Below are positions 1 through 58,771 of a stretch of 58,771 nt of DNA, one piece after another. The notes beneath the pieces are model-generated. The model worked only from the letters and a program-made list of their open reading frames with translations. It was not told the origin of the DNA and made no database searches. Each line of letters opens with the position of its first letter. Within the stretch, counting starts at the first letter, position 1. The position numbers were made by a program, and so were the translations under genes. This DNA is from Candidatus Gastranaerophilales bacterium (GTDB lineage Bacteria > Cyanobacteriota > Vampirovibrionia > Gastranaerophilales > Gastranaerophilaceae). The stretch spans positions 1-58,771 of the forward strand of contig CALUUN010000008.1 of NCBI GenBank assembly GCA_944323995.1, given 5' to 3'.

Positions 1-61
1 CTTGCATGTATGAAGCACGCCGCCAGCGTTCGTCCTGAGCCAGGATCAAACTCTCCATTGT
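1..61 (-). rRNA. rrs: 16S ribosomal RNA, 5' end only
   Basis: The reverse complement carries the universal 16S start: AGAGTTTGATCCTGGCTCAG at 54 down to 35, then the conserved GAACGCTGGCGGCGTGC block. Counting from the E. coli numbering of this primer site puts the mature 5' end near position 61. Only about 60 bases of the gene lie in the window. The contig probably stops here because rRNA operons are repeated and break assemblies. Confidence 0.95.
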
Positions 62-425
62 CAGAAAGTTTATGTCCTTCGTTTGCATGCGGCTAGCATA
101 CAAACTGCTCGACTTCAATTAATCGCTTGCTTTCGCTTCGCGTGTTTTAGAATCATTTTTGTTGAATTAACAAGTATTGTTCTCGCGCTTGCATTTAGAT
201 ATAAAAATATCATTGCTTACGCGGGTTTTCAGCTATTCTGTTTTCAATGTTCGGTTAAAATTTATGCCGCCTTTTCTTAGGTAGTTCTCAGTTAAGTTTT
301 GCAGACTACAAGCTAAGTGCTTGGGGGCCAGCTAGAACAGGCAGATGTGCAAAATCATTTAATGCCTTTCTTCACACTCGGATCAGGTTTTACCTCATCC
401 CAAACCGCATTTACTCGCGGTAATT
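62..425 (-). other. rRNA operon leader
   Basis: This stretch lies between the mature 16S 5' end and the likely rRNA promoter, so it should be the transcribed 5' leader of about 360 nt. I see no convincing open reading frame and no clear boxA antitermination site. The pairing partner expected downstream of 16S for RNase III processing is outside the window. Confidence 0.6.
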
Positions 426-456
426 ATTATCTTATTACTTCAATTTTTTTTGTCAA
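426..456 (-). promoter_or_regulatory. Probable rRNA operon promoter
   Basis: On the minus strand a perfect TTGACA (456-451) is followed by TAAGAT (434-429) at a 16-bp spacing, or GATAAT (431-426) at 19 bp. It faces the 16S gene, which makes it the likely rRNA promoter. Which -10 box is used cannot be decided by eye. Confidence 0.5.
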
Positions 457-819
457 GCGTTTTTTTAAAATTTATTTTTAATTTCTTAAAACTTCTTAAC
501 GTTGCTATTTATTTTTAAAGTGCATCGTGCGCTGGGCACATAAATCATCATATTCCAAAGAATTTTAAAAATCAAGACATGTTTTTCATGTTTTTTTAAA
601 CTTTTTTCAACTTTTTGAAATTTTCAGACTATATCTGTATTACAGGCATTTACAAATGTTCATAATCAGCAATTCTGTCGTATTTTATGACGCTGATTAG
701 CTGAAAATGTTCCGGTTTAATACAGATACCAATATTAAAATATATTAAGATATTTGTTATTTCATGCCGCAGGATGTATATTATATATTATAGCAATTGA
801 ATAGAATGGGAGATTTGTT
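457..819. other. AT-rich intergenic region, no gene seen
   Basis: This gap separates the divergent rRNA promoter and the gene at 820. I see no credible coding sequence. It holds one inverted repeat, TAATCAGC (663-670) and GCTGATTA (692-699), that could fold as a stem with a 21-nt loop. Several TATATT-like boxes just before 780-790 probably include the promoter of the next gene. Confidence 0.4.
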
Positions 820-1218
820 ATGATTAGAACCTTAAAACATGCTGCATTATCTTTAGCCGTAGTTATGGCATGCTCGACAGCCGTTTATGCTGACGGAAAT
901 GCTTTTACGCCTTTAAATTTTGATGATGCAAGTTACAGCGGAAGCCAGACAACCACAATTTCACCTGCACAAACCACAAATCCGCAGGATATTGCAGGAA
1001 ATGACAAAATGCAAAACGCTATTTTGCAGCTTGACAATGCACAGGTTGACGTCAGAAACGAGTTATTAAATTATAAGGCTAAATATTCTGATGTTGATGC
1101 TCAATACAAATTAATCAAAGCTGAAAGAAAAGCGCTTGACCAGCAAATCAGAGCTATTGAAAAACGTATCAAACAAATTGATAAAGCTAAAGAAAAAATC
1201 AGAAAAAACATGTTATAG
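820..1218 (+). CDS. Small exported coiled-coil protein, unknown function
   Basis: The 132-aa product begins with a Sec-type signal peptide (positive MIRTLKH, hydrophobic core, likely cleavage after VYA near residue 24). A low-complexity stretch rich in N, Q, S and T follows. The C-terminal half (about residues 65-132) is a charged helix rich in K, E, Q and A with heptad-like spacing, ending in a lysine-rich tail, so a periplasmic coiled coil is likely. GGGAG lies 10 bases before the ATG. The gene is monocistronic, with its own hairpin terminator directly behind it. I recognise no named family. Confidence 0.75.
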   Translation: MIRTLKHAALSLAVVMACSTAVYADGNAFTPLNFDDASYSGSQTTTISPAQTTNPQDIAGNDKMQNAILQLDNAQVDVRNELLNYKAKYSDVDAQYKLIKAERKALDQQIRAIEKRIKQIDKAKEKIRKNML

Positions 1219-1220
1219 TA

Positions 1221-1247
1221 AAAAGCCGGTTTTAAAACCGGCTTTTT
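1221..1247 (+). terminator. Intrinsic terminator of the exported coiled-coil gene
   Basis: AAAAGCCGGTTTTAAAACCGGCTTTTT is a perfectly self-complementary hairpin followed by a T run. Nearly the same stem is used again at 1919-1943, and a related one at 48751-48779. Confidence 0.85.
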
Positions 1248-1286
1248 AATTCTGTTACATTTAAATTTAGCAAGCATTTGATTGTG

Positions 1287-1315
1287 TTGACAAATTCAAG
1301 TTTAAGAGTTATAAT
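1287..1315 (+). promoter_or_regulatory. Consensus sigma-70 promoter of the toxin-antitoxin operon
   Basis: TTGACA (1287-1292) and TATAAT (1310-1315) are both perfect hexamers with a 17-bp spacer. Transcription should begin near 1321-1323, only a few bases before the ATG at 1326, so the toxin message would be almost leaderless. The promoter also rules out the longer TTG-started reading frame at 1278, which would overlap it. Confidence 0.8.
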
Positions 1316-1325
1316 TATAGATATA

Positions 1326-1625
1326 ATGAAGTTCAAAATAGAAAAACTCAAACAAGCCGAAAAGGAAATTGCAGACTTAGCCAGCCATCAAAAAGTTGCT
1401 CTTGAATCAGATTTCGACATAATAGAACAACAAGGCATTGAGTTTGTAAAAAGACGCCACTTAAGAAACGGATTGTTTGAAATTAAAACAAACGATATTC
1501 GGTCACTGTTCAAATACAAAGAAGAAAGCATAATCTTAATAGGACTTGTATATGAAAAAAGAACCAATAAAGCCCCGGAATATTACATCAAACTGGCCCA
1601 AAAACGCCTAAAGGAGGAACAATGA
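1326..1625 (+). CDS. RelE/ParE-superfamily toxin, phage Gp49-like
   Basis: The 99-aa protein has the size and layout of the Gp49-like (DUF891, HigB-related) toxins, which are ribosome-dependent mRNA interferases. Visible family features are HLRNGLFEIK followed by a beta segment (ESIILIGLVYEKRT) and the basic C-terminal helix YYIKLAQKRLKEE. The start at 1326 is chosen because the promoter occupies 1287-1315. The stop overlaps the next ATG in an ATGA arrangement, so toxin precedes antitoxin as in HigBA-type loci. Family placement rests on pattern only. Confidence 0.75.
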   Translation: MKFKIEKLKQAEKEIADLASHQKVALESDFDIIEQQGIEFVKRRHLRNGLFEIKTNDIRSLFKYKEESIILIGLVYEKRTNKAPEYYIKLAQKRLKEEQ

Positions 1626-1909
1626 AGTACATTTATGTTAAAGACAATGACGGATTTGTCGTAAAAAAATTACAATCTGACTTGTTGCCTGATGAACAGA
1701 TTATAACGGAAGAAGAATACAAAGAACTTTCGGGTGAAAATTATTATCAGAAAAAATTCGGTCATGGCGGAAAACGCAAAGGTGCCGGAAGGAAACCCGC
1801 AAACGGTCTTGTGTTGAAGTTCCAAATTCGAGTATCTGAAAAAGAAAAAGAATTTTTAAAATTTGCCAGAGAGCACCACATTGATTATGACAGTTTAATG
1901 GAAGGATAA
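1622..1909 (+). CDS. Probable antitoxin with AT-hook-like motif
   Basis: This 95-aa protein starts inside the toxin stop codon and has a strong ribosome site (AAGGAGG, 1611-1617). A basic GGKRKGAGRKP motif (about residues 50-60) resembles an AT-hook. It is followed by LKFQIRVSEKEKEFLKFA, which looks like the strand and first helix of a ribbon-helix-helix DNA-binding domain. Position as second gene in a two-gene operon behind a RelE-like toxin suggests it neutralises the toxin and represses the operon. No direct family match was recognised. Confidence 0.6.
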   Translation: MKYIYVKDNDGFVVKKLQSDLLPDEQIITEEEYKELSGENYYQKKFGHGGKRKGAGRKPANGLVLKFQIRVSEKEKEFLKFAREHHIDYDSLMEG

Positions 1910-1918
1910 TAACAAAAC

Positions 1919-1943
1919 AAAGCCGGTTTTAAAACCGGCTTTG
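1919..1943. terminator. Bidirectional terminator between convergent genes
   Basis: AAAGCCGGTTTTAAAACCGGCTTT is a perfect hairpin flanked by A and T runs. It can stop the toxin-antitoxin operon on the plus strand and the small gene ending at 1948 on the minus strand. Confidence 0.8.
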
Positions 1944-1947
1944 TTGT

Positions 1948-2370
1948 TTATGCTTCTTTAGCGTGCTGACTTTGTTTAAATCTGTTGTAAACATCCAGAT
2001 ATAATTTATTTTTATGGTCACCTTCCGGAGTTTCATTAAATTCTTTTACTTTTTCATCTTTTATATCCGGATACAGTTTAGAAACCATATATTCATAAGA
2101 TTTTGCACCGCCGTCACCGATTGCAGGTTTTGAAGCCCTGACTATATTAACTCCGTATTTTGCAATAACAGCTTCGTATTCTTTTGCTTTTTTGTCATCG
2201 ATATTGACCAGAATACCTTCTTTAGTTTGCTCCATGTCTTTAATATCTGCAAATTTTGTCGTTTCCTGACCTATTTGGCGCATGACTTGGTGCGACTGCG
2301 GCCCGAATTTTTTCAATTCCGAATACGGAATTAAAAATGTACCTGAAAAACTAACCGGATTTACGTTCAT
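1948..2370 (-). CDS. Unknown protein with N-terminal SFSG motif
   Basis: The start at 2370 is preferred over one further upstream because AAAGGGGAAAA precedes it and the upstream extension runs through a tandem repeat. The 140-aa product begins MNVNPVSFSGTF and then looks like a soluble alpha/beta protein with no signal peptide or membrane segment. A similar SF-x-G motif occurs near the N-terminus of the 783-aa protein at 4975 (SFKG, SFTG). I do not recognise a family. Confidence 0.65.
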   Translation of the reverse strand: MNVNPVSFSGTFLIPYSELKKFGPQSHQVMRQIGQETTKFADIKDMEQTKEGILVNIDDKKAKEYEAVIAKYGVNIVRASKPAIGDGGAKSYEYMVSKLYPDIKDEKVKEFNETPEGDHKNKLYLDVYNRFKQSQHAKEA

Positions 2371-2458
2371 AATTTTCCCCTTTCTTTGTTTTACTGACGT
2401 TTGGTTATACTTAAATAAAAACTTTGGAAGAAAATTTATTGCTACAGGCGCACTTCGA

Positions 2459-2478
2459 CCATACCATACCATACCATA
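2459..2478. repeat. Short tandem repeat (CCATA)x4
   Basis: Four perfect copies of CCATA lie about 90 bases upstream of the gene starting at 2370. A TTATAA-like box (TGTTATAATG on the minus strand) sits just beyond it, so copy number could change the promoter-to-gene distance. Confidence 0.8.
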
Positions 2479-2582
2479 CAGGCATTATAACAGGGTTGCA
2501 GCCCTTTTTAAACTCATCTTTACATTTCGTTACATTTGATGCATAAATCAATAATTTCGCCTAAAAACTTTTATCGGTACAT

Positions 2583-2908
2583 GGTACTTTCTTGTACCGA
2601 CAAGAAAGTACCCAAAGAAACTCTAGACCGGAGAACTACACTCGCTAAGGTCGAATATTTGTTTAAGCCGCGCCGTGATTATAGGCGCGGTAAGAGATTT
2701 TAGCGAATACCCCGCCCCTTGAATTTCTAACACTCGCAAAGCTCGTGTTGAAATTCTTCCCCCGCCCTCAAGGGGTGGGGGAGAGCTAAAACGGCACGGC
2801 GTGCGCCCGTTAGGGCTTGAGCAATCCATAGGATTGCAAATAAATAGCGTGTTTTTCTTTCTCGGTTCACTCTTTCTTTTTGCATCGCTACAAAAAGAAA
2901 GAGTGAAC
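2583..2908. repeat. Hairpin-rich intergenic element
   Basis: The element is bounded by two perfect hairpins: a 12-bp stem GGTACTTTCTTG (2583-2594) with its complement at 2601-2612, and an 18-bp stem starting GTTCACTC (2865-2882) with its complement at 2891-2908. Between them are CCGCGCC/GGCGCGG, AATTTC/GAAATT and GCAATCC/GGATTGC inverted repeats, and a copy of the CCCTTGAGGG motif found in the dispersed repeats near 11 and 40 kb. Reading frames here have no coding character. It resembles a non-autonomous, MITE-like element or a nested group of palindromic repeats. Confidence 0.65.
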
Positions 2909-2947
2909 AAAAGATACCTATAATAGTTTTTATGTAAAAAAATTATT

Positions 2948-4936
2948 TCATTCGTCAATGTAAATTCTCAGGTAATTCCAGTAGCTTCTGAAAACCTTTT
3001 TAACATAATTTTTGGTTTCAGTATACGGAATTTGTTCTACAAATTCATCGGTATCGCCGTAGCTGAGATTTTTCTTCCAGCGGCCGATTGAACCTATTCC
3101 GCCGTTGTATGCCGCAATGGCCGAAATATCAAGGTTATTGAGCATGCTTCTTAATTGCGCGTAGTAAGAATTTCCGATTTTAATATTCAACTCGGGTTTG
3201 AACAAATCATCATCAGACATCAAGCCGTAACCGTAGTGAGCACTGATTTCTTTTGCGGTTGCAGGCATCAATTGCATTAAACCTCTTGCACCGACGGAAC
3301 TTTTTGCCTCCGGATTAAAATAGCTTTCCTCTCTGACTAAAGCAAGCATTAAAGGTGCATCGTTCCCCGTTAAATCAGCATATTTCCGAATTTCATCATA
3401 GTAATCTATCGGATACACAAGCCGCCAGCGCAAATCCGTCCGCTCGGGTTTCGGCGTGATTTTTTCCATTGCGTCACGCGCAATCAACATGGAATGTGAA
3501 TAGTCGCCTTTCTGATAATATATCCAGCTTTTTATAAAATCATCGTCCGTAATTTCCAGCAAAATGTCATAATCCTTTAATTCTGCAAGTTTGAAAATCA
3601 CGTCGTTTTTGGAAATATTTTTGTACGGATATTCAACCGGCTGTTCTTTTATATAAGCATTCAAAATCGCTGAATTTATATGCTTCATGGCAAGATAAGC
3701 GCGGTATGCGTAATAAGTATCCGGATAATTCGCTATGGTGCTTTTAAAATAGCTCATATATTCATCATATTCGGAATTTTTTTCGGCAACTTTTCCGAGC
3801 CAGAACATTACCATAGGCGCAGATGCAGAATCCTTAAATTTATTCAGAAAGTCTTTTCCGATTTTGTCCGCACTCTCATAATCACGCGCAAGAATTCTGT
3901 CAAAAAATAAATTTGATAATGCAAGAGGCGCATACTGACCGGACGAATAATTCAAATAAAGCTGTTTGTAACAGCCTGCTTGATATGCCAAAGGCGCGGC
4001 CTCACACTTTAATGACCATACATAATCTTTTCCCTTCGGTTTTGAAATATTGAAAAGAAAATCTATATCGTCTTTTTTGGAATTTGACATGCTTAAATAT
4101 ATATCAACAACATCACGTATATCTTTTTCGTCAGCGTACTGTGCAAAATTCTGCAAACCGTATTGGACAAGATACTTTGCTCGCGAATAATTTTTCAGGG
4201 CATATGAATTTTTCACATCAAGCACCCAGCTGTCGCTCAAAGACGCGTTTGCAAGAAGTTCTCTGGCATGCCCGTAATCTTTGAACAGGTAATAGGTATT
4301 TGCCATCAGTAAATAATCATCTTTTGAAATTTCTTTATCCAGTAAAAGCCAATTTGAAACCGCATTGAGTGCAAGTCTGCCTTGCGGCGCTTTTTCAAGA
4401 TAATGTCTGAATGCCATTTCTATATCGTCTTTCACAGACATAGGAAAGATTTTTTTGTTTTTGTATTTTTCAAACAGTATTAAACCCAGATAATACTCTG
4501 ATGCAATCGCATAATCCGTATCGGGATAGTTTTTTATAATCTGTTCAAAATATTTTTTTGCCTGCTCGGGTTCGTCCTGCAAAAGAAGCTGTGCTGCCGA
4601 ATATCTTGCGCGCAGACTTAATTTATTTTTGGTGTAATTGTTAAACAGCAATCTGTATTGCTTCATCTCGGATTTTTTGTCGTTAAGTTCGCGCGCACAC
4701 AAAGCCTGATGATATATTGCATAGGGTTTTAATTTTGAAAGAAAACTCACGCGCGAAAACAAATAATAAGAATTTTGATAGTCGCCTTTTGCATAATCCT
4801 GCATGGCATGCGAATATATCCGCATTGTCTTGCTTACCGGCTGGTACAACAGTGCGAACCCGAACCCCGCCAGAAAACATACCCCTATAATTATTGATGC
4901 GATTATAATCTTATATTTGTTACTCATCCCTTGCAT
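2948..4936 (-). CDS. slt: Soluble lytic murein transglycosylase (Slt70-like)
   Basis: This 662-aa periplasmic enzyme should cleave the MurNAc-GlcNAc bond of peptidoglycan to give anhydro ends. An N-terminal hydrophobic segment (IIIASIIIGVCFLAGFGFALL) anchors or exports it. A long TPR-like helical superhelix follows (about residues 40-500). The C-terminal SLT domain has the catalytic glutamate in VREESYF (around residue 533), then GARGLMQLMPATA and AAYNGG. Length and domain order match the Slt70 family. ATG codons at 4936 and 4927 are both possible, and neither has a clear ribosome site. Confidence 0.9.
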   Translation of the reverse strand: MQGMSNKYKIIIASIIIGVCFLAGFGFALLYQPVSKTMRIYSHAMQDYAKGDYQNSYYLFSRVSFLSKLKPYAIYHQALCARELNDKKSEMKQYRLLFNNYTKNKLSLRARYSAAQLLLQDEPEQAKKYFEQIIKNYPDTDYAIASEYYLGLILFEKYKNKKIFPMSVKDDIEMAFRHYLEKAPQGRLALNAVSNWLLLDKEISKDDYLLMANTYYLFKDYGHARELLANASLSDSWVLDVKNSYALKNYSRAKYLVQYGLQNFAQYADEKDIRDVVDIYLSMSNSKKDDIDFLFNISKPKGKDYVWSLKCEAAPLAYQAGCYKQLYLNYSSGQYAPLALSNLFFDRILARDYESADKIGKDFLNKFKDSASAPMVMFWLGKVAEKNSEYDEYMSYFKSTIANYPDTYYAYRAYLAMKHINSAILNAYIKEQPVEYPYKNISKNDVIFKLAELKDYDILLEITDDDFIKSWIYYQKGDYSHSMLIARDAMEKITPKPERTDLRWRLVYPIDYYDEIRKYADLTGNDAPLMLALVREESYFNPEAKSSVGARGLMQLMPATAKEISAHYGYGLMSDDDLFKPELNIKIGNSYYAQLRSMLNNLDISAIAAYNGGIGSIGRWKKNLSYGDTDEFVEQIPYTETKNYVKKVFRSYWNYLRIYIDE

Positions 4937-4974
4937 TACAATAACAGTCTAACAAAAATACAAAAGTTTGTAAA

Positions 4975-7326
4975 TTATCCTTTAATCATTTTGTCAAAAA
5001 CAGGGCGGCTGTTGGTGAAATTAACCGGATAATCATGTTTTATAACCGGCTTTTCTTCCTTTTTATTAACATGGTAAGACTCGATTGAACGTTTTCCTGT
5101 CAGTCTTCTCATAAAGTTGTAGTAACCTTTCAAGAATCCTGTTGCCTGATTTTGTTCGGCTTCAATTGCCTCAAGTTCATCTCTTGTGTGAGAAAGAACA
5201 GGCATGCCGACCGATTTTCTTGTTAAGATTTCGCCCAGTGTGGTATCAACAAGAGTTACCCAGCTCATACCTGCAAGAGATCCGTTATACTGGCTTCTGA
5301 AAGTAGAATTAAACAAATCAATCAACAGTGTCTGGTAGAACAGTCTTGAACCTTCCTGAACAAAACGTTCTTTAAACTTGGTTTCGGCACCTTCTTTATC
5401 GTTACCGTTTGACTTAAGCATTACCATGTTGTAGTTATCAGTCATCAAGAACCATATAGTTGCGGCGGATGCGGCAGTTTTTGCAAGATTGGAAAGCTCT
5501 GCGTTTGAAAGATTTGACATTGTTGTTACGTTGAAGGCTTTTAAAATATTGTCGTTTACGTAAGATTGGAATTTTTTCGGAGTCATGCCTTTTTTCATGG
5601 CCTCTTTACCGATATTTTCAATAGTTTTGGCCAGAACTTCAACATCTTTTTTCGCAAGCTCTTTTGACAATTGTTCGGCTGTTTTTGCAGCCGGATGCGG
5701 TTTTTTCGCAAACATTTTCACAGCTTTGTTTACAAGTCTGTAAGGTAGTGTAACCGTATTAAATGCGAATTTAAACGGAGCTATTACAAAGTTTACAGCA
5801 GGTTTTACATATTTTTTGTTTTTGGAGCCGAGGTGGATTATGCCGTTGGAATCGGTAATACCGGCCGCAATATTTTGATATTTAACCGCAAGGTCTTTGT
5901 ATCCGTTTTGGTTAAGCACATTTATAATTTTGTCGAACTTCTCTTTTGAAATAGTATGGTCAGGAATTACGGTTAATTTTTTGTACAAATTTTGGAACGG
6001 TTCCTGAACAATTTTGAACATTTTTTCAACGGCCGGTGAAAGTTTTCTCAAACCTTTTATGCCAAATCCTGCAGCAATTACTATCGCGGAACCCTTCATC
6101 AGTGTATCAAATGAAAGAAGCGGTTTTTGCTGGGTTTTATCCTGTTTTTTCTCAAATTCTGGATTTGCTTTAAATGATGTATCGGGTTTAATTTCTTTTT
6201 CCGGTGCATCGTTTTTCTCATTTTCGGCACGAGCTTCTTCGGGAGTAAGGCGTTTGATATGTTTTCCGTTTGCGATACGTGAAAATGCTTCGGTAAACAG
6301 TACCGTTGCGCCGGTCATAAGCATGATTCCGAGTTTTGAATTGTTAATATATTTATTTAAGGCACCCAGAGTAACCAGAGTCAGGTAACCGCTGGTGAGA
6401 ATTCTTGTTGTTTCCTGATTAAACCTTATTTTCTTTTCCTTTTCGGCTTTTTTCGGATCATCATCCATCATTCTTGAAAGGTTATATGCGTCATTTGCAA
6501 GGAATATGGCAGGCGGCAGGCCTGACACAAGTCTGTTCAGCGCTCTTTCATGTTTTGTATCGTAAGCGCCGTATTTTTCTTTGTCAAACATTTTGACCGA
6601 ACGCTGGAACATTTCGGAGGAAACTTCTGCCTCGGTTAATTTACCTTCCGCGAGTTTTTTGGTCAGGTTGTTTTTGGTCTCCACAAGCCCCTGCAAAGCG
6701 TTCATCTTAGCATCAATTTTGGAACGCTGTCTGATGTTTTTGAAAAACGGTTTTGCGAGAAGATTTTCAGACCATTTTTTCAACGGGTGGAATTTACCGA
6801 GAAGTTCAACGGAACCGTTAAGCAAATCACCCGGCAGAACTGTAAACGGATATTTTAAACCGTCCCAAATCAATTGAGGAATGGTCTTTTTGTATATTGT
6901 TGCTTCGTCGCCCTCAACTTTGAGCATTTTTTGAGCCAGTTTGGAATCTTTCAAATGGTCAAACAAATCACTGCCGATATTTTCAATATATTTGTTCGTA
7001 AATTCTTTGAATTCCGAAACTTTAAATTTGGCGGCCTGTTTGTAAGAAGGTGCAAATCTTAAAGCCGCGCCGATAACACCGAGCGCACCCAGCAAAACTA
7101 TTGTCGGATTAACCGGTTTACGTTTTTTGGCAGGTTCTTGATTTTCACCCGTAAAAGAAAGACCTTTAAAAGATAAATCGGCTGAATTATATTTTAAAGG
7201 TCTCTCATAATATCTGTTGTTTATTTGTGTCATGGGATAGGAACTCAACTGGAGCGATTTCTCTGACACCATGCCCGGCAGATGTCGTTTGTTGCCGCTA
7301 TAAAATTGAGTTTTGTCTACTTTCAT
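4975..7326 (-). CDS. Large lineage-specific protein with hydrophobic segments
   Basis: The 783-aa product has a strong ribosome site (GGTGGAGGACG) before its ATG. It starts with a polar N-terminus containing SFKGLSFTG (about residues 51-60). Hydrophobic segments follow near residues 75-92 (PTIVLLGALGVIGAALRF), about 320-355 and about 410-425, separated by lysine-rich helical stretches. There is no Sec signal peptide and I recognise no catalytic motif or family. It is monocistronic, between slt and the phosphorylase gene. A membrane-associated or secreted effector-like protein is possible, but that is inference only. Confidence 0.75.
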   Translation of the reverse strand: MKVDKTQFYSGNKRHLPGMVSEKSLQLSSYPMTQINNRYYERPLKYNSADLSFKGLSFTGENQEPAKKRKPVNPTIVLLGALGVIGAALRFAPSYKQAAKFKVSEFKEFTNKYIENIGSDLFDHLKDSKLAQKMLKVEGDEATIYKKTIPQLIWDGLKYPFTVLPGDLLNGSVELLGKFHPLKKWSENLLAKPFFKNIRQRSKIDAKMNALQGLVETKNNLTKKLAEGKLTEAEVSSEMFQRSVKMFDKEKYGAYDTKHERALNRLVSGLPPAIFLANDAYNLSRMMDDDPKKAEKEKKIRFNQETTRILTSGYLTLVTLGALNKYINNSKLGIMLMTGATVLFTEAFSRIANGKHIKRLTPEEARAENEKNDAPEKEIKPDTSFKANPEFEKKQDKTQQKPLLSFDTLMKGSAIVIAAGFGIKGLRKLSPAVEKMFKIVQEPFQNLYKKLTVIPDHTISKEKFDKIINVLNQNGYKDLAVKYQNIAAGITDSNGIIHLGSKNKKYVKPAVNFVIAPFKFAFNTVTLPYRLVNKAVKMFAKKPHPAAKTAEQLSKELAKKDVEVLAKTIENIGKEAMKKGMTPKKFQSYVNDNILKAFNVTTMSNLSNAELSNLAKTAASAATIWFLMTDNYNMVMLKSNGNDKEGAETKFKERFVQEGSRLFYQTLLIDLFNSTFRSQYNGSLAGMSWVTLVDTTLGEILTRKSVGMPVLSHTRDELEAIEAEQNQATGFLKGYYNFMRRLTGKRSIESYHVNKKEEKPVIKHDYPVNFTNSRPVFDKMIKG

Positions 7327-7416
7327 CGTCCTCCACCCATTAAAATTATTCTCACTCTATTAAAACCAAAAAGCAAGAATTTTTGTCAGTATTTTAACTT
7401 TTTTTTACAATTAAAT

Positions 7417-8217
7417 TTATAACATTTTTAAAATTTCAAGCACGAGTGCTTTAAAGCGTGATTTAGCCTTGTCAGTGGTTTCAATAACCTCGGAATGCGA
7501 CAGTTTAACATCACTGACACCGCTTGCGGCATTTGATATGCAGCTGATACCTAGAACCTTCATACCGCAATAATTTGCAACAATAGCTTCTGGAACGGTA
7601 GACATGCCGACCGCATCAGCACCGAGAATTCTTGCCATGCGGGTCTCCGCGGGAGTTTCGTAACTCGGGCCGGAAGAAGCAAAATAAACACCTTTTTGAA
7701 TATCTATGCATAATTTTTCGGCGCATTTTTCAGCAATTTTTATTAAATCTTTTTTATAAACTTCGCTCATATCGGGGAAACGTTCGCCGAGAGAATCGTC
7801 GTTTGCGCCTATGAGCGGATTTGTACCCATAAAATTAATATGATCGGTTATTATCATCAAATCCGAGGGTCTGAAACTTTCGTTTACCGCGCCTGCGGCA
7901 TTGGTCAGGATAAGTGTTTTCACGCCGAGTTTTTTCATAACTTTAACCGGATATGTAATCTCACTCATGGAATGACCTTCATAAAAATGGTTTCGCCCCT
8001 GCATCATGACAACTTTTTTGCCTTCAATTTCGGCAAATACAAGTCTGCCTTTATGGCCTTTTACGGTAGATTTTATAAAATTCGGGATTTCGGTATAGCA
8101 AATTGCATAATCACAGTATTCGTCAGCAAATTCACCCAATCCGGAGCCGAGAATTATTCCGATTTCCGGCTCAAAATTTTCAGTTTTTTCATTAATAAAC
8201 GCAATAGTATTTTCCAT
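7417..8217 (-). CDS. punA: Purine nucleoside phosphorylase
   Basis: The enzyme splits inosine or guanosine with phosphate to free base and ribose-1-phosphate in purine salvage. The trimeric PNP-I signatures are visible: GIILGSGLGEF near the N-terminus, VKGHKGRLVFAEIEGKKV, MQGRNHFYEGH, LTNAAGAVNESF and SSGPSYETPAETRM with DAVGMSTVPE. The ATG at 8217 is preferred over 8244 because CAGGGGT precedes it. The 266-aa length fits the family. It lies downstream of rpoZ, with a terminator hairpin between them. Confidence 0.92.
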   Translation of the reverse strand: MENTIAFINEKTENFEPEIGIILGSGLGEFADEYCDYAICYTEIPNFIKSTVKGHKGRLVFAEIEGKKVVMMQGRNHFYEGHSMSEITYPVKVMKKLGVKTLILTNAAGAVNESFRPSDLMIITDHINFMGTNPLIGANDDSLGERFPDMSEVYKKDLIKIAEKCAEKLCIDIQKGVYFASSGPSYETPAETRMARILGADAVGMSTVPEAIVANYCGMKVLGISCISNAASGVSDVKLSHSEVIETTDKAKSRFKALVLEILKML

Positions 8218-8234
8218 AACATACCCCTGAACAC

Positions 8235-8275
8235 AAAAAAACACAAAACGGTATCAAAACCATTTTGTGTTTTTT
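8235..8275 (-). terminator. Terminator downstream of rpoZ
   Basis: On the minus strand AACACAAAATGG pairs with CCGTTTTGTGTT around an 8-base loop and is followed by a run of seven T. It separates rpoZ from the phosphorylase gene. Confidence 0.8.
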
Positions 8276-8282
8276 AAACTTA

Positions 8283-8522
8283 TTAACCTACAAGACGGTT
8301 GTCGTCAGCTTCTGACGCTTTAACCATAATAGCATGCTCGACCGGATTTTCTTTTTTGTAACCGGTTTCGTAATTTTCTTCAAACCCGAAATCTTCGCGG
8401 GCTTTTTTGGCCTGATTTTCGTCAACCAATTTTTTTGCAAGTTCTGCTATTTCATATACGAGCTGGTATCTGTTTTCGGTGTTTTCATTCAAATCCCAGG
8501 CTACTTTAATTATCTGTTCCAT
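8283..8522 (-). CDS. rpoZ: RNA polymerase omega subunit (short, cyanobacterial-like)
   Basis: The 79-aa protein has the omega core: NRYQLVYEIAELAKKLVDE (cf. N/GRYELV...A..RAK in the family) followed after a short acidic linker by NPVEHAIMVKASE (cf. KPV..AI.E...). The linker and spacing resemble the cyanobacterial form more than the proteobacterial one. Omega helps assemble the beta' subunit of RNA polymerase. GAGG precedes the ATG. Because the protein is short and divergent the call is by motif only. Confidence 0.7.
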   Translation of the reverse strand: MEQIIKVAWDLNENTENRYQLVYEIAELAKKLVDENQAKKAREDFGFEENYETGYKKENPVEHAIMVKASEADDNRLVG

Positions 8523-8613
8523 ATTACCTCACATTTCCTTAGTATTAATATTATAATACAAAAAATTTTTTGGCAAGGGGTAAAATCAGTCATGTTCCAT
8601 GTATAATAAAGTT

Positions 8614-9246
8614 ATGGATTTAAAAAACAATATAAGATTATACGCATGGATTGAATTTTTGATATGGTTCGTAATTTTGTGTTTATGTGTATGGGGATTC
8701 CGTTTTTACCGTTATGAAAAGTTCAAGGAACTTCCGAGCTACCAGATATTCATGCCTGATGTTGACGGCATGATTGTGGGTTCACCCGTAAAATATATGG
8801 GCGTGCAAGTCGGGTATATTAAAAACATAAAAGTTTTGACAAACAATGTTTACGTAAGATTTGTGATAACCGACAAGGATTTAAGGCTTCCCAAAGGGGT
8901 GATTGCGACAGTGGAATTTAACGGACTCGGCGGGTCAAAAAGTCTTGAACTTTATCCTCCGGATGAAAGCACAAAAACGGACAGACTAATTGTAATCCGG
9001 AGCCCTAAGCGTCTGCACGATTCGCTCGGGCTTTTGAACGATATGTTTGACAAAATAGGTGCAATTACCGGCAAATTGTCGCACTTTGCAAACAAAATGG
9101 GCGTTGTTGACACCGGAACACAGCACCTTAAGGTTAAACCTGAAGATATAGAAAAAAGTATTAGACAAACAGATGATTTTGTGGATAATATGATAAAAAA
9201 CAGAAATGATTTTCAAATCAGAATGAAGGAGTGGAAGCATGAATAG
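8614..9246 (+). CDS. MCE/MlaD-family membrane-anchored lipid-transport protein
   Basis: One N-terminal membrane helix (WIEFLIWFVILCLCVWGF, about residues 12-30) anchors a periplasmic MCE domain (about residues 42-120) containing DVDGMIVGSPVKYMGVQVG and FNGLGGSKSLELYPP. MCE proteins form hexameric rings that move phospholipids between inner and outer membranes with MlaE/MlaF-type partners, which are not adjacent here. The ATG at 8614 is chosen because a TATAAT box (8602-8607) lies six bases upstream, so the message may be leaderless. The 3' end overlaps upp by 8 bases. Confidence 0.8.
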   Translation: MDLKNNIRLYAWIEFLIWFVILCLCVWGFRFYRYEKFKELPSYQIFMPDVDGMIVGSPVKYMGVQVGYIKNIKVLTNNVYVRFVITDKDLRLPKGVIATVEFNGLGGSKSLELYPPDESTKTDRLIVIRSPKRLHDSLGLLNDMFDKIGAITGKLSHFANKMGVVDTGTQHLKVKPEDIEKSIRQTDDFVDNMIKNRNDFQIRMKEWKHE

Positions 9247-9889
9247 CAAAAAAGTCAGAGTTATAGACAATCCCGTAATAATGTTGAACTTGTGCACCAT
9301 GCGCGACAAAAACACCGATAGTCAGGGGGTAAGAATTGCGACAAGAAAAATTACGAGATGTCTTTTGTATGAAGCAGCACAGAACCTGCCGCTTGTTGAA
9401 ACTGAAATCACGACACCGTTGACAACATTCAAAACAAAAACCGTAGATCCGGATATTAATCTTATTATTTCTCCGATATTACGTGCGGGACTTATTTTTA
9501 CTGACGAAGCGATTGACATTCTGCCTCAGGCATGCATAAGACATATCGGCATGTACAGAGATGAAGAGACTTTGAAACCGGTCTGGTATTACAACAAAGT
9601 TCCTATGGAAGCTCCGAATCCGGAAAGATTTTATATATATATCACAGATCCGATGCTCGCTACCGGAAACTCACTCATTGAAGCCATAAAATTATACGCG
9701 GACAAAGGCATTCCTATTGATAATATTAAAGTAATCTGCATAATTGCCGCACCGCAGGGGATTGAAAACATTCAAAAACACTATCCCGATATTGAAATCA
9801 TTACGGCGGCAGTTGACGATCATTTAAACGAAAAAGGTTATATAGTGCCGGGCATGGGCGATGCAGGCGACAGAATTTTTAACACATAA
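9239..9889 (+). CDS. upp: Uracil phosphoribosyltransferase
   Basis: The enzyme makes UMP from uracil and PRPP in pyrimidine salvage. The PRPP-binding loop is YITDPMLATGNS, and the family also shows LIISPILRAGL, HIGMYRDEETLKPVWYYNK and the C-terminal uracil-binding YIVPGMGDAGDR. The 216-aa length is normal. The start overlaps the end of the MCE gene, and the next gene follows after 12 bases with AAAAGGAG, so the three form one operon. Confidence 0.95.
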   Translation: MNSKKVRVIDNPVIMLNLCTMRDKNTDSQGVRIATRKITRCLLYEAAQNLPLVETEITTPLTTFKTKTVDPDINLIISPILRAGLIFTDEAIDILPQACIRHIGMYRDEETLKPVWYYNKVPMEAPNPERFYIYITDPMLATGNSLIEAIKLYADKGIPIDNIKVICIIAAPQGIENIQKHYPDIEIITAAVDDHLNEKGYIVPGMGDAGDRIFNT

Positions 9890-9901
9890 AAAGGAGAAAA
9901 G

Positions 9902-10738
9902 ATGCTTCGAGGACCGTTTTTAGACAGAAACTGGATGGGACAGAATCCTGATTACGCTTCATCTGATATAATCATGCTCGGGCTTCCGTTTGACGGAACG
10001 GTGTCTTACCGGCCGGGTTCAAGATTTGCCCCCGAACAGATAAGGCTTGCAAGCTGGGGGCTTGAAGAGTATTCGCCAAACTTTGACAAACACCTTGAAG
10101 ATGTTAACTTCCACGATGCGGGTGATCTTGAATTCCCGCTCGGAAACACTTATAAATCGCTTGAAGTTATTGAACAAAACGTAGAAGATATTTATAAAGA
10201 CGGCAAAAAAGTTTTCGGCATCGGCGGCGAACATCTTATCACACTGCCTGAAATTAAAGCTGTTTCAAAATTTTATAAAGACCTTGCGATAGTTCATTTT
10301 GATGCGCACACGGATTTGAGAGAGGAATACCTCGGCGAAGAAATGTCGCATTCTGCAGTAATCCGCCACGCATCAAAAATTGTCGCACCGGAAAATATTA
10401 AACAAATCGGAATCCGTTCCGGCATGAAAGAAGAATTTGAATTTATGAAAAAGCACGGTACACTTGTCCATAAATTTGAAGAACTCGATGTTTTAAAAAG
10501 CAAAAAAATCTTTGTAACAGTCGACCTTGATGTTCTGGATCCGTCGGTCATGCCCGGAACAGGCACTCCGGAAAGCGGCGGAATGCAGTTCAAAGAGCTT
10601 ATCGACTGGTTTAAATATCTCAAAAACTTTGACATAATCGGCGCTGATGTTGTTGAACTCGCACCGGATTATGACGCTTCAGGCGTATCAACCGCGGTCG
10701 CAGCCAAAGTTATCAGAGAACTTTTGATGATATTTTAA
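9902..10738 (+). CDS. speB: Agmatinase / arginase-family ureohydrolase
   Basis: The 278-aa product carries all manganese-ligand motifs of the ureohydrolase family: GGEH, HFDAHTDLR and VTVDLDVLDPSVMPGTGTPE. SpeB-type enzymes turn agmatine into putrescine and urea. The short N-terminus (LRGPFLDRNWMGQNPD) and overall size fit the prokaryotic agmatinase branch better than arginase, though substrate cannot be read from sequence. It is the last gene of the MCE-upp operon and is followed by a repeat block with no obvious terminator. Confidence 0.82.
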   Translation: MLRGPFLDRNWMGQNPDYASSDIIMLGLPFDGTVSYRPGSRFAPEQIRLASWGLEEYSPNFDKHLEDVNFHDAGDLEFPLGNTYKSLEVIEQNVEDIYKDGKKVFGIGGEHLITLPEIKAVSKFYKDLAIVHFDAHTDLREEYLGEEMSHSAVIRHASKIVAPENIKQIGIRSGMKEEFEFMKKHGTLVHKFEELDVLKSKKIFVTVDLDVLDPSVMPGTGTPESGGMQFKELIDWFKYLKNFDIIGADVVELAPDYDASGVSTAVAAKVIRELLMIF

Positions 10739-10780
10739 AGTCGTTAAGTCCGTTACTTTCGTTTCGCTCAATAATATGTC

Positions 10781-10940
10781 ACTACGAATTGCCTGAGGCA
10801 CGGCAACACAGTATTGTCATTACGAGGAGAATGCGCAGCATTCGACGTAGTAATCGCAATATCGTTGCGTTTTACCGGCCTTGCGATTGCTACGCTCCCT
10901 ACGGTCGCTCGCAATGACAAGATGCGTAGTAATCGCATAA
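10781..10940. repeat. Dispersed palindromic repeat, family A (copy 1)
   Basis: The block contains TGTCATTACGAGGAGAATGC followed by GCATTC and GACGTAGTAATCGCA, with an internal GAATGC/GCATTC hairpin. A second, inverted unit (GCGATTGCTACG...GCTCGCAATGACA) follows. The same core recurs near 30.7, 40.5, 56.4 and 58.4 kb. It is non-coding and of the general CATTGCGAGGAG type of REP-like repeat. Confidence 0.8.
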
Positions 10941-10950
10941 TCGCCATAAT

Positions 10951-11077
10951 GATATGCCTGAAACTCCCTCACCCCTTGAGGGGGAGGGCTGGGGTGGGGG
11001 GCTTCAAGGGTGATATTGCGGGTTTCCATAGGTTAAAACTCAGGTGAGGAGTTGTCGGATTAGTAAATCCGACCTAC
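10951..11077. repeat. Dispersed repeat, family B (copy 1)
   Basis: This copy starts with CCTGAAACTCCCTCACCCCT and runs through a G-rich block and GGGTTTCCATAGGTTAAAAC. It ends in the perfect hairpin GTCGGATT-AGTA-AATCCGAC (11054-11073) plus CTAC. Two more copies lie between fusA and pheT. No reading frame in it looks coding. The rest of the gap to 11156 shows nothing recognisable. Confidence 0.8.
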
Positions 11078-11156
11078 AAAGCTATTTTTGATTGAATTTT
11101 AAAAAGATGAAATTATTAGTGCGACACACCGGCTGCGGCTTTTGAAAAACAAAAGG

Positions 11157-11185
11157 AAAAGGCAGAGAATGTACTCTGCCTTTTT
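11157..11185. terminator. Terminator of the first prepilin gene
   Basis: AAAAGGCAGAG pairs with CTCTGCCTTTT around a 6-base loop. It lies just after the stop codon of the minus-strand prepilin gene and could act in both directions. Confidence 0.8.
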
Positions 11186-11206
11186 ATGATGAATATATAG
11201 TAATTA

Positions 11207-11941
11207 TTATTTACCGAACAATACTGCTCTCGCTGCATCAGATGCAGGTTCTACAGTTTGGCCGTAGAAGATAACAGGATATATATCTTCGGAACCTGCA
11301 GATGAAGATATTACTTTGTTAGGTCCTTTCACACCACCATTAACATCAATAAATCCATAGCATTTATTTGCAACAGCGTTAGCTTCTGTACAATCATGCG
11401 CCTCCGTAAAATAAATAAATGTAATGTTATCATTCATACTAAATGCTTTAGCATTATCAGCTGAAGGAACATCCATGTTAACAGTGACTGTTGCCTGCCC
11501 AGTTTCTGTATCACAAGTACCTGCACCTTCAGGAAGCTGCTCACCAGTATCACCAGTGCAACTAACCTGATAAGTCAATTCAGGAGTTTCAGCATCCTCC
11601 TCATCGCCTACAGTAAAGCCATTTGTATTATTTGTAAAATATGCATCATCAAGATCTCCTTGAAGACGACTTTTTAAAATTTCAGATAACCTTGTACCGG
11701 TGTGTGTTTGTGTATCTTTGTCATCACCAATAGTACTAAAATCTTCATTAGTGCCGTCACTTAATGCCATATTCATCAGTATACCCTGATTCAATACTGA
11801 TATTGCTTTTTTGTAAGCTGTCTTAAATTGTGCACTGTTTGTATTTACAATCAATGTCGGAATAGTCATGGCAGCAACTACGCCGATAATACCCAATGTG
11901 ATCAATACTTCTGCCAAAGTAAAACCGAATCTTTTTGTCAT
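11207..11941 (-). CDS. Type IV prepilin-like protein (prepilin 1)
   Basis: The 244-aa protein has a class III signal: short basic leader MTKRFG, then FTLAEVLITLGIIGVVAAMTIP, with cleavage expected between G6 and F7 by a prepilin peptidase and glutamate at +5 of the mature protein. The globular part is acidic, has few lysines, and contains four cysteines that may pair. Products of this type build type IV pili or type II secretion pseudopili. GAAAGG lies before the ATG. No pilus assembly genes are adjacent, so the role is inferred from the signal alone. Confidence 0.85.
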   Translation of the reverse strand: MTKRFGFTLAEVLITLGIIGVVAAMTIPTLIVNTNSAQFKTAYKKAISVLNQGILMNMALSDGTNEDFSTIGDDKDTQTHTGTRLSEILKSRLQGDLDDAYFTNNTNGFTVGDEEDAETPELTYQVSCTGDTGEQLPEGAGTCDTETGQATVTVNMDVPSADNAKAFSMNDNITFIYFTEAHDCTEANAVANKCYGFIDVNGGVKGPNKVISSSAGSEDIYPVIFYGQTVEPASDAARAVLFGK

Positions 11942-11981
11942 AATTTTTTTACCTTTCTTTCTTACAACTATCTTTTTGCGT

Positions 11982-12203
11982 TTACGCGCATTTTACTGTT
12001 TGCAAAACCCCATTACGATCCAAGTAACGTTTATCGAAAGGTGAAATCAATAATACGCACTGACGATTCGTCAAATATTGTTTGTTCATAGCAATAGCAG
12101 ACCGCAATGAGGTTGTGGAAACAGTAACCGTTTTTTGGCTGTGGCTGTCCTGCGCTTTTGTTTGATTATTTAAAAACATCTTTTTTATATTGTTTTTAAT
12201 CAT
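11982..12203 (-). CDS. Possible leaderless 73-aa protein upstream of prepilin 1
   Basis: This open frame starts with ATG exactly where transcription from the promoter at 12210-12237 is predicted to begin, seven bases after the -10 box. The product (MIKNNIKKMFLNNQ... to ...LQTVKCA) is basic in its first half and matches nothing I know. Its stop is 40 bases before prepilin 1. It may be a leaderless small protein or upstream regulator, or merely an open frame in the prepilin 5' leader. Confidence 0.35.
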   Translation of the reverse strand: MIKNNIKKMFLNNQTKAQDSHSQKTVTVSTTSLRSAIAMNKQYLTNRQCVLLISPFDKRYLDRNGVLQTVKCA

Positions 12204-12209
12204 GATTTT

Positions 12210-12237
12210 ATTATATTTGATTTTAGAATTTTGTCAA
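12210..12237 (-). promoter_or_regulatory. Strong promoter upstream of prepilin 1
   Basis: On the minus strand TTGACA (12237-12232) and TATAAT (12215-12210) are perfect hexamers with a 16-bp spacer. It lies 269 bases from the prepilin start, so prepilin 1 has either a long leader or a small upstream gene. Confidence 0.75.
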
Positions 12238-12367
12238 GCATTTTACAAAAAATACAACTTTTGTTGCAGAAAACATTAATTTTTTTTCAATAACGCCCCA
12301 ATTGCGGCCTTATACACACTGATTAGTGCCTTATCAGCTTTAAAAAATTTGTGCTATAATTTAATAA

Positions 12368-14778
<2,411 letters not shown>

Positions 14779-14789
14779 AGGAGAATTAT

Positions 14790-15518
14790 ATGAAAAAGGT
14801 TTTAGCAGCTGCAGCTGCGTTATGCATGCTTATTTCAACATCTGCAACAGCCGCGGATGTACCGGAAAGAGGTTACATAAATTCAACCGCTTCCGCAAAC
14901 AAAGAACTTTCACCCGATACGGTTGAAATATCAATTGCGGTTGTAACTTCGGACAACAAATCAATGCAGAAAGCAACTTTAGAAAACAAAGAACTGTCAG
15001 ACAGCCTCTACAATGCAATGAAAAGCCTTATTACTCCTGCAAACGGTGACTGGGTAAAAACAACCGACTTCAGCGCTCAGCCAGTTTACACCTATTCAAG
15101 CAACAAAAGAAATTTTGAAAAGTACGAGGTTTCTAACAGAATTATCGTTCATACAAAATCACTTGATAAAGCGGGTGACATAATTGACAAGGCAATCACA
15201 CTCGGTGCTACAAATATTGACAATCTGAACTTTACGCTTTCATCTTATGAAGCGGAATGCGACGCACTTTTGACATCTGCAACGCAAAAAACAAGATACA
15301 GAGCCGACAATATTGCAAAAGCAGCCGGAACTGTTATTACCGGCGTAAAATCAATTAACGGAAGCTGCAATACTTCAGGCGTTTCGCAAAGAGTTATGTA
15401 TAACATGATGGCAAAAAGTGAAGCCGCCGACAGCGCTGCCGCAATGGGTTCAACCCCGATTGAAACCGGCGTTATAAAATTATACGCAAACGTCAACGCA
15501 AGTTATTTTGTAAAATAA
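14790..15518 (+). CDS. SIMPL-domain (DUF541) periplasmic protein
   Basis: A clear signal peptide (KKVLAAAAALCMLISTSATAA) precedes a SIMPL domain (about residues 28-240). Family signatures are STASANKELSPDTVEISIAV, the NxxVSNRI-type segment KYEVSNRIIVHTK, TLGATNIDNLNFTLS and RADNIAKAAG. The domain is widespread in outer-membrane and stress-linked proteins, but its biochemical role is unclear. AAAGGAG precedes the ATG and a strong terminator follows the stop. Confidence 0.82.
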   Translation: MKKVLAAAAALCMLISTSATAADVPERGYINSTASANKELSPDTVEISIAVVTSDNKSMQKATLENKELSDSLYNAMKSLITPANGDWVKTTDFSAQPVYTYSSNKRNFEKYEVSNRIIVHTKSLDKAGDIIDKAITLGATNIDNLNFTLSSYEAECDALLTSATQKTRYRADNIAKAAGTVITGVKSINGSCNTSGVSQRVMYNMMAKSEAADSAAAMGSTPIETGVIKLYANVNASYFVK

Positions 15519-15525
15519 ATATCAT

Positions 15526-15553
15526 AAAAAAACGGCCGCTTGAGGCCGTTTTT
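15526..15553. terminator. Bidirectional terminator between convergent operons
   Basis: AAAAAACGGCC pairs with GGCCGTTTTTT around a 6-base loop. It serves the ligA operon on plus and the lptB operon on minus. Confidence 0.88.
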
Positions 15554-15555
15554 TT

Positions 15556-16356
15556 TTACTTTTTCGGAATAATCATAAACGATTTTAAAAGCCTGCCGCC
15601 TCCGTCGGAATTTGAAACAACTTCAATTTTATTTTTGTAATTCATAGAGGTGGAACTTCCGCCGTCAAAAGCCATTGCTCTGTCAAAACCCATTTCGCGG
15701 CAGAGTTTTTGAACATCATACATATCCATCGGGTTTTCATCCGTAATAATCAAAATATGCGCATCGCCGTCTTTTAATCCGATAATTGTCCTTGCGGTTT
15801 TATGAAGAACAGAGGCGGATTCTCTTATTACGTTGCCGTTTTCATCTTTCACGACAAAAAATTCTTCTTCGAGTTTCAACTGCGGATAAACGAGCGGCCC
15901 GCCCTGCGCTGACGTTATTATATTGCATCCGAAATCCACACCGCTTTTGTGGGAAACAATTTCGTAACGGTATTCGTTGTCGCATTCGACAACTCTGAAT
16001 TCGGTACGGTTAAGTATTTTGTCCAAATTTCTTCTCAAAATCGGATTTGAGTATAAATTTTCGTTAAAAAGCGGATCTGCAGCGGTATTTCTGTCTGTCA
16101 CAACGTAAGAGATAGTCTTTTCATTTTCCGGATCAAAAAATCCTGCGTTAATCGTTAATTCCGATCTTGCACGTTTGTGGGCTTCTCTGTTTGACATCAA
16201 TCCGTCAGAGACTACAAAACTTATGCGCTTTCTGATTTTTTCACCGGATAAAACAATATGATAAATCCCGTTTTCGTAAGTAACATCAATAGGGGCCGCA
16301 AAAACAGAACCTGCAGAAAGTAAAATTCCTAACAATAAAACACATAATTTTTTCAT
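15556..16356 (-). CDS. Phosphodiester glycosidase (NAGPA-domain) exported protein
   Basis: The 266-aa product has a signal peptide (KKLCVLLLGILLSAGSVFA) and the NAGPA/DUF2233 core ending in FDRAMAFDGGSSTSM, the family's most conserved motif. Related proteins cleave GlcNAc phosphodiesters or act in exopolysaccharide maturation. It is the third gene of a minus-strand operon behind lptB and the LptF/G permease, overlapping the latter by one base. This suggests a link to cell-surface glycan or lipopolysaccharide handling, which is inference. Confidence 0.82.
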   Translation of the reverse strand: MKKLCVLLLGILLSAGSVFAAPIDVTYENGIYHIVLSGEKIRKRISFVVSDGLMSNREAHKRARSELTINAGFFDPENEKTISYVVTDRNTAADPLFNENLYSNPILRRNLDKILNRTEFRVVECDNEYRYEIVSHKSGVDFGCNIITSAQGGPLVYPQLKLEEEFFVVKDENGNVIRESASVLHKTARTIIGLKDGDAHILIITDENPMDMYDVQKLCREMGFDRAMAFDGGSSTSMNYKNKIEVVSNSDGGGRLLKSFMIIPKK

Positions 16357-17468
16357 TACAAATCCTTTGCTTTATAAAATGCGATTATAGCCGACAAAAA
16401 TGCAACCGGCGGGAATATAGCCGTAATTAAAGGCGGCAGAACACCTTTTTCCGCCAGAAGATCAAAAAACGGCAGAGTAATATAATAAACAAATATACAG
16501 CCGATAGCAATCGTAAATCCGATAAGACGCTGTTCTCTGGGCTTGCTGAAACCTAAAAGACATCCCATAATAGCCAGCAAAATACAGACAAACGGATGGA
16601 AAAATCTCTGCAAATATTTATTCAGCATATATCTGTATTCTTCGTCCATGCCTTCTTTTTTCAAAAGTTTTATGTAATTGTGCAGATCTTTATTGTTAAT
16701 TTCGCGTTCTTTTTTTGTTGAATACGCAAGCAGAGTATAAGCATTTTTTGCAGATTCCGCATCCAGAACCGACATTTCTTTATAGTGGCCGATATCGGTA
16801 AAAATTCCGTCTTTTGAGATTTTGTACTGGACAATGTCATTCAAAACCCAGCTGTCATCTTCAATATGGCCTGTTTTTGCATAAAATATATTTGAAAGCT
16901 GGTGGACATCGGAATAAACTTCGCTTGAAAAATCCAGCACAATAATATCATAAAGGTTTTTAATTCTTGTCTTTGATACAACAACCGCCTGAGTCGGGTG
17001 TCCGCTTTTATCTTTTTGTGTATAAATAAACTGGGTTGACTGCGCGTAACCCTTAATTTTATCCATTTTATAAGCGGCATAAGGAATTAATTTATCGCCC
17101 GTCAAATAGCAAAGATAAGTAACTATAACACTCAATACGAGCACCGGTGCAATAATTCTCGAAAAAGAGAGTCCGACCGCGCGAAAAATAGTTAATTCCG
17201 AATCCTTGCTCAGTTTATCAAACGTAAAAAGTGTTCCCAGAAGCAAACCTACCGGAAAAGCCTTACCCAGAATTTTCGGCAGTTCATAAAACAGCACAAG
17301 TATTGCTGTTTTCACACCGAATTCACCGGCAAGCGTTTTTTTAATTGTGTTCAAAAGCATTTCCGGCGCAATCCAGACAATGGTAAACAAAAGTATTGCA
17401 ACACAGGTTGCAAGCAGCACCTGCATAAAAATATATCTGTCATAGATTGTTATTTTCGGGAATCTCAT
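16356..17468 (-). CDS. LptF/LptG-family lipopolysaccharide export permease
   Basis: The 370-aa protein has the YjgP/YjgQ layout: two N-terminal membrane helices, a central periplasmic beta-jellyroll-like domain (about residues 125-265) and further C-terminal helices. The N-terminal ITIYDRYIFMQVL and the GLLLGTLFTFDKLSKDSELTIFRAVGLS region, including the coupling helix, are typical. With the LptB ATPase it extracts LPS from the inner membrane. Only one permease gene is present here, so the partner is encoded elsewhere or the protein works as a homodimer. Confidence 0.88.
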   Translation of the reverse strand: MRFPKITIYDRYIFMQVLLATCVAILLFTIVWIAPEMLLNTIKKTLAGEFGVKTAILVLFYELPKILGKAFPVGLLLGTLFTFDKLSKDSELTIFRAVGLSFSRIIAPVLVLSVIVTYLCYLTGDKLIPYAAYKMDKIKGYAQSTQFIYTQKDKSGHPTQAVVVSKTRIKNLYDIIVLDFSSEVYSDVHQLSNIFYAKTGHIEDDSWVLNDIVQYKISKDGIFTDIGHYKEMSVLDAESAKNAYTLLAYSTKKEREINNKDLHNYIKLLKKEGMDEEYRYMLNKYLQRFFHPFVCILLAIMGCLLGFSKPREQRLIGFTIAIGCIFVYYITLPFFDLLAEKGVLPPLITAIFPPVAFLSAIIAFYKAKDL

Positions 17469-18193
17469 TACAGCGCAAAATCCTTTCCGAGGTAGAATTC
17501 TTTTGCAACAGGGTCAACCGCAACATCTTCACTTCTGCCCTGAATTTTAATTTTACCGTCAAAGATTACGTATGCTCTGTCGGTAATTGAAAGCGTTGCT
17601 TTCGGGTTGTGGTCGGTAATAAGGACGCCCAGCCCTTTATCAGCGGAAATTTTTCTTATGTTGTCTTTAATCTCACCGATTGCAATCGGGTCGATACCTG
17701 CAAAAGGTTCATCCAGAAGCATAAAATCGGGACTTGCGGCGAGCGCTCTTGCAATTTCAACCCTTCTTCTTTCGCCGCCTGACAACGAAACCGCGGCATA
17801 AGAACGAAGTCTTAATATACCGAATTCCGACAAAAGTTCTTCAAGTTTGCGTTTTTTCTCGTCTTCGGTCAATTTTTCATTCATCTGCAGCACAAGTTTC
17901 AGGTTATCTTCAACGCTTAGTTTTCTAAAAATTGAGGCTTCCTGCGGAAGATAGCCGATGCCGGCTTTTGCGCGGATATTCATAGGCCATGCGGAAATAT
18001 CCTGACCGTCAAGATAGATATTGCCTTTGTTGGGTTTGATAAGCCCCACAACCATATAAAACGTTGTGGTTTTTCCGGCTCCGTTAGGCCCAAGAAGGCA
18101 GACTACTTCGCCTTTGTTCACCTCAAAAGAAACGTCGTTTACAACACTTCTGTCGCCGTATATTTTTATGAGATTTTTTGCTTCAATTTTCAT
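17468..18193 (-). CDS. lptB: LPS export ABC transporter ATP-binding protein
   Basis: The 241-aa ABC ATPase has Walker A GPNGAGKTT, Q-loop YLPQEASIFRKLSVEDNL, signature LSGGERRRVEIARAL, Walker B FMLLDEPFAGIDP and the switch histidine in ITDHNPKATL. The EASIFRKLSV and DEPFAGIDPIA stretches are characteristic of LptB rather than other ABC ATPases. It overlaps the permease gene start by one base and leads the operon. Confidence 0.93.
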   Translation of the reverse strand: MKIEAKNLIKIYGDRSVVNDVSFEVNKGEVVCLLGPNGAGKTTTFYMVVGLIKPNKGNIYLDGQDISAWPMNIRAKAGIGYLPQEASIFRKLSVEDNLKLVLQMNEKLTEDEKKRKLEELLSEFGILRLRSYAAVSLSGGERRRVEIARALAASPDFMLLDEPFAGIDPIAIGEIKDNIRKISADKGLGVLITDHNPKATLSITDRAYVIFDGKIKIQGRSEDVAVDPVAKEFYLGKDFAL

Positions 18194-18488
18194 ATTCCAT
18201 ATCCCCTTTAACAGATATTTTACTTGAAAAATGTTTTTATTGCAATTTATTTTCTTGAGTTAAAAAATCATATATTTACAAAAACATTAATAATTGTAAA
18301 AATATAATATATATACGTTATATATCAAATATAGTGTGGCATACATGAAGTATAACCATTTTCTTTTTCTTTATTTTCTCCTACACACTAACCTTTTACC
18401 AAATATGAGTTCGGCCGTTGAGGAAACGGCTGTTTTTCTGGGAAAAATTTAATAAACAGTCACCTGCGTTTTCATAGTCTGCGCGGGT
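18194..18488. other. Intergenic region with a plus-strand terminator and possible small RNA
   Basis: The gap lies between lptB and the end of trpS. It is very AT-rich, with TATAAT/TATATA boxes around 18300-18330. A 35-codon open frame begins at ATG 18345, but its composition does not look coding. A complete terminator-like hairpin at 18412-18438 has no plus-strand gene in front of it, so a short plus-strand transcript is possible. Confidence 0.35.
18412..18438 (+). terminator. Orphan intrinsic terminator
   Basis: CGGCCGTT (18412-18419) pairs with AACGGCTG (18425-18432) with one G-T pair and is followed by TTTTTC. It points along plus, where no annotated gene ends. Confidence 0.6.
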
Positions 18489-18531
18489 AAATCGGGCACA
18501 CACCTCCGTTTATTCAGTGTATGCCCGATTT
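18489..18531 (-). terminator. Long hairpin spanning the trpS stop codon
   Basis: On the minus strand AAATCGGGCATACAC pairs with GTGTGTGCCCGATTT (15 positions, one T-G wobble) around a 13-base loop. The stop codon lies in the loop region. There is no long T run, so it may stabilise the 3' end rather than terminate by itself. Confidence 0.5.
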
Positions 18532-19529
18532 GAATACATGCCTATAATATCTTTGACTTCATTTAGGACTTTTCGGGCTTCGAGTCTTGTTTTTTCGGAA
18601 CCTTCGCGGATAATTTTGTGAACCTCATCTATATGAGCTTCAAAATATCTTCTTTTTTCGCGGATATCTTTTAAGCGTTCATTTACGGCGGCACCGAGCT
18701 GTCGTTTGCAATCGGCGCAGCCGCGGATACCTTTTTCGCATTCGGATTTAACCGTTTCGATTTGGTTTTCGTCACCGAAAATCTGCCAGTATTTAAAGGC
18801 GACTTCGCACTGATCAGGATGGCCCAAATCATCGCGGCGGAGTCTGCTTCTGTCGGTAATCGCGGTCATGATTTTTTTTGCGGTGTATTCTTCGGTATCA
18901 GAAATTTTTATATCATTATCATAGGATTTACTCATCTTGTTTCCGTCAAGCCCGCAGATTAAAGAGCAGTTGTTTAGAATCGGTTTGGGCTCGTTAAAGA
19001 AATTTGTTTTGTAGATATTGTTAAAGCGCCTTACAATATCTCTTGTAATTTCAATATGCGCAACCTGATCAATTCCGACCGGAACGGCCGTTGCATTAAG
19101 CATCATGATATCTGCGCTCATTAAAACGGGATACCCCATAAGCCCGTAGCTTATCTGTGAATTTGCGCCTTCTTTGGTTCTTAAAATTCTTGCCATATCT
19201 TTTAAGGTCGGGTCACGTTCAACCCAGTTTTGCGGAGTAACCATGCTTAGATATATATTCAATTCCGCAATCTCCGGAATTAGCGACTGGACGTAAATCG
19301 TTGATTTTACAGGATCAATTCCGCAGGCCAGCCAGTCAATTACGACATCAATAACATCCTGACGCAAATTTTTTGTGTTGTCATATTTTGTGGTAAGAGC
19401 ATGCCAGTCAGCCACAAAAAAATAACTGTCATACTTATGCTGAAGCTCAACCCAGTTTTGAATAACCCCGAGATAATGTCCGAGGTGCAATCTGCCTGTT
19501 GATCTCATTCCTGATACTATTCGTTCCAT
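18510..19529 (-). CDS. trpS: Tryptophanyl-tRNA synthetase
   Basis: This 339-aa class I synthetase charges tRNA-Trp. The HIGH-type motif is RLHLGHYLG near residue 20 and the KMSKS motif is DGNKMSKSYDN. The tryptophan-pocket region MLNATAVPVGIDQVAHIEITRDI is intact. A TGCTATAAT extended -10 box (minus strand, 19557-19552) lies 22 bases before the ATG and directly behind the terminator of the next gene upstream. Confidence 0.96.
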   Translation of the reverse strand: MERIVSGMRSTGRLHLGHYLGVIQNWVELQHKYDSYFFVADWHALTTKYDNTKNLRQDVIDVVIDWLACGIDPVKSTIYVQSLIPEIAELNIYLSMVTPQNWVERDPTLKDMARILRTKEGANSQISYGLMGYPVLMSADIMMLNATAVPVGIDQVAHIEITRDIVRRFNNIYKTNFFNEPKPILNNCSLICGLDGNKMSKSYDNDIKISDTEEYTAKKIMTAITDRSRLRRDDLGHPDQCEVAFKYWQIFGDENQIETVKSECEKGIRGCADCKRQLGAAVNERLKDIREKRRYFEAHIDEVHKIIREGSEKTRLEARKVLNEVKDIIGMYSNRAYTE

Positions 19530-19561
19530 TTAAAACCGCCCTTTCACACTAATTATAGCAT

Positions 19562-19586
19562 AAAAAAACGGCCGGAGCCGTTTTTA
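19562..19586 (-). terminator. Terminator of the small gene at 19612
   Basis: On the minus strand AAAACGGCT, then CCGGCCGTTTTTTT, forms a compact GC-rich hairpin with a T run. It is placed just before the trpS promoter. Confidence 0.82.
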
Positions 19587-19611
19587 AACTATCCTATTTT
19601 CCTAATTGATT

Positions 19612-19902
19612 TTACGCAACAACTTTTGATACAAAGTTTGCAATTTCGAATAATGAATCTTTAACAAATTCTTTTGCAAGAGTTTTTATCGGTCTGTTTT
19701 CAATACAATCGAAAACGTAATAAATCGGGTCTTTGGAATTGTTGAAACGCATCCTTCTGTCAGCTTTTTCAAGATAACAGTAATCTTCTATTGAAAAACC
19801 GGTATTGGAATTTCTTTTGTTACCTTTTCTTCTGCGTGTCAAAGCACCGAACTGGCCGTTGCCTGCAGTATTGTTATGTGAATTAGCTGCTGTTTCAATC
19901 AT
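19612..19902 (-). CDS. Small basic protein, unknown function
   Basis: The ATG at 19902 (96 aa) is preferred because a purine-rich GAAAGAGAG site precedes it. The N-terminus is rich in N, G and R (NGQFGALTRRRKGNKRN) and the second half is mixed alpha/beta. There is no signal peptide. I recognise no family. A 13-base element, ATACTTTATATAT, lies 38 bases upstream and is repeated exactly before the small gene at 47333-47656, hinting at shared control. Confidence 0.6.
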   Translation of the reverse strand: MIETAANSHNNTAGNGQFGALTRRRKGNKRNSNTGFSIEDYCYLEKADRRMRFNNSKDPIYYVFDCIENRPIKTLAKEFVKDSLFEIANFVSKVVA

Positions 19903-19939
19903 TGACTTGCTCTCTTTCTTAAAATTAATCTCTTCTTGT

Positions 19940-19952
19940 ATATATAAAGTAT
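19940..19952 (-). promoter_or_regulatory. Shared upstream element ATACTTTATATAT (copy 1)
   Basis: This 13-mer lies 38 bases before the start at 19902. The same 13-mer lies 36 bases before the start at 47656, and a near match (ATACTTATATACT) lies about 32 bases before the gene at 54502. It may hold the -10 box of a common promoter class. Confidence 0.45.
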
Positions 19953-20088
19953 ATAAACCCGAAAAAATTGCCTTTTTTAAAAGAGATATGTTACGATTTG
20001 TTAACAAAGAAACGGGTAAGATTTAATCAAGCCCGCACGGAATTTTAGCCGCACCCTCGGAGGAGCACAGCGAAGCGGAGGTATAGTG

Positions 20089-21525
20089 TCATGTACCTTT
20101 TTCCTCGGTTTCTTCTTCTAACTCTATTACATCTTCATCCGAAATTATATTCTTGCCTACTGCTTTTTCCAAACCTGCTTTTGCCGAATTGTATTCATAT
20201 AATGCCTGATAGTATGTCAATTGTGCCGTTTCGTACATAATCTGCGAATCTTTCAACTCGGTCGGGCTTGCTTCGCCGACTCTGTATCTGCCGTAAGAAA
20301 GTTCGTAGTTTTCTTTTGCCTGTTTTACCTGCAATAATGCAACAGGCATCTGGTTTTTCTTTTCTTCAAGCGTTAAAAATGCGTTTTGAATTTCCAGATA
20401 AATCTGGTTTTGCGTATTTTGTGCATTGGCAAGCTCTTTATCATAAAGATATCTTGCTTCTTTGATTTCGTTTCTTATTAACATACCGTTAATTGTCGGG
20501 AAATTCAAATATCCGCCGAGGTTATAACCGTGGTTTGAAGTCCAGCTTTTACCGCCGATTTGCAATTGACCTTCAACCGAAAGTGTCGGGAAATAAGATT
20601 TTTTGACAAGTTTCAGTGTCTGATTAGCGGTTTCCACCTTGATTTCGGCAAGTCTTAATTCCGGACGGGCTTCTCTTGCAATATCAACAGCCTCGTTGAA
20701 TGTCAAATTCAACGGTTGATACTGAAGTTTATCCATCACGTTATATTTATCAATAAACGGAACCCCCATAACGTTATTCAATTTTGCAATAGCGAGGTTT
20801 ACCGCATTATCAGCCTGAATCAGTTTTAATTTTGCACTGCTCAAATTTGATTCCGCAATAGTTACGTCAACTTTCGGATTCATGCCGATTTCATAAAACG
20901 CTTTTGCCTGATCGTAGAACAACTGGAACTTATCAACGGTATCCTGCGCGACCCGTCTGTTTTCATATGCAAAAAGCAAAGCAAAATACGCATCTTTTGT
21001 CTGGTAAATTACATCATTAATTACAGCAGTCAAAGATGCTTTGTAGCCTTCGTAATCCAATTTTTTAATTGTTGCCTGATTTTGAGTAACCCCGAAGTCG
21101 TAAAGCATCTGCTGCAGAGTTACCTGCCCTAAAATAAAATAGTTAAACGTCAAATTCTGACCCAGAGCATCAGACAACTGCAGCTGTCTTATTCTTGTAT
21201 AACCTGTCTGCCAGCCGATTTGCGGAAAATAATTCGACCAGACCTGCTTAATTCTGGCATCTGATGCCAGAATGTCCTGAAACGCCGCGTTAATCTGCGG
21301 GTTGTTGCCGAGTGCAAGTTCAATACAGTTTTCAAGCGTTAAATCAATATTTTTTTCAACCGAACCTGAAATAATATAATCGGAACTTACCTCGTGATTG
21401 GGCAGAACATGGTCGGAATGCGGAAATTCTTTTTCCGTAATCTCGTTACCTATTTTGTCCAGCGCCAAAACCGGCATTGAACACATATATAATATTAAAC
21501 TTGTTGTCAGTATCTTTTTCAGCAT
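20089..21525 (-). CDS. TolC-family outer-membrane efflux channel
   Basis: The 478-aa protein has a signal peptide (KKILTTSLILYMCSMPVLA) and two outer-membrane efflux protein repeats: long helices with LTLENCIELALGNNPQINAA early and LTFNEAVDIAREARPELRLAE in the second half. It should form a trimeric channel across the outer membrane. It starts at the stop codon of the RND gene and is the last gene of the mfp-rnd-tolC operon. This all but proves a double-membrane cell. Confidence 0.92.
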   Translation of the reverse strand: MLKKILTTSLILYMCSMPVLALDKIGNEITEKEFPHSDHVLPNHEVSSDYIISGSVEKNIDLTLENCIELALGNNPQINAAFQDILASDARIKQVWSNYFPQIGWQTGYTRIRQLQLSDALGQNLTFNYFILGQVTLQQMLYDFGVTQNQATIKKLDYEGYKASLTAVINDVIYQTKDAYFALLFAYENRRVAQDTVDKFQLFYDQAKAFYEIGMNPKVDVTIAESNLSSAKLKLIQADNAVNLAIAKLNNVMGVPFIDKYNVMDKLQYQPLNLTFNEAVDIAREARPELRLAEIKVETANQTLKLVKKSYFPTLSVEGQLQIGGKSWTSNHGYNLGGYLNFPTINGMLIRNEIKEARYLYDKELANAQNTQNQIYLEIQNAFLTLEEKKNQMPVALLQVKQAKENYELSYGRYRVGEASPTELKDSQIMYETAQLTYYQALYEYNSAKAGLEKAVGKNIISDEDVIELEEETEEKGT

Positions 21526-24500
21526 TACTTATCCTTTTTTGCAAACTTCTTTGCAATATTGATTTTCATTTCTTCTATCATAACGTAAAATGCCGGCACC
21601 ATAAACGTTCCGATAAATGCTACCGCAATCATACCGCCGAATACAGTCATACCGACAGAATGACGGCTTGCGGCACCGGCACCTTTTGCAAATACCAGAG
21701 GCAAAAGCCCCAAGATAAATGCAATGTTTGTCATCATAACCGCCCTGAACCTCAATTTTGCGGCCTGTATTGCGGCGTCTTTTATCGCCATACCGGCCTC
21801 ATGCGCATCTTTTGCGAACTCAATAATCAAAATTGCCTGTTTTGTACTTAAACCCAGAAGCATTACCAGACCGATTTGCGAATACAAATCCAGCGAATAT
21901 CCCGCGATATACTGGAAGAATAATGCACCCACCATCGCAATAGGCGATACAAGTAATACAGCAACCGGCAGCATCCAGCTTTCGTACAAACCGACAAGGA
22001 ACAAATAAACAAACACAATTGACATAGCAAGAATAGGTCCGATTTGCCCCTGAGATTCCTGTTCCTGTAAAGAACTTCCCGACCATGCATAACCCATGTC
22101 TTTCGGCAGAACCTGATTTGAAAGTTCTTCCATCAAATGCATTGCCTGACCCGATGAAACACCCTGCCGCGCAGAACCGTTTATCGTAATTGCCGGATAC
22201 ATGTTAAACCTTGTTCTTGTGTAAGGCCCTACGATATTTTCAACCTTAACAACGGCTGATAACGGAACCATCTGGCCGTAATTATTTTTTATAAAGATTT
22301 TATCCAGATCCGCAGGACGCGCCCTGAATTCCGAATCCGCCTGCATATAAACACGATATACACGACCGTACTTGTTAAAGTCGTTTATGTAAGACTTACC
22401 GAAATATGCGGCAAGAGAATTGTAAATCTCTGAAATCTCAACACCCTGCGCCATAGCCTTTGCAACATCAACGTTCAAAAGCAGCTGCGGCATATTCGGT
22501 GTGAATGATGTATAAACCATTGAGAAATTCGGGTTTTTATTGGCTTCGGCAAGCAGTTTAACCGCTTCATCATAGAGTTCCTGAGAATCTCTGTTACCTT
22601 TATCCAGAAGCTGGTATTCAAAACCGCCGAACATACCAAGACCCGATATCGCCGGTGGCGAGAATGAAGCTATTGTCGCTGACGGATAATTCGCAAATTC
22701 ACTTCTCAATATTTTTAAAATACCTTGAGCGGATTCTTCTTTTGACTTACGTTCCGACCACGGTTTTAACTGTGCAACAATAAACGCCGTGTTTTCACCG
22801 TTAAAACCGACCATCGTAATTGTTGTTTTAACGCCTTTTATTTTTAAAATTCTGTCCTCAACCTCGGTTGCTACCATATCCGTTCTTGATGCCGAAGAAC
22901 CGTCAGGAAGCTGGATTTGAGTAAATATGGCGCCTCTGTCTTCGTCCGGCAAAAATCCCGTCGGGGTAATCTTAAACATTAAAAGAACAAACAGCGTAAT
23001 CCCCGCAAGTACAATTAAAGTCAGTTTTGCGGAATTGATAAATATTTTTGCACCTTCAAGATATTTGTCACGAACGCTGTTGAACCAGTCATCAAATTTC
23101 TGGATAAATTCAAAATCAGCTTTTTCATCACCGGATTTCAAAATCATTGAACACAAAGCCGGAGAAAGAGTCAGCGCAACAAGGGTTGACAAACCGATTG
23201 AGGTTGCAATACACAGAGCAAACTGTCTGAACATTTGTCCGGTAATCCCTGCCATAAACGATACAGGAACAAATACCGCCATCAATACAAGTGATGTTGC
23301 AAGAACCGCACCGAAAACCTCTTTCATCGTGATTTCGGTCGCTGTTTTCTGGTCTTTTCCTTCTTGAATATGGCGCTGGGTGTTTTCAAGTACAACAATG
23401 GCGTCGTCAACAACCAGACCTACCGCAAGTACAAGCCCGAACAAAATCAAAAGGTTTATTGAAAAACCTAATAAACTCATGAAAATAAATACGCCGATTA
23501 AAGAAACCGGAATTGCGCAAAAAGGAATAAATGCGGCACGCGCACTGCCTAAAAACATGTAGGTTACAAGACCTACAAGCAAAATAGCAAGCGCTATCGC
23601 GTTTATAACTTCATGAATTGATTCACGTACGAATTCGGTTTCATCGTGCTGAATTTCATATTCAATTCCCTGCGGAAAGCCTTTGCTCAATTCTTTCATT
23701 TTAGCCTGAATTTTGTTTGAAAGGTCAATAGCGTTTGCTTCCGGCAGCTGGGTAACCGAAATAACCGCAGAATTTTTACCGCCGATGCGTGAGAAATATG
23801 AATAACTTTCAGCACCGAGTTCAACTTTTGCGATATCTTTTAATTTTATTTGAGAACCGTCCGGTTTTGATCTTACGACGATTTCTTCAAACTCTTTCGG
23901 ATCTTCAAGACGACCGCGCGTGCGCATCGTAAGTTTGATCATCTGCTTGTCTTTCATAGGCTCAACGCCCAGATCGCCGGCAGGTGTTTGTGTGTTCTGC
24001 GCCTGAACCGCAGCGGCAACCTCGCTTGTCGAAACGCCTAAGCTGGCCATTTTGTTGGCATCAAGCCAGATACGCATTGAATATTCCGACGACCCGAATA
24101 CGTTAACCTTACCTACACCCTTAATACGCGCAAGTTCGTCTTTGATGTAAATTGAGGCATAGTTTGCGATATACAAGTTATCATAAGTTCCGGTCGGCGA
24201 GTTGACAGATATCATCAAAATACCGGGGCCGCCCGTCGATTTTCTGACTGTCAAACCGTATCGTTTAACTTCTTCAGGCAAACGCGGAGTAACAAGCTGC
24301 AGCTGGTTCTGAACGTTTACCACCGCCATATCGGGATCGGAGCCGATATTAAAATACAGTGTCAATTGATAAGAACCGTTTTGAGATGTCGACGACATAT
24401 AAATCATATCTTCAACACCGTTCAGCTGCGCTTCAACCGGCGCCGCAATAGTTGATTCCACAACGTCCGAGCTTGCGCCCGCATATGTTGCCGTAACAAT

Positions 24501-24641
24501 TACCTGAGGAGGCGTAATCGAAGGATATTCCTCGAGAGGTAAGGTATTTAACATCAAAATACCCGCAAGCATAATTGCAAGAGAAATTACGATTGCAAGT
24601 TTCGGGCGTTTTATAAACAAGTTTCCTGAATTTTCTGCCAT
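21525..24641 (-). CDS. RND multidrug efflux permease (HAE1/AcrB-like)
   Basis: The 1038-aa proton-driven pump has an N-terminal IKRPKLAIVISLAIMLAGI helix, two large periplasmic loops and twelve membrane helices. The proton-relay aspartates appear in the TM4 motif LAVGLVVDDAIVVLENTQRH. TM10-12 segments (GLSTKQAILIIEFAK; GMTVFGGMIAVAFIGTFMVP) match HAE1 family members. It lies between the adaptor and TolC genes, with a 1-base overlap to tolC. Likely substrates are bile salts, dyes or antibiotics, inferred from the family only. Confidence 0.95.
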   Translation of the reverse strand: MAENSGNLFIKRPKLAIVISLAIMLAGILMLNTLPLEEYPSITPPQVIVTATYAGASSDVVESTIAAPVEAQLNGVEDMIYMSSTSQNGSYQLTLYFNIGSDPDMAVVNVQNQLQLVTPRLPEEVKRYGLTVRKSTGGPGILMISVNSPTGTYDNLYIANYASIYIKDELARIKGVGKVNVFGSSEYSMRIWLDANKMASLGVSTSEVAAAVQAQNTQTPAGDLGVEPMKDKQMIKLTMRTRGRLEDPKEFEEIVVRSKPDGSQIKLKDIAKVELGAESYSYFSRIGGKNSAVISVTQLPEANAIDLSNKIQAKMKELSKGFPQGIEYEIQHDETEFVRESIHEVINAIALAILLVGLVTYMFLGSARAAFIPFCAIPVSLIGVFIFMSLLGFSINLLILFGLVLAVGLVVDDAIVVLENTQRHIQEGKDQKTATEITMKEVFGAVLATSLVLMAVFVPVSFMAGITGQMFRQFALCIATSIGLSTLVALTLSPALCSMILKSGDEKADFEFIQKFDDWFNSVRDKYLEGAKIFINSAKLTLIVLAGITLFVLLMFKITPTGFLPDEDRGAIFTQIQLPDGSSASRTDMVATEVEDRILKIKGVKTTITMVGFNGENTAFIVAQLKPWSERKSKEESAQGILKILRSEFANYPSATIASFSPPAISGLGMFGGFEYQLLDKGNRDSQELYDEAVKLLAEANKNPNFSMVYTSFTPNMPQLLLNVDVAKAMAQGVEISEIYNSLAAYFGKSYINDFNKYGRVYRVYMQADSEFRARPADLDKIFIKNNYGQMVPLSAVVKVENIVGPYTRTRFNMYPAITINGSARQGVSSGQAMHLMEELSNQVLPKDMGYAWSGSSLQEQESQGQIGPILAMSIVFVYLFLVGLYESWMLPVAVLLVSPIAMVGALFFQYIAGYSLDLYSQIGLVMLLGLSTKQAILIIEFAKDAHEAGMAIKDAAIQAAKLRFRAVMMTNIAFILGLLPLVFAKGAGAASRHSVGMTVFGGMIAVAFIGTFMVPAFYVMIEEMKINIAKKFAKKDK

Positions 24642-24650
24642 TTTATATCC

Positions 24651-25832
24651 TTATTTGGTAGTTTTTTCCGTCTTTGCCGCTTCTTCCGATTTTTTAATTT
24701 TAGCCATTTCTTCAGCAGAAACAACTGTTACGGGGTGTCCCGGAGTAACTTTTTGCAAACCGTCCGTGACAATTCTGTCGCCGACTTTGACGCCTTCGGT
24801 TATAACCCAATAATCACCCGTCTGGCCGCCGGTTTTTATATAAACCAGCTGCGGAAGATCATTTTCGTCAAGTTTGTATACGTATTTGCCGGCCTGATTT
24901 TCCTGAACTGCCGTCTGATGGACAACCGGAACTTTGACCGTATTGTTGGAATAAAGTTTTATTGTTACAAATTCCCCGTGCAAAAGCTGGTTATTGGGGT
25001 TTTTAAAAGTCGCACGCAAAGTAACCGTACCGGTTGATTGGTCAATTTTGTTGTCCTGAAAATCCTGAACACCGTCGAATTCATATTTTTCGCCGTTGTT
25101 AAAGAACAGTTCAACTCTTCTGTTTTTGTTGTTGCTTTGATCAGCATTTGTCAACATATTAAAATCATTTGAATCCATCGGGAAAGTAACGTAAATCGGG
25201 TCGGTACTGTTTATTGTTGTCAAGGGCCCTGATGAGGGAGAAACATAGTTTCCGACAGTAACGGTAATAATACCGACTTTACCGTTAACCGGAGATTTCA
25301 CCATTGTATAACCGTAATTTCTCTGGCTGTCCTGATAAGTTGCCTGTGCTGATGCAAGCTGTGCTCTTAATGCATCCCTTTCGGAAAGCAGCTGGTCATA
25401 TTGAGCTCTTGCGATATAATCTTTTTTTACAAGTTCACTTGCGCGCGCAAGTTGTTTTTCCGCATAAGCAAGCTGAGCTTTTGTTGTCGCAACATTCGCT
25501 TTTGCAACATTCATTGTGTTTATAAATTCCGTCGGTTCAATCTGGAACAGCACCTGCCCCTGTTTTACAAAATCGCCTTCTTTAAAATAACTCTTCTGCA
25601 AATATCCGGAAATACGCGCAAGCACATTAACCTGATATTTTGAAGCAACACGTCCCGGAGCTTCAAAACTTCTTATAATCTCTTTTTCTCCGACAGACTC
25701 TACCTGAACACTTGGAGCAGGCTGATTACGCAAGGCTCTGTTTGAAATAAACTGTCCGATTATACCGGAAGTATAACGCAGAATAATCGCAGCTATGACT
25801 ACTATGAGTATAATTATTATATTTTTTTTCAT
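24651..25832 (-). CDS. RND efflux periplasmic adaptor (AcrA-like)
   Basis: The ATG at 25832 is chosen because AGGGGAGAG lies just before it. The 393-aa product has an N-terminal membrane anchor (KKNIIIILIVVIAAIIL) and then the lipoyl halves: VARISGYLQKSYFKEGDFVKQGQ-type first half and VKSPVNGKVG second half, flanking an alpha-hairpin rich in A, Q and K. Beta-barrel and membrane-proximal domains follow (VVTDGLQKVTPG). It is the first gene of the efflux operon and connects the pump to TolC. Confidence 0.93.
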   Translation of the reverse strand: MKKNIIIILIVVIAAIILRYTSGIIGQFISNRALRNQPAPSVQVESVGEKEIIRSFEAPGRVASKYQVNVLARISGYLQKSYFKEGDFVKQGQVLFQIEPTEFINTMNVAKANVATTKAQLAYAEKQLARASELVKKDYIARAQYDQLLSERDALRAQLASAQATYQDSQRNYGYTMVKSPVNGKVGIITVTVGNYVSPSSGPLTTINSTDPIYVTFPMDSNDFNMLTNADQSNNKNRRVELFFNNGEKYEFDGVQDFQDNKIDQSTGTVTLRATFKNPNNQLLHGEFVTIKLYSNNTVKVPVVHQTAVQENQAGKYVYKLDENDLPQLVYIKTGGQTGDYWVITEGVKVGDRIVTDGLQKVTPGHPVTVVSAEEMAKIKKSEEAAKTEKTTK

Positions 25833-25915
25833 TTGCTCTCCCCTGAAAATATGTTGTTTTTGCAACATAATTTTAACAAAAAATCAGAGATTTGGCAAGA
25901 AAAAATTTTTTAAGA

Positions 25916-26482
25916 TTACAATCCCCGTGATTTCAAGTAGGAAAGCATATCCAAAAGGGCATTTGCGCGGTGTGAAATTTTATTTTTTTCATCTTCGGAC
26001 ATATCAGCCATAGTTCTGTCACCGATTAAAAATACCGGATCAAACCCGAATCCGTTCGTACCGGATTGTTTGCGGGCGATTTCGCCTTTGCATTCGCCTT
26101 TTGAAACGTGCAGGATTTCACCGTTTTCATCAAGAAGAGTCATAACACAGACAAACTTTGCTTTCCTATTTGTATGGGGTTCGAGTTCTTTGAGAATTTT
26201 ATTTATTTTTTCTTGCTGCGAACCCGCATAACGCGCCGAATAGAGTCCGGGCGCTCCGTTCAAAGCCTCAACACAAAGTCCGGAATCATCAGCCAGAGCC
26301 GGCATTCCGGAAACTCTGTTTGCATCTTTTGCTTTTTTATAGGAATTTTCTTCAAAGGTTTGGCCGTCCTCAACCGGATTAAACCCTTCCGGCGGAAGAA
26401 TAAATTCTATTCCGCTGCCTTTTGCGATTTGATTTATTTCTTCTAATTTATGAGGATTTCCTGTTGCAAAAACTATTTTCAT
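25916..26482 (-). CDS. rdgB: dITP/XTP pyrophosphatase (RdgB/HAM1)
   Basis: The 188-aa enzyme removes non-canonical purine nucleoside triphosphates. Visible signatures are VFATGNPHKLEEI at the N-terminus, ADDSGLCVEALNGAPGLYSARYAG in the middle and GTNGFGFDPVF plus KNKISHRANA near the end, all substrate-binding segments of the family. It overlaps the uppS stop by about a base, so the two are coupled. Confidence 0.95.
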   Translation of the reverse strand: MKIVFATGNPHKLEEINQIAKGSGIEFILPPEGFNPVEDGQTFEENSYKKAKDANRVSGMPALADDSGLCVEALNGAPGLYSARYAGSQQEKINKILKELEPHTNRKAKFVCVMTLLDENGEILHVSKGECKGEIARKQSGTNGFGFDPVFLIGDRTMADMSEDEKNKISHRANALLDMLSYLKSRGL

Positions 26483-27210
26483 TATTTACCGTACCGTCTT
26501 TGTCTGTGCCCGAATTCAAAAATCGCTCCGGCAAGCAGATTCTCATCAAACTCCGGCCAGTATTCTTTCATAACCAAAATTTCCGAATATGCAATCTGCC
26601 ACAAAAGATAATTTGAAACCCGCATCTCACCGCCCGTTCTTATCAATAGGTCAGGATCCGGAATATCTGCGGTATAAAGCTCTTTTGAAATCAACTCTTC
26701 CGTAATTTCATCGCTTTTATAACCTTTTTCAACAATCTTTTTCACCGCATTTGCAATCTCGGCACGCGCACCGTAGTTAAATGCTATCTGTAATCTGACG
26801 CCTGTATTGTTTTTCGTGTATTCCATTGCGTCATATAAAATCTTTTGCAATTTCGGATTAAGCCGTGTCAAATCACCTATAAAATTAATTACAACACCGT
26901 TTTCATGAAGTTCATTAAGTTCATTTTTTATTGTATTTGCCAGCAAATCCATTAGAAAAGCAACTTCTTCGGGCTTTCTGTTCCAGTTTTCGGTTGAAAA
27001 CGCATAGACGGTCAAATATTTTACGCCGAATTTATGACATGCTTTAAGCGCTGCTTTTAAAGCGTCCACACCTTTTTTGTGTCCCATTGCGGAGGGCAGA
27101 TTTTTCTCTTTTGCCCAGCGGCGGTTGCCGTCCATTATAATTGCTATATGTTTCAGGCCTGTGTCTTTTACTATATTTTCGGCCGTATTTTTTTCAGTTT
27201 CAGTTATCAT
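26482..27210 (-). CDS. uppS: Undecaprenyl diphosphate synthase
   Basis: The 242-aa cis-prenyltransferase makes the C55 lipid carrier for peptidoglycan and other glycans. The catalytic aspartate lies in HIAIIMDGNRRWAKEKN. STENWNRKPEEV and the C-terminal PDLLIRTGGEMRVSNYLLWQ region are fully conserved. A hairpin terminator upstream separates it from the neighbouring small gene. Confidence 0.96.
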   Translation of the reverse strand: MITETEKNTAENIVKDTGLKHIAIIMDGNRRWAKEKNLPSAMGHKKGVDALKAALKACHKFGVKYLTVYAFSTENWNRKPEEVAFLMDLLANTIKNELNELHENGVVINFIGDLTRLNPKLQKILYDAMEYTKNNTGVRLQIAFNYGARAEIANAVKKIVEKGYKSDEITEELISKELYTADIPDPDLLIRTGGEMRVSNYLLWQIAYSEILVMKEYWPEFDENLLAGAIFEFGHRQRRYGK

Positions 27211-27236
27211 AATTCCTCACCCGAAAATTATAGCAC

Positions 27237-27266
27237 AAAAAAACACCGCCTGAGCGGTGTTTTTTA
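27237..27266. terminator. Terminator of the gene at 27270
   Basis: AAAAAACACCGC pairs with GCGGTGTTTTTT around a CTGA loop. It directly follows the stop codon of the minus-strand gene at 27270. Confidence 0.87.
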
Positions 27267-27269
27267 TAT

Positions 27270-27824
27270 TTATTTATTTACACTTGTAAATCTGCCTTTT
27301 GCATCTCGCGGACGGGCTGAATCAGTTTTTTTAAACAATCCTTTAAATGTATCTGAAACCACTTCCCAGCCTTTTTTGAAAAAGTTTTTAACAGCCGTCC
27401 AGGCTTTTTTTGCAAAGTCTGCGGCGCGTTCATACCATTTGCCGCCTTTTTCTTTCACTTTTTTTGCGCCTTGCGCAACGGTTTCTTTTGCGGATTCAAC
27501 ACCGGCTGCAGCTTTTGCCATAACTCCGTCAAAAGCCTTTCCGAATTTGGTTTCTTTCAAACCGTTGAAAAATTTACCTATATTTTTGCGGTAAACAACA
27601 GCCGCAGTAATTGCACCCGCTGTCAGAAGCCCTGCAGCGATGCCGGCTGCAATCTTTTTGCCTTTTGAATTCTTTTCTTCACGAACTCCGTAAACATCAG
27701 CCAGAGTTTTCAGTTGGGATTTGTTAATCACAACAGCACCGGTATTGCCGTTATCTGCTGATACTGCATATCTGTTTCTGCCTATTTTTTCTACGTTTAA
27801 GCCCGGAATTGACGGTATTGCCAT
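27270..27824 (-). CDS. Lysine-rich protein with one membrane segment, unknown
   Basis: The 184-aa product starts with a folded-looking N-terminal region (about residues 1-50), then one hydrophobic segment (IAAGIAAGLLTAGAITAAVVY, about 59-79). A strongly basic chain of amphipathic helices rich in K, A and F follows, ending in ARPRDAKGRFTSVNK. AAAGGAAAAT precedes the ATG. It has its own terminator. I recognise no family. The basic helical tail could bind nucleic acid or membranes, which is speculation. Confidence 0.65.
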   Translation of the reverse strand: MAIPSIPGLNVEKIGRNRYAVSADNGNTGAVVINKSQLKTLADVYGVREEKNSKGKKIAAGIAAGLLTAGAITAAVVYRKNIGKFFNGLKETKFGKAFDGVMAKAAAGVESAKETVAQGAKKVKEKGGKWYERAADFAKKAWTAVKNFFKKGWEVVSDTFKGLFKKTDSARPRDAKGRFTSVNK

Positions 27825-27916
27825 ATATTTTCCTTTCAGTTTGTTTTCATTTTCATTAACGCTCGTAAAAAAAATTTTTGCTAAGAATAACTTTATTTTG
27901 TTACATATATTAACAG

Positions 27917-27950
27917 AAAAAAAGGAGCGCCTTTAAGCACTCCTTTTTTC
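27917..27950 (-). terminator. Terminator of nrdJ
   Basis: AAAAAAAGGAG-C-GC pairs with GC-A-CTCCTTTTTT around a short loop, with one mismatch. It lies just past the nrdJ stop codon on the minus strand. Confidence 0.75.
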
Positions 27951-27968
27951 TCTCACTTCTTATGCATA

Positions 27969-29975
27969 TTATGAACATCCGGAATATCCGCACTTAAGGC
28001 AGATAAAACATCCTTCAGCCATTTGAATTTCGTTGCCGCATTCGGGGCATTTTACGGTTTTAATTTCGCCCGTCGGTTCTTCCGAAACTGTTTCGGCGGC
28101 TATTTCGACAATTTCTTCTGACTTTTCTTCGGATTTTTTCTTATCGTCAAGATTCATCGGCTGGAACTGTCTTGAATTATTTCTGTAAACCGTAATGCCT
28201 TTCAGGTTATTTTTGTATGCAAGAATGTATGCTTCTTCAATGTCTTTTCTTGTAGCATGTTCTTCAAAGTTAACCGTTTTGGAAACAGCATTATCGGTAT
28301 GCAATTGGAAAGCGGCCTGCATTTTGACATGCCAGTAAGGCGAAACATCGTGCGCAGTTACAAATATGTGCTTAACTTCATCGGAAATTCCGTCGACGTG
28401 AGCGATGGAGCCGTCTTTTGCAATTTTTTGCATAAGTTCTTCCGAATAAAGTCCGTGCGACACCGTATAATCTTTGAAAATCGGGTTAACTTCAAGCATC
28501 TGGGTTCCGTCCATAATCAGTCTTGAGAACACAAGACCGAACAGAGGTTCAACACCGCCCGAAGCACCTGCTATCATTGAAATTGTACCTGTCGGTGCAA
28601 TACATGTGGTTGTGGCGTTTCTGATACCGTACTGTTTAATTTGTTCGTCGAGTTCTTTCCACTGTTCATCGGAAATTTTTCCGGCAGACTTGCCTTTATA
28701 TTTGTTATAAAGATAATAATCGCTGTCATAGACACTGCCTTTGAAGTTGTTAAATCTTCCGCGTTCTTTTGAAAGTTCAATTGATTCGCATTTTGATTCG
28801 TAATCAATAAATTCCATAACCTGAGCGGCAAGTTTTGTACCTTCTTCCGAGGCATAAGATATACCCATTTTCATAAGCATATCAGCCCAGCCCATAACAC
28901 CGAGTCCGATTTTTCTGTTATTTTGAACCATTTCCGAAATCTGCGGAAGCGGGTAATTATTAACCGCAATTACGTTATCCAAAAATCTGATAGCGGTTCT
29001 TGTTGTCTGTGCAAGCAAATCCCAATCAACTTCAGCACCTGATGAAGTTTCTCTAACCATTCTGCCGAGGTTAATTGAGCCGAGGTTGCAGGCTTCATAA
29101 GCCAGCAGAGGCACTTCACCGCAGGGGTTTGTTGATTCAATTTCACCGACCAAAGGCGTCGGGTTATCGGCATTCATTTTGTCAATGAAAACAATACCGG
29201 GTTCGCCGTTTCTCCAGGCACCGTCGACAATCATGTCGAAAACTTTTTTGGCGCTCAATTTTCCGGCAACCTGATTATTCTGCGGGTTAATCAGCTCGTA
29301 ATCCGTGCCGTTAATGTATGCTTCCATAAACTTGTCGGTAATGGCAACAGAAATGTTGAAGTTGTTCAACCTGTTGTTATCTGATTTGCATTCAATAAAA
29401 TCAAGGATATCAGGGTGATCAACTCTTAAGATGCCCATATTTGCGCCGCGGCGTGTTCCGCCCTGCTTAACGGCTTCGGTTGCAGCGTTGAAAACTTCCA
29501 TAAACGACACCGGCCCGGAAGAAACTCCCATGGTTGATCTTACCACGCTGTTTTTGGGTCTTAATCTTGAGAACGAAAAACCTGTACCGCCGCCTGATTT
29601 GTGAATCAAAGCAGTGTTTTTAACAGTTTCAAAAATTCCTTCAAGAGAGTCTTCGACCGGAAGAACAAAGCAAGCCGCAAGCTGGCCCAATTCACGGCCG
29701 GCATTCATCAAAGTCGGTGAATTCGGCATGAAATAAAGATTTGTAATAGCTTTGTAAAATCTTTCGGTCAAGCTGTCAACATCGGCCTGTGAAGCACCGA
29801 ATTTAAAATCGCCTTCCGCAATCGCTCTTGCAACCCTTCTGAACATATCAGCGGGCTTTTCGGTACAATTGCCTTCCTTGTCGCGTTTGAGGTATCTTTT
29901 TTCAAGAACTTTTATCGCGTTTTCGGATAAACATACATCATCAATACACGTAGAATCTGCCACATTAACCTCCAT
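27969..29975 (-). CDS. nrdJ: Adenosylcobalamin-dependent (class II) ribonucleotide reductase
   Basis: The 668-aa enzyme makes deoxyribonucleotides with a B12-derived radical, without oxygen. Active-site segments include [22 protein letters not shown], with the loop cysteine and catalytic residues, [14 protein letters not shown] and [19 protein letters not shown]. The C-terminus ends in a four-cysteine zinc ribbon (CPECGNE...[13 protein letters not shown]) as in vitamin B12-dependent NrdJ. The enzyme implies cobalamin use and fits an anaerobic life. No cobalamin riboswitch is visible upstream. Confidence 0.95.
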
Positions 29976-30103
29976 AGTCTGTTATTTTAATATTAAATCT
30001 ATCCCTTTTTAAGCATGCCTTTTTGGCATGATTGTTCTTTAATTTTACATCAGTTTTGATTTAGACGCAACAGCATGCCAAAACTGTAACAGATTGTAAT
30101 TAT

Positions 30104-30420
30104 TTATATCAAACTTTTTAAAACAACCCAGACTGTATTGAGTTTGTCGTAATCATTTTTGATTAATTCAAGTGCATTTTGTATATCATCATAGCGATTT
30201 GTAATATCTTCACCCGAAAAAAGTTCAGCCGGTGCAACGCCGAGTACATCTGACAATTTGGCAAGTGTATTTGAAGATACAAACCCTCTGCCGGTTTCAA
30301 CAAGACTCAAAGATTTAATCTCCATCCCAAGAGCCTCCGAAGGCTTTCCTGTGTGTAACCGCGCAGCTTTCTGTACTTTTTTATATTGTTTCCCAGCAAC
30401 TTACAAATCTTATCTTTCAT
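30104..30420 (-). pseudogene. Frameshifted XRE-family repressor
   Basis: From ATG 30420 the frame reads KDKICKLLGNNIKKYRKLRG then YTQESL, a classic XRE helix-turn-helix start. It then shifts: the rest of the domain (EALGMEIKSLSLVETGRGF...) continues in another frame to the stop at 30104. One missing base around 30344-30352 (CTTCGGAGG) explains this; one extra base would read SLAEALG. The full repressor would be about 105 aa. The downstream part alone starts at an internal ATG (30325), which lacks the recognition helices' first half. It may be a true mutation or a sequence error. Confidence 0.75.
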
Positions 30421-30437
30421 AATAAACCCTATTCAAA

Positions 30438-30455
30438 TATTACTAATTAGTAATA
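30438..30455. promoter_or_regulatory. 18-bp palindrome, likely repressor operator
   Basis: TATTACTAATTAGTAATA is a perfect palindrome located 18-35 bases before the XRE start codon and upstream of the divergent plus-strand promoter. A further half-site (ATTACT) abuts that promoter's -35 box near 30473-30478. This is where an autoregulating XRE repressor would bind. Confidence 0.65.
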
Positions 30456-30478
30456 AAATGTTAACAAAGTATTATTAC

Positions 30479-30507
30479 TTGACATAGAAGTTTAAATAGG
30501 ATATATT
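30479..30507 (+). promoter_or_regulatory. Sigma-70 promoter divergent from the XRE gene
   Basis: TTGACA (30479-30484) and TATATT (30502-30507) have a 17-bp spacer, followed by AAAAAGGAG and an ATG at 30529. The whole expression signal is intact although the gene behind it is not. Confidence 0.75.
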
Positions 30508-30528
30508 ACAGTCAAAAAGGAGAAAAAT

Positions 30529-30795
30529 ATGAAGAAAAATTTTACGGTGCCTGAAGCAGAACAACATAACGGGCTTTGGCTAAATACGCTATGTCAATGC
30601 GAGGTGCCTGAGGCACGACAACATATTGGACTTTGGTCTAAAGCGCACAGTCATTGCGAGGAGCGGAGCGACGTCGCAATCGCAAGGTTGGTAAATTGCA
30701 ACGGCAATGCTATTACTACGTCGAATGCTGCGCATTCTCCTCGTAATGACATGGCAGCTGTTACTCATCTTACTCTCTTAACTTTCTTAACCTAA
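30529..30795 (+). pseudogene. Remnant gene overwritten by repeats
   Basis: A good promoter and ribosome site lead into MKKNFT, after which the frame runs straight into family A repeat DNA, with two tandem 54-bp units (GTGCCTGA...) and an inverted unit. The resulting 88-aa frame (rich in H, C, A and N) is just translated repeat. I infer that the original target gene of the XRE module was replaced or truncated by repeat insertion. Confidence 0.5.
30547..30760. repeat. Dispersed palindromic repeat, family A (copy 2, compound)
   Basis: Two imperfect direct units start at about 30547 and 30601 (GTGCCTGA[AG]GCA...ACAACAT). CATTGCGAGGAGCGGAGCGA follows at about 30654. An inverted core (ATTACTACGTCGAATGCTGC...CTCGTAATGACA) then ends near 30752. 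This inverted core is the exact reverse complement of the core in copy 1. Confidence 0.8.
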
Positions 30796-30846
30796 ACTTC
30801 CACCTTTTTCATGTTTATAATATAATGTTGTCAGAGGAAATTTCTT

Positions 30847-32172
30847 TTGAAACATTCAAAACTTACAGCCTTAATATTCATAGCACTGGTTTTAGGTGTA
30901 TTAGTCGGATATTTTGCCCCTGAATTTGCGGTAAAAATGCGTCCGTTTGCCGTAATCTTTTTAAGAATGGTTAAAATGATTATTGCTCCGTTGTTATTTG
31001 CAACGCTTGTTGTTGGGATTGCAGGACACGGAGATATCAAAAGTCTCGGCAAAATCGGTATAAAGACGGTCGTTTATTTTGAAATAGTCACAACGCTTGC
31101 ATTGATTATCGGGCTTACGATGTCGAATATATTTAAACCGGGCACGGGCTTTGTATCGGATTCCATCGCAAACAATCCGGCGCTTTTAAAAGAGGCGGGA
31201 TTGATGGCTGCAACAAATGCCCACACATCTATTTCGGAAATGGTTATGAATATTTTCCCGACAAGTATTGTTCAGGCAATGTCGGAAGGGAATTTATTGC
31301 AGATTGTTGTATTTTCAATATTCTTTGCAATAGCGATGTGTGCTGTGGGAAAAGCCGCAAAACCGGTTATGGATATATTAAATTCGGTTTCGCAGATAAT
31401 GTTTAAGTTCACCGAATACGTAATGTATTTTGCGCCGCTTGGCATATTCGGTGCAATTGCTTCAACAGTCGGAGCAAACGGACTTTCTATATTGAAAAAT
31501 TACGCCAAAGTTATTTTTTCACTTTATACGGCGCTTGCAGTATTTGTGGTAATGGTTTTGTTTATTGCCTGCAAATACGCGCGGATATCATTCAGAAATC
31601 TTATCAAAGCAATTCAGGAACCTGCTGTTCTGGCATTTACAACAGCAAGCTCGGAGGCTGCATTTCCGAAAGCCATAGAAATTATGGAAAAATTCGGAGT
31701 TCCGAAAAATATAGTCGGATTTGTAATGCCGACAGGCTATACTTTTAATCTTGACGGAAGCACGCTTTATCTTGCGATGGCCGTACTGTTCTCATCGCAA
31801 ATCGTCGGGATTCATCTTGATTTAAACCAGCAGGTTATAATGATGCTTGCCCTGATGCTTACGAGCAAAGGTATTGCGGGTGTGCCGAGAGTTTCTTTGA
31901 TAGTTCTTGCAGGAACTCTTGCAAGTTTCAACATCCCGATTTTAGGTGTTGCAATACTTCTCGGAATTGACCAGATTCTTGATATGGGAAGGACAACGGT
32001 AAACTTAATCGGAAACTGCGTTGCCACAGTTGTTATTGCGCGCTGGGAAAACGCTTTTGATTACAATAAAATGAGAGAATTTATAGACGAAACAGACCAT
32101 GACAAGCTGGAATGGGATTTTTCGGGAATAAAAAATATTTACGAAAAAGTAACGAATAGAGGAATAGAATGA
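30847..32172 (+). CDS. Dicarboxylate/amino acid:cation symporter
   Basis: The 441-aa protein is a DAACS (GltP/GltT/DctA) carrier with about eight membrane helices and two re-entrant loops. Signatures are FLRMVKMIIAPLLFATLVVGIAG, the serine-rich hairpin AFTTASSEAAFPKAIE, MPTGYTFNLDGSTLYLAMA and the substrate site near GMGRTTVN (here DMGRTTVNLIGN). The start codon is TTG at 30847, preceded by AGAGGAAAT and TATAAT boxes at 30816-30826. It likely imports glutamate, aspartate or C4-dicarboxylates with Na+ or H+. It overlaps ileS by an ATGA. Confidence 0.9.
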   Translation: MKHSKLTALIFIALVLGVLVGYFAPEFAVKMRPFAVIFLRMVKMIIAPLLFATLVVGIAGHGDIKSLGKIGIKTVVYFEIVTTLALIIGLTMSNIFKPGTGFVSDSIANNPALLKEAGLMAATNAHTSISEMVMNIFPTSIVQAMSEGNLLQIVVFSIFFAIAMCAVGKAAKPVMDILNSVSQIMFKFTEYVMYFAPLGIFGAIASTVGANGLSILKNYAKVIFSLYTALAVFVVMVLFIACKYARISFRNLIKAIQEPAVLAFTTASSEAAFPKAIEIMEKFGVPKNIVGFVMPTGYTFNLDGSTLYLAMAVLFSSQIVGIHLDLNQQVIMMLALMLTSKGIAGVPRVSLIVLAGTLASFNIPILGVAILLGIDQILDMGRTTVNLIGNCVATVVIARWENAFDYNKMREFIDETDHDKLEWDFSGIKNIYEKVTNRGIE

Positions 32173-34979
32173 GCGAACAGACAAAAACCGATTACAAAAA
32201 CACACTTAACCTGCCTCAAACAACCCTTGAAATGAGAGCAAACGCAACGGTAAAAGAGGTTCAGACCCAAAAATTCTGGGAAGAAAAAAATGTTTATGAA
32301 AAAAATATTGAGCAGCGTGATAAAGCAAACAAATTCGTGCTTCACGACGGCCCGCCGTATTTGAGTTCGGAAAAAATTCACGTCGGCACCGCCCTGAATA
32401 AAATTTTGAAAGATATTTTGATTAAATATAAATCCCAGAAAGGTTTTTACGCACCCTACGTTCCGGGTTACGACGGCCACGGGCTTCCGATTGAAAATGC
32501 TGTTGTAAAAAATATAAAAGGCGGCAGAGATGCGCTTACTCCTCTTGAATTACGCGAAAAGTGCAGAGAATTTGCGCATAAGAATTTAAAAGGACAGGAA
32601 TCGGAATTTAAGCGCCTCGGTGTCTGGGGCGACTGGGAACACCCGTATTTGACTATTAATCCCGATTTTGAAGCCGAACAGGTAAGAGTTTTCGGTGATA
32701 TGTACAAAAAAGGATATATTGAAAAAGGCTTGAAACCGGTTTACTGGTGCGCATCGTGCGAAACTGCACTTGCCGAAGCCGAAGTTGAATACGCCGATCA
32801 CACCTCAACTTCTATTTATGTAAGATTTAAGTTTGATGAACAGTCAACCGAAAAAATCAGAAAAGAAATTTTCGGCTCCGCCCAAAACGACAAAGATATA
32901 TATGCCGTAATCTGGACGACAACTCCGTGGACAATTCCTTCAAATATGGCAATTTCAATGCACCCGAAATTTGAATATACATTCTTTGAATACAAAGGTG
33001 ATGTTTATGTTGCGGCACAAGGATTACTGGGAGCGTTTCTCGCTGATGTAGGCTGGGAAGAAAAAGATATAAACGTAATAGCTTCCTGCACAGGCGCAGA
33101 TCTTGAACTTTTGAACACAAAACATCCGCTTTACGACAGAAAATCACCCGTAATTTTAGGCGAGCACGTAACCCTTGATGCCGGTACCGGTTCTGTTCAT
33201 ACGGCTCCCGGACACGGTCTTGAGGACTACGAAGTCGGAATGAAATACGGTATAGAAGTTTATTCACCGCTGGATTCAAAAGGCGTCTGGACAAAAGAAG
33301 CAGGCGATCTTGAAGGCATTCCGTACTACAAAGGCAATTCAATCGTAATAGAAAAACTTCAAAACTGCGGAGCACTCCTTGCTCAACAGGATATTCAGCA
33401 CAGTTATCCGCACTGCTGGAGATGCAAAAAACCGGTTATATACAGAGCAACCCCGCAGTGGTTTGTAAAAGTGGACAAATTCAGAAAAGAAACTCTTGAA
33501 GCTATAAAAGGCGTCAAATGGATTCCGTCAAGCGGCGAGGCCAGAATTTCAAACATGGTGGAAGGCCGCTCCGACTGGTGTATTTCGCGCCAGAGAGCCT
33601 GGGGTGTACCTATTCCGGTGTTCTATTGCAAAGACTGCAATGAAGTCATTGTAACCGATGAAACAATCGAAAATGTTGCAAAAATCTTTGAAAAAGAAAG
33701 CTCTGACGCCTGGGTGAAATATTCGGCGGAAGAACTTCTGCCTCAAGGTTTCAAATGCCCTAAATGCGGCAAAACCCACTTTACAAAAGAAAATGACATT
33801 ATGGATGTCTGGTTTGATTCCGGCATAACCTGGCGCGCGGTTGTTGAAAAACGTTCACAGCAGCTCGGGCATACTCCGGTTGAAATGTATCTTGAAGGCT
33901 CCGACCAGCACAGAGGCTGGTTCCAGTCCTCACTTTTGACATCAATCGCAACTCAGGGCAAAGCACCTTACAAAACCGTTTTGACCCACGGGTTTGTTTT
34001 CGGCGAGGACGGAAGAAAAATGTCAAAATCTCTCGGCAATTATATAAGACCGGATGATATAATCAAAAACTACGGCGCCGATATTTTAAGACTCTGGGCC
34101 GCGTCGGTTGATTACAGAAACGATACCAAAATCGGCGACAACATAATCAAACAGCTTGTTGAAATTTTCAAAAAAACAAGAAACACCGCAAGATTTTTGC
34201 TCGGCAACCTGTTTGATTTTGACCCTGAAAAGGATTACGTTCAATATGAAGATTTAAAAGCACTTGACAAATTTGCTCTGCACAAATTAAACCAGCTTGT
34301 TGAACAGGTAACCGAAGCGTTTGAAAACTATGAATTTTACAAATACTTCCAGAGCCTGCAAAACTTTGCCGCGGTTGATTTGAGTGCATTTTATCTTGAT
34401 ATTGTAAAAGACAGACTCTATACGGCAGGCAAAAAATCACTTTCAAGACGCGCATGCCAGACGGTTCTGTATGAAATTTCACAGGCGCTTGTGAGAATAC
34501 TTGTTCCTGTTATGCCTCATCAGGCGGAAGATATCTGGCAAAATGTTCCCGAAGCACAGCGCAAAGGACTTGAGAGCATTCTGCTTTCAAACTGGCCCGA
34601 TGTTAACGCAAAATGGAACAATCCGTCTCTGGAAGAAGATTTCACAAAAATCTTAAAAGCAAGAGAGGTAGTAACCCGCGCAATTGAACCTTTGCGCGCC
34701 GACAAACAAGTCGGAAGCTCGCTTGAAGTTGCGGTTTATCTAAAAGCTGCCGACAACACTGTATTAAAAGCCAATCAAGATGAACTTGCAAACATTTTCA
34801 TCACCTCGCAGGCCTTTATAACCTCTGAAAAACCGTCAAATGTATTGAACGAATACACCGAAGACGATTACACCGTATGGGTTACAAAAGCTGAAGGCGA
34901 AAAATGCGAACGCTGCTGGAAATACAGAAAACTTGACTCTAACGGCATTTGCGAAGAATGCCGACAGGCTATTTCTTAA
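32169..34979 (+). CDS. ileS: Isoleucyl-tRNA synthetase with altered HIGH motif
   Basis: The 936-aa class I synthetase has the CP1 editing domain (WTTTPWTIPSN, residues about 240-250), the KMSKS loop (617-621, GEDGRKMSKSLGN) and a C-terminal zinc finger (CERCWKYRKL...CEEC). The usual HIGH signature is HVGT here (residues 71-74, in SEKIHVGTALNKILKD), so the second catalytic histidine is threonine. The rest of the catalytic core looks normal. It is translationally coupled to the symporter gene upstream. Confidence 0.95.
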   Translation: MSEQTKTDYKNTLNLPQTTLEMRANATVKEVQTQKFWEEKNVYEKNIEQRDKANKFVLHDGPPYLSSEKIHVGTALNKILKDILIKYKSQKGFYAPYVPGYDGHGLPIENAVVKNIKGGRDALTPLELREKCREFAHKNLKGQESEFKRLGVWGDWEHPYLTINPDFEAEQVRVFGDMYKKGYIEKGLKPVYWCASCETALAEAEVEYADHTSTSIYVRFKFDEQSTEKIRKEIFGSAQNDKDIYAVIWTTTPWTIPSNMAISMHPKFEYTFFEYKGDVYVAAQGLLGAFLADVGWEEKDINVIASCTGADLELLNTKHPLYDRKSPVILGEHVTLDAGTGSVHTAPGHGLEDYEVGMKYGIEVYSPLDSKGVWTKEAGDLEGIPYYKGNSIVIEKLQNCGALLAQQDIQHSYPHCWRCKKPVIYRATPQWFVKVDKFRKETLEAIKGVKWIPSSGEARISNMVEGRSDWCISRQRAWGVPIPVFYCKDCNEVIVTDETIENVAKIFEKESSDAWVKYSAEELLPQGFKCPKCGKTHFTKENDIMDVWFDSGITWRAVVEKRSQQLGHTPVEMYLEGSDQHRGWFQSSLLTSIATQGKAPYKTVLTHGFVFGEDGRKMSKSLGNYIRPDDIIKNYGADILRLWAASVDYRNDTKIGDNIIKQLVEIFKKTRNTARFLLGNLFDFDPEKDYVQYEDLKALDKFALHKLNQLVEQVTEAFENYEFYKYFQSLQNFAAVDLSAFYLDIVKDRLYTAGKKSLSRRACQTVLYEISQALVRILVPVMPHQAEDIWQNVPEAQRKGLESILLSNWPDVNAKWNNPSLEEDFTKILKAREVVTRAIEPLRADKQVGSSLEVAVYLKAADNTVLKANQDELANIFITSQAFITSEKPSNVLNEYTEDDYTVWVTKAEGEKCERCWKYRKLDSNGICEECRQAIS

Positions 34980-35000
34980 CAACATCTTTCTCCGATGTAT

Positions 35001-35026
35001 AGCACAGTCTTACGGCTGTGCTTTTC
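35001..35026 (+). terminator. Terminator of ileS
   Basis: AGCACAG (35001-35007) pairs with CTGTGCT (35016-35022), followed by TTT. It overlaps the 3' end of the convergent AbrB-like gene. Confidence 0.65.
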
Positions 35027-35336
35027 TGATGTACATTATGCTGCCGTCAATAACTATATCCAAAAGTTCAGCATCAGGTGTTATTTCTATATAATCAATT
35101 AAAGAAGTCGGAAAATATAACGCACGACCATTTTTACCGCTTTTTTGAAAACCTTTTATCATTGAATAAGGATGCTTTTCAATTTCTTCTTCTTCAATGG
35201 GTTCGACAACTAAGCAATCATTTTTTGCTGTGATTAACACTTTTGTCTCATCAGGATTATAACTTAATAACTTCAATAACGGCTTATCAAAATAAAGCTC
35301 CCATCCGTTGCCGCTTGATTTAAGTTTCTTTTTCAT
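35010..35336 (-). CDS. AbrB/MazE-like DNA-binding protein with two tandem domains
   Basis: The 108-aa protein contains two similar halves: KLKSSGNGWELYFDKPLLKLLSYNPDE... (residues about 3-50) and GFQKSGKNGRALYFPTSLIDYIEITPDAE... (about 62-106). Both show the SGNG-ALYFP-LL beta pattern of swapped-hairpin AbrB folds. Such proteins bind palindromic DNA as dimers; here the duplication would give a one-chain pair. It is divergent from a HAD gene, with a 21-bp inverted repeat spread over the shared promoter region, so it probably represses both. Confidence 0.65.
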   Translation of the reverse strand: MKKKLKSSGNGWELYFDKPLLKLLSYNPDETKVLITAKNDCLVVEPIEEEEIEKHPYSMIKGFQKSGKNGRALYFPTSLIDYIEITPDAELLDIVIDGSIMYIRKAQP

Positions 35337-35346
35337 TTTTACCTAT

Positions 35347-35439
35347 GTCCAATATAAGTACAATATAATAACAAATACTTGACATTATTCTAATTTATGA
35401 TTAAATATTTTTATACTGTATATTGTACTTATATTGGAC
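35347..35439. promoter_or_regulatory. Divergent promoter region with perfect 21-bp inverted repeat
   Basis: GTCCAATATAAGTACAATATA (35347-35367) recurs as an exact reverse complement at 35419-35439, with 51 bases between. Each arm sits just before one of the two divergent genes. A TTGACA lies at 35379-35384 between the arms. The layout fits two operators for one dimeric regulator, with possible DNA looping. Confidence 0.75.
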
Positions 35440-35447
35440 GCATATTT

Positions 35448-35783
35448 ATGAAAAAATTAATTTGCATAGATTTGGACGGGGTTTTGAACACATACTGCGG
35501 GAATTACGAAGAAAATGAAATTCCGTCTTTGAGAGAAGGTGCGTTTGAGTTTCTGGCAAACCTTTCAAAAGAGTACAGAATAGTGATTTTCACAACCCGC
35601 AGCCGGAATTCCGCAAAAAATTGGCTTGTCCGAAATAATCTTATGCAATTTATAACAGACGTAACTGACGTAAAGCCCCGTTTTGCAAGCATTATACTGG
35701 ATGACAGAGCCTTAAATTTTGACGGAAATTTTAATAAAGCATACGAAAAAATTCTCAAATTTAAACCTCACTGGAAATCGTAA
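35448..35783 (+). CDS. Small HAD-superfamily hydrolase
   Basis: The 111-aa product has HAD motif I ICIDLDGVLNT (nucleophile D in DLDGV), motif II TTRSR and motif IV-like ILDDRAL, so a capless phosphatase or nucleotidase is likely. The ATG at 35448 is preferred because the longer frame from 35397 runs through the operator arm. Substrate is unknown. Its promoter region is shared with the AbrB-like gene, suggesting dedicated control. Confidence 0.75.
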   Translation: MKKLICIDLDGVLNTYCGNYEENEIPSLREGAFEFLANLSKEYRIVIFTTRSRNSAKNWLVRNNLMQFITDVTDVKPRFASIILDDRALNFDGNFNKAYEKILKFKPHWKS

Positions 35784-35889
35784 ATAATTATGTAACATTT
35801 TGTTAATATAAAAACACATTTTCTAAAGTTTTGATAAAAAAGCACCGTAAACATAAATACAGAGTTACGATTTTGAAAGGAACGTTTAT

Positions 35890-37017
35890 ATGGGAATGGC
35901 AGCAGGACAGGCACGTTTGCTCAGCATTACCGCCAGACTAAGCGACAATGAACATAACGGACAAGCACTTTCATATTCCAAACAACGTCTTGCGGATGAA
36001 ACAGAGCAAGTAAACAATGACTATCTTGCTGCCTTAAGCGCAACGAAACTAACCGTGCTTACGGGTTTTAACGGTTCGGTTGCGAATTATTCCGACATTT
36101 CATACAGATTAATGACCGGATTTGAAACGGTTGCCTGCGGCAGACAATACGTAATCACAAACGCAAAAGGCGAAATTCTGGTTACAAAAGATCAGGCAAA
36201 TGCTTTTGAAGCCGGCAACGGCGATTTGAATATTTTCCTTGCGGAATTAGGATATACGCAGGCAGACATAGACAACTGCACTGATGATGAAGCCAAAGTA
36301 AAAATTCACGAAGCATGGGACAAATATTTCACCTCAATCGGCAAAACATTTGACGATGTTGAACACGAAGAAGGCAATCCGGCAATAGAATACGGATACA
36401 CATCATTCGGCAACAATACTCTCTACAGCGGTTATGCAACATACACATATAACGGCAAAACGCAAGCCATAAACTATGAAGGTTCAACAAAAGAACAGCG
36501 CGAATTGTATGACTATGCAGTTGCAATAACAACGCAATTCTACTGCAACGGCAATTACAATCCTGCAGGTTCAACCGCAAACATAGCATTGCAAACCGCA
36601 AACGATGTTGAATCCGGCTATATAGATTATTTGAAAAACATTTTCAACAAAATGTCCTCATGCGGATATTACACTGAAGAAAACGAAAACGACACCATAA
36701 AAGACGATCAATGGTTTGAACAACAGTTAAAAGAAGGCAAATTATTCCTTCAATACTATTCTGCGACTGAAAAAGATTTTGTATCAACAACAATCAGCGA
36801 CGACGATTCCATTCAGGAAGTAGAGGACGAACGCGAAATTGCACTTGTTGAATCACAATACAATCAACAGCTGGCAGCACTGGAAAAGAAAGACCAGCAG
36901 ATTGACCTTGAATTGAAGAAACTCGACACCGAACATAACGCACTGCAAACAGAATACGAATCAGTCAAGAGCGTAGTCGACAAAAACGTCGAAAAATCGT
37001 TCAGTATGTTCAGCTAA
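35890..37017 (+). CDS. Lineage-specific protein with C-terminal coiled coil
   Basis: The 375-aa product starts MGMAAGQARLLSITARLSDN and has no signal peptide. An N-terminal helical region (about residues 1-60) and a C-terminal coiled coil (about 305-375, ALEKKDQQIDLELKKLDTEH...) flank an acidic middle region with many Y, N and D. This helix-insert-helix layout resembles filament or export-apparatus substrates, though that is only analogy. The C-terminal pattern QI/L-LD-E-L-T-V-NI/V-S also ends the small protein at 47333. GAAAGGAACG precedes the ATG. Confidence 0.65.
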   Translation: MGMAAGQARLLSITARLSDNEHNGQALSYSKQRLADETEQVNNDYLAALSATKLTVLTGFNGSVANYSDISYRLMTGFETVACGRQYVITNAKGEILVTKDQANAFEAGNGDLNIFLAELGYTQADIDNCTDDEAKVKIHEAWDKYFTSIGKTFDDVEHEEGNPAIEYGYTSFGNNTLYSGYATYTYNGKTQAINYEGSTKEQRELYDYAVAITTQFYCNGNYNPAGSTANIALQTANDVESGYIDYLKNIFNKMSSCGYYTEENENDTIKDDQWFEQQLKEGKLFLQYYSATEKDFVSTTISDDDSIQEVEDEREIALVESQYNQQLAALEKKDQQIDLELKKLDTEHNALQTEYESVKSVVDKNVEKSFSMFS

Positions 37018-37054
37018 AAAATTATTTCCCCTTTTTCCTACAAATTTTCGTAAC

Positions 37055-37078
37055 AACCGCCCGCAAAGCGGTTTTTTA
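37055..37078 (+). terminator. Terminator of the 375-aa protein gene
   Basis: AACCGC pairs with GCGGTT around CCGCAAA-type loop bases and is followed by a T run into the convergent XRE gene. Confidence 0.75.
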
Positions 37079-37080
37079 TT

Positions 37081-37296
37081 TTACAAATTAAAATCCAAAA
37101 GTTCGCAAAGCCGCATCCCAAACGCACCGGCAATCTGCAGCAGGTTAGTGTAACGGACATCGGTTTTACCGGTTTCAATATTACTGAGCCCGTGTACCGA
37201 AAGATTTGCAAGCTCGGCAAGCTGTTCCTGGCTCAACCCGCGTGTTATGCGCTCAAATTTTATTTTCTGACCTAATTTTACTAACTCAATATCCAT
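37081..37296 (-). CDS. XRE-family repressor (intact)
   Basis: The 71-aa protein is a single Cro/CI-type helix-turn-helix: LGQKIKFERITRGLSQEQLAELANLSVHGLSNIETGKTDV carries helices 1-4, with the recognition helix at VHGLSNIETG. A minus-strand TAGAAT box lies nine bases before the ATG, so the message is nearly leaderless. It is divergent from prepilin 2, with a 22-bp palindrome over the prepilin promoter, and likely represses that gene and itself. Confidence 0.85.
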   Translation of the reverse strand: MDIELVKLGQKIKFERITRGLSQEQLAELANLSVHGLSNIETGKTDVRYTNLLQIAGAFGMRLCELLDFNL

Positions 37297-37316
37297 ATTA
37301 TTAATATTCTATCTGC

Positions 37317-37352
37317 TTGACAAAGTTAAATAAATTCATTATAATGAATTTA
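37317..37352 (+). promoter_or_regulatory. Consensus promoter with 22-bp operator palindrome for prepilin 2
   Basis: TTGACA (37317-37322) and TATAAT (37340-37345) are perfect with 17-bp spacing. The -10 box lies in the centre of the perfect palindrome formed by TAAATTCATTA (37331-37341) and its complement (37342-37352). A second partial copy, ATTATAATGAAT, follows at 37358-37369. Binding there would block RNA polymerase, giving a simple on/off switch. Confidence 0.82.
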
Positions 37353-37383
37353 AAATAATTATAATGAATAACGAGGTAATAAT

Positions 37384-38115
37384 ATGAATATTAAGGCAAA
37401 AAATACAAAACAAACATCCGCCTTCACACTTGCAGAAGTATTAATTACGCTGGCAATCATCGGGATAGTTGCAGCACTGACAATTCCGACGATTATTCAG
37501 AACTATAAACATTTATCTCTTGAAATCGGCTTTAAAAAATCATATTCTGCACTGACAAAGGCTTTTGTGCCTGTACAATTTGAATTTAACGGCAACATGA
37601 CAAGCGACCAAACCATAAGGGATACAGCGTTTTTTAATGCTTTATGGGAAAGTTATAAGGTTTTGCGAAATACCGAGGCAACTTCCGGCGGCTTTGGCAC
37701 TGTAATCGAAATGGGGTATTCGGACGGAAAAAATTCACTAATCAAATCATACAATAATAAATCAGTCCCTAACCCGGGTTGTCCACAGCTCCCTCATTTA
37801 CTTTTACCTGACGGGAGTGCAGTAGGCGGCATGTATAATTGTTATGCTAACTGGATTGTTATAGATTCAAACGGTAAAAAAGGCCCGAATGCCTTCGGCC
37901 ATGATATATTCTATTTTGGGATAGATAATACAACCAAACAATTAAAACCGCTTGGCGGGAGTTCGTATGGTTTTTGGAATTTTGCGGATTACAGTACATA
38001 TTGTTCAAAAGATTCAGACAATGATTTAAACGGTTTAGGCTGTACTTACTGGGCATTGAAAAACAAGTGTCCTGATGATGAAACAAAAACTTACTGGGAA
38101 TGCTTGCCGAATTGA
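37384..38115 (+). CDS. Type IV prepilin-like protein (prepilin 2)
   Basis: The 243-aa product has an extended basic leader (MNIKAKNTKQTSA, 13 residues) and then FTLAEVLITLAIIGIVAALTIP. The residue before the cleavage point is alanine instead of the usual glycine. The mature protein keeps glutamate at +5. Eight cysteines in the C-terminal part (e.g. NPGCPQL, YNCYANW, STYCSK, LGCTYW, NKCPDD, WECLPN) suggest several disulfides. CGAGGTAAT precedes the ATG. It is controlled by its own strong promoter, which is overlapped by the XRE operator. Confidence 0.87.
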   Translation: MNIKAKNTKQTSAFTLAEVLITLAIIGIVAALTIPTIIQNYKHLSLEIGFKKSYSALTKAFVPVQFEFNGNMTSDQTIRDTAFFNALWESYKVLRNTEATSGGFGTVIEMGYSDGKNSLIKSYNNKSVPNPGCPQLPHLLLPDGSAVGGMYNCYANWIVIDSNGKKGPNAFGHDIFYFGIDNTTKQLKPLGGSSYGFWNFADYSTYCSKDSDNDLNGLGCTYWALKNKCPDDETKTYWECLPN

Positions 38116-38138
38116 TTTTGTTTTTAAATTTTACACAT

Positions 38139-38166
38139 AAAAAAGAGCCCGTACGGGCTCTTTTTT
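38139..38166. terminator. Bidirectional terminator between prepilin 2 and fusA
   Basis: AAAAGAGCCCGTACGGGCTCTTTTTT is a perfect hairpin with flanking A and T runs, serving both convergent genes. Confidence 0.9.
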
Positions 38167-38181
38167 GTTATGTATTTTTCA

Positions 38182-40269
38182 TTACGCTTTAGCGGCGCCT
38201 GATTTTTCGATAATTTCTTTTTCGATATTAGCAGGAACCTGCTCGTAGCATTTAAATTCCATTGAGAAAGTACCGCGTCCTTGAGTTTTTGAACGGATAT
38301 CTGTTGCATAACCGAACATTTCGCCGAGAGGTACAATCGCATTGATTTTTTGAATACCTGTGCCTTCGATAATTTCCATACCTTCGACACGGCCGCGGCG
38401 TGATGAAATATCGCCGATAATATCGCCGGTATTTTCTTCGGGAACTTCGATTTCGACTTTCATCATAGGTTCAAGAATACACGGTTTAGCTTTGCGGCAG
38501 CCTTCTTTGATTGCCATAGAACCTGCGATTTTGAACGCCATTTCAGAAGAGTCGACTTCGTGGTAAGAACCGTCGTAAAGTTCAACTTTAACGTCAATCA
38601 TCGGATATCCTGCCAGAATACCGCCTTCAAGGGCTTCTTCCATACCTTTTCTTGCAGGTTCAATATATTCTTTAGGAATAGCACCGCCGACGATTTTGTT
38701 TTCAAATACAAAACCGGCATTTTCTTCAGCAGGAGAGATTTTAATTTTAACGTGGCCATATTGACCTTTACCACCTGACTGACGGATGAATTTAGAATCC
38801 TGATCAGCGTTTCCGCGGATAGTTTCACGGTAAGCAACCTGAGGTTTGCCGACATTAGCGTCTACTTTAAATTCTCTGAGCAAACGGTCAACAATAATAT
38901 CAAGGTGGAGTTCGCCCATACCTGAAATAATTGTCTGGCCTGTTTCGTTATCGGTTTTAACCTTGAATGACGGATCTTCTTCAGCGAGTTTTTGAAGAGC
39001 GATACCCATTTTATCCTGATCGGCTTTTGTTTTCGGCTCAATAGCGACTGAAATAACAGGTTCGGGGAAAGTCATTCTTTCAAGGATGATAGGTGCTTTT
39101 TCATCGCACAGAGTATCACCTGTAGTGGTGTCTTTCAAACCTACAGCGGCGCAGATATCGCCTGCGTAGACTTCGCTTTCTTCAATTCTTTGATCGGCGT
39201 ACATTTGAACCAATCTTGAGATACGTTCTTTTTTGCCGTTGGTGGCGTTAAGAACATAGGAACCTGAAGTTAATTTTCCTGAATATATTCTCAAGAAAGT
39301 CAAACGGCCGACATAGGGGTCTGTCATAACTTTGAAAGCGAGAGCGGAGAAGGGTTCATCGTCAGAAGAATGTCTTTCGACTTTAGTACCGTCTTCAAGT
39401 TCGCCTTCAATAGCTTTAACGTCAACCGGAGAGGGCATAAGTTCAACAATTGAATCCAAAAGCAACTGAACGCCTTTGTTTTTGAACGCAGTACCGCAGG
39501 TAACCGGAACGATTTTGTTATCGCAAACACCTTTTCTCAAGCCTTTTTTCAATTCATCAATTGAAATTTCTTCGCCTTCGAGGTATTTCATCATAATATC
39601 GTCATCGCATTCGGCGATAGCTTCAATAAGCGCATCTCTGTACTGTTGAGCTTTTTCCGCCATATCAGCCGGAATATCTTCAACCTTAATATCGGTACCG
39701 AGGTCGTTTGTATAGATGTATGCTTTCATTTCAAACAGGTCAATAAGCCCTTTGAACTGATCTTCAGCGCCGATAGGAAGTCTTATGGGATGAGCGTTAG
39801 CACCGAGGCGGTTTTTGATTTGATCGACAACGCGGTAGAAGTTAGCGCCGGTTCTGTCCATTTTGTTAACAAAAACCATACGCGGAACTTCATATCTGTT
39901 AGCCTGACGCCAAACTGTTTCAGATTGAGATTGAACACCGCCGACCGCACAGAACACGGCAACAACGCCGTCCAAAACACGCAGTGAGCGTTCAACTTCA
40001 ATAGTAAAGTCAACGTGGCCCGGTGTGTCGATAATGTTAATCTGGTGGCCTTTCCAGGAAGCCGTTACGGCTGCTGACTGGATTGTAATACCTCTTTCGC
40101 GTTCCTGTTCCATAAAGTCGGTAACCGCAGCGCCGTCGTGAACTTCGCCGATTTTGTGAGTTTTACCGGTATAGAACAAAATACGCTCTGTAGTAGTGGT
40201 TTTGCCGGCATCAATGTGAGCGGCAATACCGATGTTTCTGATTTTCTCTAACGGAGTTTTTCTAGCCAT
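38182..40269 (-). CDS. fusA: Elongation factor G
   Basis: The 695-aa GTPase moves tRNA and mRNA through the ribosome. G1 is [14 protein letters not shown]2 lies in the [11 protein letters not shown] switch, G3 is DTPGHVDFT and G4 NKMD. Domains II-V follow, with the domain IV loop and [10 protein letters not shown]-type region near the end. It stands alone, not in an str operon with rpsL, rpsG and tuf, behind its own promoter. Length and sequence look fully functional. Confidence 0.97.
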
Positions 40270-40329
40270 TTTGTTTTTTCCTTTTTATTTATTAGTTGTG
40301 TACTTCTGCTATTTATAAGCTACATAAAA

Positions 40330-40357
40330 ATTATCCCATAAAAATATTTTTTATCAA
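40330..40357 (-). promoter_or_regulatory. Probable fusA promoter
   Basis: On the minus strand TTGATA (40357-40352) and GATAAT (40335-40330) are 16 bp apart. This puts the transcript start about 55 bases before the fusA ATG. Confidence 0.6.
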
Positions 40358-40420
40358 GAACAAGTGTACACTCTACGCAAATTTTGTTTACAGAAGGAAA
40401 AATTTTAATTTTGCTTCGCT

Positions 40421-40520
40421 CAATAAATATGTCGTGCCTCAGGCACTTCGCAATGACAAGACGCGCTGTCATTACGAGGAGGACGCAAGTCCGACGTAGT
40501 AATCGCATTGCCGTAGCAAT
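40421..40520. repeat. Dispersed palindromic repeat, family A (copy 3)
   Basis: It contains CGCTCAATAAATATGTCGTG, an inverted TTCGCAATGACA unit, and the core TGTCATTACGAGGAGGACGC...GACGTAGTAATCGCATTGCC. It lies in the 700-bp fusA-pheT gap and runs directly into a family B copy, in the same A-then-B order as at 10.8-11.1 kb. Confidence 0.8.
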
Positions 40521-40646
40521 AATGTGCCTAAAACTCTCTCCACCCTTGAGGGGGAGGGCAGGGTGGGGGGCTTTAAGGATTATATAGCGGGTTTCCACAG
40601 GTTAAAAATTCCTGTAAGGGTTGTCGGATTAGTAAATCCGACCTAC
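40521..40646. repeat. Dispersed repeat, family B (copy 2)
   Basis: This repeats the arrangement of copy 1: AAACTCTCTCCACCCTTGAG, a G-rich block, GCGGGTTTCCACAGGTTAAA, and the terminal hairpin GTCGGATT-AGTA-AATCCGAC (40623-40642) with CTAC. Confidence 0.8.
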
Positions 40647-40696
40647 AATTCTATAACTGTTGCAAGATGCTGAAACAAGTTCAGCATGACAAATAA

Positions 40697-40824
40697 TGAT
40701 ATACCTGAAACTCCCTCACCCCTTGAGGGGGAGGGCTGGGGTGGGGGGCTTTAATCGTGATATAGCGGGTTTTCATAGGTTAAAACTCCGGTGAAGTGTT
40801 GTCGGATTAGTAAATCCGGCCTAC
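40697..40824. repeat. Dispersed repeat, family B (copy 3)
   Basis: A third copy follows about 50 bases after copy 2 in the same orientation, ending GTCGGATTAGTAAATCCGGC and CTAC. Its hairpin has one G-T change. The remaining stretch to pheT holds TTTTAAAA-rich DNA and the pheT ribosome site. Confidence 0.8.
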
Positions 40825-40969
40825 TATGCTGCTTTAGCATCTTAAAAACTTTAAAAACATCTCACCTTAAGCCAAGCGAAATTTCAGTATAATTTTAAAA
40901 AATGCAACAACATTTTACAATCTTTTCTTTTTGTAATAGAATTAAATCATAGATTTAAGAGGGGAAAAC

Positions 40970-43432
40970 ATGCAAATATCACTGAATTGGCTAAACGAAT
41001 TTGTAGACTTATCCGACAAAGAGCCGGAACAAATAGCACACGAACTAACCATGAGCGGGCTGGAAGTTGAAGCCGTTGAAGAAGTTAAACCAAAATTTAC
41101 AAATATTAAAACAGTTAAAATTGAAAAAATAGACAACCACCCGAACTCCGACAGACTTCATCTTGTAACGGTCAACACGGGTTCAGGACTGAAAACCGTA
41201 GTCTGCGGCGCGCAAAATATTGCGGAAGGCCAAATTGTGCCCTACGCAAGCGTCGGCAGTCAGGTTCTTGACAGAAAAACAGGCGAAATGTTCACCCTCA
41301 CTCCCGCAGTAATCCGCGGGGTTGAATCGCAAGGCATGCTCTGCTCAGCTGATGAACTCGGAGTCGCCGAAAGAAATTACCAGCAGGAAGACGGCATCTT
41401 AATACTTAACAGAATATTCCCAGATGTTCAAATCGGCCAAAACGCCGAAGATGTCCTCGGGTTTGAAAAAGATTACATACTCGATGTCGCGCCCACCGCA
41501 AACAGAGGCGATGAAATGTCTGTTCTCGGTGTCGCAAGAGAATTAAGCGCTATCTTCGACAAACCCCTTAAATTCAACAGAATTGAATGCACAAAAGATT
41601 TGTCCACAAATGAGTTTGAAGTCGAAATTATAGACAAAGATGTCTGCAAATACTATTCAATCGGAGTTTTAAAAGAGATTGAAATTAAACCTTCACCCGA
41701 TTGGATGCAAAAAAGACTTTTATCATCAGGCGTACGAGCAATAAATAACGTCGTCGACATCACAAACTACGTCATGCTTGAATACGGAACTCCGCTGCAC
41801 GCGTTTGATTTTGACAAACTTAACGGATATTTGTGCGTAAGACGCGCTAAAGAAGGCGAAAAACTCGTCACCCTCGACAGCGTTGAAAGAACGCTTACAA
41901 CCGACAGTGTTTTAATCGCAACAAAAGAATGCGGAGTCTGCCTCGGCGGCGTGTTCGGCGGCGAAAATTCCGAAATCGACGACAATACAAAAAATATTGC
42001 GCTTGAAGCCGCTTATTTTACACCGGCAAGCAACAGAAAATCCGCACACAGCGTCGGATACAGAAGCGATGCATGTGCAAGATTTGAACGCGGAATTGAC
42101 ATCGAAGCCGTAAGACCCGCGCTTATGCGTGCAATGCAGTTGTTGACCGAATATGCAGGTGCTAAAGTAACCGGTGTTGTAGAAACAGGCGAAAACAAAC
42201 TTGACCCGATTGAAATCACATTAAGATTTCCGCAGGTAAAAAGAATGCTCGGCTGCACAATTGAACCTGAACGCTGCACAACAATCCTTGAACACCTCGG
42301 ATTTAAAAAACTCGGCGGAAACGAAAGCGCAGCAAAATTTTTGGTACCTTCTTGGCGGGCTTATGACGCAACAAGAGAAATTGATCTTATAGAAGAAATT
42401 GCCCGCATCAACGGCTACGACAAAATCGCGCCCACTCTGCCCGCAAAAAACAGCATGCCGGAAATTTCCCTTGCCGAAAAAGTTCAGGCCAAAGTCAGCG
42501 GGCTTATGAGAGCTTTTGGCTTAAACGAGATTATTACAAGCTCACTTATCGGAAAATCTCTGCTTGACAAATTCATGGTTCCGTTTGAAGCGGATAAAGC
42601 CGTCTATGTCGAAAATGCGGCAAGCGAAGAATATTCAATGCTCCGCCAAAGCCTTGCGGCAAGCGTTTTGAACGTTATGAAAAGCAACTTCGACAACGGA
42701 CAAAAAACTTTCTGGGGATACGAAATCGGCAAAACTTACGAATTGACAGCTCCCGCCGATGAAAAATCCTCCGGAGTTAAAGAAACAAAAATCATCGCCG
42801 GTGTTTTGACAGGCGAAATCGAAAATTCCAAATGGCAAAACACGGGTTCAGTTGATTTCTATACGGTGAAAGGGCTTCTGGACGCGCTGTTTGCCGAACT
42901 CGGGGTTGAAAGACGCATTAAAATAAACCCCTGTGACAAAATTGATTACATGCACCCCTATAGAACCGCTGAAGTTCTGCTTCTCGGGAAAAAACCCGAA
43001 TTCGTCGGATATTTCGGCGAACTTCACCCGCTTTTGAAAGATAAATTAAAACTGAATCAGCAGGCGTTTTTGTTTGAAATTAATCTGGATGCCTTGATAT
43101 CTGCAGTAAAAGAAACTGTTCCGCGTTTTAAAAAACTGCCGCAGTTTCCGGAAGTCCGCAGAGATCTGGCGTTTATTATAAATGAAAAAGTATCGTTTGA
43201 TGAAATTCAAAAGGTCATTAAAAGTGCAGTGCAACAAAATATATTTAAAGGCAGCGAAGTGTTTGACGTTTATCAGGGCGAACATGTTGACAAGGGGTAC
43301 AAAAGCCTTGCATTCCGTATAAAAATGCAGGACGAAAACGCAACTCTTACCGATGAAATTATTGCAAAACAAATGCAATCGGTCAGAGAAAAACTTCAAA
43401 AAACTTATGCTGACATAACCTTTAGAGAATAA
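40970..43432 (+). CDS. pheT: Phenylalanyl-tRNA synthetase beta subunit
   Basis: The 820-aa protein has the N-terminal tRNA-binding EMAPII-like domain (about residues 40-150, DRLHLVTVNTG...GAQNI), the B3/B4 editing domain (ISxGV-type region with NNVVDITNYVMLEYG and LHAFD), a B5 DNA-binding-like domain and a C-terminal anticodon-binding FDX-ACB domain (FPEVRRDLAFII). AGAGGGGAAAAC precedes the ATG. The alpha subunit gene pheS is not adjacent, which is unusual since pheST are normally neighbours. Confidence 0.96.
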   Translation: MQISLNWLNEFVDLSDKEPEQIAHELTMSGLEVEAVEEVKPKFTNIKTVKIEKIDNHPNSDRLHLVTVNTGSGLKTVVCGAQNIAEGQIVPYASVGSQVLDRKTGEMFTLTPAVIRGVESQGMLCSADELGVAERNYQQEDGILILNRIFPDVQIGQNAEDVLGFEKDYILDVAPTANRGDEMSVLGVARELSAIFDKPLKFNRIECTKDLSTNEFEVEIIDKDVCKYYSIGVLKEIEIKPSPDWMQKRLLSSGVRAINNVVDITNYVMLEYGTPLHAFDFDKLNGYLCVRRAKEGEKLVTLDSVERTLTTDSVLIATKECGVCLGGVFGGENSEIDDNTKNIALEAAYFTPASNRKSAHSVGYRSDACARFERGIDIEAVRPALMRAMQLLTEYAGAKVTGVVETGENKLDPIEITLRFPQVKRMLGCTIEPERCTTILEHLGFKKLGGNESAAKFLVPSWRAYDATREIDLIEEIARINGYDKIAPTLPAKNSMPEISLAEKVQAKVSGLMRAFGLNEIITSSLIGKSLLDKFMVPFEADKAVYVENAASEEYSMLRQSLAASVLNVMKSNFDNGQKTFWGYEIGKTYELTAPADEKSSGVKETKIIAGVLTGEIENSKWQNTGSVDFYTVKGLLDALFAELGVERRIKINPCDKIDYMHPYRTAEVLLLGKKPEFVGYFGELHPLLKDKLKLNQQAFLFEINLDALISAVKETVPRFKKLPQFPEVRRDLAFIINEKVSFDEIQKVIKSAVQQNIFKGSEVFDVYQGEHVDKGYKSLAFRIKMQDENATLTDEIIAKQMQSVREKLQKTYADITFRE

Positions 43433-43442
43433 GGAGGTCATA

Positions 43443-44087
43443 GTGAAAAAATTTCTGCTGTTATTAGTAATGTGTCTCGGGCTGATGTTACCGGTACAAG
43501 CCGATAATATTATGCCGTCAAGTGTTGACTTTAACGATATAAGAACCCTCGGGCTGTACCAGATTCCCAAAGATATAACCATCTACGAAAAACCCGACGA
43601 AACATCCGGTGTAATCAATAATATAAAATGGTCTGCCGTGGATATATATCCCGCAGGCGTCAAGTTCAGCGACCTTTTTGTGGTGTTTATTCCCTCTAAA
43701 GAACTCGGCTATGCCGCAGTAACTGACGAAACCGACGGATGGATTGAAATTATTTACAACAACAGAACCGGCGAAACCGGATGGATTAAAAAAGATGATC
43801 CGTATAAATTCTTGACCTGGCTTAATTTCTACAACACATACGGCCGGAAATACGGTCTGTATATTCTAAAAGGTGCACCCGATGAGGTCAAAAACATCCG
43901 CAGCGGAAACGACGAAATGTCGCAGCTTCTGTCTGAAATAAATATGCCCACAAAAATTAAGCTGAACGCAATCCGCGGAAACTGGGCGCTCATAAGCGTA
44001 CTGGATTTTGACAGAGAACCAAAAACAGGTTACATCCGCTGGCGAGGCGACGACGGTATTAGATACCTGTTCCCGGATATAAAATAA
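43443..44087 (+). CDS. Exported protein, SH3-like, unknown function
   Basis: The 214-aa product starts at GTG 43443 with a strong AAGGAGGTC site. A signal peptide (KKFLLLLVMCLGLMLPVQA) precedes a beta-rich region, with IYEKPDETSGVINNI and a GETGWIKKDDPYKF segment typical of bacterial SH3-like folds, and another LKGAPDEVKNIRSG...GYIRWRGDDGIRYL unit. It follows pheT after 10 bases, so it is probably cotranscribed. A periplasmic binding role is plausible, but there is no direct evidence. Confidence 0.72.
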   Translation: MKKFLLLLVMCLGLMLPVQADNIMPSSVDFNDIRTLGLYQIPKDITIYEKPDETSGVINNIKWSAVDIYPAGVKFSDLFVVFIPSKELGYAAVTDETDGWIEIIYNNRTGETGWIKKDDPYKFLTWLNFYNTYGRKYGLYILKGAPDEVKNIRSGNDEMSQLLSEINMPTKIKLNAIRGNWALISVLDFDREPKTGYIRWRGDDGIRYLFPDIK

Positions 44088-44188
44088 TCCGGCTTGTTAC
44101 ATTCTGCAAAAAACTCTCGACAATCGAGTTTGTTTATTATAGGATATGTTCACATGCAGAATATAAATAGTAAAGGAGAAATTTTATT

Positions 44189-44695
44189 ATGCAAGTTATA
44201 TTAAAAAAAGATGTTCAAAACCTCGGCGAAGCAGGCGACATCGTTAACGTAAAAGACGGTTATGCAAGAAACTTCTTACTTCCGCAATCCGTTGCTGAAG
44301 TTGCAACTCAAGGCGCTCTGGAAAACCGTGAAAAAAATCTCGCAAGAATTAAAGCTAAACAAGAAAAATTGCACGCTGAAGCACTTGCTAAAGCTGAACA
44401 AATCGAAAAATTCGGCAAACTTGAATTGTCTGCAAAAGCCGGTGAATCAGGAAAATTGTTCGGTACTATCACTACTAAAAAATTGACCGAAGAATTGAAA
44501 GAAAAATCAGGTATTGAAGTTGACAGAAAAAATGTTTCTCTCAACGCTCCTATTAACAAAATCGGCGAATACAAAATGCTTATCAAATTAACTTCTAAAG
44601 TTAAATGCGAACTGGCAGTTTCCGTAACCGCTTCCGAAGTTGTTAAAGAATCTATTGAAGAAGAAATCGAAGAAGCTGCAGAAACAGAAGAATAA
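44189..44695 (+). CDS. rplI: Ribosomal protein L9
   Basis: The 168-aa protein has the L9 N-terminal domain MQVILKKDVQNLGEAGDIVNVKDGYARNFLLP (signature GYARNFL), the long connecting helix and the C-terminal 23S-binding domain. The tail is unusually acidic (SIEEEIEEAAETEE), making it about 20 residues longer than the E. coli protein. AAAGGAG precedes the ATG. It leads into the MetE-like gene after 11 bases. Confidence 0.96.
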   Translation: MQVILKKDVQNLGEAGDIVNVKDGYARNFLLPQSVAEVATQGALENREKNLARIKAKQEKLHAEALAKAEQIEKFGKLELSAKAGESGKLFGTITTKKLTEELKEKSGIEVDRKNVSLNAPINKIGEYKMLIKLTSKVKCELAVSVTASEVVKESIEEEIEEAAETEE

Positions 44696-44706
44696 GGAGA
44701 ATTGTT

Positions 44707-45762
44707 TTGGAGTGTTTGGCGATAGGTTCACTACCATACAACAACCCCGAAGATGCACTTAATATCGTCAAAACTTATTTCCCGAACATTCCGTTCTGGC
44801 CGCAGCTTGCTAAAGTAAGTAAAAATGAAGACATGACTTTTCAGTTTCTGGAAGGAATGCCTTCATTTTTTGTTTCGGAAGATGACGGCTTTAAATTCAA
44901 CACCGAAAACGAAAAATTCTTTGAAGAACTTGAACAGTTTTTCGTTGACTATGAAGAAATTATTCTCAACAATAACCGTGAACTGCTTGAAAAATACGCC
45001 ATAAGCGCTGATTTTTCCTCTGCGTTCAGACCTTTCCTTGAACTTGTGAAAAAATGCAATGCAAAATTTGCAAAAGGCCAAATTGTCGGGCCTTTTACTC
45101 TTTCAACCACACTGACCGATAACCGCGGCAGGTGCGCAATCTATGACGACACGCTGCGCGAAATTATCGTCAAAACACTTTCTTTAAAAGCATTATGGCA
45201 GATTGAAAAAATAAAAGAAACCGGTGCAGTTCCCATAATCTTTATGGACGAACCTTCAATTTCACAGCTCGGAACATCAGCTTATCTGACAATTTCGCAG
45301 AACGACGTGGTTTCAATGATGAAAGAAATTGTTGACATAATCAAATCAAACGGCGGACTTGCCGCAATCCATTGCTGCGGCAAATGCGACTGGAGCGTTC
45401 CCATAAAAACAGGTATTGATATTATAAGTCTGGACGCTTACGCTTTTGCACAGAATTTGAGTTTGTTCCATAAAGATGTTAAAAAATTTCTTGAAAACAG
45501 CGGAAAAATTGCATGGGGTGTGGTTCCGACTCTGGACAGAGATGCGCTTGAAAAAGCGGATTTAAACCTTATGATTTCAAAATTTGACAAAGCTGTTAAT
45601 TATTTGACTAAAAAAGGAATTAATGAGAAACTTATTATAGAAAATTCTTATGTGACACCTTCATGCGGTGCGGGAGCTTTACCGGAAAAGCTCGCCGAAA
45701 AAGCAATGAAATTGACAAAAGATTTGTGCGAAAGTTTAAAAGAGAGGTATAATGACAACTAA
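44707..45762 (+). CDS. MetE C-terminal-like / UROD-fold methyltransferase
   Basis: The 351-aa protein matches the catalytic half of cobalamin-independent methionine synthase and the uroporphyrinogen decarboxylase fold. Zinc ligands are likely the H and C of AIHCCGKCDW and the cysteine in VTPSCGAGALPE, with an acidic DEPSISQLG strand. It lacks the MetE N-terminal folate-binding half. Short forms like this ('core MetE') are thought to take methyl groups from corrinoid proteins. It starts with TTG at 44707 after AAGGAG and overlaps the next gene by 11 bases. Confidence 0.75.
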   Translation: MECLAIGSLPYNNPEDALNIVKTYFPNIPFWPQLAKVSKNEDMTFQFLEGMPSFFVSEDDGFKFNTENEKFFEELEQFFVDYEEIILNNNRELLEKYAISADFSSAFRPFLELVKKCNAKFAKGQIVGPFTLSTTLTDNRGRCAIYDDTLREIIVKTLSLKALWQIEKIKETGAVPIIFMDEPSISQLGTSAYLTISQNDVVSMMKEIVDIIKSNGGLAAIHCCGKCDWSVPIKTGIDIISLDAYAFAQNLSLFHKDVKKFLENSGKIAWGVVPTLDRDALEKADLNLMISKFDKAVNYLTKKGINEKLIIENSYVTPSCGAGALPEKLAEKAMKLTKDLCESLKERYNDN

Positions 45763-46507
45763 ACTTGCTATTACCGGAAAAAGCGGAAGCGGAAAAACTA
45801 CTGTTACAAAAGCGTTTCTGAATATTATGAAAGAAATGTTTCCGGAAAAATCAATACTCTTGTTTGATAATGACCTGACAAGCGAGCTGGGACACAGTTT
45901 CGGACTTGATATAAGAAACACGATTTACGGGATAAGAAGCGGCAAACACGAATACAAAACAGGAATTCCTGAGAATATGACAAAGCAGGAATTCATTGAA
46001 TGGGCAATGGAAGATATAGTTGTGCAGCTTGATGAAAATATCGACATAATAGTTTCGTGGTTTGTAGGTTCAAAAGACTGCAGATGCCCGATTACGGGAC
46101 AAATTAACGATGCTGTTTTGAAACTTATTGAAAGGTACGATATTGTAATCTTTGACTGCGAATTTGATTTAAAATACCTCAATCAGCTTGTCGATACCGA
46201 CATTGATACAACAATAATCGTCGCAAACCCCAGCGAGGATTCGGCACATCTTGCAAAACGTATTGAAGAATTCAGCGCAAAATACGCCGCAGGAGGCCAG
46301 CTCGGTGTTGTAATTAACAAAGTTGAAGACGATATCGAAAAAGTTTATACCCTGCTGAAAAAATATGACCTTGACGTTCTCGGAGTAATACCTTATGATG
46401 CAGGGTTGAAAGAAAATCCGGTGCAAAAAGAATCAAAAGTCGTACGCGATGCAATAAAACAGTTTTATTTCAGGCTTAATCTGCCGCAAAGTATAGGTGA
46501 ATTATGA
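45752..46507 (+). CDS. CooC/MinD-like P-loop ATPase
   Basis: The 251-aa protein has the deviant-type Walker A GKSGSGKTTVTKAF, then LLFDNDLTSELGHSFGLDIRNTIYGIRSG, much like CooC-type maturation ATPases (DADP-like position is FDND). The signature C-P-x-T-G appears as CRCPITGQIND, and there is a C-terminal VIPYDAGLKENPVQKES. CooC proteins help insert nickel into CO dehydrogenase or activate corrinoid proteins. It lies between the MetE-like gene and folD in one operon, so a role in one-carbon or corrinoid chemistry is the simplest inference. Confidence 0.7.
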   Translation: MTTKLAITGKSGSGKTTVTKAFLNIMKEMFPEKSILLFDNDLTSELGHSFGLDIRNTIYGIRSGKHEYKTGIPENMTKQEFIEWAMEDIVVQLDENIDIIVSWFVGSKDCRCPITGQINDAVLKLIERYDIVIFDCEFDLKYLNQLVDTDIDTTIIVANPSEDSAHLAKRIEEFSAKYAAGGQLGVVINKVEDDIEKVYTLLKKYDLDVLGVIPYDAGLKENPVQKESKVVRDAIKQFYFRLNLPQSIGEL

Positions 46508-47346
46508 CAATTATCCTTGACGGTAAAAAATTGAGAGAAAAAATTCTTACAAACCTCAAAGCCGAACTTGACAAACTTGAGGTTAAACCATCTCTTGCCG
46601 TAATCCTTGCCGGAGATAACCCGGCAAGCAAAATTTACGTAAACAATAAGAAAAAAATTGCGGAACAAATCGGTATAAATTCAACAGTTATTAAATTGGA
46701 TGAAAATGTTACCGAAGATGAACTTATACAAAAAATTCATTCTCTGAATATTGACCCGAATGTTAATGCAATACTTGTTCAATTGCCGCTGCCTGCTCAT
46801 ATTTCAAAAGAAAGAATTCTCGGGATGATTGACCCCAAAAAAGATGTTGACGGACTGTCACCGTATAATTTCGGCAAACTTTTTTCCGGCGCAAAACCAT
46901 ACGTTTACCCGTGCACGCCCAAGGGGGTTCTGTTATTGCTTGATGAATACAATATAGAACTTGAAGGAAAACATGTCGTTGTTGTCGGACGTTCAAACCT
47001 TGTCGGTAAACCGATTGCGCAAATGATGCTTGACCGTAATGCAACAGTAACTGTCTGTCACAGCCGTACAAAAAATCTTGCAGAAATAACAAAAACTGCA
47101 GATATACTTGTTTCTGCAGTAGGGGAAAATATAATAGAAGAAAAAATGTTGAAATCCGGCTGCGTGGTGGTTGATGTCGGTATTTTCAAAGATTCAACAG
47201 GCAGAACACGCGGAGATGTTGACTTTGAAAACGTTTCAAAAATTGCATCATACATAACACCCGTTCCGGGCGGAGTCGGGCCGATGACAATAGCGTCATT
47301 AATGCTCAACACCGTAGAGTTATTTAACTCAACTATCCGCCGATAA
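46504..47346 (+). CDS. folD: Methylene-THF dehydrogenase / methenyl-THF cyclohydrolase
   Basis: The 280-aa bifunctional enzyme interconverts 5,10-methylene-, 5,10-methenyl- and 10-formyl-tetrahydrofolate. Signatures are SKIYVNNKKKIAEQIGI with the catalytic lysine region, VQLPLPAHISKERILGMIDPKKDVDGLSPYN and VVVGRSNLVGKPIAQMML with the dinucleotide site. It overlaps the CooC-like stop by an ATGA. Its 3' end overlaps the convergent small gene by 14 bases. Confidence 0.95.
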   Translation: MTIILDGKKLREKILTNLKAELDKLEVKPSLAVILAGDNPASKIYVNNKKKIAEQIGINSTVIKLDENVTEDELIQKIHSLNIDPNVNAILVQLPLPAHISKERILGMIDPKKDVDGLSPYNFGKLFSGAKPYVYPCTPKGVLLLLDEYNIELEGKHVVVVGRSNLVGKPIAQMMLDRNATVTVCHSRTKNLAEITKTADILVSAVGENIIEEKMLKSGCVVVDVGIFKDSTGRTRGDVDFENVSKIASYITPVPGGVGPMTIASLMLNTVELFNSTIRR

Positions 47347-47656
47347 GGTTCAAGCCGCAGCTGTTCTTAATGTTGTTGTTAACCATTGTTTTCAAACTTG
47401 AAATTTCGTTATCAAGCAATTGAATTTGAGAATCCAGAGTGTCCTGTCTTGATTCAAGGTACTCTTCCGTTTTCTGCAGTTCAATGTAATACGGATCATT
47501 GTCAAGATCGGCATCGTCGCCTAATTCGTTTGCATAATAACCCATTTCTTTTGAAACCCAGTTAGCTTCATTCATAACAAGAGTTTGTTCATATTGAAGC
47601 TGGTTTCTTTGTAAAACAAATAAACTTTTTTGTGCATCTACCGCTAAAAATGACAT
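47333..47656 (-). CDS. Small coiled-coil protein, unknown
   Basis: The start at 47656 (MSFLAVDAQKSLFVLQRNQL, 107 aa) has AAGGAGAGC directly upstream. The product is almost all helix, with a charged C-terminal coiled coil (ESRQDTLDSQIQLLDNEISS) ending NNIKNSCGLNLIGG. No signal peptide is present. Size and helix-turn-helix content recall secreted WXG100/needle-type proteins, but no motif proves that. Its end resembles the end of the 375-aa protein at 35890. It shares the upstream 13-mer with the gene at 19612. Confidence 0.65.
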   Translation of the reverse strand: MSFLAVDAQKSLFVLQRNQLQYEQTLVMNEANWVSKEMGYYANELGDDADLDNDPYYIELQKTEEYLESRQDTLDSQIQLLDNEISSLKTMVNNNIKNSCGLNLIGG

Positions 47657-47691
47657 ATTAGCTCTCCTTATGTTTGTGTACTCTCTCTTAC

Positions 47692-47704
47692 ATATATAAA
47701 GTAT
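47692..47704 (-). promoter_or_regulatory. Shared upstream element ATACTTTATATAT (copy 2)
   Basis: The identical 13-mer to that at 19940-19952, here 36 bases before the start codon and followed in both cases by a purine-rich AAGAGA-type run. Confidence 0.45.
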
Positions 47705-47774
47705 TTTTATTTTGGCTGATTTCAGGGTTGGCTGTTTTTGTAACATTTATTTACAATTAAAAATACAAAACGTA

Positions 47775-47803
47775 TTGCTCCGTCGCAAATGGTATGCTAT
47801 AAT
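47775..47803 (+). promoter_or_regulatory. Promoter of the phase-variable prepilin
   Basis: TTGCTC (47775-47780) and TATAAT (47798-47803) are 17 bp apart, and TGC precedes the -10 box, giving an extended -10. The transcript should begin near 47810, and CGGAGGAAT leads to the ATG at 47837. Confidence 0.78.
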
Positions 47804-47836
47804 AAACGCGTAAACAAAATTTCGGAGGAATATAAA

Positions 47837-48713
47837 ATGGTTAAAAATTCAAGCTATGACATTACTTTGAGTGGGGGGGGGGGGCTGTAAATCAGCGTCT
47901 TATCTGAATAATTCCCCCGTTAAACATTCGCCGCACTTTTCCGGACAAAATTTCAAAGATTTTGACAAATTAAATCTCGCAAATTATTACGCATCCGCAG
48001 CCTACGCTTTTACTCTCGCCGAAGTATTGATAACAATCGGCGTAATCGGTATTGTCGCTGCAATTGCTATTCCGTCGTTGATTAATCATTATAACGACAA
48101 GGTGCTTGAAACCAGATATCAGCGCTCAAAAAATATACTCATCAACGGCTACAAGTTAATGATGTCAAAAGAGCAGGTCTTTGACATGAAAGATTTGTCA
48201 GTAATGAAATGCGGGCAGGATATTGATTGTATAATAAATGCTCATAAAGAAGTATTTAAAATGATGCGTGACTCATCAAGCCCTGATATATCGGAAGCAT
48301 TTGCGAGTGATTATACAATACCCGGAGAGCCGGAAAAACAAGACTTTTCAAGTATGGCGTCACAAATGCCTACATTCCAAACAACTGACGGTATGTCTTA
48401 CATGGGAATGCCTCAACAAGACGGTTCAATGATACTTTATGCGGACTTGAACGGCAAAAACAAACCAAATACAGCAGGTGAAGATTTCTTTATATTTTCG
48501 GTATCAGGTAACGGAGTCTTTACAGACATGACAAGCATGGCGATACCTGAACCTCCACCTGAAGAACTTATAGATTGTATCAATGACAGCCGTAAATGCC
48601 TTACGGAGGAACAATGTATGGCTGCCGAGAAATATGTACCGGGAACTCCTCATGGCGGGCCAGGAGGTTGTTACACATGGAATTGGGCAGGCTGTGTTGA
48701 CTATTGCCGTTGA
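47837..48713 (+). CDS. Phase-variable type IV prepilin-like protein (prepilin 3), frame currently off
   Basis: Translation from ATG 47837 (good GGAGGAA site) reads MVKNSSYDITLS, enters a 12-G tract and stops after 17 codons. With 11 or 14 G the same start would continue without a break into CKSASYLNNSP... and the prepilin segment FTLAEVLITIGVIGIVAAIAIP, giving about 292 residues. The only alternative start in the pilin frame, GTG at 47871, is at the tract edge and lacks a ribosome site. The leader before the alanine-phenylalanine cleavage point would be 57 residues, far longer than normal. The C-terminus has six or more cysteines. Confidence 0.8.
47873..47884. repeat. Poly-G tract of 12, contingency repeat
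   Basis: Twelve consecutive G in an AT-rich genome, nine codons or so into a well-signalled gene, is the hallmark of slipped-strand phase variation. No other G or C run of this length occurs in the window. Confidence 0.85.
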
Positions 48714-48750
48714 TATAATACTTTTATTGCAAGAGCATATAAGATCAACA

Positions 48751-48779
48751 AAAAAGCCGGTATTGAAACCGGCTTTTTG
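48751..48779. terminator. Bidirectional terminator, prepilin 3 / rpsI
   Basis: AAAAAGCCGGT pairs with ACCGGCTTTTT around a 5-base loop (ATTGA). It is related to the stems at 1221 and 1919. Confidence 0.85.
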
Positions 48780-48784
48780 AAATA

Positions 48785-49180
48785 TTAACGTTTTGAGAAT
48801 TGGAAACGTTTTCTTGCGCGTTTACGGCCGTATTTTTTACGTTCTTTAACACGCGGGTCACGTGTCAGCAAACCTTCAAGTCTTAATACGTTTCTGTATT
48901 CTTCGTTAGATTTTACGAGCGCTCTTGCAATACCGTGTCTGATTGCACCGCATTGTGCAACAACGCCGCCGCCTACTGCTTTTACTCTGACATCATATTT
49001 ATCCTGATTGTCAGTCAAAACAAGCGGTCTGTAAACTAACATTTCAATGGCAGGTCTGTTTCCGATATAATCCGTTAATTTTTTACCGTTAACAAATATT
49101 CTGCCTTTGCCTTTAACCAATTTTACAACTGCGATAGAGGTCTTTCTGCGTCCTGTAGCCATAATTTCTTTATCAGCCAT
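48785..49180 (-). CDS. rpsI: Ribosomal protein S9
   Basis: The 131-aa protein shows ATGRRKTSIAVVKLVKGKGRIFVNGK, GGGVVAQCGAIRHGIARAL and the basic C-terminus RKKYGRKRARKRFQFSKR that reaches the P-site tRNA. It is the last gene of the ribosomal operon and overlaps rplM by one base. Confidence 0.97.
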   Translation of the reverse strand: MADKEIMATGRRKTSIAVVKLVKGKGRIFVNGKKLTDYIGNRPAIEMLVYRPLVLTDNQDKYDVRVKAVGGGVVAQCGAIRHGIARALVKSNEEYRNVLRLEGLLTRDPRVKERKKYGRKRARKRFQFSKR

Positions 49181-49617
49181 TATTTAACCTCCTTTTCTAA
49201 TACAATTGGTTTTTGAGCAGCGTGCGGATGTTCAGGGCCGTTGTATACTTTCAATTTTGTAAATTGAGTATCGCCCAGAGTGTTATGCTGAAGCATACCT
49301 TTTACTGCTTTTTCAATCAATTTTCTTGCATCTTTTTCGCGTACTTCTTTAACGCTTGCAGCCTTCAAGCCGCCCGGATAACCGGTGTGATGATAATAAA
49401 TTTTATCGGTTTCTTTATTTCCTGAAACAACAACCTTGTCAGCGTTAATAACGATTACAAAATCGCCTGTATCAACATTGGGAGTGTATTCAGGTTTGTT
49501 TTTGCCTCTGAGGATGTTAGCAATTCTGGTAGCTAATCTGCCGAGGATTTCGCCTTCGGCATCAATCAAATACCATTTTCTTTCAACTTCAAGAGGTTTT
49601 GCTGAATATGTTTTCAT
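49180..49617 (-). CDS. rplM: Ribosomal protein L13
   Basis: The 145-aa protein has [35 protein letters not shown] and the motif [22 protein letters not shown] with [10 protein letters not shown], as in all bacterial L13. It forms the standard rplM-rpsI pair, with GGAGATAAAGC before the ATG. Confidence 0.97.
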
Positions 49618-49632
49618 GCTTTATCTCCATTT

Positions 49633-50427
49633 TTAATACGTTACTTCTTTTAGTGTCAATCCGTACGGACTGACGTTTTGACCGGCTTTTGAGCGGTCTT
49701 TTGCTTCCAGAACATATTTCATGTGCTCCGGAGGCAGGTTGTGCCCTTCTATTTCTAAAAGGGTTCCGACAATGGCTCTTACCATATTGTAAAGGAATCT
49801 GTTTCCCGTAATATCAATAATCACCCTGTCGCCGGCCTTGCGGCATTTTGCCTCATAGATAAAACAAACTTTGCTCGGGTTCAGCGTTCCGGAACTTTTG
49901 AAACTTGAAAAATCATGTTCACCTTTAATATAGTCCAATGCTTTTTGCATTCTTTCCATATCAATATCATACTTAATCCTCATTAAATCTCCGTCAAAAG
50001 CGTTTTTACATTTGCGGTTAACAAATTCGTAAACATAATGACGTTTTTTTGCCGATTTTTGAGCATGAAATTTCGGGTCAACTTCTTTCAGGTTACTAAC
50101 AGAAATGTCAGGCGGCAAAATTTCATTTAATGAGTAGATAAACTTTGAAGCAACAACAGGTTTATCGCAATCAAAATGAACCACTTGCCCGACGGAATTT
50201 ACGCCTCTGTCAGTTCTTCCGGAGAAGAATGTTTTAACCGGCCGGTTATTATTTGAATAACCCGTGAAGCCGCCGCTTTTTCCGCTTTGAGCTTCACATG
50301 GGTTACTGCATTTTATCAATGTACCGAGTGCTTTTTCAAGTTCGCCCTGTATAGTCGGCTTATCGGCCTGAAGCTGGCTTCCGGCATAATTTTTACCGAT
50401 ATACTGAACCTGAAGGGCATAACGCAT
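49633..50427 (-). CDS. truA: tRNA pseudouridine synthase A
   Basis: The 264-aa enzyme modifies U38-U40 in tRNA anticodon arms. The catalytic aspartate is in FSGRTDRGVNSVGQVVHFD. Other signatures are YIGKNYAGSQLQADKPTIQGELEKAL and GNRFLYNMVRAIVGTLLEIE. About 25 extra residues (CSNPCEAQSGKSGGFTGYSNNNRPVKT) sit between the N-terminal strand and the catalytic motif. The truA position between rplQ and rplM is that of Cyanobacteria and Firmicutes. Confidence 0.94.
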   Translation of the reverse strand: MRYALQVQYIGKNYAGSQLQADKPTIQGELEKALGTLIKCSNPCEAQSGKSGGFTGYSNNNRPVKTFFSGRTDRGVNSVGQVVHFDCDKPVVASKFIYSLNEILPPDISVSNLKEVDPKFHAQKSAKKRHYVYEFVNRKCKNAFDGDLMRIKYDIDMERMQKALDYIKGEHDFSSFKSSGTLNPSKVCFIYEAKCRKAGDRVIIDITGNRFLYNMVRAIVGTLLEIEGHNLPPEHMKYVLEAKDRSKAGQNVSPYGLTLKEVTY

Positions 50428-50430
50428 AGG

Positions 50431-50859
50431 TTATACCAGTTGGATTAATGCCATTTCAGAAGCATCTCCGCGTCTGGGCGGCAAGCGGTAAATTCTTGTA
50501 TAACCGCCTTCACGGTTAGAATATTTTTTACCGATTACTACGAACAGTTTTCTCAAAACTGTTTCCGCTGCCAGCTTTTTATCTGCCTGAGGTGCGTCAA
50601 AAACTTCGCCGGTTGCAAGATCCATATATTTTCCCGTTTCTTTGTCGAAAATATATTTTGCTGCCTGACGACGGCTGTTTAAGTCACCTTTTTTAGCAAA
50701 AGTGATAATCTCTTCAGCGTAGGGTCTCAGAGCCTTTGCTCTTGCCATAGTTGTTTTGATTTCACCATGCATAAAAAGCTCGGTCGCTAAAGAACGCAAC
50801 AAGGCATCTCTCTGGTCTTGTGCTTTTGATAGCGTATGTTTTTTTGTTTGGTGTCTCAT
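50431..50859 (-). CDS. rplQ: Ribosomal protein L17
   Basis: The 142-aa protein starts MRHQTKKHTLSKAQDQRDALLRSLATELFMHGEIKTTMARAKAL, the L17 core. A family-typical C-terminus YTRIYRLPPRRGDASEMALIQL follows. A short insertion (FDKETGKYMDLATGEVFDAPQADK) makes it longer than E. coli L17 in the middle. It follows rpoA in the alpha operon. Confidence 0.96.
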   Translation of the reverse strand: MRHQTKKHTLSKAQDQRDALLRSLATELFMHGEIKTTMARAKALRPYAEEIITFAKKGDLNSRRQAAKYIFDKETGKYMDLATGEVFDAPQADKKLAAETVLRKLFVVIGKKYSNREGGYTRIYRLPPRRGDASEMALIQLV

Positions 50860-50888
50860 TTTTATTTTCCTTTATATTAATACTAAAA

Positions 50889-51857
50889 TTATCCGATTTC
50901 TTCTTCAAACTCGGGGTTCGGAGCTAATTCCAAACCGAAGTGGTGAAGTCTTTCGATTACTTCGTCAGAAGATTTTTTACCGAAGTTTTTAATGTTCAAC
51001 AGGTCATGTTCAGATTTTTTCAACAATTCAGCCATAGAATTGATGCTTGCTCTTTTGAGGCAGTTATATGCTCTGACAGACAATTCCAATTCTTCAATAG
51101 TCATTGAAGGAACATTAGAATCTTCTTCTTCGGCTTCTTCAATTTGAGCAGCAGGTGTAATTACCGGCTGACCCGTAATTGAAGCGATTTGCATAAAGTG
51201 GTCAATCAAAAGATTTGATGCCTGACTTAATGCGGTTGTAACGTCGATTGATCCGTTTGACCAGATTTCGATAGTCAATTTGTCAAAGTCAATCATATCG
51301 CCTACACGTGTATTTTCAACATTGTAGCTTACGCGTTTGATAGGCATAAATGTTGCATCAATAGGCAATACGTCGATTGAAACGCCCTTTGAATCTCTGG
51401 GAACATCATTTGCAACATAGCCTTTGCCGGTTTCCACGATTACATCGGCGTGGAAAGAACCACCGTCTGCTACGGTACAAATTAACCAGTCAGGGTTAAC
51501 AACCTTGACTCCTGCAGGCAACTGAATATCGCTTGCAAGAACCGGTCCCGGACGGTCAACATCTATTCTTAAGTGTTGAGCTTCTTTAGAATCAGTTTTA
51601 ACAACCAGACCTTTGAGGTTAAGCATTACGTCGATAACATCTTCCAGAACACCCGGAATTGCGGTATATTCGTGAGTAATACCTTCAATTCTTGCAGATG
51701 TAACTGCCGTACCTTCAAGACTTGATAATAATACACGTCTTAAAGAGTTACCGATTGTAGTACCAAAGCCTCTTTCCAACGGCTCAATTACAAATTTACC
51801 GTACTGTGAACCGTCTGAACTTGTTGTTGTATTAACGCATTTAATTTTTAATTCCAT
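50889..51857 (-). CDS. rpoA: RNA polymerase alpha subunit
   Basis: The 322-aa subunit dimerises to nucleate RNA polymerase assembly. The N-terminal domain shows GFGTTIGNSLRRVLLSSLEGTAVTSARIEGITHEYTAIPGV, and the C-terminal domain (about residues 250-322) has the helix set LSVRAYNCLKRASINSMAELLKKSEHDLLNIKNFGKKSSDEV that contacts UP elements and activators. Confidence 0.98.
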   Translation of the reverse strand: MELKIKCVNTTTSSDGSQYGKFVIEPLERGFGTTIGNSLRRVLLSSLEGTAVTSARIEGITHEYTAIPGVLEDVIDVMLNLKGLVVKTDSKEAQHLRIDVDRPGPVLASDIQLPAGVKVVNPDWLICTVADGGSFHADVIVETGKGYVANDVPRDSKGVSIDVLPIDATFMPIKRVSYNVENTRVGDMIDFDKLTIEIWSNGSIDVTTALSQASNLLIDHFMQIASITGQPVITPAAQIEEAEEEDSNVPSMTIEELELSVRAYNCLKRASINSMAELLKKSEHDLLNIKNFGKKSSDEVIERLHHFGLELAPNPEFEEEIG

Positions 51858-51932
51858 TTGTTTTCTCCTAGTTTTATAATAACTATTTTCGGATTTCTCC
51901 GTAAGTGGATTTTTGCCCGCGTGCGAGCTCTA

Positions 51933-52535
51933 CTACTTAGAATAGTATTCAATTACAAGATGTTCTTTAATTTCGGGATCAAGTTCTTCTCTTTCCGGAA
52001 TTCTGTCGAACGTTACTTTTAAGGCATCTTTATCAATGGTCATCCATGCCGGAGCACAAGCCATATCAATCATCGCCAATACATTTTTCAAATATTGTGA
52101 GCTTCTTGCCTTAACGGTAACAACGTCACCCGGTTTTACCAGATATGACGGAATATCAACTTTTTTGCCGTTTACAAGAACATGACCGTGGTTAACGATT
52201 TGTCTTGTTTGTTTGCGTGTAATGCCGAAACCTGCTCTGAACAATACGTTGTCCAATCTTGATTCAAGAAGCTGTAACAAAATAGTACCTGTTACGCCTT
52301 TTCTTCTTGCGGCTTCGTTATAGTATTTTGCAAATTGTTTTTCGCTTACCAGATATGTAAGTCTGATTTTTTGTTTTTCGTTCAAGTGAATTGCATATTC
52401 AGAAAGTTTTTTTCTGACTGCGCCGTGCTGACCTGAAGCACTTTGTCTCATAGAAGATGTTAATTTTCTGTTAGACAAATCTTTTACACCGTAGTTACGG
52501 AATAATTTGTTTGTAGGTCCTGTGTATCTTGCCAT
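51933..52535 (-). CDS. rpsD: Ribosomal protein S4
   Basis: The start at 52535 is preferred because AAGGAGAAAAA lies just before it. The 200-aa protein is the zinc-free S4 type and carries the S4 RNA-binding domain LLESRLDNVLFRAGFGITRKQTRQIVNHGHVLVNGK. In many bacteria S4 is a translational repressor of this operon. Its place between rpsK and rpoA is the common bacterial order and differs from most Cyanobacteria, where rpsD is elsewhere. Confidence 0.96.
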   Translation of the reverse strand: MARYTGPTNKLFRNYGVKDLSNRKLTSSMRQSASGQHGAVRKKLSEYAIHLNEKQKIRLTYLVSEKQFAKYYNEAARRKGVTGTILLQLLESRLDNVLFRAGFGITRKQTRQIVNHGHVLVNGKKVDIPSYLVKPGDVVTVKARSSQYLKNVLAMIDMACAPAWMTIDKDALKVTFDRIPEREELDPEIKEHLVIEYYSK

Positions 52536-52652
52536 TTTTTCTCCTTTTCTTTTGCGGGGCATCTATGGTTTGCTTTTTGGCTTTAAGCAAGCCCCCGCGA
52601 TTGTACATTTTATCAGCGTTTATAATGCGTTCACACGCATCTTGGCAGAATA

Positions 52653-53039
52653 TTATACTCTGCGTTTTTTAGGCGGTCTGCAGCCGTTGTGCGGGATAGG
52701 TGTTACGTCTTTAATCAACGTAATTTCCAAACCTGCAGCCTGAATCGCTCTGATTGCGGTTTCACGGCCTGAGCCCGGTCCTTTGATGTGTACTTCAACT
52801 TTTTTCATACCCTGGTCAATAGATTTTTTAGCTACAAGTTCAGCTGCTGATTGAGCTGCAAAAGGAGTTCCTTTTCTTGCGCCTTTAAAACCTGTGGCAC
52901 CTGCTGTTGCCCAGGCAATAGCATTACCCTGAGTATCAGTAGAAGTTACGATTGTATTGTTGAAGGTTGATTGAATATGAACAACCCCTTGCAATACATT
53001 TTTCTTTTCTTTTTTCTTTGTTTTTACTGGTCTTGCCAT
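52653..53039 (-). CDS. rpsK: Ribosomal protein S11
   Basis: The 128-aa protein has [49 protein letters not shown] and the C-terminal [16 protein letters not shown], the invariant ends of S11. About 110 bases separate it from rpsD. Confidence 0.98.
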
Positions 53040-53163
53040 TTTAATTATCCTTTACTTTGTTACTTTACTTATTTAAGTTTTTCCGGATTATAGTTTTTCA
53101 AAAACAAACATTACTGCTTTTGTTTTTGCCGGCCTTTGTTAGCATACACTCACTTAAAATCCG

Positions 53164-53529
53164 TTATTTTTTCTTGGCAACTGCGCCGTTTTTCTTGCCG
53201 CGGCGTGTTCTTGCGTTGGTTTTGGTTCTCTGGCCTCTTACGGGAAGATTGCGTTTGTGGCGCAAACCTCTGTACGAACCGATTTCCTGAAGGCGTTTGA
53301 TGTGCATTGTAACTTCACGTCTTAAGTCACCTTCAATGTGGTAGTTTGCTAATTCGTTACGAAGATTTTTGATATCTTCTTCTGTCAAATCATCTGTTCT
53401 TAAATCAGGTGATATTTTTGTAGCTTCAAGAATTTTTGCACTTCTTGTGGGGCCTATACCGTAGATATAGGTTAATGCTACTATCATTCTTTTGTTACGA
53501 GGTAAATCTACCCCTGCTAGTCTTGCCAT
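53164..53529 (-). CDS. rpsM: Ribosomal protein S13
   Basis: The 121-aa protein starts [34 protein letters not shown] and ends with the basic tail [20 protein letters not shown], both S13 hallmarks. AAAGGAG precedes its start. A long 207-base gap lies upstream toward rpmJ. Confidence 0.97.
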
Positions 53530-53736
53530 TTAATTTTCTCCTTTTCTTGGCTTTTGGCGGAATTGAAATTTCATTGCGGGCTTAATTCTGATAAAACCGG
53601 CACTTTATTTTGTCCGCCCCTGTTGTTAGATTTTTTTGGGTAAGAGGCTTAAATACTTCCTCTCCACCTGCTGATACCCGCAGGTTCGGCTGCATATCAG
53701 GTTATTGCTCCGGAGCTGTACTCGCTCAGGAAAGCC
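53530..53736 (-). other. Long structured leader between rpmJ and rpsM
   Basis: These 207 bases have no coding potential but several stems on the minus strand: CCTGC-GGGTATCA-GCAGG near 53660-53680, and AGAGG with CCTCT around AAGTATTTAAG. Being inside a ribosomal operon, it is a candidate protein-binding autoregulatory leader, for example for S4 or S13. No known leader class was matched by eye. Confidence 0.45.
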
Positions 53737-53850
53737 TTAACCCTGACGCTGTTTGTGTTTCGGGTTTTCGCAAATTACTGCGATTCTTCCTTTTCTTTTA
53801 ATACATTTGCATTTGTCGCAAATCTTTTTTACTGATGATCTTACTTTCAT
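53737..53850 (-). CDS. rpmJ: Ribosomal protein L36
   Basis: This 37-aa gene is short and easily missed. The translation begins [20 protein letters not shown] and ends NPKHKQRQG. It carries the CxxC...C...H zinc set (C11, C14, C27, H32) of the zinc-binding L36. The order infA-rpmJ-rpsM is the standard one. Confidence 0.97.
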
Positions 53851-53884
53851 TTTGTTTTCCTTTATATAGTTTATGTGAGATGTT

Positions 53885-54100
53885 TTACTTTAATCTGAAG
53901 GTTATACGGCCACGGGATAAATCATAAGGGGTCATTTCGACCTTTACTCTGTCACCGGGAAGAATTCTTATAAAATTCTTTCTGATTTTACCCGAGATGT
54001 GAGCCAGAATTTCATGGTCGTTTTCGAGTTTTACCCTGAACATGGCATTCGGCATCGCCTCAAGTATAGTACCTTCTAGTTCTATTACGTCTTTTGACAT
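53885..54100 (-). CDS. infA: Translation initiation factor IF-1
   Basis: The start at 54100 (71 aa) is preferred over 54136 because TGAGGA lies before it. The product has [48 protein letters not shown], the complete IF-1 OB fold. It leads the ribosomal operon transcribed toward rpsI. Confidence 0.97.
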
Positions 54101-54153
54101 ATTTTCCTCATTATTTCGACTGTGAATTAAGGGCACAATAACCCATATAAAAA

Positions 54154-54181
54154 ATTATATTTGCAAAATATTTGTTTGCAA
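54154..54181 (-). promoter_or_regulatory. Promoter of the infA-rpsI ribosomal operon
   Basis: On the minus strand TTGCAA (54181-54176) and TATAAT (54159-54154) are 16 bp apart. This places the transcript start about 45 bases before infA. Confidence 0.72.
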
Positions 54182-54272
54182 GCAGTATTATTGAATTTGC
54201 ATGATAATTTTAATCACAAATTTAAGATTGTTTTTTTAATAATGGCATTCTTTCAATAAAATTAAGTATATG

Positions 54273-54307
54273 AAAAAGTCGGATTTTATAGAACTTTCCG
54301 ACTTTTT
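54273..54307. terminator. Orphan terminator in the infA / 54502 gap
   Basis: AAAAAGTCGG (54273-54282) pairs with CCGACTTTTT (54298-54307) around a 15-base loop. Neither neighbouring gene ends here, since both are transcribed away from the gap. A short unannotated transcript in the gap is possible. The rest of 54182-54460 is very AT-rich and shows no gene. Confidence 0.6.
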
Positions 54308-54501
54308 GTAAATTTTTCTTAATAATTTTAATTATTTTATTTTTATTTAAACAATTAACTTGTGAACATGTTACAATATCCGAGCTTTTGGATTTTAAGC
54401 TGTAAATATTAACTTTTTTTACAAAATCAATATTTTTTGAAATCGTACGGGAATAAAATACTTATATACTATAGAAGAGTATAAAAAACCGGAGCGAAAT
54501 T

Positions 54502-54870
54502 ATGGCTGAAAAGATAACCAGCATAGAGGATTTGGAACAAATGAGGGCTGCGGCGGCGGCACAAGGGACTACTATTCCGAACTATAACGAATGGAGTCAG
54601 ATACTTTCGGATCTGGAGGAAGCCGGAGTGCAGTCGACCGGATCGTTTTCGGGCGATAAGGCTTTGCGTGACGAAATTCAAAGAACGGTGGAACAATATA
54701 TAGAGCAGACAAAAGTTGAACAGGCACAGCAGCAACAGCAAATGCAGCAGGAACAGCCGCAAAACATTTCACAAACCGACAATGAACAGGCTTTGAAAGC
54801 TACAATGGCGAACGCAACGAGTTCAACCATAATGGCGGATTACATGAAGTATTATCACATGTTAATGTAG
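54502..54870 (+). CDS. Glutamine-rich small protein, unknown
   Basis: The 122-aa product has no signal peptide. An N-terminal helical part (about residues 1-70, EDLEQMRAAAAAQG...) is followed by a glutamine-rich run (residues about 75-95, QAQQQQQMQQEQPQ) and a short C-terminal helix ADYMKYYHMLM. CCGGAGCG precedes the ATG. Its 3' end overlaps the convergent lepB gene by 9 bases. I recognise no family. Confidence 0.6.
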   Translation: MAEKITSIEDLEQMRAAAAAQGTTIPNYNEWSQILSDLEEAGVQSTGSFSGDKALRDEIQRTVEQYIEQTKVEQAQQQQQMQQEQPQNISQTDNEQALKATMANATSSTIMADYMKYYHMLM

Positions 54871-55497
54871 CGTTTTCATTCTGGTAAAGGGCCAGAACAA
54901 AAACACCGCTTTACCTACGAACCTATCCTGCGGCAGAGTACCCCAGTATCTGCTGTCTTGAGAATTTCCGCGGTTATCGCCCATCATAAAATACTCGCCC
55001 TGAGGGATAATAAATGGCCCGCAATACATAGCCTGCGTGCAGGGTGAATAATCGTAAACGCTTCTCACATAAGGTTCATTAAGCGGTTTGTCGTTTATGT
55101 AAACCGTACCTTTACCCTCTTTATCTATTTTGACTTCCAACTTATCGCCGGGCATTCCGACCACGCGCTTGATGTAGGCAATATCTTTGCAGAAAAATCC
55201 CGTAAGTCTTGAAAACAACTTCCACGGTGTATTTTTCAATTCGGTAAACGGCGGGTAAAAAACCATAATATCGCCGCGTTCAGGGGTTTTGTAAAACCTT
55301 GAGAATCTTTCCACGAAAATTCTGTCGCCTTCAATAAGCGTAGGTTTCATGGAACCCGACGGAATCCAGCGGATTTCGCCTATAAAAAATCTTATAATAA
55401 TAACCATAACCACGACAAAAACAATAGTGTCGACGGTTTCTTTTATAGCGGGCTGATTATTTTTATACCATATTTTAAGTTGTTCTTTAAACATCAT
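54862..55497 (-). CDS. lepB: Signal peptidase I
   Basis: The 211-aa membrane protease removes Sec and Tat signal peptides. A single N-terminal helix (TIVFVVVMVIIIRFFIG) precedes the catalytic serine in IPSGSMKPTL (S49) and the general-base lysine in AYIKRVVGMPGD. GDNRGNSQDSRYWG is box E. It overlaps the polyprenyl synthase gene upstream by 11 bases. Confidence 0.95.
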   Translation of the reverse strand: MMFKEQLKIWYKNNQPAIKETVDTIVFVVVMVIIIRFFIGEIRWIPSGSMKPTLIEGDRIFVERFSRFYKTPERGDIMVFYPPFTELKNTPWKLFSRLTGFFCKDIAYIKRVVGMPGDKLEVKIDKEGKGTVYINDKPLNEPYVRSVYDYSPCTQAMYCGPFIIPQGEYFMMGDNRGNSQDSRYWGTLPQDRFVGKAVFLFWPFTRMKTLH

Positions 55498-56347
55498 TCA
55501 ACAGCTCCAAAAGCTCATACAGTGCGGTTTTATACACACTGTCTTCCAAATCGGAAATACAGTGCTTTGCACAATTAACATAATTATTCAACAAATCTCT
55601 TGTTTTTTCAATACCGTCCGGAAGATTATCGGACAAAATCAATGGCGCGGTATAAATCCCCTCGTCGACATCGCTTGCGGACTTGGATTTGTCTTTGTCA
55701 ATAACATTAAGCAGATCATCTCTTATCTGAAACGCGAGTCCGAAAGTTTCGGCAAACTCTCTTGATTTTTCGTCAAACCCGCCGTCAGCGAGAACTATTG
55801 CAGCATGAAGCGTGCTTACGAACAGGGAGGCTGTTTTTTGGGTTGATTTTTCAATATAAGTTTCAATATCGGTTTTTTTAAACCGGTTAAAATACTGGCA
55901 GACTTCACCTTTGCACATAGTTTTCAAAGCGTCTGCGAAAATATCAATAACCTTTAGCGATGCGATTTTAACAAGTTTTTTCAAAGCCGCACCCAGAAGA
56001 TAATCGCCCGAAATCACCGCAAGCCGGTTATCGAACGTATCATTGAGCGTTTTTTTATTTCTGCGCAGCTTGCTTTCGTCAATAACATCGTCGTGGATTA
56101 AGGAAGCGTTGTGAATAAGTTCAACCGCCGCAAAAAGTTCATAATGAACCGGCAGAAGATACATTTTTGAAGCACGCATATAAAGTATTGAAAAAAGCGA
56201 CCTGATACGCTTTGAAGGCGCCTGCAAAAATTCTTCTATTTCTTTTGCCAGCGCGGGATTCAACTCCGTTTCAATCTCTAAATTCTTATTAACCCTCTCA
56301 ATGTCGGCTTTTACGACATCCAAAACCGCCTGATATTTTTCATCCAT
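55487..56347 (-). CDS. Trans-polyprenyl diphosphate synthase
   Basis: The 286-aa enzyme chains isopentenyl units. The first aspartate-rich motif is intact (SLIHDDVIDESKLRR). The second is FQIRDDLLN, where the last aspartate is asparagine. GDYLLGAALKKL and KTASLFVSTLHAA flank the product tunnel. The small size and sequence fit an IspB/GGPP-type synthase. Product length (C20 to C40) cannot be told by eye. It is coupled to lepB. Confidence 0.88.
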   Translation of the reverse strand: MDEKYQAVLDVVKADIERVNKNLEIETELNPALAKEIEEFLQAPSKRIRSLFSILYMRASKMYLLPVHYELFAAVELIHNASLIHDDVIDESKLRRNKKTLNDTFDNRLAVISGDYLLGAALKKLVKIASLKVIDIFADALKTMCKGEVCQYFNRFKKTDIETYIEKSTQKTASLFVSTLHAAIVLADGGFDEKSREFAETFGLAFQIRDDLLNVIDKDKSKSASDVDEGIYTAPLILSDNLPDGIEKTRDLLNNYVNCAKHCISDLEDSVYKTALYELLELLNDV

Positions 56348-56390
56348 ACATTAATGATAGCAGAAAAAGGGAATAAGTAAAGAAGTCGTT

Positions 56391-56470
56391 ATTTAAAAGT
56401 CGTCAAGTTCTTTACTTTTGCTCCGCCCAATAATATGTCATTACGAGGCGGCGCACAGTGCTTCTGCCAG
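56391..56470. repeat. Dispersed palindromic repeat, family A (copy 4, partial)
   Basis: TTTGCTCCGCCCAATAATATGTCATTACGAGGCGGCGCACAGTGC matches the left half of the other family A copies and ends just before the RT promoter. Quoted in parts: CAATAATATGTCATTACGAG is the shared core. Confidence 0.7.
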
Positions 56471-56502
56471 TATGCGTTATGATATAATAAACTCTTGAAC
56501 AA

Positions 56503-57618
56503 ATGATAACATTTGAAAAACTATTCAAAGCATACAGGGATTGCTGTAAACACAAACGGGGCAAAAACAGCCAGATAACTTTTGAATTCAATCAGGAGCG
56601 GAATCTGGTTGAACTTTATGCGGAATTAACAGAAGGAAGATACATACCGGATTACAGTATATGTTTCATAGTAATTTTTCCTAAAGTGAGAGAAGTTTGG
56701 GCTGCGAATTTTCGCGACAGAATTGTACATCATTTAATTTATAACGAAATAAAAGACAGGTTTTACAATCGTTTTACAATAGACACATTCAGCTGTATTC
56801 CAAAACGCGGCACCGGCACGGCGCAAAAACGGCTGGAAAAATACGCGCGCGAAATCACCTGCGGATTCAAACAGGATGCATACTATTTAAAAGCCGACAT
56901 AAAGAACTTTTTTGTCAGCATACGAAAAGATATTCTTATGAAGCAAATAGAAGAACACGTAAGCGAAGAATGGGTTCTTGATTTATGCAGGAAAGTAATA
57001 TACAACGACCCGCGGGAAAACGCGCGCATACAGTCGCCCGAATACAAATTTGAGATGCTGCCGAAGCACAAAAGCCTCTGGTACACACCGAACGACAAAG
57101 GGCTGCCCATAGGAAACCTTACGAGCCAGTTTTTCAGCAATGTATATTTGAACAAACTTGACCAGTATGTAAAACACAAACTGCGCTGCAAATATTACTG
57201 CAGATATGTGGATGATTTTATAATTTTAGACAAAGACCCGCACAAACTCCACAGGATACACAAGGAACTCACGGAATTTTTATTTAAGGAACTGAAACTG
57301 GAACTTCACACGGATAAACGCGAGATAAACAAAATTTCGAAAGGGATAGATTTTGTCGGATTTCAAACCAAAACGTTCAGGACATATCTTCGCCAGAAGA
57401 CCATTAAACGCGTTTTTAAGCTCATCAGAATACACAAGAAGGCACCTTATGACCCGGACGAAATAAAGAGCTTTATAGCGAGCGTAAACAGCTATCTTGG
57501 GATGTTAAGAAATATAAACGGATACAAAATGCGCCGCGAGATTTGCTTGCAGTCAATAGATTTGTTTATAGGATGCGACGAAGAATTTACCAAACTATAT
57601 CTGCGGTGCATTTTGTGA
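56503..57618 (+). CDS. Diversity-generating retroelement reverse transcriptase
   Basis: The 371-aa RT has the palm motifs ADIKNFF (domain 3), GLPIGNLTSQF (residues 200-210) and YVDD (235-238, RYVDDFIIL). The IGN-x-x-SQ motif in place of the QG-x-x-SP of group II introns is diagnostic of DGR enzymes. FRDRIVHHLIYNEI and GTGTAQKRLEKYAR are also typical. There is no maturase, endonuclease or retron ncRNA domain. An extended -10 box TGATATAAT (56480-56488) gives a very short leader. An Avd gene and template repeat follow on the other strand. Confidence 0.92.
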   Translation: MITFEKLFKAYRDCCKHKRGKNSQITFEFNQERNLVELYAELTEGRYIPDYSICFIVIFPKVREVWAANFRDRIVHHLIYNEIKDRFYNRFTIDTFSCIPKRGTGTAQKRLEKYAREITCGFKQDAYYLKADIKNFFVSIRKDILMKQIEEHVSEEWVLDLCRKVIYNDPRENARIQSPEYKFEMLPKHKSLWYTPNDKGLPIGNLTSQFFSNVYLNKLDQYVKHKLRCKYYCRYVDDFIILDKDPHKLHRIHKELTEFLFKELKLELHTDKREINKISKGIDFVGFQTKTFRTYLRQKTIKRVFKLIRIHKKAPYDPDEIKSFIASVNSYLGMLRNINGYKMRREICLQSIDLFIGCDEEFTKLYLRCIL

Positions 57619-57975
57619 ATCATCAGCCGCTGATTTTAGAGAGGCTTGAAGCCAGCCCTGCGCCTGCTTGGAAACCGAGGCCAATTCTTGCGTAAAATGG
57701 GTATATTTAATTTCAGTAATAATTTTAAGGTCAAAAGATATTCTGAAATACACACCAAGAAACTGAGCATATTCAATGATTTGCAGAATAAAACCTGCCC
57801 TGTCGCGCGCACTGTTAGCTTTATAAATACAAATAAGCAGCTCAACAATTGCATTCTGGATTTTCTCACCAAGCGAGTATTTAAACTCTCTGGGGAAATT
57901 TTTTGTTACATGCATAACTTCCAAGAGCAAATTATAAGAAGTTCTGTAAAGTTGTAAATGAGTATACTGTGCCAT
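57595..57975 (-). CDS. avd: Avd-like four-helix-bundle accessory protein
   Basis: The 126-aa protein reads as four amphipathic helices: LQLYRTSYNLLLEVMHVTKNFPREFKYSLGEKIQNAIVELLICIYKANS, then helices to IKYTHFTQELASVSKQAQGW. This is the 23S-intervening-protein / Avd fold. Avd binds the RT and the template RNA in DGRs. It lies convergent to the RT gene, overlapping its 3' end by 24 bases, and directly downstream of the template repeat. Confidence 0.85.
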   Translation of the reverse strand: MAQYTHLQLYRTSYNLLLEVMHVTKNFPREFKYSLGEKIQNAIVELLICIYKANSARDRAGFILQIIEYAQFLGVYFRISFDLKIITEIKYTHFTQELASVSKQAQGWLQASLKSAADDSQNAPQI

Positions 57976-58040
57976 AATTTTAAAAGTTTTTGTAGTAATC
58001 GCATTACCGCTGCGGTTTATAAATCCTCAAAAGAGCCGAA

Positions 58041-58204
58041 CAACTTTCATCGCCTACGCAAACCGCCCATAAGTTCGGGTTGGAGTTGTCTCTGTTGCCA
58101 TTCGAGTTCCAGTTCGTGTTCACGGAGTTGAATTCGCGTTCGTGCGCGTTGCGAGCGTCCGTCTCCTGACCGGACCACAGGTTGAAGCCGCGAAACGACG
58201 GGTT
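58041..58204 (-). repeat. DGR template repeat (TR)
   Basis: Read on the minus strand in the frame of GGCTTCAACCTGTGG, the segment encodes FNLWSGQETDARNAHERE, then FNSVNTNWNSNGNRDNSNPN and LWAVCVGDES. It contains eleven or more AAC/AAT codons, the adenine-rich sites that DGRs mutate, in a C-type-lectin-like variable-region sequence. The frame is closed just upstream by a stop, so it is template and not gene. It ends about 65 bases before avd. No VR copy is visible in the window. Exact ends are approximate. Confidence 0.85.
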
Positions 58205-58241
58205 TTAAATCACAACATACAAAATTTTTCGTAAGTGCGAC

Positions 58242-58261
58242 TCGCATCCTTCTGGATGCGA
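58242..58261. repeat. 8-bp stem, 4-nt loop hairpin next to the TR
   Basis: TCGCATCC (58242-58249) pairs with GGATGCGA (58254-58261) around four bases, about 40 bases upstream of the TR in the minus direction. It has the same dimensions as the hairpin/cruciform found beside DGR variable repeats, though position beside a TR is unusual. Confidence 0.65.
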
Positions 58262-58395
58262 ACTTTGGTTCACTCAAGGCGAACCACCGCCGACGTGATG
58301 AAAAGGTACTCCCTGCCATGCCGTAGCAAAAGCAGGCGCTGACCCGTTCAACTCTGTGAGGATAAAAAGTCTTTATGATATCGTTACAATACACG

Positions 58396-58455
58396 CTGTC
58401 ATTACGAGGAGAATGCGAAGCATTCGACGTAGTAATCGCATTGTCGTTGCATTTA
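58396..58455. repeat. Dispersed palindromic repeat, family A (copy 5)
   Basis: GCTGTCATTACGAGGAGAAT, GCGAAGCATTCGACG and TAGTAATCGCATTGTCG match copies 1-3 closely. A short piece of the same family (GTAGTAATCGCATTACCGCT) lies at 57990-58009 between the TR and avd, so the DGR locus is flanked and touched by this repeat. Confidence 0.8.
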
Positions 58456-58470
58456 CTGTTCTCGCATGCG

Positions 58471-58525
58471 GATTTTTGACATTTTATCCTGTCAAAAATC
58501 GCGCCGGCCGCGCCATGGCGCGGCC
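58471..58525. repeat. Two perfect palindromes
   Basis: GATTTTTGACA (58471-58481) pairs with TGTCAAAAATC (58490-58500). Immediately after, GGCCGCGCCATGGCGCGGCC (58506-58525) is a perfect 20-bp palindrome, unusually GC-rich for this genome, followed by TTGTTT. The second may act as a terminator for an unseen minus- or plus-strand transcript. Confidence 0.7.
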
Positions 58526-58581
58526 TTGTTTCCGGACTTTCCGCGAATTGTAACGATTCATGAAGTTTTTTTGCCCAAATC

Positions 58582-58610
58582 TTGCATTATTACTGCTTTT
58601 GTGGTACAAT
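58582..58610 (+). promoter_or_regulatory. Plus-strand promoter near the contig end
   Basis: TTGCAT (58582-58587) and TACAAT (58605-58610) are 17 bp apart, followed at 58644-58649 by GGGAGG. No open frame follows: all three frames close within about 40 codons and there is no ATG. The last 160 bases are AT-rich with repeated AATTAAAT-type words. The promoter may serve a non-coding RNA or a gene past the contig end. Confidence 0.5.
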
Positions 58611-58771
58611 TTTATGTGTAAAAGATAGTAATAATAACCGTTTGGGAGGTGTTATTTTTTCAAAGTACAAGTTTTTTAAATAATTAAATAATTGTGAATT
58701 CTACGTTCCGTTTTGTGGTCTGTACGCCCCGGCGGCGCTGAATGATTGAATAATTAAATGATTGATTATTC

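Follow-up and report, generated by a model that had tools for sequence, protein, structure and literature searches.

A stretch of 58,771 nucleotides (hereafter the window), which is the whole of contig C8 in a draft genome of 35 contigs and 1.75 Mb (estimated 99.9% complete), contains a diversity-generating retroelement, DGR1, at 56,503-58,194; its reverse transcriptase (RT), avd gene, and template repeat (TR) are all confirmed. Taken as a whole, the data are best explained by a chromosomal DGR that acts in trans to rewrite unlinked prepilin-like genes, probably encoding modular pilins, with a second element elsewhere in the genome, DGR2, doing likewise. We consider this explanation highly likely.

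An initial annotation, made from the letters of the window alone, had reported an RT with both signature motifs, an Avd-like protein, and a TR. The first two are borne out in full (Table 1). The avd ORF scored 49.3 bits against the Pfam bAvd model (cut-off 40) and matched the PHROG family "Avd protein of DGR" (E 4e-20); its score against the NCBIfam Avd equivalog, 49, falls under that model's cut-off of 80. The TR is also real, but its bounds are those listed in Table 1 and not the 58,041-58,204 first proposed. As described earlier, TR1 and avd lie on the minus strand with TR1 upstream, and the plus-strand RT runs convergently into the end of avd, the two genes having 24 bp in common at their 3′ ends. 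The layout of DGR1 is RT-inverted, as claimed, although it is less surprising than it first seemed, since inverted and remote-target DGRs are known (PMC3521204, PMC4891356, PMC7517822). To the left of the RT are housekeeping genes (a prenyltransferase, a signal peptidase, and a ribosomal protein operon). The TR RNA with its flanks folded no better than shuffled sequences (z -0.12), and the number of promoter-like sites did not exceed chance expectation.

Table 1. Features of the two retroelements (positions refer to the window unless a contig is given)
Feature	Position	Strand	Remarks
DGR reverse transcriptase, 371 aa	56503..57618	+	IGNLTSQ and YVDD intact
Avd accessory protein, 126 aa	57595..57975	-	Pfam bAvd and PHROG matches
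Template repeat TR1, non-coding here	58050..58194	-	Bounds from TR/VR homology
TR1 3′ end, GGGCGGTTTGCGTAGGCGA, adenine-poor, IMH*-like	58050..58071	-	Role suggested by BPP-1 (PMC3240598)
Putative contig-end trace of a target gene	58695..58771	-	Match to post-VR sequence on C1 and C16
DGR2 (L026)	C19, 3648-7388		Canonical order target, avd, TR, RT; one cis target

A whole-genome search with TR1 returned 10 further places (E 1e-23 to 6e-48), each holding a variable repeat (VR) that differs from the template chiefly at adenines. In the nine VRs that align without gaps, 159 of 342 adenines were changed, as compared to 33 of 936 other sites (Fisher P about 6e-72); nine of those 33 changes represent one fixed C-to-T difference at the VR 3′ end. 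At this place all 10 VRs have GGT where TR1 has GGC, and they then end in GAA and a stop codon. The IMH and IMH* of BPP-1 differ at the matching 3′ place, and the difference may have the same role here (PMC3240598). Each of the 10 VRs runs up to the stop codon of a prepilin-like ORF, and all of these ORFs belong to one gene family. Since the VRs are scattered over the chromosome, unlinked to the RT, the earlier proposal that the targets lie elsewhere and are diversified in trans is well supported.

The reading frame of TR1, FNLWSGQETDARNAHEREFNSVNTNWNSNGNRDNSNPNLWAVCVGDE, includes SVNTNWNSNGNRDNSNPN and contains 25 variable codons, one of which is able to mutate to a stop. Both TRs have the same codon design, mostly AAC or AAT with a single stop-capable codon per TR. 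In BPP-1, a hairpin after the VR is required. In this genome, a hairpin follows the VR in eight DGR1 targets and is absent in two, and after many DGR2 VRs it is short or absent. Post-VR hairpins are therefore unsupported as a universal mark of targets.

The initial annotation saw no VR or target gene in the window. As a statement about the window this holds, but the window is a single contig of a draft assembly and its end carries post-VR sequence. Its last 77 nt are a 99% match to the stretch directly after the DGR1 VR on C1 and match the post-VR sequence on C16 less closely. A contig that breaks off in what is post-VR sequence elsewhere has probably lost a neighbouring target during assembly; this target would lie just beyond 58,771, on the same strand as TR1, and its expected ending would be GGTGAATAA. 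Whereas the RT visibly runs opposite to TR1, the existence and strand of the local target are deduced from the contig end only. Contigs C1, C9, C15, C16, C17, C18, and C19 also begin or end inside target genes, and the simplest reading would be that the assembly broke at these repeated genes. One such end, on C19, truncates a DGR1-type target ahead of its VR. A join between the window and C19, checked by synteny in eight congeners, was neither favored nor disfavored, gene order being variable. In this assembly, hypervariable repeated genes thus break up the contigs and hide targets.

Besides the window RT, the genome has one other RT, which is on C19 and belongs to DGR2; in the RT tree, the two are separate lineages. 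Genome-wide, TR2 is matched by 22 VRs, of which 21 are clear and one is decayed. In the TR2 VRs, 381 of 893 adenines and 78 of 1714 other sites were changed (P 2e-126). Nearly all DGR2 VRs lie in the same prepilin-like family as those of DGR1, but in another subfamily. The two elements together account for 31 clear VRs in 1.75 Mb (10 for DGR1 and 21 for DGR2). Among the open-access papers that we consulted, a non-exhaustive set, the highest counts for one genome come from Trichodesmium, with 18 TR/VR loci (PMC8867640), and from Thiohalocapsa, with 21 VRs (PMC10907252), so that 31 exceeds any genome in those papers. One VR-bearing domain, at C1:149008-149140 (L085), sits mid-way in a different pseudopilin with ~200 residues after it; with 19 non-adenine changes at 88 sites, its VR is probably decayed.

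The target proteins share a plan, with a prepilin-type N terminus (FTLAEVLITLAIIGIVAALTIPTL), a conserved middle, and a variable C terminus, in which the last ~45 residues of the C-terminal domain are the variable part. Their N termini scored 27.4 and 25.0 bits against Pfam N_methyl (PF07963, cut-off 21.2) and were above the cut-off of TIGR02532. The targets are thus prepilin-like and not FGE-like, as had been considered at the outset. The genome encodes an A24 prepilin peptidase, along with four ATPases of the T2SSE/PilB/PilT type, which makes it plausible that the targets are processed as prepilins and assembled into filaments.

A C-type lectin fold was looked for in the C-terminal domain: that of this genome's targets had no match in Pfam, and a profile search of the PDB returned nothing. 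A target from a relative (L028) gave a weak match to Lcl_C (27.5 bits, under the cut-off of 34.9), and its structure prediction had a mean pLDDT of 30, too low for use. In this genome the domain is present in 53 copies, and in about 21 of them no VR was recognised; 10-18 copies also persist in congeners in which an RT was not detected. Judging from sequence, the targets are most likely modular minor pilins or pseudopilins with a hypervariable, putatively surface-displayed binding domain. DGR targets elsewhere have been found to resemble a Bacteroides pilin tip or have been tied to "putative pilin structures" (PMC6199706, PMC6642488). In some targets (L017, L019, L069, and L078, for example), inserted in-frame interspersed repeats (such as SHCEERSDVAIA and NAITTSNAAHSPRND) precede the prepilin motif, as do mosaic leader modules, and the true start codons may sit further downstream. 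Other targets are broken: in L070 (C3), an internal deletion joins the N- and C-terminal parts, and L061 (C11:8274) has a stop codon within its VR.

To compare the VRs with their surroundings, we calculated median pairwise divergence among the paralogs. At non-adenine VR sites, divergence was 4.8% for DGR1 and 8.6% for DGR2, as compared to 19% and 30% over the 420 nt upstream and 28% and 36% over the adjacent 150 columns; adenine sites diverged by about 52%. Because non-adenine VR sites diverge far less than the flanks, these values support the view that the VRs have been copied repeatedly from the TRs since gene duplication, and the same contrast rules out plain duplication as the cause.

One alternative is that the system has recently become inactive, such that the VRs are relics of earlier retrohoming that gene duplication has spread further. 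The broken targets are consistent with this possibility, as are the 19 of 88 non-adenine changes in the L085 VR and the retention of 10-18 copies of the domain in four members of the genus in which an RT was not detected (G004, G005, G011, and G013). However, the RT and Avd ORFs are intact, and of the 104 non-adenine sites, most DGR1 VRs depart from TR1 at no more than 1-6, one of these differences being fixed in all, while the flanks diverge by 19-28%. We therefore regard recent inactivity as improbable.

Alternatively, the VRs may be alike due to gene conversion among paralogs, with the variation at adenine sites arising by codon selection and not from an error-prone RT. The targets are indeed mosaic outside the VR: C4b, a DGR1 target, has the kind of middle module that characterizes DGR2 targets, and recombination among copies is therefore likely. 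As an account of the VRs themselves, gene conversion is nonetheless very unlikely, as the changes sit on the adenines of a non-coding TR beside an RT and Avd, the non-adenine codon positions are nearly fixed, silent ones included, and the two different TRs are each paired with their own subset of VRs.

The initial annotation had named two results that would overturn it. One, the absence of any adenine-differing copy of the TR, is contradicted by the 10 VRs; the other was a placement of the RT among group II introns or retrons. Among solved structures, the best match to the window RT was the BPP-1 DGR RT (E 3e-31), far better than a group II RT (4e-12), with other RTs, including those of retrons, also behind. 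A tree built from 19 RTs set three RTs of group II introns apart with 100/100 support, and the window RT fell inside the DGR part beside the RTs of Gastranaerophilales relatives. The RT motifs are unvarying across relatives. The tree refutes a group II assignment. Although generic RT models (TIGR04416, DRT, and retron profiles) pick up the common RT domain, all score far under their own cut-offs, and with Avd and the TR/VR pair present beside the RT, we place almost no weight on a group II, retron, or defence RT accompanied by incidental repeats. It is equally far-fetched that the element is part of a prophage that diversifies phage receptor-binding proteins: phages do carry DGR RTs, but their 40-43% identity to the window RT is no sign of recent phage origin, the genes near it in the window have housekeeping roles, the targets are dispersed host-type prepilin genes, and neither the RT nor the target domain had a relative in scans of IMG/VR.

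In the trans-acting mechanism that we favor, TR1 RNA would be read from the minus strand, apart from the plus-strand RT message. The RT and Avd would copy this RNA into cDNA with errors at adenines, and through retrohoming the cDNA would replace the 3′ ends of at least 10, and probably 11, unlinked prepilin-like genes. The products may then present a hypervariable binding domain, either on a type IV filament or on the cell surface. DGR2, from C19, would rewrite about 21 more members of the family in the same way. A more far-reaching proposal, to which we give roughly even odds, is that two independent DGR lineages in one reduced genome together sustain a set of over 30 hypervariable modular type IV pilins, in which retroelement-driven variation is joined by paralog shuffling. 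If true, this pilin variation would be mechanistically unlike that of Neisseria, which occurs by gene conversion.

The mechanism itself would be ordinary. DGR1 resembles the DGR of BPP-1 (mtd-avd-TR-brt) in its RT lineage, its Avd, the adenine-specific transfer from TR to VR, the location of the VR at the target 3′ end, and the IMH-like 3′ end of the TR. Unlike BPP-1, in which mtd, avd, TR, and brt are on one strand with one cis target, DGR1 has an inverted RT, a TR before avd, and prepilin-like targets in trans. RT-inverted cassettes and trans targets were each known separately. RT inversion has been known since a 2012 survey (PMC3521204), in which group 4 comprises elements from Shewanella baltica, Vibrio sp. 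RC586, and Photobacterium angustum. Like DGR1, these have an RT opposite to the TR; their VR is on the TR strand, as that of the probable local target of DGR1 would be. Group 4 differs in having its target within the cassette, and in that survey its RTs form one cluster. Rearranged cassettes have been known since 2019 (PMC6642488).

Several known systems act on many targets. In Treponema denticola, one TR likewise serves several unlinked, surface-directed targets, although strain ATCC 35405 has seven, many of them lipoproteins, as compared to 10 and 21 with prepilin N termini here (PMC4891356). Remote-target DGRs of cyanobacteria, such as Trichodesmium erythraeum, also have multiple remote VRs, with two DGR RTs in one genome (PMC7517822, PMC8867640). 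T. erythraeum has 18 loci, and the cyanobacterial targets are mostly predicted cytosolic signalling proteins, whereas the 31 clear VRs described here are in a 1.75 Mb genome and the targets are of membrane or filament type. Thiohalocapsa PB-PSB1 similarly has many targets and evidence of action in trans; its nine DGR loci, 15 targets, and 21 VRs involve conflict-system proteins (PMC10907252). For the protein architecture, a possible analog is PilC of Streptococcus sanguinis, which combines a pilin moiety with an extra binding domain, in this case a lectin module; the available part of that report does not mention DGR diversification (PMC9934059).

From the sequences, what appears to be new is the scale and the target class, modular type IV pilin-like proteins, in a probable Gastranaerophilales host; the use of two TRs with separate target sets is unusual as well. 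The largest metagenome survey states that remote-target DGRs are beyond its detection (PMC8144416). Such elements are thus under-counted, and this genome shows the possible size of a repertoire. Our results also point to pilin-like proteins as a DGR target class in this lineage, for which our search of the open-access literature found no DGR paper. With two TRs and separate target sets in one cell, the genome offers a natural system for studying how DGRs recognise unlinked targets.

Among relatives, the components of the cassette are freely reordered, and the exact order found in the window (RT inverted, TR before avd) was in none of the nine loci compared. Two of these, L027 and L028, carry RT, target, avd, and TR, all pointing the same way; the canonical order is found at L053, L054, and L057, and also for avd, TR, and RT at L058, on a short contig without a target. 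At L094 (G035:C76), a prepilin-like target, avd, and TR are present with an RT neither nearby nor elsewhere in the assembly, and L029 and L051 have an RT without avd or TR nearby. Prepilin-like DGR targets are also present in close relatives (L027, L028, and L094). In the congener G015 (contig C22, L056), the RT is split over two frames and is apparently a broken DGR RT. The host is a small-genome bacterium, probably from animal guts and likely a member of the Gastranaerophilales. The nearest named relatives of the RT are from a Candidatus Gastranaerophilales MAG and Fusobacterium sp. CAG:439, and the riboflavin-gene neighbourhood of the RT in the congener G006 is common to both.
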